Assembly (NCBI GenBank): GCA_025965195.1
Contig: JAOPXK010000013.1
Location: forward strand, 1 to 32,733
Source of the DNA: Marmoricola sp.
Lineage (GTDB): Bacteria; Actinomycetota; Actinomycetes; Propionibacteriales; Nocardioidaceae
Reading direction: 5' to 3'
Length of the DNA stretch: 32,733 nucleotides
The notes beneath the pieces are model-generated. The model worked only from the letters and a program-made list of their open reading frames with translations, was not told the origin of the DNA and did no database searches. The translations under genes and the position numbers were made by a program. This document shows, in pieces, positions 1 through 32,733 of this stretch (position 1 is its first letter; the number at the start of each line of letters is the position of its first letter).

Positions 1-588
1 CGCCAGATCGAGTGCGGCGAGCACTGTCCCCGCGTCGGCCAGCTCCGCAACAGCCTTCAGGTCCATGGTGGTCGCTCGCAGCGTGAAACGGCCGGTGTCG
101 TCGCGAATCAGCCCGTGGCGAGCGATCAGGGAACTCAGCTCGCCAGCCGCGATGTATCCGTCGACCGAGGTCGTGTCTGCGAGACCGAGCAACCTCGCAG
201 CGACGACGGTATCGACGAGCTCCGCTTGGATCCGGAGCGAAGTGCTGGCGTGACCGGCGTACCGCGTCGCTTTGGCTCGCTCGCGGGAACGCTCGACCAG
301 CTCCGCCGCAGACAACGAGCGCAGCCGGCCCTTGAGCCGGGACCGCTGGCTCTCGCCCATCCACGTCGGCGTCACGCCGGACAAGAGCGCCACCGCGCCC
401 CAGGCCGTCGACTCCGACCATGCTCGTCGGTGATGGCCACCGCGTACGGCTAGGTAGCGGTCGACCGACGTCTCGTCCACGACACCACGCGCGAGTAGGC
501 GCAGCTCGCCCGCTGCGGCAAGGTGTTGGACCTGGCGCGTCGAGACGCCGAGGCGTTCGGCAGCCTCGGTCATAGCGAGCAATGTCAT
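1..588 (-). CDS. Helix-turn-helix protein, 3' end outside window; possible AbiE-type regulator/antitoxin
   Basis: An uninterrupted reading frame runs from ATG at 588 to the left window edge (196 codons visible, no stop). The N-terminus (MTLLAMTEAAERLGVSTRQV) is a MerR/excisionase-like helix-turn-helix that reads as a DNA-binding domain in about residues 5-45. A mixed alpha region follows with a WSESTAWGAVALLSG segment, and the visible end reads AGTVLAALDLA. From memory, proteins with this layout often precede a nucleotidyltransferase toxin of the AbiEii family in actinobacteria; that partner would lie left of the window and is not seen. No strong Shine-Dalgarno is visible; a second in-frame ATG is at 573. 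Coding status is well supported by codon bias; function is a guess. It could equally be a plain transcriptional regulator. Confidence 0.7.
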   Translation of the reverse strand, partial: MTLLAMTEAAERLGVSTRQVQHLAAAGELRLLARGVVDETSVDRYLAVRGGHHRRAWSESTAWGAVALLSGVTPTWMGESQRSRLKGRLRSLSAAELVERSRERAKATRYAGHASTSLRIQAELVDTVVAARLLGLADTTSVDGYIAAGELSSLIARHGLIRDDTGRFTLRATTMDLKAVAELADAGTVLAALDLA

Positions 589-685
589 GACAGATAGTCT
601 CGCTTATGCGAAGTTATTGGTCAATGACTGGTCGTCCAATGTCACGCGGATTGCGGCTGAGAGTGCGATTGTGTGCGGCCCGTCC

Positions 686-961
686 TCAGCCCTGGGCACG
701 GCGAGCGTCGGCGTTCAACCGCAGATCCCGGAAATCGATAACCGCAAGATGCGCCGCAGAGACGAGGCGGGCCAAGTCGCCGTCGGCCACAACCCAAACG
801 TCCTCGATGATCTCTTCTGAAGGGGCCGGCTCTCCGTAGCAGTCATGCCACGCCAGTTCGAGTAGTTCGAGCGCGTCCAGAGCTGCCTCTGACTTCAAGC
901 CGAACAGTTCGACTGCTCGCTGATTTCTCGCCAGCCGGCGATCAGCTCTGCTCGTCACCAT
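686..961 (-). CDS. Small conserved hypothetical protein (91 aa)
   Basis: A 91-residue soluble acidic protein. The middle carries LELLELAWHDCYGE and then a IIEDVWVVADGDLARLV segment, ending in an arginine-rich tail (DFRDLRLNADARRAQG). I recall similar short proteins with the AWHDCYGE signature scattered in actinobacterial genomes, without known function. It has no signal peptide, membrane segment or metal motif. It lies 97 bp upstream of the helix-turn-helix gene on the same strand and diverges from the next small gene at 1051. No Shine-Dalgarno is visible before the ATG at 961, so the start is uncertain. Confidence 0.6.
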   Translation of the reverse strand: MVTSRADRRLARNQRAVELFGLKSEAALDALELLELAWHDCYGEPAPSEEIIEDVWVVADGDLARLVSAAHLAVIDFRDLRLNADARRAQG

Positions 962-1050
962 GGCGGAAGTCTGTCATCGAGACAGCGACTCCGCCGGGGA
1001 ATCTGACCCGGACAGCGGCATGACCGTGCGCTGGGTGCGACCATCCTCAG

Positions 1051-1302
1051 GTGACGCAGCCAGCAGACGCCGAAGTCATCAACTTGCTCGTGAAGCGCGA
1101 TGGCATCCCAACCTTGGTGACGTTGAAGAACGGCCTGGGACTCACTGTGCGCAACATCGCGTGGGGCTACGACATCGGTGACGAGTTCGCCCACGTCACG
1201 ACAAACATCAGCCCAGCGGTCGACGGAGCCTCTATCGACACCTTCTTCACGAACGACATAGAGTCGATCTCGGATCCCACGTCAGGCGAGGCTTTTGCCT
1301 GA
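1051..1302 (+). CDS. Small conserved hypothetical protein (83 aa)
   Basis: GTG start, 83 residues. The sequence looks like a compact beta-rich domain: a LLVKRDGIPTLVTLKNGLGL stretch, then NIAWGYDIGDEFAHVTTNISP, then a acidic end with FFTNDIESISDPTSGE. The regular alternation of hydrophobic residues and the codon bias support a real protein; the opposite-strand frame over the same bases gives an arginine-rich composition typical of shadows. Function is unknown. It has no signal or membrane segment. It diverges from the 91-aa gene to its left, with about 90 bp between the starts. The Shine-Dalgarno is weak. Confidence 0.55.
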   Translation: MTQPADAEVINLLVKRDGIPTLVTLKNGLGLTVRNIAWGYDIGDEFAHVTTNISPAVDGASIDTFFTNDIESISDPTSGEAFA

Positions 1303-1410
1303 GTCAGGGCGTGCCCGCTCATCGGCAAGAGCGCGCGGTCGAAGTGCGGCCGGGCGACGCCCGCTGAACACGGATGCACAACGACGCAGTCGACCGCGAA
1401 CAATCACATG

Positions 1411-1443
1411 CAGTCCGCAAACAGTCCGCAAGAAGTCCGAGAA
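1411..1443. repeat. Three 11-bp direct repeats (CAGTCCGCAAA type)
   Basis: Units are CAGTCCGCAAA (1411-1421), CAGTCCGCAAG (1422-1432) and a degenerate AAGTCCGAGAA (1433-1443), head to tail with an 11-bp period, about one helical turn. Such spacing suits cooperative protein binding. Similar short repeats act as arm-type sites for tyrosine integrases, but no integrase is in the window, so the role is unproven. Confidence 0.6.
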
Positions 1444-1484
1444 ACAGCCATTCTAGACCCCACGCGACCAACGCCTCCCAACGA

Positions 1485-1612
1485 CGTTTCCGCAGGTCAG
1501 CCCGTGTTTTCCGCCGTCAACCACGAACACCCGAAACCGGGCCGAAAGATCGAGCTGTACTACGACATCTGATCTGTCGTAACTTCGAACCGGCTCCTGA
1601 CCTGCGGAAACG
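1485..1612. repeat. 16-bp perfect inverted repeat, arms 96 bp apart
   Basis: The arm CGTTTCCGCAGGTCAG at 1485-1500 is repeated exactly in inverse orientation at 1597-1612. The right arm overlaps the left side of the 1587-1631 hairpin. A further copy of the core TTCCGCAGG occurs at 1655-1663. Shared cores on both strands suggest protein binding sites or a recombination site rather than chance. Confidence 0.55.
1561..1581. terminator. Small hairpin TACGACA/TGTCGTA
   Basis: Inverted repeat with 7-bp arms (1561-1567 and 1575-1581) and a 7-nt loop, immediately left of the larger 1587-1631 hairpin. It lies between convergent genes, so it may add to termination; no T-run follows. Confidence 0.35.
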
Positions 1613-1631
1613 CAGGATCGGGGGCCGGTTC
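1587..1631. terminator. Long GAAA-capped hairpin, probable bidirectional terminator
   Basis: GAACCGG (1587-1593) pairs with CCGGTTC (1625-1631). The stem continues inward through a GT-tolerant 7-bp helix and one bulged A to CCTGCG/CGCAGG closed by a GAAA tetraloop. That is about 20 base pairs with one bulge. The sequence after it (CGTTTGTATCTT) is only mildly T-rich. Genes on both sides point at it (stops at 1302 and 1699), so a two-way terminator is the simplest reading. Confidence 0.55.
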
Positions 1632-1650
1632 CGTTTGTATCTTGCGGCCC

Positions 1651-1667
1651 GGATTCCGCAGGAATCC
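1651..1667. terminator. Short perfect hairpin GGATTCC-GCA-GGAATCC
   Basis: Seven-bp arms around a 3-nt loop, 32 bp beyond the stop of the minus-strand DUF2231 gene. It may be part of that gene's 3' end or part of the repeat cluster. Confidence 0.35.
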
Positions 1668-1698
1668 CGACGAGATTCGGTCCTGGTGGCTGACGCTG

Positions 1699-2268
1699 TC
1701 AGGCCTGAGGGGCCGCCTCGTCGTACGCCGGGTCGTGGCTACCTACCTTGCGTGCCGAAGCGAGGTGGCCGCCCAGGTAGGCGCCGACTCCCGATACTGC
1801 CGCTCCGGTGAGGGCAAGCCAAGCACCGGCACCGTGGCGCCCCCGCTTACGGGCAATCCATGACGCCGCATAGACGCCGATTGCGAGACCGTTGGTGCCG
1901 GCGTGCACGAGGCCTACCCGCTTCTCGCGCGGCCCGGCTACCGACCACTCCGCCCATCCGGTCCAGGCTGTCGGGCCGACGGCGAGCAGACCGGTGCCGA
2001 TGAGCCTCTGGGCCGAGGCGGACGAGTCGCGTCTCCCGAACAGGTCAAGCACGCTGGCCGATGTCCATGTGCCGATCACGATGTCGGTCAGCAGCGGATG
2101 GACGGCGTGGCCGAGCCAGTCGCCGCGCAGCACCGAGGCACGCGTCCCGGTTCCGAACAGTGCCCGGATCGAAGGCTCCAAGGCATGCACCGACGTGTCA
2201 AGGCCCGTGGCATCCTCGAGCCGCTGGGTCCAGCGCACGATCGCAGGTGGCGGTTCGATGGCGTTCAT
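1699..2268 (-). CDS. DUF2231 family membrane protein
   Basis: 189 residues. The signature of the DUF2231 family is clear: GDWLGHAVHPLLTDIVIGTW in the N-terminal third, with the conserved H-x-x-H-P-like histidine motif at the start of the first membrane helix. About four hydrophobic helices follow (around ASVLDLFG, LIGTGLLAVGPTAWTGWAEW, GLVHAGTNGLAIGVYAASW and LALTGAAVSGVGAYLGGHLA). The function of the family is not established; in actinobacteria it is often near Rieske-type or oxidoreductase genes, which are not seen here. A good Shine-Dalgarno (GAGGAG, about 7 nt before the ATG) fixes the start. The gene is single, divergent from the DUF1801 gene. Confidence 0.85.
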   Translation of the reverse strand: MNAIEPPPAIVRWTQRLEDATGLDTSVHALEPSIRALFGTGTRASVLRGDWLGHAVHPLLTDIVIGTWTSASVLDLFGRRDSSASAQRLIGTGLLAVGPTAWTGWAEWSVAGPREKRVGLVHAGTNGLAIGVYAASWIARKRGRHGAGAWLALTGAAVSGVGAYLGGHLASARKVGSHDPAYDEAAPQA

Positions 2269-2435
2269 TCGCGTCTCCTCGGGGCGTCCTTCCGATCAGG
2301 TTCCCCGGTGCTGCGTCGGACAAACCCACCGACTCTTGTCGCGGCGGTATGCGCCGGGTTGAGCCCGCGAGGTCCTCGGCGTACGGCGGTCGTCTCAGCC
2401 GACCGTGGCGATCTCGTTGGATCCGTCCTCGCGAG

Positions 2436-2441
2436 TATGGT
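2436..2441 (+). promoter_or_regulatory. Candidate -10 element TATGGT for a leaderless GTG start
   Basis: TATGGT lies six bases before the GTG start at 2448, with no Shine-Dalgarno between. This is the arrangement expected of a leaderless actinobacterial transcript starting at the start codon. Confidence 0.35.
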
Positions 2442-2447
2442 CGGCGT

Positions 2448-2789
2448 GTGAGTGATGACTGGCGGTCCGAGACGGTCGAGAAGCTGCGCACCCTGATCCT
2501 GGCGGCTGATCCCGACATGGTCGAGGAGGCCAAGTGGCGCAAGGCATCGAACCCGGACGGTGTGCCGACGTTCTCCTGCGCCGGCCTGGTCTGCACGGTC
2601 GAGACCTACAAGGACAAGGTGAAGCTCACCTTCGCCAAGGGTGCCTCGCTGGATGACTCTGCCGGCCTGTTCAACGCCAGCCTTGATGCCGGTACGCGAC
2701 GCGCGATCGACATCCACGAGGGCGACGCGCTCGACGAGGACGCCTTCGTCGGGCTGGTCCAGAACGCGGTCGCCGCAAACCGATCCTGA
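2448..2789 (+). CDS. DUF1801 domain-containing protein
   Basis: Start GTG at 2448 gives 113 residues beginning VSDDWRSETVEKLRTLILAA. The frame stays open further upstream, but the conserved domain begins here and the composition before it is shadow-like. The core (DPDMVEEAKWRKASNPDGVPTF, VCTVETYKDKVKLTFAKGASL, then a helical end) matches the DUF1801/YdhG-like fold, a small soluble domain of uncertain role sometimes annotated as an iron chaperone-like protein. No neighbour suggests a pathway. Membership in the family is fairly sure; biochemical function is not known. Confidence 0.8.
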   Translation: MSDDWRSETVEKLRTLILAADPDMVEEAKWRKASNPDGVPTFSCAGLVCTVETYKDKVKLTFAKGASLDDSAGLFNASLDAGTRRAIDIHEGDALDEDAFVGLVQNAVAANRS

Positions 2790-2961
2790 TCTGGCCAACC
2801 ATTGCGCCCGATCGTGCGTCTGACGGGGTACCAACACCGTGCGCTGGGCCAGGAGGACCGTTCTTGCACGAGCAGGCTTCAATGGTGGCACCCAGTGGTC
2901 TCAGCCACGAGTCGTGTCGCCAGGCACAACCACTGTGGCCCGGAAAGGACCCGATCACCCC

Positions 2962-3984
2962 ATGAACCACACCCGGAGCCTGCGCGTCCCGTTCGCGCTC
3001 GTCGTGGCAGGCCTGTTGCTGACAGTCGCGGGTTGCGCCGGGTCTGGCTCCACATCAGATGCCGCGGACTCTCCGGGGTCGTCGTCCACCTCACCGTCGG
3101 CGGGCGGGACGACATCGCCCTCGTCGACGCCGACGGCCACCTCCACGCCGAAGAAGAAGCACTTCCCGAAAGGCCCCCCGATGCTGCTGGACAGCATCGC
3201 CCCGCTCAGCGGAACGACAGTGGGTGTGGCCATGCCGATCTCGATCGCCTTCACGGACCCGGTGAAGGTCTCGGCCCGCAAACAGATCGAGGAGCACATC
3301 AAGCTCACCACGTCAGCCCAGGTCACTGGCGCGTGGCACTGGTTCAGCTCCCAACGGGTCGACTTCCGTCCGAAGACCTTCTGGACGCCGGGAACCACGG
3401 TGTCGATGGTCGCCAGCCTGAACCACGTCGGCGACGGCTACGGGCGCTACGGCACGCACAGCTACACCCGGACCTTCACGATCGGCGCGGACGTCCGTAC
3501 CCATGTCTACGTGAACAAGCACAAGACCGTGGTGACCCGCAACGGGAAGGTCCTGCGCACGATGCCCAGCGACGCAGGCAGCCCCCAGTTCCCCTCCTGG
3601 GACGGAACGATGGCCGTGGTCAACACCTCGCGCACCGTTCGGATGACGTCGTGCAGCGTGCAGATCGCCTGCGACAAGAACGACCCGAACTTCTACGACA
3701 TCGTCCTGCCCTGGGACGTGCGAATCACGTGGTCGGGCACCTTCCTGCACTACTCAACCGGCGACCCCTACCCGGGGCACAGCTACGGGTCGCACGGCTG
3801 CGTCCACCTCTCCTACGCTGACGCGAAGTGGTACTACAACCTGTCCAAGCAGGGCGACCCAGTGACGATCACGGGCTCGCCGCGCGGCAAGGCCGCTGGC
3901 GACAACGGGTACGCCGACTACGACGTGCCGTGGGGCGAGTGGCTCGCCGGCAGCGGCATGAAACAGTTCACGACCCAGACCTGA
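2962..3984 (+). CDS. L,D-transpeptidase lipoprotein (Ig-like domain plus YkuD domain)
   Basis: 340 residues from ATG at 2962, preceded by an AAAGGA ribosome site. The N-terminus is a lipoprotein signal with lipobox LTVAGC (Cys25), followed by a Ser/Thr/Pro-rich linker to about residue 70. Next comes a bacterial Ig-like domain (about 75-180, PLSGTTVGVAMPISIAF onward) and then the YkuD catalytic domain with SHGCVHLS: catalytic Cys280, with His278 just before it. This matches mycobacterial LdtMt2-like enzymes, which form 3-3 cross-links in peptidoglycan on the outer face of the membrane. An aromatic C-terminal tail (VPWGEWL) is also typical. It appears monocistronic. The longer frame starting at 2839 adds a segment without coding character, so the later ATG is preferred. 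Confidence 0.92.
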   Translation: MNHTRSLRVPFALVVAGLLLTVAGCAGSGSTSDAADSPGSSSTSPSAGGTTSPSSTPTATSTPKKKHFPKGPPMLLDSIAPLSGTTVGVAMPISIAFTDPVKVSARKQIEEHIKLTTSAQVTGAWHWFSSQRVDFRPKTFWTPGTTVSMVASLNHVGDGYGRYGTHSYTRTFTIGADVRTHVYVNKHKTVVTRNGKVLRTMPSDAGSPQFPSWDGTMAVVNTSRTVRMTSCSVQIACDKNDPNFYDIVLPWDVRITWSGTFLHYSTGDPYPGHSYGSHGCVHLSYADAKWYYNLSKQGDPVTITGSPRGKAAGDNGYADYDVPWGEWLAGSGMKQFTTQT

Positions 3985-4025
3985 GACAACGATCTTGTTG
4001 GCTCATAGACCGGGTCCTGGCTCTT

Positions 4026-4079
4026 GTCACCACGCGTGCGGGTGACCCACAGGTTCCCTTCGCCTCGTTGGGGCGAACC
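4026..4079 (+). terminator. Two hairpins after the L,D-transpeptidase gene
   Basis: GTCACC (4026-4031) pairs with GGTGAC (4041-4046). Directly after, GGTTC (4052-4056) pairs with GAACC (4075-4079), with an alternative TTCGCC/GGCGAA stem inside. No T-run follows. They could terminate the upstream gene or form a leader structure before the next one. Confidence 0.35.
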
Positions 4080-4083
4080 CGCC

Positions 4084-4112
4084 GTTCACCGTTCGCAGGA
4101 AGTTAACCGGCA
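4084..4112 (+). promoter_or_regulatory. PHO-box-like repeats upstream of the phytase-like gene
   Basis: GTTCACC (4084), GTTCGC (4091) and GTTAACC (4102) lie in a row; the last two are exactly 11 bp apart, the unit length of the Streptomyces PhoP-binding PHO box (GTTCACC-type direct repeats). The site is about 70-100 bp before a secreted phytase-like protein, a plausible phosphate-starvation gene. The match is imperfect, so this is a suggestion only. Confidence 0.35.
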
Positions 4113-4183
4113 GGTCTTCCCTCGCCGAAATCCTTCGGCCGTCCCGCGCCACTCAGGCGCCGGCGCGAGAAGGAGCCTCCCCC

Positions 4184-7100
4184 GTGCACCTGTCCCGTCG
4201 AACTGCTTCGCTCGCCCTCTCTGTCGTCCTTCCGTTGATGTCCCTGGCAGTGGTCGTCGGGCCTGCCCAGGCCACGACACCCGTCGGCAACGCTGCCGAC
4301 ATCAGGATCAGCGAGGTCTACGCCAACGGTGGCAAGGTCACTGGTGGGCCTGTCCATGACTTCATTGAGCTGACCAACACCGGCTCGAGCGCCGAGGACA
4401 TCTCGGGCTGGGTGCTCAAGGACGACACTGACTCGCACAACTGGACACTCGATCCGGGCACCGTGGTGCCGGCGGGCGGCTACCTCGCCGTATCCGTCGA
4501 CGACACCACCCATGCGGGCAACTTCGGCCTCGGTGGTGGCGGCGACGCGGCTCGGCTCTACCTGCCGAACGGCACCACGCTGGTCGACGAGCTCTACTGG
4601 ACCACGGCGAGCGCGGACCTGGCTGACGGCTGGTCGCGCTGTGCGAGCGCCCACGGCGGAGCGGGCGCGGTCGAGGCCCCAGCGACGCCCGGGGCGGCCA
4701 ACAACTGCCCTGCCGCGGCTGCGGTGGCGACCACGCTCCTGGGCCAGCTCAAGATCAACGAGGTGATGGCCGACAACGCGAGCGACACCAGCAGCGTGCA
4801 GCTGCCGGACTGGATCGAGCTGACCAACACCGGTTCGACCACCGTCGACGCCTCCGGCTGGATCCTGAGCGACAACAAGGCCTCGGACAAGGACGTTCTT
4901 CCGGCCGGCTCGTTCATTGCACCTCACGGCTACCTCGCGTACGCCGTCGGCGTGGCAGCTGGTGACCCGTACGCCGGCCAGGACCCCTTCATCGGCGTCG
5001 CCGGCAACACCGACTTCGGGCTGGGCAAGGGCGGCGACAACGCGGCGCTCGAGTTCCCCGACGGCACCGACGTCGACCGGTACTCGTGGAGCGCAGCGTG
5101 GACCCACGCGGCCACCGAGGGCCGTTGCCCCGACGGTGGCTCCGCGTTCCAGGTGACGTTCACCCCGACCGAGGGCGCCGCCAACGCGTGCGGGAACACA
5201 GCCGACGGGACCGTGAAGCTCAACGAGGTCGACGCGGCGCACGGCGTCATCGAGCTGACCAACACCGGGTCGGCGAGCGCGGACACCTCCGGATGGTTGA
5301 TCAAGGACGGTGGCGGAACGGTGTTCACGATCCCTGCCGGCTCGACGATCGCGGCCGGCGCCTTTGCGACGTACGACGTCAGCGGAGCGTTCACCTTCGC
5401 CCCGGCAGGTGACTCGGTGACGTTGCTGGACGGCAGCACGCAGGTCGACACCACCACCTTCACCGGAACGCCGGTGACGTCCTGGGGCCGGTGCCCCGAC
5501 GGCACCGGCTCGTTCGCGACCACCACAGCCGTCACCCCCGACGCAGCGAACAGCTGCGGCCCGCCGGCAGCTTCCGGGTACGCCGCCATCCGGATCAACG
5601 AGATCGAGACCAACGGCGACCCCAACGGCGACGCCATCGAGCTCGCGAACATCGGCAGCAGCGCCGTCGACGTCAGCGGCATGATCTTCAAGGACAACGA
5701 CGACACCGATGGTTACGCCATCCCGACCGGTACGTCGATCGCGGCCGGCGGCTTCCTGAAGCTCTCCGTCGCAAGCTTCGTGTTCGGTCTCGGTGCTGAC
5801 GACATGGCCCGCCTGTTCGCGCCCAACGGCACCACGCTGGTCGACTCCGACCACTGGACCGTCCACGAGGCCGGTGTGACCTACCAGCGTTGCCCGGGCG
5901 CGACCCAGGGCGTGGTCTTCACCAACGCCGAGGGCGAGCCGATGGTGAACTCGTGGGTCGGCACGCTCGGAGCGGCGAACGACTGCCGTCCGCCGATCCG
6001 GATCAACGAGGTCCAGGCCAGCGATCCGACCGGTGGCCCCGACTGGGTCGAGCTCACGAACATCGGCAACGCGCCGTACGACATCAGCAACTGGCTGATC
6101 AGCGACGACAAGGACAGCGACACCTTCACGATCCCGGCCGGCACCACCCTGCAGCCCGGTGCCTTCGTGACCTACGACCAGACCGCCTTCGGGCTGGGCG
6201 CAACCGGTGACGAGATGCGGCTCTTCCTTCCCGGCGCCAATGCGGGCGGCACCTACGACGCGAGCGACCTCGTCGACTCCTTCGTCTGGGAGACCCCGAA
6301 GCAGTCCTATGTGACTCAGAACGCCACGGGCTTCACCGGGACCTGGCCGGCCAACGCAACCTACGGTCGCTGCCCCGACGGCGTGGGTGCCTTCGTGGTG
6401 AACACGCCCGCAGCCGCGAGCGTCTCACCCGGCACCAAGGGTTCCGCGAACTCGTGCGCGGGAGTGATCACCCCGAAGGCCTGGCCCGGCCCGCAGGCCG
6501 TCTCGGCGGCCGACAACGTCGACTTCGGCCAGAACCTGTCCGGCCTCTTCTACGTCCCCGGCGCCACCCCGGCGCAAGACTTCATCTGGGGCATTGCGAA
6601 CGGCGACTCCGGTCTGCCCGGCAGCACCGGCCAGTCCGGCCTCTACAAGATCGTCAAGGACGGCAACGGTCTCTGGGGGCCGGCGGCCGGCTACGCGAAG
6701 GGGCTGCCGATCCACTACACCAACGGCCTGGGACAGCCGGACGCCGAGGGTGTCACGGCCATCGGCGGGCAGGTCTTCGTCGCCTCGGAGCGGGACAACG
6801 CTCACGACAACACCTCGAAGGTCGCGATCCTGCAGTACGACCCGAGCGCCAGCAGCGGCGGCCTCACCGCGACCCGTGAGTGGGACCTGCAGTCCGACCT
6901 CGGTCTGGGCACCGACGCGAACCTCGACCCGACCCAGGATGCGAACCTCGGTGCTGAGGGTGTCGCCTACGTTCCGGACAGCTACCTGACCGGCGCCGGC
7001 TTCGTCGACCAGAGCACCGGCGCGGCGTACGACCCGAGCAGGTATGGCGACCACCTGGGCGGCGTCTTCTTCGTTGCGCTGGAGAAGACCGGCAACCTGT

Positions 7101-8242
7101 ACGCCTATGTGCTCAAGACCGACGGGACCTTCCACCGGGTGGCGACAGTTGCGACCGGTTTCCCGACGATCATGGATGCCGCGTGGGACCCGTCCCAGGA
7201 CGCGCTGTGGGTCGACTGCGACAACTCCTGCCAGGGGCAGACGTCGATCCTGAAGCTCGACACCACGACTGGCGACGCCCAGCAGGGCAAGTTCGTCGTG
7301 ACCGACATCTACAACCGCCCGACGGGTGCCGTGGACAACCTCAACAACGAGGGCTTCACCTTCCAGCCGTCGACCGAGTGCGACCCGACCACGAGCACCA
7401 AGTCGGTCTGGTGGTCCGACGACAGCGACGATGGCGGCCATGCCCTGCGCACCGCGAAGGTGAACTGCGCCGCGGTGCCCGCCGGCAAGACAGGAGCAGC
7501 CATCAGCGCAGCGGTCAGCAGCACCGGAACGCTCTCGCCCGGAGGCTGGTACGCCGCGCCGGCGACCGTCACGTTCACCTGCACGACGACCGACGGTGTC
7601 CTCGCCAGCGCATGCCCCGCCCCGGTGAACCTCACCAACGGGAGTGCCCTGACCGCCACCGGCTCGATCACCGACACCCTCGGCAAGACGTACTCCGTGA
7701 CCTCGGCACCGGTCAGTGTCGACACCGTCAAGCCCACCGTCGCGATCACCGGGGTGGCCGCCGGCGCGACGTACGCCGGGGTCGGCCCGATGCCTGCGTG
7801 CACTGCCTCGGACGCGCTGTCCGGCCTGGCCGCAGCTTGCCGGATCAGCGTGGTGCGCACTCCGACCACGGTGACCGTGACTGCGACCGCCACCGACAAG
7901 GCCGGCAACGCGGCGACGGCGACCCTCGGCTACCACACGCTCGCGATCTCGTTCACCGGAGCGACCCAGGTGAACGGGATCTGGCAGGTGAAGTGGGGTA
8001 CGTCGTACCCGCTGGTGGTGTTGACCACGGACGCGACCGCACCGCGCTATGTGGCGCCCGGGCTCCTCGGCATCCTGTTCGGGATCGGCACGCCGATGCA
8101 GGCCGCGGGTGTCGTCGACGGGGTGCACGTCTGGACACTCCGGGTGTACCCGATCAGGCTGCTCAACCTCTTCGGAGGAGTTGACGAGTCGACCGTGCGC
8201 GAGGGCAGCCAAGCCATCACGATCAGGGCGCAGAGCCGCTGA
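4184..8242 (+). CDS. Secreted multi-domain protein: five lamin-tail domains plus phytase-like domain
   Basis: 1352 residues from a GTG start with AAGGAG eight bases before it. A Sec signal peptide (about residues 1-30, ending PAQA) is followed by five lamin-tail domains starting near residues 40, 190, 344, 470 and 605. Each opens with a variant of [IL]-[RK]-[IL]-[NS]-E-[VI] and then the I/V-E-L-[TA]-N-[TI]-G strand; the third is the shortest. Residues about 770-1096 form an 'esterase-like activity of phytase' domain (NVDFGQNLSGLFYV to WWSDDSDDGG), and about 1105-1352 contain Ig-like strands. There is no LPXTG motif or C-terminal membrane anchor, so it is probably released. Lamin-tail domains in secreted bacterial proteins are thought to bind DNA or surfaces; the phytase-like part suggests organic phosphate release. 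Exact activity is unproven. Confidence 0.88.
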   Translation: MHLSRRTASLALSVVLPLMSLAVVVGPAQATTPVGNAADIRISEVYANGGKVTGGPVHDFIELTNTGSSAEDISGWVLKDDTDSHNWTLDPGTVVPAGGYLAVSVDDTTHAGNFGLGGGGDAARLYLPNGTTLVDELYWTTASADLADGWSRCASAHGGAGAVEAPATPGAANNCPAAAAVATTLLGQLKINEVMADNASDTSSVQLPDWIELTNTGSTTVDASGWILSDNKASDKDVLPAGSFIAPHGYLAYAVGVAAGDPYAGQDPFIGVAGNTDFGLGKGGDNAALEFPDGTDVDRYSWSAAWTHAATEGRCPDGGSAFQVTFTPTEGAANACGNTADGTVKLNEVDAAHGVIELTNTGSASADTSGWLIKDGGGTVFTIPAGSTIAAGAFATYDVSGAFTFAPAGDSVTLLDGSTQVDTTTFTGTPVTSWGRCPDGTGSFATTTAVTPDAANSCGPPAASGYAAIRINEIETNGDPNGDAIELANIGSSAVDVSGMIFKDNDDTDGYAIPTGTSIAAGGFLKLSVASFVFGLGADDMARLFAPNGTTLVDSDHWTVHEAGVTYQRCPGATQGVVFTNAEGEPMVNSWVGTLGAANDCRPPIRINEVQASDPTGGPDWVELTNIGNAPYDISNWLISDDKDSDTFTIPAGTTLQPGAFVTYDQTAFGLGATGDEMRLFLPGANAGGTYDASDLVDSFVWETPKQSYVTQNATGFTGTWPANATYGRCPDGVGAFVVNTPAAASVSPGTKGSANSCAGVITPKAWPGPQAVSAADNVDFGQNLSGLFYVPGATPAQDFIWGIANGDSGLPGSTGQSGLYKIVKDGNGLWGPAAGYAKGLPIHYTNGLGQPDAEGVTAIGGQVFVASERDNAHDNTSKVAILQYDPSASSGGLTATREWDLQSDLGLGTDANLDPTQDANLGAEGVAYVPDSYLTGAGFVDQSTGAAYDPSRYGDHLGGVFFVALEKTGNLYAYVLKTDGTFHRVATVATGFPTIMDAAWDPSQDALWVDCDNSCQGQTSILKLDTTTGDAQQGKFVVTDIYNRPTGAVDNLNNEGFTFQPSTECDPTTSTKSVWWSDDSDDGGHALRTAKVNCAAVPAGKTGAAISAAVSSTGTLSPGGWYAAPATVTFTCTTTDGVLASACPAPVNLTNGSALTATGSITDTLGKTYSVTSAPVSVDTVKPTVAITGVAAGATYAGVGPMPACTASDALSGLAAACRISVVRTPTTVTVTATATDKAGNAATATLGYHTLAISFTGATQVNGIWQVKWGTSYPLVVLTTDATAPRYVAPGLLGILFGIGTPMQAAGVVDGVHVWTLRVYPIRLLNLFGGVDESTVREGSQAITIRAQSR

Positions 8243-8265
8243 CCAGCCTGACCAGGGTGCGTTTC

Positions 8266-8300
8266 CGAGGGGTCCGGGCCACGGTGGCTCGGACCCCTCG
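8266..8300 (+). terminator. Strong hairpin after the phytase-like gene
   Basis: CGAGGGGTCCG (8266-8276) is perfectly complementary to CGGACCCCTCG (8290-8300). The 13-nt loop can itself form GCCAC/GTGGC pairs. It lies 24 bp after the stop at 8242 and fits a GC-rich actinobacterial terminator without a T-run. Confidence 0.75.
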
Positions 8301-8406
8301 TCATGCGCGGCAGGCAGGACCGACCGGATCTACCGCAACCGGGAGCCCTCCGAGTCGTCGCCGGAGCCGACGCGGCGCGGGGTTCGTTGTTGGAGATCGT
8401 GATAGC

Positions 8407-8444
8407 CGAAACCCCTGGAATCACGTGTGATTCCAGGGGTTTCG
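8407..8444. terminator. 18-bp perfect hairpin, bidirectional terminator between convergent units
   Basis: CGAAACCCCTGGAATCAC (8407-8424) and its exact reverse complement (8427-8444) are separated by two bases. It sits about 80 bp after the 3' end of the minus-strand permease operon and after the plus-strand terminator, with genes pointing in from both sides. The A-rich and T-rich outer ends (GAAA/TTTC) suit termination in either direction. Confidence 0.75.
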
Positions 8445-8485
8445 CCCGCCACGGGAGATCACGACCTCGTCGTCGTGGCTCCATC

Positions 8486-8519
8486 CTGGAGAGGTCCACC
8501 GCGTACGGCGTCTCTCCAG
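8486..8519. repeat. 8-bp inverted repeat CTGGAGAG/CTCTCCAG
   Basis: Arms at 8486-8493 and 8512-8519, only a few bases beyond the permease stop at 8526 on the minus strand. It may be a first, weaker 3' hairpin for that operon. Confidence 0.4.
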
Positions 8520-8525
8520 CAGTGC

Positions 8526-9875
8526 TCAGTCAGTGGTACTGAGCGACCCCACCAGCTGCCGTTCGGGGGTGGAGGTGGCCGTGAGGTCTGCGCCGCGGGT
8601 CTCGGGGAGGAACATGACCGCGATGAAGCTCGCGATGCCGACCACCGTCATGGCGCCGGCCAGGACCCACGGGTCTCCGCCTGTCATGGACGTCAGCCCC
8701 ACCGCGATGACCGGAGCCGGCCCGGCGAGTGCAGCGCCCGGAACCTCGCGCCCCAGAGCCATGCCGGAGAACCGGTACCGCGCCGGGAACAGCTCGGAGA
8801 AGAACGCCGCCTGCGAGCCGAACATGGCCAGGCAACCGGCACCCATCGCCAGCGCGAAGGCGAGATAGATCGCCAGGGTGTTGCCGGTGTTCAGCAGCAC
8901 GAAGAACGGGAACGCCACCAGTGCGCAGACCGCCGAGACCGCGAGGTACACCGGTCGACGGCCGACCCGATCCGAGAGCGTGCCGACGAACGGGATCGCG
9001 AACGCGCCCACTCCACAGCCGATCAGCAGGGCGACCAGCGCGGTGCTCTTGTCGACGCCACGGTTGGCCAGGTAACCGAGTGCGAACGTCTGTACGACGT
9101 AGATGTTGAACGCGAGGGGGGTGTTGGCGACCATGACCAGGAGGAGCCGGCCGGGCATGTCAGCCAGGACGGCGGCGGCAGGCAGGCGGGTGCGAGCGCG
9201 CTGCTCCCTGAGCTCCTCGAACACCGGAGTTTCGGGGACCCGGAGGCGGATGGCCATGCCGATCATGATGACCACCAGGCTCAGCAGGAACGGGACCCGC
9301 CAACCCCACGTCATCAGTGCGTGCTCGGGCAGACGTGCCACGCACGCACTGACCGCAGCGGCCAGCCCGATGCCGAGGAACACCCCGCAGGCCGGCAGTG
9401 CGGTGAAGAAGCCACGCCTCTTGACCGGAGCGAACTCGGCGACCATCGTGACCGCGCCGACGTACTCGGCACCGACCCCGGCGCCCTGGAGCAGCCGGCA
9501 GATGACCAGCAGGACCGGCGCCCACATGCCGATGGAGCCGTACGTCGGCAGCAGGCCGATGAGCACGGTTGCCACGCCCATCAGCAGCAATGTCCCGACG
9601 AGGGAGAAGCGTCGACCGTACTTGTCACCCAGGTGGCCGAAGATGATCGCGCCGACGGGCCGGGCGAAGTAGCCCACGCCGAAGGTGGCGAAGGACGCGA
9701 CTCGACCGGCGGTGCTGGAGAACTCCGGAAAGAACAGCGAGCCGAAGACCAGTGCCGCGGCCTGGCCGTAGATGGCGATGTCGTACCACTCGATGAGGCT
9801 GCCGACCATGGTGCCGGGGATGAGCCGGCGTTTCGACTCTTCCCACAGGTCGGGCGTGCTGGATGTGACGTTCAT
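8526..9875 (-). CDS. MHS-family (metabolite:H+ symporter) MFS transporter
   Basis: 449 residues with about twelve hydrophobic helices. The N-terminal GSLIEWYDIAIYGQAAALVF motif is the hallmark of the metabolite:H+ symporter branch (shikimate, alpha-ketoglutarate, proline/betaine carriers). The loop motifs DKYGRR between helices 2 and 3 and DRVGRR in the second half are present, and RLLQGAGVGAEYVGA matches helix 4. It likely imports an organic acid across the cytoplasmic membrane. It is the last gene of a four-gene operon: its ATG overlaps the stop of the dehydrogenase gene by 4 bp (9872-9875). The substrate cannot be read from sequence but should be what the three upstream enzymes degrade. 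Confidence 0.9.
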   Translation of the reverse strand: MNVTSSTPDLWEESKRRLIPGTMVGSLIEWYDIAIYGQAAALVFGSLFFPEFSSTAGRVASFATFGVGYFARPVGAIIFGHLGDKYGRRFSLVGTLLLMGVATVLIGLLPTYGSIGMWAPVLLVICRLLQGAGVGAEYVGAVTMVAEFAPVKRRGFFTALPACGVFLGIGLAAAVSACVARLPEHALMTWGWRVPFLLSLVVIMIGMAIRLRVPETPVFEELREQRARTRLPAAAVLADMPGRLLLVMVANTPLAFNIYVVQTFALGYLANRGVDKSTALVALLIGCGVGAFAIPFVGTLSDRVGRRPVYLAVSAVCALVAFPFFVLLNTGNTLAIYLAFALAMGAGCLAMFGSQAAFFSELFPARYRFSGMALGREVPGAALAGPAPVIAVGLTSMTGGDPWVLAGAMTVVGIASFIAVMFLPETRGADLTATSTPERQLVGSLSTTD

Positions 9876-10858
9876 GAGACCTTCTTCGTCTTCTGGGTTA
9901 AATGATGCCCGGTCGCGCCGTCGCGGACGACGTTGCGCAGTGATTGACCGGACTCAAGCCGGTCGATGTTGTCGGCGATGACTGCGTATCGCCGGCGGGG
10001 AAGCTCATGGGTCCAGGCCGAGGAGTGCGGTGTGCACCAGGCGTTGGGGAGGCCGGCGAAGTCGAACGTCGACGGGGCGACCCGGTCGTCGCTGCCAGTC
10101 GGGTAGGAGTACCAGACGTCCAGCACCGCGCCGCCGATCGTGTTGGTGCGCAGGGCGTCGTACAGCGCGGCCTCGTCGAGGATCGGTGCGCGGGCGGCAT
10201 TGATGACCACCGCCGTGCTCTTCATCCGAGCGAACGCGGCAGCGTCGAGCATGCCCCGAGTGTCGTCGGTGAGTGGACACGTCACGACCACGAAATCCGC
10301 ACGGTCGAGCAGCTCGGGCAGCTGGCTGGTCGGCCACGGTGCCACCTGGGCGTGCGGGCTCGCGTAGTCGTCGACGGCGACGACCTGCATGCCGAAGGCG
10401 GAGGCGCGATCGGCGATCGCCCGGCCGATCCGCCCGTAGCCGACGAGTCCGAGCGTCTTGCCCAGGATCTCGCCGTGCGGGATGCGGTGCCGGTAGACGT
10501 CCGACCACGACTCGGCCGAGAACGACGCGCGCAGCGAGGAGAACCGGATCTCCCACTCGAGCATCGCGGCGAGTACGTACTCCGCGATCGGCGCCTCGTG
10601 CTCGAAGACGTTGCAGACCGTGGTGCCGGGTGCGAGACCGGCCATCTTGATCCCGTCGAGTCCCGCACCGGGTACGTGCAGGAGCGGGAACTCCGGGGCC
10701 GCCTCGCGCGAGAAGCGCAAGGACACGACCACGTCGGCGTCCTGCAGCTCGGCGTCGAAGCGGTCGTCGTACGCCGCCTCCGCCGGCAGCGCCACGATCT
10801 CGTGGCCCGGCAGCTCGTCACGGTGCGTGGCCGCCTCTCCGATCAGCACGACCCTCAT
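9872..10858 (-). CDS. D-isomer-type 2-hydroxyacid dehydrogenase family protein
   Basis: 328 residues. The NAD-binding Rossmann motif GYGRIG is at 140-145, followed by a substrate-binding half. The catalytic Arg is seen in NAARAPI (Arg223) and the catalytic His in CTPHSSAWT (His278). The usual catalytic Glu of the LDVFexEP segment is not seen: here it reads LDVWYSYP (246-253). I recall a family branch with LDVW-x-x-YP, so this may be a natural variant with different chemistry. The enzyme would interconvert a 2-hydroxy and a 2-oxo acid in the cytoplasm. Four-bp overlaps with both neighbours show translational coupling. Specific substrate unknown. Confidence 0.87.
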   Translation of the reverse strand: MRVVLIGEAATHRDELPGHEIVALPAEAAYDDRFDAELQDADVVVSLRFSREAAPEFPLLHVPGAGLDGIKMAGLAPGTTVCNVFEHEAPIAEYVLAAMLEWEIRFSSLRASFSAESWSDVYRHRIPHGEILGKTLGLVGYGRIGRAIADRASAFGMQVVAVDDYASPHAQVAPWPTSQLPELLDRADFVVVTCPLTDDTRGMLDAAAFARMKSTAVVINAARAPILDEAALYDALRTNTIGGAVLDVWYSYPTGSDDRVAPSTFDFAGLPNAWCTPHSSAWTHELPRRRYAVIADNIDRLESGQSLRNVVRDGATGHHLTQKTKKVS

Positions 10859-11934
10859 ACCGGTCGCCGCCCGGTGTAAGCATCGCGGAGGATGCCGGCG
10901 ACGGCCTGCTCGGTGACCGGCACCGGGCTGACGGCGCCGTCACTCTCCGTCTCGAGGATGATCGCGGTCGCCCGGTCGAGGTCGGCCTCGGTCAGACCGA
11001 CCTCCGCGAGGCTGGCCGGCAGGCCGGACGAGACAAGCAGGTCGTGCACGGCACCGCCCAGGTGATCGGTCTTGAACGCCTCCGCGATGGGTCCGAGGTC
11101 GACGTGCTGCTCGAGGTAGCCCGTGACGTGCGGCAGCACGATCGCGTGGGCCAGGCCATGCTCGACACCGAAGCTGCCGCCGAGCGCGTGCGCCACCCCG
11201 TGCTGCAGGGCGAAGCCTCCGGTCAGGGCCGCACCGCCGAGATAGGCGCCGTAGAGCAGCTCGTTGCGACTCTCCAGTCGCGCCGGGTCCGCCAAAACCT
11301 CGGGCAGCGCGCGGGCGATGACCTCGGCGCCCTCCACGGCGGCCGCAGCCAGCAGCGGGCTGAGGGTCGGCAGATAGAGCGCATCGATGCAGTGCGCCAG
11401 CGCGTTCATCGCGCTGGACGCGCTCACCGAGGGCGGCAGCCCGGTGGTGAGCTCTGCGTCGTAGACGACCGTCGAGGCCAGCATGTTCAGGCTGGTGTGC
11501 ATGCGCTTCACGCCGTCGATGGTGATGCCGCAGAACCCGGTCATCTCCGAGCCGGAGTAGGTGGTGGGAATGTTGATGATGGGCATCCCGAGGTCGAGCG
11601 CGATCCCCTTCGACAAGCCAGTGGCGGCCCCTCCGCCGACACTGATCAGGCAGTCGGCGTCGTGGGCCTTCTCGCGACCACGGCGGGCCAGCTCGATCGG
11701 CACCTGCGAGATCGCCTCGTCGAGGATGCCGATGCCCAGGTCACCGACGAGGTCGCGGACCTTCTCGGCCAGCCGGACCCGGCCGGGTGTGCTGATGATC
11801 AGGGCCCGCTCGGCGCCGAGCCGGGTCACCTCGTCGGCGATCCCGGCGACGGAGCCGGGTCCGAAGACGACCCGGGGCGGGGTGGCGTTGTAGACGCCAC
11901 CGGGGTACTGGAAGCTCCGCATCGTGGTCCTCAC
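10855..11934 (-). CDS. Iron-containing alcohol dehydrogenase, maleylacetate reductase-like
   Basis: 359 residues, the usual length for maleylacetate reductases. Family marks: VVFGPGSV near the N-terminus, the nucleotide-binding SVGGGAATGLSKGIAL, IPTTYSGSEMT, and the helical C-terminal half with NALAHCIDALY and HGVAHALGG followed by EHGLAHAIVLPH, which carry the histidines used as metal ligands in the wider Fe-ADH family. Classic maleylacetate reductases finish hydroxyquinol or chlorocatechol breakdown, but no ring-cleavage dioxygenase is present. The partner genes instead point to a sugar-acid-type route, so this copy may reduce a different oxo-acid or aldehyde. ATG overlaps the stop of the upstream dehydratase by 4 bp. 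Confidence 0.85.
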   Translation of the reverse strand: MRTTMRSFQYPGGVYNATPPRVVFGPGSVAGIADEVTRLGAERALIISTPGRVRLAEKVRDLVGDLGIGILDEAISQVPIELARRGREKAHDADCLISVGGGAATGLSKGIALDLGMPIINIPTTYSGSEMTGFCGITIDGVKRMHTSLNMLASTVVYDAELTTGLPPSVSASSAMNALAHCIDALYLPTLSPLLAAAAVEGAEVIARALPEVLADPARLESRNELLYGAYLGGAALTGGFALQHGVAHALGGSFGVEHGLAHAIVLPHVTGYLEQHVDLGPIAEAFKTDHLGGAVHDLLVSSGLPASLAEVGLTEADLDRATAIILETESDGAVSPVPVTEQAVAGILRDAYTGRRPV

Positions 11935-13130
11935 CAGTTCGCGATCGTGCCGTCGGCAAGCACGGCCGAACGGCTGTGCATGACTTCGGGCTTGTAGGGG
12001 TGCTTGGCGGCCTCGAGCTCGTTGATCTCGACACCGAGCCCGGGAGCGGTCGGCACCTGCCAGTAGCTGCCCTCACGGATCATCGGGGTGCTGACGACGT
12101 CGTCGTACCAGGGAACTGCGCCGCTCATCTCCTCCTGGATCACGAAGTTGGGGGTGCTGACATCGAAGTGCAGGGCGGCTGCGCCGGCGATCGGACCGTT
12201 GGGGTTGTGCGGGGCGATGCCGATGCCCTCGGCTTCGGCGACCGCGGCGATCCGCTTGCCCTCGAGCAGGCCGCCGGTGTGGTTGAGGTCGGGCTGCGCA
12301 ACGTGCATCGCCTTGGCTCGCAGCACCGGCATGAACTCGGTGAGGCCCACGAGTCGTTCGCCCGACGCGATCGGACAGTTGGCCCGCTGGGTCACCTGGA
12401 GAAGCGCTTCGGTGTCACCGGGCTGCACCGGCTCCTCGCAGAACATCGGCTCGTACGGCGCGAGCGCCTCGATGTAGCCGAGCGCCGCCGCGGTGGACGC
12501 CGGCCGGCCGTGGAAGTCGATCATGATGTCGACGTCCTCACCGACGGCCTCACGCAACGTACGCATGAGCGAGTCGACGTGGCGGCGGTCGGCGATCCCG
12601 GTGAGGTGACCGCTGTAGGGGATGAACACGACCTTGAGCGCGTCATAGCCCTCGGCGACGACCTTCTGTGCCTGGTCGCGCAGCTTGCCGTGGTCGAACG
12701 TCTCGTACACGGCGCGCATGTCGCCCAGGCCGAGGTGCGTGTAGACCCGGACCTTGTCACGCACCTGTCCGCCGAGCAGGCGCCACACCGGGAGGCCGAC
12801 GCTCTTGCCGAAGATGTCCCACAAGGCGTGCTCGATGCCACTGATCGCGGTCGCACCGATGATGCCCAGCCGGTAGTAGCTGTGCTTGGTCATCGCCTGC
12901 ACGGCCTGCTCGATGTTGCGCGGGTCCAGTCCGGTCACCAGCGGCGCCAGGTCGCTGATCGCGCCCGTCACGGCCGCGGTCTTCCAGTTGAGGCTGGCCT
13001 CGCCCCAGCCGTACAGGCCGTCCTGGTCAGTGAGTACCTTCACGAGGATCCAGTTGCGCATCTCGGCGTTGACGACGAGCGTCTCGATGCCGGTGATGGT
13101 CAACCGGTCGGCGGGCACGGGGTGGTTCAT
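11931..13130 (-). CDS. Enolase-superfamily sugar-acid dehydratase (galactonate dehydratase-like)
   Basis: 399 residues; mandelate racemase/muconate lactonizing enzyme fold with an N-terminal capping domain (to about 130) and a TIM barrel. Metal ligands are visible as Asp205 (MIDFHGR), Glu232 (FCEEPV) and Glu258 (ASGERL). His207 in the DFHGR motif and His308 in APHNPNGP correspond to the two catalytic histidines of D-galactonate dehydratase (DgoD). The likely reaction is loss of water from an acid sugar to give a 2-keto-3-deoxy acid. First gene of the minus-strand operon and divergent from the LysR regulator; GGAGACC precedes the ATG closely. Substrate specificity within this superfamily cannot be assigned from sequence alone. 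Confidence 0.87.
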   Translation of the reverse strand: MNHPVPADRLTITGIETLVVNAEMRNWILVKVLTDQDGLYGWGEASLNWKTAAVTGAISDLAPLVTGLDPRNIEQAVQAMTKHSYYRLGIIGATAISGIEHALWDIFGKSVGLPVWRLLGGQVRDKVRVYTHLGLGDMRAVYETFDHGKLRDQAQKVVAEGYDALKVVFIPYSGHLTGIADRRHVDSLMRTLREAVGEDVDIMIDFHGRPASTAAALGYIEALAPYEPMFCEEPVQPGDTEALLQVTQRANCPIASGERLVGLTEFMPVLRAKAMHVAQPDLNHTGGLLEGKRIAAVAEAEGIGIAPHNPNGPIAGAAALHFDVSTPNFVIQEEMSGAVPWYDDVVSTPMIREGSYWQVPTAPGLGVEINELEAAKHPYKPEVMHSRSAVLADGTIANW

Positions 13131-13203
13131 TGGTCTCCTTTGGTGTGGTCGCGATCACAGTAGGTAGCCGTGATTGATGACGTCCAACTCTTTCTATCTC
13201 TTG

Positions 13204-13223
13204 AATAAGTAGGCATACTTATT
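13204..13223. promoter_or_regulatory. Perfect palindrome in the LysR/dehydratase promoter region, probable LysR operator
   Basis: AATAAGTA (13204-13211) and TACTTATT (13216-13223) flank GGCA. It is strikingly A+T-rich against the surroundings, contains a T-N11-A pattern as LysR-type proteins prefer, and lies 25-45 bp before the LysR start and about 75 bp before the divergent dehydratase start. Confidence 0.65.
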
Positions 13224-13248
13224 ACTGCGCCTGACAAAGGACCCCAGA

Positions 13249-14142
13249 ATGGACACCTTCCGGCTCGAATGCTTCGTCGCCCTGGCCGAGGAGCTGCACT
13301 TCCACCGCGCCGCCGAGCGCTGTCACATCACCCAGCCGGCGATGAGCCAGCAGATCCGGCGGCTCGAGGAGGAGCTCGGCGTCCAGGTTGCGACGCGGAC
13401 CAAGCGGTCGGTGTCGCTGACCCGTGCCGGCGAGGTCTTCCTCGGCGAGGCACGCAAGACCCTGCGCCAGATGGAGCAGTCGATCTCCCTGGCCCGTCGC
13501 ACGGACAGCGGCGAGATCGGCCAGTTGCGGGTAGGAGTCACCGCCCCCGCGTTGTACGTCCTGTTTCCGGAGATCGCCCGGCGCTTCGCGCACCAGCTCC
13601 CGGGCATGGGGCTGGTCGTGAAGGAACTGACCACCGCGCAGCAGGAGGGAGCCCTGCGCGACGGTGACATCGAGGTCGGGGTAATGCACCCGCCACTCGA
13701 TGATCGCAGCCTGTTCTGCCAGGTGGTGGCCGAGCCGGCGTTCCACCTGGCGCTGCCGACCGGTCACCGGCTGGCGCACCGCGAGAGCATCGCGTTGGCA
13801 GAGTTGGCGAATGACGGGTTCGTGCTGTTCCCACGTGAGATCGGCCCACAGCTGTACGACACGATCATCGGGCTGTGCCAGTCAGCCGGTTTCAGTCCCA
13901 AGATCGCCCAGGAGGCCCATCCGGCGCAGTCGATCATCGCCTTCGTGTCCGCCGGTGTCGGCATCGGGTTGATTGCGTCACCGGTGCAGCGCCTCGACCG
14001 TCCGGGGGTGGTCTACGTGCCGATCGACGGCCCGCGTCCCTACCTGAGCCTCGGAGTGGCGTGGCACCAGGAGACCCGGTCGCCCGCCGTGGGAACGTTC
14101 ATCCAGACCGCCCGCGAGGTCGGTGCCCAGCTGGAGGAGTGA
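13249..14142 (+). CDS. LysR-family transcriptional regulator
   Basis: 297 residues, the standard LysR length. The N-terminal winged helix-turn-helix (1-60; MDTFRLECFVALAEELHFHRAA, ITQPAMSQQIRRLEEELGV) is followed by a linker helix and a periplasmic-binding-like effector domain (about 92-297, from LRVGVTAPALYVLFPEIA). The AAAGGA site before ATG supports the start. Transcribed divergently from the dehydratase operon with a palindrome between them, the classic arrangement for a regulator that senses the operon's substrate or an intermediate and also controls itself. The likely effector is a carboxylic acid. Confidence 0.92.
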   Translation: MDTFRLECFVALAEELHFHRAAERCHITQPAMSQQIRRLEEELGVQVATRTKRSVSLTRAGEVFLGEARKTLRQMEQSISLARRTDSGEIGQLRVGVTAPALYVLFPEIARRFAHQLPGMGLVVKELTTAQQEGALRDGDIEVGVMHPPLDDRSLFCQVVAEPAFHLALPTGHRLAHRESIALAELANDGFVLFPREIGPQLYDTIIGLCQSAGFSPKIAQEAHPAQSIIAFVSAGVGIGLIASPVQRLDRPGVVYVPIDGPRPYLSLGVAWHQETRSPAVGTFIQTAREVGAQLEE

Positions 14143-14286
14143 CCGGGCCTTCCGCGTGTCCAGCTCCTGAACAAGTGGGCCACGGCCATAACGTGACCCT
14201 GTCAGCCTCGTTTGCTGTGTGAGAAGAAGTTTCGGATCAGTTCCTGCGAGTCCTCCGGGAATGCAATGACTCAGGGTGGGGCCCAC

Positions 14287-14892
14287 ATGCAGCAGACGTT
14301 CAAATCGCTCGCCGGCATCATCGTCGTGCTCACGATCGGCGCCTTCATGCTGGCGGCGCCCGCACAGGCCGACTATCCCTCGCAGTCCGAGACGAGTTGC
14401 ACGGTGGACGTGTCGGTCGCGACGCAGGGCGGGTCAGTCGTAGCCACCTTCGAGGTCGCCTCCGGAGTGGGAACTCCTTCGGGCGATGCGATCATCCAGT
14501 TCAAGGGCCATCCGCCCACCCGGGTCCCGCTGGTCAATGGTGTGGCGCGAGTCCCGGAGCCGGACGTCAAACCGGGCGAGGGTTGGACGGTCACTGCCAG
14601 CTACGCACCGACGGCGGGAAGCGCTTTCAAGTCGTCTCAGTGCAGCGCGTCGCTTGACCCCACAGCCGGTGGTGGCGGCACCAGTGTGTCCCCCCCGGAG
14701 GTCGGCGGCGGTGGTGGCGGCACCAGTGTGTCCGCCCCGGAACTGGGCGGGATCCTGCCCAACACCGGCGGCCCCTCGCTGTACCTCTTCGCGCTCGCCG
14801 TCCTGATGTTGGCCACCGGCCTGATGTTCATCCAGGTTGGCCGTCGCCGCCCGGTGCTGAGCACGGTCGCCACGGTCCGGCGCCATCGCTAG
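14287..14892 (+). CDS. LPNTG cell-wall-anchored surface protein
   Basis: 201 residues from ATG at 14287 (an in-frame ATG at 14266 is an alternative). A signal peptide (GIIVVLTIGAFMLAAPAQA) leads a short extracellular domain (about 30-125, two cysteines at 38 and 119) that looks like a single Ig-like beta domain. A Gly-rich linker has two copies of GGGGTSVS-x-PE. Then come LPNTG (157-161), a hydrophobic helix and a basic tail (GRRRP). This is a standard sortase sorting signal. The next gene is a sortase, so the two probably act together. Function of the exposed domain is unknown; adhesion or a structural role is possible. The linker carries a 42-bp DNA repeat. Confidence 0.82.
   Translation: MQQTFKSLAGIIVVLTIGAFMLAAPAQADYPSQSETSCTVDVSVATQGGSVVATFEVASGVGTPSGDAIIQFKGHPPTRVPLVNGVARVPEPDVKPGEGWTVTASYAPTAGSAFKSSQCSASLDPTAGGGGTSVSPPEVGGGGGGTSVSAPELGGILPNTGGPSLYLFALAVLMLATGLMFIQVGRRRPVLSTVATVRRHR
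14668..14733 (+). repeat. 42-bp period repeat in the linker of the LPNTG protein
   Basis: Twenty-four identical bases recur at 14668-14691 and 14710-14733, a 42-bp (14-codon) period coding for GGGTSVS. In-frame repeats of this sort can change copy number by slippage and so alter linker length. Confidence 0.6.
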
Positions 14893-15034
14893 GAAGTCGA
14901 ACCGGGCCGGGGGTTATCCGCGCCCGGCACGATCACGATCACGCACCCTCGTATTTCGTACCGGCTGGGTTCTCCTCGCCGGCGGCGTCGGCCTGCTGGG
15001 CTGGCTCGCCTGGCTCTACTTCGGCACCAACTGG

Positions 15035-15568
15035 GTGTCCAGGCACCACCAGCAGGAGACCACCCAGAAGGTGAGGCACGCCTGGGAGATCCACGCCAAG
15101 GCACCTGCGAACGCCCTGCTCCTGATCCCACGTTTCGGAAAGAACTATGTCGTACCCGTCATCGAGGGCGTGGACCCCGATGACCTCGCCGCTGGCGTCG
15201 GGCATTTCCCTGGCACCGCTGGCCCGGGTGAGGTCGGAAACTTCGCCCTCGCCGGCCACCGGGTGACCCACGGCGAACCGTTCCGCGACATGCCGTCCCT
15301 GCGGAAGGGCGACAAGGTGATCGTCGAAACGCGACACACGACGTACACCTACCGGCTCGACACCGGTGGCGCCGACCTGACCGTGCCCTTCACGTCGATC
15401 TGGGTGATCGCCCCGATCCCCCTGAACCCCGATCCCAACGGCGTCGGGCCGGCGATCGACAAGTCGCACCGGCTGCTGACGCTGACCACCTGCTCCGAGC
15501 TGTTCCACACCGACAACCGGCTGATCGCCTTCGGGCACCTGGTCGGGAAGACGCCGACCGGGCAGTAG
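15035..15568 (+). CDS. Class E sortase (N-terminus extends upstream without a visible start codon)
   Basis: From GTG at 15035 the protein has 177 residues with the sortase triad: His75 (LAGHRVTHG), Cys153 (TTCSELF) and Arg162 (DNRLIAFG). The TTC motif and overall layout fit class E sortases of high-GC Gram-positives, which cut LxxTG signals and join proteins to the cell wall. The same frame upstream encodes an obvious membrane helix (VLLAGGVGLLGWLAWLYF, about 14970-15025) that class E sortases need, yet no ATG, GTG or TTG occurs between the in-frame stop at 14858-14860 and 15035. The real start is therefore either a rare codon (an ATC at 14885 overlaps the previous gene's end) or hidden by an indel. 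Likely substrate: the adjacent LPNTG protein. Confidence 0.8.
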   Translation: MSRHHQQETTQKVRHAWEIHAKAPANALLLIPRFGKNYVVPVIEGVDPDDLAAGVGHFPGTAGPGEVGNFALAGHRVTHGEPFRDMPSLRKGDKVIVETRHTTYTYRLDTGGADLTVPFTSIWVIAPIPLNPDPNGVGPAIDKSHRLLTLTTCSELFHTDNRLIAFGHLVGKTPTGQ

Positions 15569-15640
15569 CAGCACCCGGGGGTCTCAGGTTCTCGCGCCAA
15601 CGTCCGCCAGCCGGCCGGAACCCGGTGAGGTGTCGCCACG

Positions 15641-15646
15641 TAGGGT
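15641..15646 (+). promoter_or_regulatory. Candidate -10 TAGGGT, leaderless start
   Basis: TAGGGT ends seven bases before the ATG at 15654 and no Shine-Dalgarno is present, as expected for a leaderless transcript. Confidence 0.4.
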
Positions 15647-15653
15647 CGTCGCA

Positions 15654-16244
15654 ATGGACACCTTCAGATTCTGGGACACCATCGAGCAAGCTCGCGCGAC
15701 GACGGACGGGTCGATCGACGCCCAGGTCGACGCCATCGAGCAAGCCCTCACCGAGCTCCATCTGGACGACGTGATCGCGTTCCGGACCGAACTCGTCCAG
15801 GCCAGCCAGCGGCTCTACACCTGGGAGAACTGGGGTGCGGCAACCGTGATCCTCGGTTACTGCTCCGACGATGCGTTTCAGGACTTCCGCTCATGGGTGA
15901 TCGCCCAGGGGCGCCGGACCTTCGAGAGCTTCGTCAACGACCCCGACTCGATCGTCGACGTCGGCCTTGCCGACGACGATGAGATCGGCGCCGCGGAGAT
16001 GTTGTCGTACGTGGCGGACAACGTCTACGAGAAACGCGCCGGTCGGACGATCTGGGTCGATCTTCCAGATTCACCCGCCCTTGATCCAGACAGCGAGCCG
16101 ACCGGACACAAGTTCGAGGAGACCGACGAAGTCCTGAAGCTGAAGTACCCAAGGCTGGCCCAGGCGTACATGCCCGAGGAGACCGCTTCGCTCCAGGGCG
16201 GCAAGCGCCGGCTCTGGCCGGTCAAGCGCCGCCGCAACGGCTGA
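15654..16244 (+). CDS. DUF4240 domain-containing protein
   Basis: 196 residues from ATG at 15654. The opening MDTFRFWDTIEQAR, the LTELHLDDVIAF segment, the YTWENWGAATVILGYCSDDAFQDFRSWVIAQGR core and the later EEMLSYVADNVYE-type helix identify the DUF4240 family, acidic cytoplasmic proteins common in actinobacteria. The family's role is unknown; it resembles SMI1/WGR-type accessory domains by style only. The C-terminus is basic (GGKRRLWPVKRRRNG), unlike the acidic body. An earlier in-frame GTG-type start at 15630 has no ribosome site. The gene appears to have its own promoter. Confidence 0.82.
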   Translation: MDTFRFWDTIEQARATTDGSIDAQVDAIEQALTELHLDDVIAFRTELVQASQRLYTWENWGAATVILGYCSDDAFQDFRSWVIAQGRRTFESFVNDPDSIVDVGLADDDEIGAAEMLSYVADNVYEKRAGRTIWVDLPDSPALDPDSEPTGHKFEETDEVLKLKYPRLAQAYMPEETASLQGGKRRLWPVKRRRNG

Positions 16245-16310
16245 GGTCCGCCCGTCCGCGCGCACCAAGCGTGGGCGCGATCCCGGTGCCAGGCGTCAAC
16301 GCAGGGCGGC

Positions 16311-16316
16311 TACCGT
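16311..16316 (+). promoter_or_regulatory. Candidate -10 TACCGT, leaderless start
   Basis: TACCGT ends seven bases before the ATG at 16324; no Shine-Dalgarno is visible. Confidence 0.35.
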
Positions 16317-16323
16317 TCGCGAC

Positions 16324-16899
16324 ATGACCCGAAGATTTCTCGTCCGCAGGACGATCGCGCGTGCAGCTCTCCGGGCCACCGGCTGGAAGACCGCCGGAAC
16401 CCTGCCTGCCAAGGGCATTCTCGTCGGGGCGCCACACACCTCGAACTGGGACTGGGTCGCCACCATCCTGATGAGCTGGAGCAACGGCGTGCAGCCGATG
16501 ATCCTGATCAAGAAGGAGTTCTTCACCGGACCCTTCGGTCCGCTGCTCCGGGCAACCGGCGGCATCCCGCTCGATCGGGAGTCCCCCGGTGCGACCATCC
16601 GCGCACTGCTGGAGAACGCCGAGACCCACCGGTCATTCCTGCTCGTGATCGCGGCCGAAGGCACCCGCGGCAAGACCGACTACTGGAAGTCCGGTTTCTA
16701 CAAGATCTCCCAGCAGACCGGCCTGCCGATCACCCTTGCGTCCATCGATGGACCGACGAAGACCATCGGCGCAGGGCCGACGATTGTGCCGACCGGCGAC
16801 GTCGGTGCGGACATGGATCGCATCCGCGCCTACTACGCGGACAAGCACGGCATCAACCCCGAAGGGCGGACCGAGCCCCGCTTGCGCGAGGAAGGCTAG
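16324..16899 (+). CDS. PlsC-like 1-acylglycerol-3-phosphate acyltransferase family protein
   Basis: 191 residues. The acyltransferase block I motif HxxxxD is His38-Thr-Ser-Asn-Trp-Asp43, and block III reads AAEGTRG (Glu112). The PLDR segment at about 82-85 matches block II. These show a PlsC/LPLAT-fold enzyme that moves an acyl chain onto a hydroxyl acceptor at the inner membrane face; the acceptor may be lysophosphatidate or another lipid. It is shorter than typical PlsC (about 240) and lacks a long N-terminal membrane helix, as in a common short actinobacterial branch. Its TAG stop overlaps the stop of convergent glnE through a shared CTAG, so no terminator separates them. Confidence 0.87.
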   Translation: MTRRFLVRRTIARAALRATGWKTAGTLPAKGILVGAPHTSNWDWVATILMSWSNGVQPMILIKKEFFTGPFGPLLRATGGIPLDRESPGATIRALLENAETHRSFLLVIAAEGTRGKTDYWKSGFYKISQQTGLPITLASIDGPTKTIGAGPTIVPTGDVGADMDRIRAYYADKHGINPEGRTEPRLREEG

Positions 16900-19877
16900 C
16901 CCCAGAACACCCGGTCGACGATGGCGCGAGCGCGTCGCGCGGTGCGCAGGTAGTCGTTGACCATCGTCTCGGTCTGGCCCGGCGGGTACTGCAGGATCGC
17001 GGCGACCGCGCTGCGCTCGCGGGCATCTCCGGGGAACTGGTCGGTCGGCCTGCCGCGGACCTGGACGGTGGCGTTGCGGGCGCGGCTCGCGAAGTTCCAC
17101 GCCGCCGCCAGCCCGTCCGCGTCCTCGGCGTCGATCAGCTCGTTGTCGACGGCGACCTGCAACGCGTCGAGGGTCTTGGTGGTTCGCAGCTCCGGGATCC
17201 GGCCGGCGTGCTGCATCTGCAGCAGCTGGACCGTCCACTCGACATCGGACAGCCCACCCTTGCCGAGCTTGAAGTGCATCGCCGGATCGGCGCCGCGCGG
17301 CAGCCGTTCTGAGTCCACCCGCGCCTTGATCCGGCGTACCTCGGTCACGTCGTCGTTGCTCAGCCCACCCTCGGGAAAGCGCAGCGGGTCGATCATCTCG
17401 GTGAAGCGCGCGCACAGGCCCGCGTCGCCGACGATCGCTGCCGCTCGCAGCAATGCCTGGGCTTCCCAGACCGCCGACCACTTCGCGTAGTAGGCCGCGT
17501 AGGAGTCGAGCGTGCGGACCAGCGGTCCCTGCTTGCCCTCGGGCCGCAGGTCGGCGTCGACCTCCAGGGGCGGGTCGGTGGCAGGCGCGATCAGCAGTCG
17601 GCGTACGTCGTTGGCGACCGCCTGAGCCATCAAGGAGGCGAGCTGCTGGTCGGCATCCGGCAACGGCTCGTGGACGAACATCACATCGGCATCCGAGCCG
17701 TAGCCGAGCTCGTGCCCGCCGTACCTCCCCATCGCGATGATCGCCATCCGGGTCGGGATCTTCACGCCCCGCTCCCCCTCGGCCTTCTTGATCGCCGCGA
17801 CCAGGGTGGCCTCGAGGGTGGCACTGGTGACATCGGTCAGGGCGTAGCCGACCTCGGCCACTCCGAAGGGCACACACAGGTCCGCGGCGCTGATCCGGAG
17901 CAACTCTCGCCGGCGGATCGCCCGGATCGCGATCACCGCTTCCTCAGCGGTCTCCCGGCGTACGGCGGCCGCCATCATCTCGGCCTGCACGGTCTCGCGA
18001 CTCAACGGCTCGAGGCGCGTGTCCTGGCCGAGGATCGCGACGCCCTCGGGCTCGCGCTGGAGCAGGTCGGTGGCATAGCGGCTGGTCGCAAGCACCTGCG
18101 CCATCCGCTGAGCCGCCTGGCCCTCGTCGCGAAGCAGCCGCAAGTACCAGTGCGTCGAACCGAGGGCCTCCGAGATCCGCCGGAACCCGAACAGCCCGGC
18201 ATCGGGGTCGGGTGCATCGGCGAACCATTCGAGCATCACCGGAAGCAGCGTCCGCTGGATCGCCGCAGTCCGCGAGACCCCGGCCGTCAACGCCTCGAGG
18301 TGTCGGAGAGCGGCGTTCGGGTCCTGGTAGCCGAGCGCCGCCAGCCGTTGCCTCGCCGCATCCGGGCTGAGCCTCGCCTCGTCGCCGCTGATGTTCGCGA
18401 CCGCCGCCAGCAGCGGGCGGTAGAAGAGCTTCTCGTGCAGCCGGCGTACCTCCCGCCGGTGATAGCCCCAGACGTCGTTGAGCTGCTTGACGGGGTCCTT
18501 CATGTAGCCCAGCGACCGGCCCAGCCGGCGCAGCGAGTCCTCGCCCTCCGGCACCACATGGGTACGACGCAGCTGGAACATCTGGATCCGGTGCTCGAGC
18601 GTGCGCAGGAAGGCATACGCCTCGTGCAGCTCCCGTCCGTCCTCCCGACCGACGTAGCCGCCCTCGGTGAGCCGGGTGAGCGCGGAGAGGGTGGTCGGCT
18701 GGCGAATCGTCTCGTCGGTGCGACCGTGCACCATCTGCAGCAGCTGCACGGCGAACTCGACGTCGCGCAGTCCGCCCGACCCGAGCTTGAGCTGCCGCTT
18801 GGCCTGGGCCGGCGGAATGTGCTCGAGGACCCGGCGGCGCATCGCCTGAACGTCCTCGACGAACCCGGGTCGTTCGGTGGCCTGCCAGACCATCGGCCCG
18901 ATCGTCTCGGCGTACTCCCGGCCCAGCGCGAGGTCGCCGGCAACAGGTCGCGCCTTGAGCAGCGCCTGGAACTCCCAGGTCTTCGCCCAGCGCTCGTAGT
19001 AGCCACGGTGGCTGCTGATCGTCCGGACCAGCGGCCCGGACTTCCCCTCCGGCCGGAGCGCGGCGTCAACGGGCCAGATGGTGCCCTCGGCCGTCTGGTC
19101 CGAGCAGATCTGCATCAGCTGGGAGGCGAGCTGGGTCGCGACCTTCAGCGCGGGCGCCTCCTCGATCCCGTCGGCCGGCTCGGCAACGAAGATCACGTCG
19201 ACGTCGCTGACGTAGTTGAGCTCATGGCCACCGCACTTGCCCATCGCGATCACGGCGAGCCTGGCGGTCTCCCAGCCAGGCACCCTGGCGCGGGCGATGG
19301 CGAGGGCAGCGTCAAGCGTCCCGGTCGCGAGATCGGAGAGCTCGGCAGCGACGTCGTCGACCCCGAGGTGATGGGCGAGGTCACGGGCGGCGAGCCGAAG
19401 CAGGAAGCGGCGGTACTCGACCCGCAGGGCGTCAACGGCCTCGGCGTCCTCGAGCGTGGCGACCGGCTGGCTGGCCTCGGGATCCGCTCCGACGGCGGCG
19501 AGCAGCCCGGCTCGCACGATGTACGCCGGGGGGCGGGTCGAGCCCATCGTCGGATCGGTCAGCTCGTGCCAGTGCTCGGGGTGGCGGACCAGGTGCTGGG
19601 CAAGGGCCTCGCTCGCGCCGAGGACGAACAGCAGCCGCATCGCCGTACCCTCATCGTCGGCGACAGTCGTGACCAGAGCATCGGGATCCGCCGCCGCGTC
19701 GATGAGGTCGGCCAGCGCTTCGAGTGCCTGATCGGGGTCGGCCGTCTTCGTCAGCACGTTGAGGATCGGCTTCGCCTGCGTGCCGCACTTCGCGATCGCG
19801 GCCTCGGCTCGAGGACCGTCACGGAAGCCGAGACGGGCCAGCTGGCCCGCCGTCGTACTGACTCGAGAGTCCTTCAC
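16896..19877 (-). CDS. glnE: Glutamine synthetase adenylyltransferase/adenylyl-removing enzyme
   Basis: 993 residues, the normal GlnE size. Two nucleotidyltransferase domains are seen: the N-terminal adenylyl-removing half with GGHELNYVSDVDVIF (Asp225, Asp227), and the C-terminal adenylylating half with GGHELGYGSDADVMF. Each is followed by a helical GlnD-PII-uridylyltransferase-like domain with the repeated motif R-P-E-G-K-x-G-P-L-V-R-T (once in each half), which confirms the internal duplication. The enzyme attaches AMP to, or removes it from, a tyrosine of type I-beta glutamine synthetase in response to nitrogen status. Start is GTG with a weak ribosome site. It lies 23 bp downstream of glnA2 on the same strand, the arrangement known from Mycobacterium (glnA2-glnE). 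Confidence 0.96.
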   Translation of the reverse strand: MKDSRVSTTAGQLARLGFRDGPRAEAAIAKCGTQAKPILNVLTKTADPDQALEALADLIDAAADPDALVTTVADDEGTAMRLLFVLGASEALAQHLVRHPEHWHELTDPTMGSTRPPAYIVRAGLLAAVGADPEASQPVATLEDAEAVDALRVEYRRFLLRLAARDLAHHLGVDDVAAELSDLATGTLDAALAIARARVPGWETARLAVIAMGKCGGHELNYVSDVDVIFVAEPADGIEEAPALKVATQLASQLMQICSDQTAEGTIWPVDAALRPEGKSGPLVRTISSHRGYYERWAKTWEFQALLKARPVAGDLALGREYAETIGPMVWQATERPGFVEDVQAMRRRVLEHIPPAQAKRQLKLGSGGLRDVEFAVQLLQMVHGRTDETIRQPTTLSALTRLTEGGYVGREDGRELHEAYAFLRTLEHRIQMFQLRRTHVVPEGEDSLRRLGRSLGYMKDPVKQLNDVWGYHRREVRRLHEKLFYRPLLAAVANISGDEARLSPDAARQRLAALGYQDPNAALRHLEALTAGVSRTAAIQRTLLPVMLEWFADAPDPDAGLFGFRRISEALGSTHWYLRLLRDEGQAAQRMAQVLATSRYATDLLQREPEGVAILGQDTRLEPLSRETVQAEMMAAAVRRETAEEAVIAIRAIRRRELLRISAADLCVPFGVAEVGYALTDVTSATLEATLVAAIKKAEGERGVKIPTRMAIIAMGRYGGHELGYGSDADVMFVHEPLPDADQQLASLMAQAVANDVRRLLIAPATDPPLEVDADLRPEGKQGPLVRTLDSYAAYYAKWSAVWEAQALLRAAAIVGDAGLCARFTEMIDPLRFPEGGLSNDDVTEVRRIKARVDSERLPRGADPAMHFKLGKGGLSDVEWTVQLLQMQHAGRIPELRTTKTLDALQVAVDNELIDAEDADGLAAAWNFASRARNATVQVRGRPTDQFPGDARERSAVAAILQYPPGQTETMVNDYLRTARRARAIVDRVFWG

Positions 19878-19900
19878 TGCTCAGCGCTGCCGGGAACGGC

Positions 19901-21238
19901 TCACAGAACCGGAAGCATCCGGTCCCGTTCGAAGGCGGAGACCTGACCGCGGTACTCCTCCCACTCCTGTCGCTTGTTGCGCAGGAAGAACTCATAGACG
20001 TGCTCGCCCAGCGTCTCGGCGAGGAGCTCGGAGTTCTCGGCGATCGTGATCGCGTCGTACAGGCTCTTGGGCAGCGTCGTGAGGCCCATCGCCTTGCGCT
20101 CGCCCTCGGTCAGGGACCAGACGTTGTCCTCGGCCTCGCGCGGGAGCTCGTACTCCTCCTCGAGACCCTTCATGCCGGCGGCCAGAATCACCGCGAACGC
20201 GAGGTAGGGGTTGCAGGCGGCGTCGATGGTGCGCAGCTCGATCCGGGTGGACTGGCCCTTGTTGGGCTTGTACATCGGCACCCGCACCATCGCGGAGCGG
20301 TTGTTGTGTCCCCAGCAGACGTAGGAGGGAGCCTCTCCGCCGCTGATCAGTCGCTTGTAGGAGTTGACCCACTGGTTCGTGACGGAGGTGATCTCGGCGG
20401 CGTGGGTGAGGATTCCGGCGATGAAGTGGCGCCCGGTCTTGGAGAGCTGGTACTCGGCACCGGCCTCGAAGAACGCGTTGGTGTCACCCTCGAAGAGCGA
20501 CACATGGGTGTGCATGCCGGAGCCGGGATGCTCGGTGAACGGCTTGGGCATGAAGCTCGCCCAGACGCCCTGGCTCAGCGCGACCTCGCGGACCACGGTC
20601 CGGAAGGTCATGATGTTGTCGGCCGTGGAGAGCGCGTCGGCGTAGCGGAGGTCGATCTCCTGCTGGCCTGGCCCGCCCTCGTGGTGACTGAACTCGACCG
20701 AGATGCCCATCGACTCGAGCATCGTGATCGCTTCGCGGCGGAAGTCCGAGCCCATGCTCTGCGCGGTGTGGTCGAAGTAGCCACTCTGGTCGACCGGGAC
20801 CGGCACCTCGCCGGACTTCGGCTGGCCCTTGAACAGGTAGAACTCCACCTCGGGGTGGGTGTAGAAGGTGAAGCCCTTCTCGGCCGCCTTCTGCAGGGTC
20901 CGCTTGAGGACGAACCGCGGATCGGCGTACGACGGGGACCCGTCAGGCATCGCGATGTCGCAGAACATCCGGGCAGTCGAGGGTCCCTCGCCGCGCCACG
21001 GAAGGATCTGGAAGGTCGACGGATCGGGACGCGCCAGCATGTCCGCCTCGGTGACCCGGGCGAAGCCCTCGATCGCCGAGCCGTCGAAGCCGATCCCCTC
21101 GGAGAAGGCGCCCTCAAGCTCCGCCGGCGCGATCGCCACCGACTTGAGATAGCCGAGTACGTCGGTGAACCACAACCGAATGAATCGAACGTCGCGCTCC
21201 TCGAGCGCCCGGAGCACGAAGTCTTCCTGCTTGCCCAT
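19901..21238 (-). CDS. glnA2: Type I glutamine synthetase, GlnA2 (alpha-type, no adenylylation Tyr)
   Basis: 445 residues. The beta-grasp N-terminus holds RFIRLWFTDVLGYLKSV. Catalytic core motifs are present: FDGSAIEGFARV (the Asp50-type loop), EVEFYLF, GPGQQEIDLRY, the ATP-site segment SGMHTHVSLF and the NxxR region (WGHNNRSAMVR, then RIELRTIDAACNPYLA). The makes glutamine from glutamate, ammonia and ATP. The segment where I-beta enzymes carry the adenylylated tyrosine (NLYDLP) reads DNVWSL here (about 371-376), with Trp instead of Tyr, and the protein is about 25-30 residues shorter than GlnA1. It is thus an alpha-type enzyme like mycobacterial GlnA2 and should not be a GlnE target. A TAGGGT box six bases before the ATG suggests leaderless transcription. 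Confidence 0.93.
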   Translation of the reverse strand: MGKQEDFVLRALEERDVRFIRLWFTDVLGYLKSVAIAPAELEGAFSEGIGFDGSAIEGFARVTEADMLARPDPSTFQILPWRGEGPSTARMFCDIAMPDGSPSYADPRFVLKRTLQKAAEKGFTFYTHPEVEFYLFKGQPKSGEVPVPVDQSGYFDHTAQSMGSDFRREAITMLESMGISVEFSHHEGGPGQQEIDLRYADALSTADNIMTFRTVVREVALSQGVWASFMPKPFTEHPGSGMHTHVSLFEGDTNAFFEAGAEYQLSKTGRHFIAGILTHAAEITSVTNQWVNSYKRLISGGEAPSYVCWGHNNRSAMVRVPMYKPNKGQSTRIELRTIDAACNPYLAFAVILAAGMKGLEEEYELPREAEDNVWSLTEGERKAMGLTTLPKSLYDAITIAENSELLAETLGEHVYEFFLRNKRQEWEEYRGQVSAFERDRMLPVL

Positions 21239-21244
21239 GTCCGA

Positions 21245-21250
21245 ACCCTA
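21245..21250 (-). promoter_or_regulatory. Candidate -10 TAGGGT of glnA2
   Basis: On the minus strand TAGGGT ends six bases before the ATG at 21238, with no Shine-Dalgarno. No GlnR-type repeat was seen in the 60 bp upstream. Confidence 0.4.
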
Positions 21251-21298
21251 TCGGCAGGGCGGCACCCTGATGTGCCAGTCCACTCCAGCGCCTGGGCC

Positions 21299-21667
21299 TC
21301 AGCGGCAGAAGGCGTGCACCGTCAGGCCATCGGGTCGGCCGCCGAAGACCTGGTCGAGGGCCGGACCTACCCAGGCCTTCCCGAGGTACTCGGGGTCGAC
21401 GTGCTCGGCCCGCGTCACCACGACATGCCCCGGAATGACTCCGCGCATGTCGGCCGGAGCGGCGCCCTCCCAGCAACCATGGCCCTTGATGAGGGGCACC
21501 GGACTGTCCGCCGGCACCGAGTGAACCTCACCTTGGCCGGTGGTCGACAAGATCAGCGACCGCGGCGCGTGGCTGACCGTCACAAAGACGATCGCCGCCG
21601 CCATCAGCACCGCCACCTGCAGCCCGGCACGGACCAGGTGGCTGCGGAGGGAGCGTTGGTTGGCCAT
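21299..21667 (-). CDS. Small membrane-anchored hypothetical protein
   Basis: 122 residues from ATG at 21667 (a TTG nine bases earlier is less likely). One N-terminal hydrophobic helix (AGLQVAVLMAAAIVFVTVS) anchors an extracytoplasmic domain of about 85 residues with two cysteines (in GHGCWEG and the final AFCR) that could form a disulphide. The GHVVVTR and PALDQVFGG segments look conserved in style. I do not recognise the family. It lies between nadE and glnA2 on the same strand, 103 bp after nadE, with no sign of coupling to either. Confidence 0.7.
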   Translation of the reverse strand: MANQRSLRSHLVRAGLQVAVLMAAAIVFVTVSHAPRSLILSTTGQGEVHSVPADSPVPLIKGHGCWEGAAPADMRGVIPGHVVVTRAEHVDPEYLGKAWVGPALDQVFGGRPDGLTVHAFCR

Positions 21668-21779
21668 GCACCGCAAACGAGCCCGTTGACGGGCGCGTTA
21701 TGGGGTCGAATCGGTTGTCTGTACCTCTCCGGGTGGCCTTGCTCACAGGCGTGACCTTCCGGGGTCCGGAACGTCGGGC

Positions 21780-23867
21780 TCAGGCCTGCGGGACCTTCTC
21801 CAGGTCCTTGAGCCAGACCACGGCGGTCGCATCGGACGGCATCCGCCAGTCCCCGCGGGGGCTCAAGGAACCGCCGGCAGAGACCTTGGGACCGTTGGGG
21901 ATCGCCGATCGCTTGAACTGGCTGAACGCGAAGAACCTGTTGATGAAGACCTCGAGCCAGGTGCGGATCTCGGCCAGGTCGTACGACGTACGCCGCGCCT
22001 CGGGGTAGCCCGGCGGCCACTGGCCCGCCGAGGCGTCGCTCCACGCATGGTGGGCGAGGAACGCGATCTTGCTTGGCCGGAAGCCATAGCGGAGCACGTG
22101 GAAGAGGGTGAAGTCCTGCAGCGCGTAGGGCCCGATCGACGCCTCCGTGCTCTGTGGCGTCTCGCCATCCCTGGTCGGGATCAGCTCGGGCGTGATCTCC
22201 TGGTCGACGATCTCGGACAGTACGTCGTCGACCGACGCATCGAACTGCTCCGAGGTGACGACCCAGCGGATCAGGTGCTGGATGAGCGTCTTCGGGACGC
22301 CGGAGTTCACCGTGTAGTGCGACATCTGGTCGCCGACACCGTAGGTGCACCAGCCGAGCGCGAGCTCCGAGAGGTCGCCGGTGCCGAGCACGATGCCACC
22401 GCGGTGGTTGGCGATCCGGAAGAGGTAGTCGGTGCGCAGCCCGGCCTGGACGTTCTCGAAGGTGATGTCGTAGACATCCTTGCCGGCCGCGAACGGGTGG
22501 TCGAGGTCGGCGAGCATCTGCTGGGCTGCCGGCCGGATGTCGAGCTCCTCGAAGCTGACCCCGAGTGCCTTGGACAGGCTGGTGGCGTTGGCCTTCGTCG
22601 TCTCGCCGGTCGCGAAGCCGGGCATCGTGTAGGCGAGGATGTCGGTCCGCGGCCGGCCGAGCCTGTCCATCGCCTTGGCCGCAACGATCAGCGCATGCGT
22701 CGAGTCGAGCCCACCGGAGACGCCGATCACGACCTTGGGTTGGGTCGCCGAGTCCCGCCCGATCGAGCGGAGCCGTTGCTCGAGCCCGGAGACCTGGATG
22801 TTGTAGGCCTCGTAGCAGTCCAGCGCGAGTCGCTCGGCGTCGTCCGGCACGAACGGGAACCGGTCGACCTTGCGACGCAGCCCGATGTCACCGGTCGGTG
22901 CGTCGAGCGCGAACTCGACCGTGCGGAACTCCCGGCCGGCATGTGCCCGCCGGTTGTCGTCGAAGGTGCCCTGGCGCAGCCGGTCCTGACGGATCCGGTC
23001 GAGGTCGACATCGGCGACCGAGCGTCGCGGACCGTCGGGGAACCGCTCGGACTCGGCCAGCAGGCTGCCGCACTCGTAGATCATCGTCTGGCCGTCCCAC
23101 GACAAGTCGGTGGTCGACTCTCCCTGGCCGGCCGCCGCATAGAGGTACGCCGCGACACAGCGCACGCTCGCGGACCGGACGAGCAGCCGCCGGTCCTCCG
23201 CCCGGGACACCGTGATCGGGCTGCCCGACAGGTTCGCCAGCACGGTCGCCCCGGCCAGCGCGGCCTCGCTGCTCGGCGGGATCGGCACCCACATGTCCTC
23301 GCAGACCTCGACATGGAGCCGCAGGTCGGGCAGGTCGCGCGCGGCGAAGATCAGGTCGGGTCCGAACGGCACCTCGACCCGGTGGTCGAGCCGGCCCCGG
23401 TGGTCGAGCTTGTCGAGACCAAGACCGATCGTCTGGCCCCGCTGGTCGTCACCCGGAGCGAAGTGACGGCGTTCGTAGAACTCCCGGTAGTTCGGCAGGT
23501 AGGACTTCGGTGAGACCCCGAGGACGACACCGCCCTGGATGACCACCGCACAGTTGTAGAGCCGGTTGCCCTTGCGCAACGGGGCTCCGACCACCAGCAC
23601 CGGCCGCAACGACGTACTCGACTCCACGATCGCGTCGACCGCTTCGAGAACCGCATCGAGCAGCGCGTCCTGCAAGAGCAGGTCGTCGATCGCATAACCA
23701 CTCAGCGCGAGCTCGGGGAAGACCGCCACCGCGACGCCTTCGTCGTGGCAGGCGCGTGCCTCGGCGATCACGGTCGCGGCGTTCGTCGCCGGGTCCGCGA
23801 TCGCGACCGGGATCGTGCACGCGGCCACGCGTGCGAACCCGTGGGCATAAGCGGAGGTGAAGTCCAC
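21780..23867 (-). CDS. nadE: Glutamine-dependent NAD+ synthetase
   Basis: 695 residues, matching the two-domain actinobacterial form (679 in M. tuberculosis). The N-terminal nitrilase-type glutaminase domain has the triad Glu52 (FPELALSGY), Lys121 (SPKSYLPNY) and Cys189 (EVCEDMW). The C-terminal synthetase domain has the ATP-pyrophosphatase P-loop SGGLDST (384-390) and the [16 protein letters not shown] segment. It converts deamido-NAD to NAD with ATP, taking ammonia from glutamine through an internal tunnel. Start is GTG at 23867; the first conserved segment ([14 protein letters not shown]) begins about ten residues in. The gene is alone, facing away from the VOC gene. An 11-bp palindrome lies eight bases upstream of the start. 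Confidence 0.96.
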
Positions 23868-23874
23868 CGGTCAA

Positions 23875-23885
23875 GTCTGTCAGAC
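23875..23885. promoter_or_regulatory. Palindrome GTCTGTCAGAC just upstream of nadE
   Basis: Five-base arms around a single T, eight bases before the nadE GTG. Its position would overlap a transcription start or a leader; it could be a small operator or chance. Confidence 0.25.
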
Positions 23886-23980
23886 AAGGCCGGTCGAGCA
23901 CGCACGACCGGTTGATCGAGCACGGTCGAGATCCCACCGATGAGTTCCGGCGTCTGGGAGCGTCATAACCGGTACAACGT

Positions 23981-24030
23981 CATCACCGGACATCCCCAGA
24001 CATCACCGGACCTCACCAGACCTGAACAGA
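23981..24030 (+). repeat. Five 10-bp tandem repeats upstream of the VOC gene
   Basis: Units CATCACCGGA, CATCCCCAGA, CATCACCGGA, CCTCACCAGA and CCTGAACAGA run head to tail from 23981 to 24030. They share C-x-T-x-x-C-x-x-G/A-GA spacing with decay to the right. The array ends 21 bp before the ATG at 24052, so it lies in the promoter or 5' leader. Confidence 0.7.
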
Positions 24031-24051
24031 CGCAAAGACGAAGGAGCAGTA

Positions 24052-24537
24052 ATGACCAGCATCAGCCCCTGCCTGTGGTTCGACGACAATCTCGAGGAGG
24101 CGATCGCGTTCTACACGTCGGTCTTCCCGAACTCCTCGACCGGCAACATCCAGCGCTACGCCGACGCCGGTCCGGGCGAGCCCGGCAAGGTGATGGCGGC
24201 CGACTGGACCCTCGACGGACTGGGCTTTCGCGGGATCAACGGCGGACCGGTCCATGCGACCTTCACCGAGGCGATCTCGCTCTCCGTCGCGTGCAAGGAC
24301 CAGGCCGAGGTCGACCACTACTGGGACGCGCTCGTCGAGGGTGGCGAGCCGGGTCCGTGTGGCTGGCTCAAGGACCAGTACGGCCTGTCCTGGCAGATCG
24401 TCCCGGACGAGCTCGGTGAATGCCTCGGCGATCCCGACCCGGCTCGCGCCAGCGCCGCGCTGAACGCCATGCTGGGCATGCAGAAGATTGTGGTCGCGGA
24501 CCTGCGAAAGGCAGCCGACGCTGCAGACAAGGCCTGA
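24052..24537 (+). CDS. VOC-family protein (PhnB / 3-demethylubiquinone methyltransferase-like domain)
   Basis: 161 residues with AAGGAG before the ATG. SPCLWFDDNLEEAIAFYTSVFP at the start, GLGFRGINGGP in the middle and DQYGLSWQIVPDELGE near 110-125 are typical of the PhnB-like glyoxalase fold often annotated as 3-demethylubiquinone-9 3-methyltransferase-like. It forms a dimer of beta-alpha-beta units around a small ligand; true activity is seldom known for such proteins. A C-terminal helix (MLGMQKIVVADLRKAADAA) is also usual. The GNAT gene follows 21 bp later on the same strand, so both may share a transcript. Control may involve the five decamer repeats in front. Confidence 0.85.
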   Translation: MTSISPCLWFDDNLEEAIAFYTSVFPNSSTGNIQRYADAGPGEPGKVMAADWTLDGLGFRGINGGPVHATFTEAISLSVACKDQAEVDHYWDALVEGGEPGPCGWLKDQYGLSWQIVPDELGECLGDPDPARASAALNAMLGMQKIVVADLRKAADAADKA

Positions 24538-24558
24538 CCGGACTGCTTCCATGGACAG

Positions 24559-25131
24559 ATGAGCGACATCGAAGTCCCGACGCTGGTCACGTCGCGGCTG
24601 CTGCTCCGGCAGTGGCACGAGGCCGACCTCGCGCCGTACACCGTGATCTGCGGTGACCCGGTCGTGATGGAGTACTTCCTCGCGACCAGCACGCCCGATG
24701 AGTCCGCCGCGATGGTTGAGCGACAGCGCGCCCTGCTCGAGGCAGGCGAGCCCGGGCTCTACGCCGTGCAGGTGCGCGAGGACCACGGGTTCATCGGCTT
24801 CATCGGGCTGGCCACGCCCGGCTTCGAGGCCCCGTTCACACCATGCGTGGAGGTCGGCTGGCGCCTTGCCCGGCACGCGTGGGGCCACGGCTATGCGACC
24901 GAGGGCGCACGGGTCGCCCTCGGCCATGCCTTCGACATCCTGCACCTGCCCGAGGTCGTCTCCTTCACCTCCCAGATCAACCTTCGATCGCAGCAGGTGA
25001 TGCAGCGGATCGGCATGCACACCGATGCGATCGACGACTTCGAACACCCGGAGATCCCGGAGGACCATCCGCTTCGGCCGCACGTCCTCTACCGGCTGAC
25101 GGCCGCGGAGTGGCACGCGCAAACCGACTGA
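24559..25131 (+). CDS. GNAT-family N-acetyltransferase (RimJ/RimL type)
   Basis: 190 residues. It begins with the RimJ/L-type strand LVTSRLLLRQWHEADLAPY, has the central IGFIGL and EVGWRLARHAWGHGYATEGARVAL (the acetyl-CoA-binding Q/RxxGxG/A signature appears as R-x-x-W-G-H-G-Y-A), and ends with INLRSQQVMQRIGM. It would transfer an acetyl group from acetyl-CoA to an amine: a protein N-terminus or a small molecule. The start ATG at 24559 follows the VOC stop closely; only a weak ribosome site is seen. Substrate unknown. Confidence 0.88.
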   Translation: MSDIEVPTLVTSRLLLRQWHEADLAPYTVICGDPVVMEYFLATSTPDESAAMVERQRALLEAGEPGLYAVQVREDHGFIGFIGLATPGFEAPFTPCVEVGWRLARHAWGHGYATEGARVALGHAFDILHLPEVVSFTSQINLRSQQVMQRIGMHTDAIDDFEHPEIPEDHPLRPHVLYRLTAAEWHAQTD

Positions 25132-25203
25132 CCCAGCCGGTGGTGGCGTCACACTTCCGTCATCTCGGTCCCGTTGTTCGAGGGCCACAACAGGAGCAGG
25201 CTC

Positions 25204-25917
25204 GTGGCCATGAGCCATGACTTCACTGGCCTGCGGGCCATGTTCATCAACTGCACGCTCAAGCGGTCACCCGACCTCTCCCACACCGACGGTCTCGTCG
25301 AGGCCAGCGCAGCAGTGATGAGGAAGCACGGCGTCGAGGTGGAGGTCCTTCGGGCCGCCGACCAGGACATCGCCACCGGTGTCTACCTCGACATGACCGA
25401 GCACGGCGCCGCGAGCGATGACTGGCCGGCGATCTACGAGCGCGTGATGGCCAGCGACATCCTGGTGCTCGCCGGTCCGATCTGGCTGGGAGACAACAGC
25501 AGCGTGACCAAGCGGGTGATCGAGCGGCTGTACGGCGGCTCGAGTGAGCTCAACGCGGAAGGTCAGTACGCCTACTACGGGCGGGTCGGCGGCTGTCTGA
25601 TCACCGGCAACGAGGACGGCATCAAGCACTGTGCGATGAACATCCTCTACTCGCTCCAGCACATCGGCTACACGATCCCCCCACAGGCCGACGCCGGCTG
25701 GATCGGCGAGGCCGGGCCCGGCCCGTCGTACCTCGACCCGGGCAGCGGCGGTCCGGAGAACGACTTCACCAACCGCAACACCACCTTCATGACCTGGAAC
25801 CTGATGCACACCGCAGCGTTGCTGAAGAAGGCCGGCGGCATCCCGGCGTACGGCAACCAGCGCAGCGAGTGGGACGCCGGCTCGCGGTTCGACTACGAGA
25901 ACCCGGAATACCGCTAG
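25204..25917 (+). CDS. Flavodoxin-like NADPH-dependent FMN reductase family protein
   Basis: 237 residues from GTG at 25204, which sits seven bases after AGGAG; ATG at 25210 is two codons later and also possible. The fold is flavodoxin-like: a first strand and phosphate loop (AMFINCTLKRSPDLSHTD), a second region LVLAGPIWLGDNSSVTKRVIERLYG that would hold the FMN ring, and CLITGNEDGIKHCAMNILYSLQHIGY. It likely binds FMN and transfers electrons from NAD(P)H to a quinone, nitro compound or flavin. It is longer than short NADPH-dependent FMN reductases (about 180) through a C-terminal extension rich in aromatic residues. No obvious partner gene. Confidence 0.85.
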   Translation: MAMSHDFTGLRAMFINCTLKRSPDLSHTDGLVEASAAVMRKHGVEVEVLRAADQDIATGVYLDMTEHGAASDDWPAIYERVMASDILVLAGPIWLGDNSSVTKRVIERLYGGSSELNAEGQYAYYGRVGGCLITGNEDGIKHCAMNILYSLQHIGYTIPPQADAGWIGEAGPGPSYLDPGSGGPENDFTNRNTTFMTWNLMHTAALLKKAGGIPAYGNQRSEWDAGSRFDYENPEYR

Positions 25918-26034
25918 CTCTCGGGCGTGATGAGCGACACAGGTGCTGTGCGCCTCGCGCGGGTCTAGCGTGGTGCGTGGTCCGGGGACTCCCAGTCGGG
26001 GAGCCTCGAGAACGCGTACCGGAGGAGCTCGAGC

Positions 26035-26907
26035 ATGAGCGACCAGAACAGCCCCGAAGAGACGGCGCCCTATGGGTCAGGGCCAGCTGCGGCCGATCCG
26101 GCGTCGGCACCGGTCAAGCGGATCCGCACCCATCACCTGCGCGAGATGAAGGAGCGCGGCGAGAGGTTCGCCATGTTGACGGCGTACGACATGTACACCG
26201 CGCAGACCTTCGACGAGGCCGGCATCGAGGTGCTGCTCGTCGGCGACAGTGCGAGCAACAACGTCTTCGGCAACGAGACCTCACTGCCGGTCACGGTGGA
26301 CGAGCTGCTTCCGCTGACCCGCGCGGTGACCCGTTCGGTGAAACGTGCCCTGGTCATCGCCGACCTGCCCTTCGGCTCCTACCAGGCCTCGCCCGAGCAG
26401 GCGTTCCACACAGCCGTCCGGTTCATGAAGGAAGCGAACGCGCACTGCGTCAAGCTCGAGGGCGGCATCGAGATGGTGCCCCAGATCGAGCTGCTGACCC
26501 GCGGTGGGATCCCCGTGATGGCCCACATCGGCTTCACCCCGCAGAGTGAGCACAACCTCGGCGGTTACCGGGTGCAGGGCCGTGGCGACGCCGCAACCCG
26601 GATCATCGATGACGCCAAGGCGGTCGAGGCGGCCGGAGCGTTCGCAGTCGTGATGGAGATGGTGCCCGGCGACATCGCCGCCCAGATCACCAAGGAGCTG
26701 CACATCCCCACCATCGGCATCGGCGCGGGCAACCACTGCGACGGCCAGGTCCTCGTGTGGCAGGACGCGTTCGGGCTGCGCAACGCCAAGATGGCCAGGT
26801 TCGTCAAGCAGTACGCCGACGTGCACGGCGTTCTTCTCGAAGCGGCGAAGGCCTACCGCGACGACGTGCACAGCGGCGTCTTCCCCGGACCCGAGCACAC
26901 CTTCTGA
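26035..26907 (+). CDS. panB: 3-methyl-2-oxobutanoate hydroxymethyltransferase
   Basis: 290 residues with a strong GGAGGAG ribosome site. PanB marks: [28 protein letters not shown] with the Mg-binding Asp, [17 protein letters not shown], the VKLEGG segment, [13 protein letters not shown] and the late [18 protein letters not shown]. The enzyme uses methylene-tetrahydrofolate to add a hydroxymethyl group to 2-oxoisovalerate, giving ketopantoate, the first committed step to pantothenate and CoA. The first 27 or so residues (Glu/Ala/Pro-rich) are a non-conserved extension. A TAGCGT box at 25967-25972 could be its -10, leaving a leader of about 60 nt. panC and panD are not in the window. Confidence 0.95.
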
Positions 26908-26913
26908 ATCCGG

Positions 26914-27138
26914 TCAGGCGCCCCACCCGTAGTGGTTGGTGCCGATCAGGATCGTGGTCAGCCAGACCGCGAACCCGAGGAAGGGCAGGAAGAACACCCG
27001 GACCGGGTGCGCGACGAACCACCGGCAGCCGGTGACGAACAGGACCAGCCAGAACGCCACGAGAAGCAGGGTCGCCACCAGCGGCGGGATGTTGGCGATG
27101 GCAAGGATGAGGAACAGCACGGCGGCCATCCCGGACAT
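26914..27138 (-). CDS. Small two- to three-helix membrane protein
   Basis: 74 residues from ATG at 27138. Hydrophobic helices span about 3-20 (AAVLFLILAIANIPP), 21-38 (LVATLLLVAFWLVLFVTGC) and 46-66 (VRVFFLPFLGFAVWLTTILIG). No known domain. The stop lies six bases from the panB stop on the other strand. The same frame stays open upstream to an in-frame TGA at 27190-27192, which is the stop of the next small gene; the intervening 17 codons (VEPLLPDLTKSGSFIG) read plausibly as protein but have no ATG/GTG/TTG. Confidence 0.65.
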   Translation of the reverse strand: MSGMAAVLFLILAIANIPPLVATLLLVAFWLVLFVTGCRWFVAHPVRVFFLPFLGFAVWLTTILIGTNHYGWGA

Positions 27139-27189
27139 CCCGATGAAGGATCCCGACTTGGTGAGGTCGGGCAGCAGGGGTTCGACGGC

Positions 27190-27390
27190 TCAGTCCTCGA
27201 GGTGTTCGTCGTTGACCGGATCGTCCTTGAAGCGTGGGTCGTTGTCCCAGGCCTCGTTGCGTTCCTTGACCTTCTCGAGCGCGCGCTCCGCATCGGCCTC
27301 CGTTGGATAGGGGCCGAGCCGATGGGAGTTGTGACAGCCATCGGGAAGCTCGACCCGGTGGTGGTCGAGGCAGTACCAGAACTTCGTCAT
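27190..27390 (-). CDS. Small soluble hypothetical protein (66 aa)
   Basis: Starting at ATG 27390 gives 66 residues: [15 protein letters not shown], then [36 protein letters not shown] and an acidic end. A Cys/His pair near each end of the first 20 residues (WYCLDHH, DGCHNSH) could bind a metal, and the rest is a helix similar in style to SPOR-like or ribosome-associated small proteins in actinobacteria. I recall relatives beside map genes in this group but no function. The longer frame to 27627 overlaps map and is not coding in character. Its ATG and an alternative map ATG at 27389 share the same CATG. Confidence 0.7.
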
Positions 27391-27401
27391 GACCCCTGAA
27401 A

Positions 27402-27407
27402 CTACAC
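27402..27407 (+). promoter_or_regulatory. Candidate -10 TACACT of map
   Basis: TACACT ends eight bases before GTG at 27416, with no Shine-Dalgarno; this favours GTG as a leaderless start over the ATG at 27389. Confidence 0.45.
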
Positions 27408-27415
27408 TCGCTCCC

Positions 27416-28264
27416 GTGACTCCAGTAGCCCCCGGAACCATCTCGCCCCCCCGGCCCGTCCCCGCGCACATCCCCCGTCCCGAGTACGTCGGAAAGCCCG
27501 GACCCGCTCCGTTCACCGGATCAGAGGTCAAGGATGCCGAGACGATCGAGAAGATGCGGATCGCCTGCCGGATCGCCGCGGACGCCCGCGACCTGGTCGG
27601 CAGCCACGTCGCTCCCGGAATCACCACCGACGAGCTCGACCGGATCGGCCACGAGTACCTCTGCGACCACGACTCCTACCCGTCCACCCTTGGCTACAAG
27701 GGCTTTCCGAAGTCACTGTGCTCCTCGGTCAACGAAGTGATCTGCCACGGCATCCCCGACAGCACCATCATCGAGGACGGCGACATCGTGAACATCGACA
27801 TCACCGCGTTCATCGATGGCGTACACGGCGACACCAACGCGACCTTCCTGACCCCGGGCGTCTCCGAGGAGACCCGACTGCTCGTCGAGCGCACCCACGA
27901 GGCGCTGCAGCGGGCGATCAAGGCGGTCAAGCCCGGTCGTCAGATCAACGTGATCGGACGGGTCATCGAGTCCTACGCGAAGCGGTTCAGCTACGGAGTG
28001 GTCCGCGAGTTCACCGGCCACGGAGTCGGTCAGTCCTTCCACTCCGGACTGGTGATCCCGCACTTCGACGACGACTACTACAGCACCATCATCGAGACCG
28101 GGATGACCTTCACCATCGAGCCGATGCTCAACCTGGGCACGCACGAGTGGGACATGTGGCCGGACAGCTGGACGGTCGTCACGAAGGACCGCAAGATGTC
28201 CGCGCAGTTCGAGCACACGCTGCTCGTCACCGAGACCGGTGCCGAGATCCTGACTCTCCCGTGA
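27416..28264 (+). CDS. map: Type I methionine aminopeptidase
   Basis: 282 residues from GTG at 27416 (291 from ATG 27389). An N-terminal extension ([19 protein letters not shown]) matches mycobacterial MapB, whose linker recruits the enzyme to ribosomes. The pita-bread catalytic domain shows all five metal ligands in order: Asp in VNIDITAF, Asp in VHGDTNATF, His in [11 protein letters not shown], Glu in FTIEPML and Glu in AQFEHTLL. A His in ICHGIPD is the substrate-site histidine. It removes the initiator Met from new proteins. A short GC-rich hairpin about 75 bp later probably ends its transcript. Confidence 0.95.
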
Positions 28265-28277
28265 CTGTGAGGGAGAG

Positions 28278-28315
28278 GTAACACAAGCGTTACTCGCGAG
28301 GCGTTCCCGCGAAAC
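28278..28315 (+). promoter_or_regulatory. GlnR-like nitrogen-control box
   Basis: Reads GTAAC-n6-GTTAC-n6-GGCGT-n6-GAAAC with exact 6-bp spacers, the layout of the actinomycete GlnR site (gTnAC-n6-GaAAC repeated). Three of four half-sites fit well; the third (28300-28304) is degenerate. It lies about 50 bp before a guanidine riboswitch that leads a nitrogen-acquisition operon. Confidence 0.6.
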
Positions 28316-28339
28316 CGGTTCGACCTGTACTGATCACGA

Positions 28340-28358
28340 CCCGCCGAAAAGAGGCGGG
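28340..28358 (+). terminator. Short GC hairpin before the riboswitch
   Basis: CCCGCC (28340-28345) pairs with GGCGGG (28353-28358) across GAAAAGA. It may terminate the map transcript or sit at the 5' end of the guanidine leader. Confidence 0.4.
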
Positions 28359-28359
28359 G

Positions 28360-28466
28360 CGCCCCTAGGGTTCCGTCTCCGGCAACGGAGGGCCTGGTCC
28401 GAGAGGGGAGGCGGTTGGCACAGCGACGTGACAACCGTTCCACGGCGGGACAAAAGCCCGGGAGGC
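28360..28466 (+). ncRNA. Guanidine-I (ykkC) riboswitch aptamer
   Basis: All conserved blocks of the ykkC/guanidine-I RNA are present in order: CTAGGGTTCCG (28365-28375), a GCAA-capped hairpin (CTCCG/CGGAG), CTGGTCCGAGAG (28394-28405), a variable stem (CGGTTG/CAACCG) and ACGGCGGG-ACAAAAGCCCGGGAG (28442-28464). This aptamer binds guanidinium and turns on downstream genes. The genes after it (permease, two urea-carboxylase-associated proteins, carboxyltransferase) are classic guanidine-I targets, which argues against the ppGpp or PRPP subtypes of the ykkC group. Confidence 0.95.
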
Positions 28467-28512
28467 CGATTGGCCCCGAGCTGCCGTGCGCTTTTCTGGG
28501 CATTCCCATCGG
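28466..28512 (+). promoter_or_regulatory. Possible SD-masking helix of the riboswitch
   Basis: CCGATTGG (28466-28473), directly after the aptamer, can pair with CCCATCGG (28505-28512), seven of eight positions. The right arm includes the first two G of the ribosome site GGAGA (28511-28515) of the permease gene. No terminator T-run is seen, so translational control is likely. Confidence 0.4.
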
Positions 28513-28521
28513 AGACACCAG

Positions 28522-30102
28522 ATGTCCGCAACCACCGAAAGTCTCATTGACCAGGTCAGCACGAAGGACCTCGGCAGCTTCGGCTACACCCAGCAGCTCT
28601 CCCGCCGAGTCGGCAGCTATGCGTCGTTCGCTGCCGGCTTCTCCTTCGTCTCGATCCTGACGACCGTCTTCCAGCTCTTCGGTCTGGGCTTCAGCTTCGG
28701 GGGAACCGCCTTCTTCTGGACCTGGCCCGCGGTGTTCGCCGGCCAGCTGATGGTCGCGCTCTGCTTCGCCGAGCTCGCCGCGCGCTATCCCCTGTCGGGC
28801 GCCATCTACCAGTGGTCGCGCCGACTCGGCGGGTCCGTCGTCGGGTGGTTCGCCGGCTGGACGATGGTGATTGCACAGATCATCACGGTCGCCGCCGCCG
28901 CAATCGCCTTGCAGGTGGTGCTTCCTTCCGTCTGGTCAGGCTTCCAGCTGGTCGGCAGCGACCCGACGCTCTCCTCGAAGTCCGGCGCCACCAACGCCGT
29001 CCTGCTCGGACTGGTGCTGCTCATCGTCACCACGACGCTCAACGCGGTCAGCATCCGGATCACCTCGATCGTCAACTCCGTCGGCGTCACGTGTGAGCTC
29101 ATCGGCGTTGTCCTGCTGGTGATTCTCCTCTTCGGTCACGCCGAGCGCGGGCCGTCCGTCGTACTCCACACCACCAACCTCGACCACACCACCGGGTACG
29201 TCGTACCGCTGCTGATCTCGGCGTTGATGGCCGCCTACGTGCTCGTCGGCTTCGACTCCGCCGGCGAGCTGTCCGAGGAGACGCATCGTCCGCGCGCCAC
29301 CACCCCGCGCACGATCATCCGTGCGGTCGTCGCCTCCGGCCTCGGCGGAGCGTTCCTGATCATCGCCGCGCTGATGGCGGCACCGAGCGTCACCGATGGC
29401 AAGCTCGGGCTCGAAGGCCTCCCCTACGTGCTGACCAGCCAGCTCGGTACGACGACCGGCAAGCTGCTGCTTCTCGATGTCGCGTTCGCCGTGTGCGTCT
29501 GCACGCTCGCGATCCAGACCGCGGCCGCGCGGATGATCTACTCGATGGCTCGCGACAACGTGCTGCCGTTCTCCAAGCAGCTCTCCAAGGTCTCGGCCAC
29601 GACAGGCACTCCGGTCCTGGCAACCGTCGTTCCCGGTGTACTGGCGGCGCTGTGCCTGGCCGTCAACGTCGGCAACGCCGGGCTCTTCCTCGGTCTCGCC
29701 AGCGTCTGCATCATGCTGCTCTACATCGCCTACCTGCTGGTGACGGCGCCGCTGCTCTACCGTCGGCTGACGGGGAACCCGCTCACCGACGGCGTCGACG
29801 AGACCGGCAAGAAGCTCTTCTCGCTGGGCAGGTTCGGCATCGTGGTGAACGTGATCGCGGTGGTCTACGGGATCGCGATGGCGATCAACCTGGCCTGGCC
29901 GCGGCCCGAGGTCTATGACCCGGCCGGTGCGGGCTGGTATCTCCACTACCTGCCGATCCTCACCCTCGTGGTGACGGCAGGCGGCGGGGTCGCGGCGTAC
30001 CTCGTGCAGCGCAAGGCCTACCACCGCAGTCTCGGCGAGGCCGTGCCTGCCATCGCGTTCTCCCTTCCTGGCCTGCGTGGCGTGGTCGAGGAGGAGGCAT
30101 GA
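28522..30102 (+). CDS. APC-superfamily permease, probable guanidine (or related) importer
   Basis: 526 residues from ATG at 28522, six bases after GGAGA. About twelve to thirteen membrane helices; the first repeat has SFAAGFSFVSILTTVFQLFGLGF and GGTAFFWTWPAVFAGQLMVALCFAELAARYPLSGAIYQWSRRLGG, the typical amino acid/choline transporter pattern. ISALMAAYVLVGFDSAGELSEETHRPR is the conserved helix 6-7 loop of this family. As first gene after a guanidine-I riboswitch and before guanidine catabolic genes, uptake of guanidinium or a guanidine derivative is likely; family members otherwise carry amino acids or GABA. Its stop overlaps the next start by 4 bp. Confidence 0.88.
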   Translation: MSATTESLIDQVSTKDLGSFGYTQQLSRRVGSYASFAAGFSFVSILTTVFQLFGLGFSFGGTAFFWTWPAVFAGQLMVALCFAELAARYPLSGAIYQWSRRLGGSVVGWFAGWTMVIAQIITVAAAAIALQVVLPSVWSGFQLVGSDPTLSSKSGATNAVLLGLVLLIVTTTLNAVSIRITSIVNSVGVTCELIGVVLLVILLFGHAERGPSVVLHTTNLDHTTGYVVPLLISALMAAYVLVGFDSAGELSEETHRPRATTPRTIIRAVVASGLGGAFLIIAALMAAPSVTDGKLGLEGLPYVLTSQLGTTTGKLLLLDVAFAVCVCTLAIQTAAARMIYSMARDNVLPFSKQLSKVSATTGTPVLATVVPGVLAALCLAVNVGNAGLFLGLASVCIMLLYIAYLLVTAPLLYRRLTGNPLTDGVDETGKKLFSLGRFGIVVNVIAVVYGIAMAINLAWPRPEVYDPAGAGWYLHYLPILTLVVTAGGGVAAYLVQRKAYHRSLGEAVPAIAFSLPGLRGVVEEEA

Positions 30103-30800
30103 GCGGTTACAGCCACGAGATCCCCGGCGGTGCGGCCTGGTCCGCCCCAGTCCGCACCGGACGGGAGATCACCCTGACCGCGCTCGGCGCCGACGCGAGC
30201 GTCAGCGTGCTGCTCTTCGGCGCTGACCGGCTCGACCGGCTGAACGTCCCGGACACCCTGAAGGCACAGCTGTCGGCCTGCGTCAGGGCGCCGATGGTGT
30301 TGATGTCCGACCGTGGTCTCGCACTTGCCTCGGTGGTCAGCTCGAGTCTGGAATGGCACGACGCCCTCACGGGCTTCGGCCACGACGTACACCTCGAGAG
30401 GTTCGCTCCGTCGAGCTATGCCACCGATCGCAACGACTGGCGTCGCTCTGCCCGCACCGGCCTCGTCAGCGAGCTGACGAAGCACGGCCTGAGCGAGGCC
30501 GACCTGCACGGCTGCGTCAACTTCTTCGCCAGAGTGGGGATCACCGACGACGATCGCGGCACCCTCGGGTTGCTCACCGGAATTGCTCGCGAGGGCGACA
30601 CGGTCACCCTGCGCACCGAGCAGGATGTGCTGCTGGTGCTGGCGACCGGGCCGCATCCGCTCGACACCTCCGACTACGCGCCTGCGGGTGTGCGCGTCGA
30701 GGTCGCGGTCGGATCGATGACGCCCGCGGACGACGCCAGCTGGGGCTTCCGGGACGAGAGCGCACGCGCCCTCGAGCAGGCCAGGAGGGTGTTGGTGTGA
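30099..30800 (+). CDS. Urea carboxylase-associated protein, DUF1989 (carboxyguanidine deiminase subunit)
   Basis: 233 residues. The start ATG overlaps the permease stop. The sequence SHEIPGGAAWSAPVRTGREITLTALGADASVSVLLFGADRLDRLNVPDTLKAQ is the usual opening of the first urea-carboxylase-associated protein. A conserved LHGCVNFFARV segment near 150 and PHPLDTSDYAPAGVRVEV towards the end complete the DUF1989 pattern. By published family knowledge the two such proteins form a heteromer that deiminates carboxyguanidine, the product of guanidine carboxylase, to allophanate. Next gene overlaps by 4 bp (GTGA), so the two subunits are translationally coupled. Which subunit is A or B is not decided here. 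Confidence 0.88.
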   Translation: MSGYSHEIPGGAAWSAPVRTGREITLTALGADASVSVLLFGADRLDRLNVPDTLKAQLSACVRAPMVLMSDRGLALASVVSSSLEWHDALTGFGHDVHLERFAPSSYATDRNDWRRSARTGLVSELTKHGLSEADLHGCVNFFARVGITDDDRGTLGLLTGIAREGDTVTLRTEQDVLLVLATGPHPLDTSDYAPAGVRVEVAVGSMTPADDASWGFRDESARALEQARRVLV

Positions 30801-31417
30801 GCACGCTGCTCCAGACGACCGCTCTCGACACGGTCGTCGAGGCCGGCGACGGCGCCCTCATCGCGGTGCCGGCCGGCGGACGGCTCCGGATCGTCGACAC
30901 CCACGGGAACCAGGCCGTCGACACCCTGCTCTACGACGCCAACGACATCGACAACCGCTACTCCGCCTTCGACACCGTGCGGGAGCAGGGCGCCGTCTAC
31001 CTGACCACCGGGTCGAGGCTGCTCTCCACCCGGCTCGACGAGCTCGCCGTCATCACCGACGACACCTGCGGCCGCCACGACACCATCGGCGGCGCCTGTT
31101 CGCAGGAGAGCAACGTGATCAGGTACGGCGAGCACACCCGCCATCAACACGCCTGTCGCCAGACCTTCCTCGTGTACGGCGAGCCGGTGGGCATCGGCCA
31201 GCGACAGCTCGGGCACAACATCAACTTCTTCATGAACGTGCCCGTGGACTCGACCGGCAACCTGCACTTCGAGGACGGCGTCTCCGCACCCGGCAAGCAC
31301 GTCGAGCTGACCGCCAGCCGCGACATCCTGGTGCTGATCAGCAACTGTCCCCAGCTCAACAACCCCTGCAACGGCTGGAACCCGACCGCGGTGCAGCTTC
31401 TCGGCTGGTGGGAGTGA
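30797..31417 (+). CDS. Urea carboxylase-associated protein, DUF1989 (second carboxyguanidine deiminase subunit)
   Basis: 206 residues from GTG at 30797. DUF1989 marks: LRIVDTHGNQAVDTLLYDA, RYSAFDTVREQGAVYLTTGSRLLS, DDTCGRHDTIGGACSQESN, HQHACRQTF, LGHNINFFMNVPVDSTG and SNCPQLNNPCNGWNPT. The clustered Cys and His residues (in the GGACS, HACR and NPCNGWNP motifs) probably bind a metal at the active site, and are more complete than in the first subunit, suggesting this one is the catalytic chain. Its stop TGA overlaps the start of the carboxyltransferase gene by one base (TGATG). A longer frame upstream to 30353 is not coding. Confidence 0.9.
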   Translation: MSTLLQTTALDTVVEAGDGALIAVPAGGRLRIVDTHGNQAVDTLLYDANDIDNRYSAFDTVREQGAVYLTTGSRLLSTRLDELAVITDDTCGRHDTIGGACSQESNVIRYGEHTRHQHACRQTFLVYGEPVGIGQRQLGHNINFFMNVPVDSTGNLHFEDGVSAPGKHVELTASRDILVLISNCPQLNNPCNGWNPTAVQLLGWWE

Positions 31418-32733
31418 TGGCTGGCCTGACCCTCATCCACGCCGGAACCCAGACCACGGTCCAGGACCTCGAGGGCCGCACCGGCCTGTGGGACGTCGGC
31501 GTCCCGCCGTCGGGTGCGTTCGACGAGCTGTCGTTCGCGCTGGTCAACGCGGCGGTCGGCAACCCGGCGTCGGCGGCCGGGCTCGAGTGCGTGCTCAACG
31601 GGCCGGTCCTCAGCGCCGACTCGGACCGGCTGGTCTGCGTCGGCGGTGCCGCGACGAACGCAACCATCGGCGGCCTTCCCCTGCGTCCCGGAGCCGTCGG
31701 TCGGCTCCGGGCCGGCGCCACCCTGGACGTCGGCCGGCTCGACGGACCCGGCATGCGTGGCTATGTGGCGATCCGTGGCGGACTCGACGTCCCTCGCGTC
31801 CTCGGCAGCCGGGCGACCTTCATCCTCGGCGGTTTCGGAGGCCTGTCGGGCCGCCCGCTCATCGACGGCGACACCGTGCCGCTGGGGCGGTTGGAGAACC
31901 TGCTCGCCCCGGCGACCGTGACCGCGTTGCTCCCGGAGCTGCGGCACGACTGGGAGCTCCGGGTCATCGCCGGTCCGCACGGAGCTCCGACCCACCTGAC
32001 GACCGACGGCGTTGACGCACTCTTCGGCGAGACCTGGACCGTCGACCATCGCGCCGACCGGACCGGCATCCGCCTGGTCGGCCCGGTTCCGGGCTGGGCT
32101 CGTGACGACGGCGGCGAGGCCGGCCTGCATCCGTCGAACGTGCATGACTCCGCCTACCCCGTCGGCGGGATCATGCTCTCCGGCGACACCCCGGTGATCG
32201 TCGGCAAGGACGGCCCGTCGCTCGGCGGCTTCGTCGTCCCCGCGGTCGTGATCGGTGCGGACCGCTGGATCCTGGGACAGCTGCGCCCCGGCGACTCGGT
32301 GCGCCTCGTTCCGGTCACCCCGGAGGTTGCTGCCGCTGCCATCGCCGTACGCCGACTGGTGCTCTCCGACCTCCACGCAAGGCCGGAACCTGCCGCCGTC
32401 CCGACACTGCCCAACCGTCCACCCGAGCTCCATGTCTCAGAAGCCGACGGGACCACACCGGGTTACACGATCCGACGGTCGGGGGATCGCCATCTGCTGG
32501 TCGAAGCCGGGTCCGCGGAGCTCGATCTGACCGTTCGGGTCTGGATCCACCTGCTCGCTGATGCCCTGCGTGCGGACGCGCCAGATGGCGTGAGCGAGAT
32601 CGTCGAAGGCGTTCGGTCGCTGCTCGTCGCGGTCGATGATGCCGTGCTCGGCCTCGACCAGCTCGGCAAGCACCTCGCCGTGCTGGCGTCCGGACTCGCG
32701 GATCCCGCCACGGTCACGATCCCTTCGCGAGAG
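31417..32733 (+). CDS. Carboxyltransferase subunit of guanidine/urea carboxylase, 3' end outside window
   Basis: 439 codons visible from ATG at 31417 to the edge, no stop. Residues about 1-310 form the AHS2/CT_A_B domain (LIHAGTQTTVQDLEGRTGLWDVGVPPSGAFDELSF, then YVAIRGGLDVPRVLGSRATF and HDSAYPVGGIMLSGDTPVIVGKDGPSLGGFV). About 345 onward is the AHS1/CT_C_D domain (YTIRRSGDRHLLVEAGSAELDLTVRVWIHLLADAL). In canonical urea carboxylase a biotin carboxylase precedes these domains in one chain of about 1200 residues; here the gene begins with the carboxyltransferase, so the biotin carboxylase and biotin carrier must be a separate or downstream part. With the riboswitch context, guanidine is the more likely substrate than urea. 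It would form carboxyguanidine from guanidine and carboxybiotin. Confidence 0.87.
   Translation, partial: MAGLTLIHAGTQTTVQDLEGRTGLWDVGVPPSGAFDELSFALVNAAVGNPASAAGLECVLNGPVLSADSDRLVCVGGAATNATIGGLPLRPGAVGRLRAGATLDVGRLDGPGMRGYVAIRGGLDVPRVLGSRATFILGGFGGLSGRPLIDGDTVPLGRLENLLAPATVTALLPELRHDWELRVIAGPHGAPTHLTTDGVDALFGETWTVDHRADRTGIRLVGPVPGWARDDGGEAGLHPSNVHDSAYPVGGIMLSGDTPVIVGKDGPSLGGFVVPAVVIGADRWILGQLRPGDSVRLVPVTPEVAAAAIAVRRLVLSDLHARPEPAAVPTLPNRPPELHVSEADGTTPGYTIRRSGDRHLLVEAGSAELDLTVRVWIHLLADALRADAPDGVSEIVEGVRSLLVAVDDAVLGLDQLGKHLAVLASGLADPATVTIPSRE

Follow-up and report, generated by a model that had tools for sequence, protein, structure and literature searches.

The window, a stretch of 32,733 nucleotides, contains an operon whose enzymes raise a simple question: which compound does it serve to degrade? 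We consider it an even chance that the three enzymes form a mobile module for the catabolism of an oxidised sugar acid (an aldarate or a keto-aldonate), induced by a LysR-type regulator and working with whichever transporter is locally available.

Organization of the operon

Four genes were located on the reverse strand. The first (8526–9875, Pfam Sugar_tr/MFS_1) is predicted to encode an MHS-type MFS organic-acid/H+ symporter, its score against the NCBIfam MHS symporter model TIGR00883 being below the cut-off (368 versus 443 bits). It was followed by a D-2-hydroxyacid dehydrogenase gene (HADH, 9872–10858, Pfam 2-Hacid_dh_C, PF02826), then by an iron-type alcohol dehydrogenase gene of the maleylacetate-reductase branch with a GTG start (Fe-ADH, 10855–11934, Pfam Fe-ADH), and by the gene of a galactonate-dehydratase-like acid-sugar dehydratase of the enolase superfamily (MR/MLE; 11931–13130, Pfam PF13378/PF02746, NCBIfam PRK14017). 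The three junctions each corresponded to a 4-bp overlap (GTGA, ATGA and ATGA). A LysR-type regulator gene (13249–14142, Pfam LysR) was found on the forward strand, in divergent orientation. The best NCBIfam models agreed with the Pfam families of the five genes, several of them under cut-off, and GC3 was 0.88–0.92 across all five. The coordinates, families and overlaps thus bear out the five genes of the original prediction.

A co-inherited set of three enzymes

A search with Fe-ADH alone retrieved 29 loci, by title 25 alphaproteobacterial and 4 betaproteobacterial. In all 29, the HADH, Fe-ADH and dehydratase genes stood side by side, counting one locus where HADH was a 39% fragment (L026), one where it was split into two ORFs (L027) and one truncated at the contig end (L024). 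The operon is therefore beyond chance. The dehydratase was 73–79% identical to its 29 relatives. A LysR gene, 48–60% identical to that of the window, accompanied the trio in 21 of the loci, and a GntR gene in seven. No homologue of the permease at 30% identity or more was present in any of the 29 loci. TRAP or TTT genes stood in for it; in 28 loci they adjoined either the trio or the accompanying LysR gene, the remaining locus (L027) being cut off. The co-evolution of four genes claimed earlier consequently holds for the three enzymes, with LysR travelling along in the 21 loci, but not for the permease, transporters having been exchanged. What stands is a co-inherited catabolic operon, probably for an unassigned carboxylic acid.

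The trio and its regulator are present here in an actinobacterium, and were found elsewhere in proteobacteria. No second copy of the operon was seen in the sampled genomes of the window's phylum, so that horizontal transfer is likely. Of the 24 genomes examined from the genus, 23, the window's own among them, contained the sortase homologue that neighbours the operon. The five regions read around this homologue shared no other flank gene, and no empty insertion site could be defined.

The divergent intergenic region (13131–13248, 118 bp) contained a perfect 8-bp dyad, AATAAGTA-GGCA-TACTTATT, at position 13204–13223, which is a candidate LysR operator. An inverted repeat with 8-bp arms arose in 29 of 2000 dinucleotide shuffles, and the dyad was not common to the 21 LysR loci. 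Another dyad, ATGAA-TTCAT, was seen in five loci (L012, L013, L019, L025 and L035); it sits on the HADH start codon and was discounted as coding sequence.

The transporters were also considered as indicators of the substrate. An Azospirillum locus (L012) encodes a TRAP binding protein whose closest solved structure was PDB 4oan (E = 6e-131), an entry that we take to be modelled with acetolactate. Among 198 genomes belonging to one family, 83 contained kin of this protein (E ≤ 1e-110), and the six such regions read among these 83 genomes all showed a gene for an AMP-binding (acyl-CoA-synthetase-type) enzyme beside the transporter (Pfam-checked in two of the six). As its kin are so widespread and, in the regions read, adjacent to such an enzyme, the protein was dropped as a guide to the substrate; it provides no pointer to sugar acids and counts against the preferred reading. 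The second type of TRAP binding protein gave one weak match.

Catalytic residues of the three enzymes

The dehydratase scored 305 bits against the D-galactonate dehydratase model PRK14017, just under the cut-off of 311, with a full-length match and the motifs DFHGR, EEP, GER, QPDLNH and APHNP. A Skermanella plasmid relative, 60% identical to it, reached 312 bits. In alignments of 30 and 13 rows, residues D205-F206-H207, D281 and H308, which were aligned with 3rr1, were invariant, as were the metal-ligand positions D205, E232/E233 and E258. We take H207 and the H308-D281 pair to be the acid/base residues, and D205, E232/E233 and E258 to be the metal ligands. On this assignment, the acid/base and metal residues of the galactonate-dehydratase type are kept by the putative dehydratase, of which the predicted structure was poor (pLDDT 69) and was set aside. 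The window enzyme differs from PRK14017 members by conserved N-terminal motifs of its own (VVNAxMRNW and NWKT), and by partner genes that do not include the KDGal kinase/aldolase pair.

The top solved-structure matches of Fe-ADH were maleylacetate reductases (E down to 7.5e-77). As in these enzymes (PcpE, GraC; PDB 3jzd, 3w5s, 3hl0), the Asp that is the first metal ligand in Fe-ADHs is replaced by Asn. One study gives LHHKLCHTLGG as the maleylacetate reductase signature and Lys238, in PcpE numbering, as essential (PMC5741723). The signature was missing and the Lys site was occupied by Gly (Gly246 in the window enzyme) in all 30 operon Fe-ADHs. The window enzyme reads QHGxAH where maleylacetate reductases have HHKLCH, and across the operon Fe-ADHs this segment becomes (Q/H)HG(V/L)AH and TYAGSE becomes TYSGSEMTGFCGIT. 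H181, the equivalent of the essential His172 (matched through alignments that did not contain PcpE itself), was present in 30/30. Outside the operon, 11 of 12 relatives of the branch showed HHK(L/I)CH, the pattern not being matched in the twelfth (L005), and two of 14 operon genomes (L056 and L057) possessed a second Fe-ADH copy with the signature. Judging by these residues, the operon Fe-ADH is no maleylacetate reductase, and the function suggested by its closest matches and by the original prediction is not supported.

These observations bear on a pathway of the aromatic or chlorocatechol type, in which an MR/MLE cycloisomerase would act with a maleylacetate reductase. The case for it consists of family names, MR/MLE, maleylacetate-reductase-like and LysR occurring together. 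However, the MR/MLE enzyme fits galactonate dehydratase and reached only 112 bits against the cycloisomerase model (cut-off 335), the essential Lys is replaced by Gly in Fe-ADH, and ring-cleavage and dienelactone hydrolase genes were absent among the identified neighbour clusters. We rejected this pathway on these grounds as highly improbable.

HADH resembled the D-2-hydroxyacid dehydrogenases in its fold (predicted model pLDDT 88; Foldseek E = 8e-24 to 5mh5), its NAD-binding domain (PF02826, E = 8e-48) and its catalytic Arg and His (R223 and H278). The catalytic Glu position was occupied by Tyr252 (motif LDVWYxYP), giving Arg-Tyr-His instead of the triad Arg-Glu-His. Tyr was found in all 27 aligned rows of the operon subfamily, whereas 30 paralogues, drawn from 83 PF02826 matches in six genomes (six matches being the operon copies), showed Arg-Glu-His in 29 cases and Arg-Pro-His in one. 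Four relatives opened from 59 plasmid records also had the Tyr motif. Each adjoined an MR/MLE gene; three were accompanied by an SDR, two of these also by L-idonate 5-dehydrogenase, and one by TctC. On the Diaphorobacter plasmid, KdgD was encoded closer to a second HADH with the ordinary Glu, so that its link with the Tyr-type HADH is a loose one on that plasmid.

It is possible, if doubtful, that HADH with its Tyr and Fe-ADH with its HGxAH motif and no Lys catalyse new reactions, as a redox epimerase/isomerase pair feeding the galactonate-type dehydratase, as part of an undescribed pathway that would handle a rare hexarate or keto-aldarate and be carried by a cassette moving between phyla.

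Proposed pathway and known systems

A KdgD-like gene was found inside the operon in six of the 29 loci, alongside TctBAC genes. All six GntR-type loci with downstream sequence carried KdgD-like, DUF1805-like (under the Pfam cut-off) and LldD-like FMN hydroxyacid dehydrogenase genes. No common theme was visible around the DUF1805-like gene in the three plasmid records followed of 13. The KdgD-like copy of L011 matched the keto-deoxy-galactarate dehydratase of A. tumefaciens (4ur7, E = 1.7e-76); five of the six operon copies were under the KdgD cut-off (332–372 versus 374 bits) and may act on a different substrate, and one was at 375.5. None of the 21 LysR-type loci had a KdgD-like gene within the fetched flank. 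The absence of aldolase, kinase and ring-cleavage genes reported earlier is thus true of the conserved set, but six relatives do carry a keto-deoxy-acid dehydratase in the operon. At the genome level, a KdgD homologue (E ≤ 1e-60) was present in 12 of 16 operon genomes, including the window's own, seven being above cut-off, and was absent from four. Five genomes were tested for a KGSADH homologue (E ≤ 1e-120), which was lacking in two of these four; a 2-oxoglutarate end is therefore not universal. In the window's own genome, the KdgD-like copy (334 bits, under the cut-off of 374) lies on another contig, in one gene run with an aldehyde dehydrogenase, the two being separated by a thiamine-diphosphate enzyme. 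The best named matches of this aldehyde dehydrogenase were ketoglutarate-semialdehyde and 2,5-dioxovalerate dehydrogenases (500 bits, cut-offs 770 and 750). This run and the KdgD-like genes of the six operons allow an end of the pathway to be proposed.

The sugar-acid reading preferred here is supported by the constancy of the trio and its LysR or GntR genes, the adjoining TRAP or TTT genes, the dehydratase residues, the KdgD-like genes of GntR-type loci, the KdgD homologues of most operon genomes, with the aldehyde dehydrogenase run in the window's own, and the MR/MLE genes next to Tyr-type HADHs. Against it stand the four genomes devoid of KdgD, the low KdgD scores of five operon copies, the LysR-type loci in which no KdgD-like gene was seen within the fetched flank, the Diaphorobacter arrangement and the altered residues of HADH and Fe-ADH. 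We infer the following reactions, with their order, direction, stereochemistry and substrate class, around the observed gene content, co-inheritance and kept or altered catalytic residues. After uptake by the MHS permease, HADH would convert a 2-keto acid to a 2R-hydroxy acid, and Fe-ADH would act on another carbonyl or hydroxyl, possibly as the return step of an epimerisation by oxidation and subsequent reduction. Together they would yield the 2R,3S-dihydroxy form of the acid, the stereochemistry of galactonate dehydratase. The dehydratase would abstract the proton at C2 and eliminate the hydroxyl at C3, giving a 2-keto-3-deoxy acid. This product would either be converted to 2-oxoglutarate by a KdgD-type dehydratase/decarboxylase followed by a ketoglutarate-semialdehyde dehydrogenase, or leave by general keto-deoxy-acid enzymes.

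Alternatively, HADH could be a 2-ketoaldonate reductase and Fe-ADH a 5-keto reductase/dehydrogenase, the dehydratase acting on gluconate or galactonate and its product entering a KDG kinase/aldolase route, with KdgD irrelevant. The clustering of Tyr-type HADH genes with MR/MLE and SDR genes on three plasmids, two of them also with L-idonate 5-dehydrogenase, is that expected for a ketogluconate/idonate pathway, and the genomes devoid of KdgD and the near-threshold galactonate dehydratase score agree with this scheme. We nevertheless judge it unlikely, given the KdgD-like and TctBAC genes of six operons and the absence of a kinase or aldolase gene among conserved neighbours (neighbourhoods only). 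A tartrate-type C4 pathway, where these two enzymes would interconvert tartrate isomers via oxaloglycolate and the dehydratase would produce oxaloacetate, would need no further enzymes, in keeping with the trio genomes where KdgD/KGSADH homologues were absent at the E-value limits applied, and with transporters of C4-dicarboxylate/tricarboxylate types. It leaves the KdgD-like, LldD-like and DUF1805-like genes of the extended operon without a role, and appears improbable.

Returning to the preferred reading, a compact transferable catabolic cassette is defined, with candidate species including several Azospirillum and Bosea. Two enzyme subfamilies, in which catalytic residues differ throughout, are mislabelled by their family names, maleylacetate reductase and 2-hydroxyacid dehydrogenase. 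The identity of the substrate, once found, would name both, and also the broader group of Tyr-type dehydrogenases that neighbour MR/MLE enzymes. No matching pathway was found in the open-licence literature searched by enzyme names and pathway, in agreement with the initial impression. A further comparison is with galactarate/glucarate catabolism. The operon differs from it by its two extra dehydrogenases, by a dehydratase far under the glucarate and talarate/galactarate models, and by the four genomes without KdgD, and resembles it by the KdgD-like gene in six relatives' operons and by the run of KdgD-like and aldehyde dehydrogenase genes in its own genome.

Operon layout and genomic setting

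Four minus-strand genes linked by 4-bp overlaps, each named by Pfam family match, encode a permease (8526-9875), a 2-hydroxyacid dehydrogenase (HADH, 9872-10858), an iron-type alcohol dehydrogenase (Fe-ADH, 10855-11934) and an MR/MLE-type dehydratase (11931-13130). A gap of 118 bp separates them from a plus-strand LysR gene (13249-14142, also a Pfam family match). The best NCBIfam models for the operon proteins were in several cases under their cut-offs.

The window is the entire contig C116 of a 4.0 Mb genome (200 contigs, 98% complete, 1.4% contamination), in which its Fe-ADH is the sole match of its kind (E ≤ 0.001). Contamination is an unlikely origin of the operon, because it sits among glnE of the PRK14109 type (1430 bits against a cut-off of 625), glnA, panB and a gene for a class E sortase; the glnE and sortase types are actinobacterial. 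Together with GC content and the genome sizes of relatives, such genes point to an actinobacterium as the host, probably one of the Nocardioidaceae. The segment 14212-15568 first encodes a protein, probably secreted, whose LPNTG motif precedes a hydrophobic tail and which gave no match in Pfam or NCBIfam; the sortase gene follows, and 23 of the 24 genomes of the genus have a homologue of it. Another probably secreted protein, of 1352 aa, lies at 4184-8242 and shows five lamin-tail-domain stretches (PF00932).

Distribution, transporters and origin

The scan of 84,980 species genomes used the Fe-ADH alone as query and worked through peptide patterns of the window protein, which finds close relatives only and possibly omits records very near the window. 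It gave 29 loci with 56-65% identity, 25 alphaproteobacterial and four from Burkholderiales judging by their titles, and none actinobacterial. The original prediction of four co-evolved genes held for the three enzymes, adjacent in 29/29 loci, and failed for the permease, of which no homologue (at least 30% identity) was visible in any of the 29; the permease is outside the conserved gene set. The order is HADH-dehydratase-Fe-ADH in the relatives, whereas it is dehydratase-Fe-ADH-HADH in the window. The dehydratases of the loci were 73-79% identical to that of the window, and the HADH was incomplete in three loci: L026 has a 39% fragment, L027 a split copy, and in L024 the contig stops within the gene. 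The trio adjoins a LysR homologue (48-60%) in 21 loci and a GntR gene in seven, L024 being cut.

The neighbouring transporters varied. DctP of a DctP/DctQM TRAP system was observed in 14 loci (L024 is cut inside the system and only DctP was found in L021), a different DctPQM in four, TctBAC after the trio in six, and a divergent TctA/TctC pair past the LysR gene in four; L027 ends before the transporter position. In the six regions read (L109-L114), proteins closely related to the Azospirillum TRAP binding protein, and to PDB 4oan, are encoded together with an AMP-binding enzyme and a TRAP permease of the fused type, another putative uptake unit; such binding proteins were present in 83 of 198 genomes of one family.

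Among 396 genomes of the window's phylum, the genome of the window itself was the only one with an Fe-ADH match at E ≤ 1e-85. The corresponding figures were 4/385 for the class of Azospirillum, including the centre genome and with two matches only 46% identical, and 1/274 for the class of Castellaniella, the centre genome itself. Ninety-seven near relatives yielded eight matches at E ≤ 1e-60 (39-44% identical), and a further 295 genomes of the phylum gave no dehydratase match at E ≤ 1e-110. In the dehydratase tree, the 30 operon copies split with support 99/99 from three outgroups (54-62% identity), which have TRAP genes alongside and neither HADH nor Fe-ADH. The window grouped with the Azospirillum/Skermanella clade (96/97), on a long branch flagged as unsure. 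The simplest reading is that the operon was gained by horizontal transfer from a proteobacterium. The operon has the same GC content as the window, implying that the transfer was not recent or that the donor was GC-rich.

Active sites of the three enzymes

The closest solved proteins to the Fe-ADH were maleylacetate reductases (E down to 7.5e-77). A study on the maleylacetate reductase PcpE describes His172 and Lys238 as essential and names LHHKLCHTLGG as a signature (PMC5741723). The operon Fe-ADHs carry (Q/H)HG(V/L)AH: the Lys site is Gly in 30/30, the first signature His is Gln in 28/30, and the His172 equivalent is retained in 30/30. Outside the operon, 12 relatives from this branch were compared (all fetched Fe-ADH matches under 50% identity): 11 have HHK(L/I)CH, and the twelfth, L005, gave no pattern match. 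Two of the eleven, L056 in Methylobacterium crusticola and L057 in Azospirillum canadense, come from genomes that have an operon copy as well. The surroundings of L059, a 46% match, were read more widely as L061, where the Fe-ADH relative adjoins a thiolase gene, which suits a maleylacetate/oxoadipate route. The operon Fe-ADHs are therefore a separate clade, not to be called maleylacetate reductases; with Gly at the site of the essential Lys and HHKLCH absent, the maleylacetate-reductase-like function first proposed is not supported.

The HADH has a D-2-hydroxyacid dehydrogenase fold (predicted model, pLDDT 88; Foldseek E 8e-24 to 5mh5). In alignments it retains R223 and H278, and the catalytic Glu position is Tyr252. 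The motif LDVWYxYP was found in 27/27 aligned rows, the window and 26 loci; of the three incomplete copies omitted, L024 and L027 show it and in L026 it was not found. Control PF02826 paralogues had Arg-Glu-His in 29/30 and Arg-Pro-His in 1/30; six operon genomes had yielded 83 matches, six of them operon copies, and these 30 were the others given as loci. The same Tyr occurred in the four relatives (37-41%) opened from 59 plasmid records with a match, each adjoining an MR/MLE gene whose product is 30-33% identical to the window dehydratase: L067 7721-9888, L068 6917-9900, L069 5700-9975 and L070 6961-10934. The pair was accompanied by an SDR in Paroceanicella; Hartmannibacter and Pseudosulfitobacter have L-idonate 5-dehydrogenase in addition to an SDR, and Diaphorobacter (L067) has TctC. 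In the last, KdgD and aldehyde dehydrogenase genes occupy the opposite strand at a distance of up to about 8 kb, adjoining a second HADH with the ordinary Glu. The Tyr-motif subfamily may be a partner of acid-sugar dehydratases in general.

For the dehydratase, the best named family was galactonate dehydratase (305 bits, below the cut-off of 311). D205-F206-H207, E232/E233, E258, D281 and H308 were invariant and align with 3rr1, an entry named putative D-galactonate dehydratase; all but F206 presumably have the catalytic roles they have in galactonate dehydratase.

A candidate pathway

KdgD-like, DUF1805-like (under the Pfam cut-off) and LldD-like FMN hydroxyacid dehydrogenase genes were present in 6/6 GntR-type loci with downstream sequence, four of which also had an HbpS-like gene; the fetched flanks of LysR-type loci contained a KdgD-like gene in 0/21. 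The KdgD-like protein of the GntR-type locus L011 was closest to the A. tumefaciens keto-deoxy-galactarate dehydratase 4ur7 (E 1.7e-76), and 5/6 operon copies scored below the KdgD cut-off. The DUF1805-like gene is part of the extended operon in six loci, and a relative on a haloarchaeal plasmid adjoins genes for a RuBisCO-like protein and for a four-carbon acid sugar kinase; DUF1805-like copies lie at L011 14029-14898, L023 14062-14901 and L073 7950-8756.

The most coherent scheme, each reaction of which we infer, leads from HADH and Fe-ADH through the dehydratase to KdgD. The two dehydrogenases would give an oxidised sugar acid the configuration taken by the galactonate-type dehydratase, which would yield a 2-keto-3-deoxy product. 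Six operons have a hydroxyacid oxidase next to a hydroxyacid dehydrogenase, an arrangement that would suit inversion at C2. Possible substrates are, by falling likelihood, an aldarate, a keto-aldonate and tartrate. Where KdgD is present, its chemistry would give 2-oxoglutarate. A KdgD homologue was found in 12/16 operon genomes, above the cut-off in seven. In the window's own genome, contig C128 has a gene run (L146 5565-10687) that joins a KdgD-like gene (334 bits against 374) to genes for a thiamine-diphosphate enzyme and for an aldehyde dehydrogenase whose top named matches, both under cut-off, were ketoglutarate-semialdehyde and 2,5-dioxovalerate dehydrogenase. A divergent LysR gene at this run is 32% identical to the window LysR. 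KdgD (E ≤ 1e-60) was missing from the Azospirillum canadense, Siculibacillus, M. crusticola and one Xanthobacteraceae genome among the 16, and semialdehyde dehydrogenase (E ≤ 1e-120) likewise from Siculibacillus and M. crusticola; these absences speak against a KdgD-based end of the pathway in every operon genome. In genomes without KdgD the product would pass to general keto-deoxy-acid enzymes.

In the open-licence literature, no description of the gene set was found by enzyme combination, pathway or context. Neither the combination nor the altered active sites were encountered in it; the parts of the operon belong to known families.
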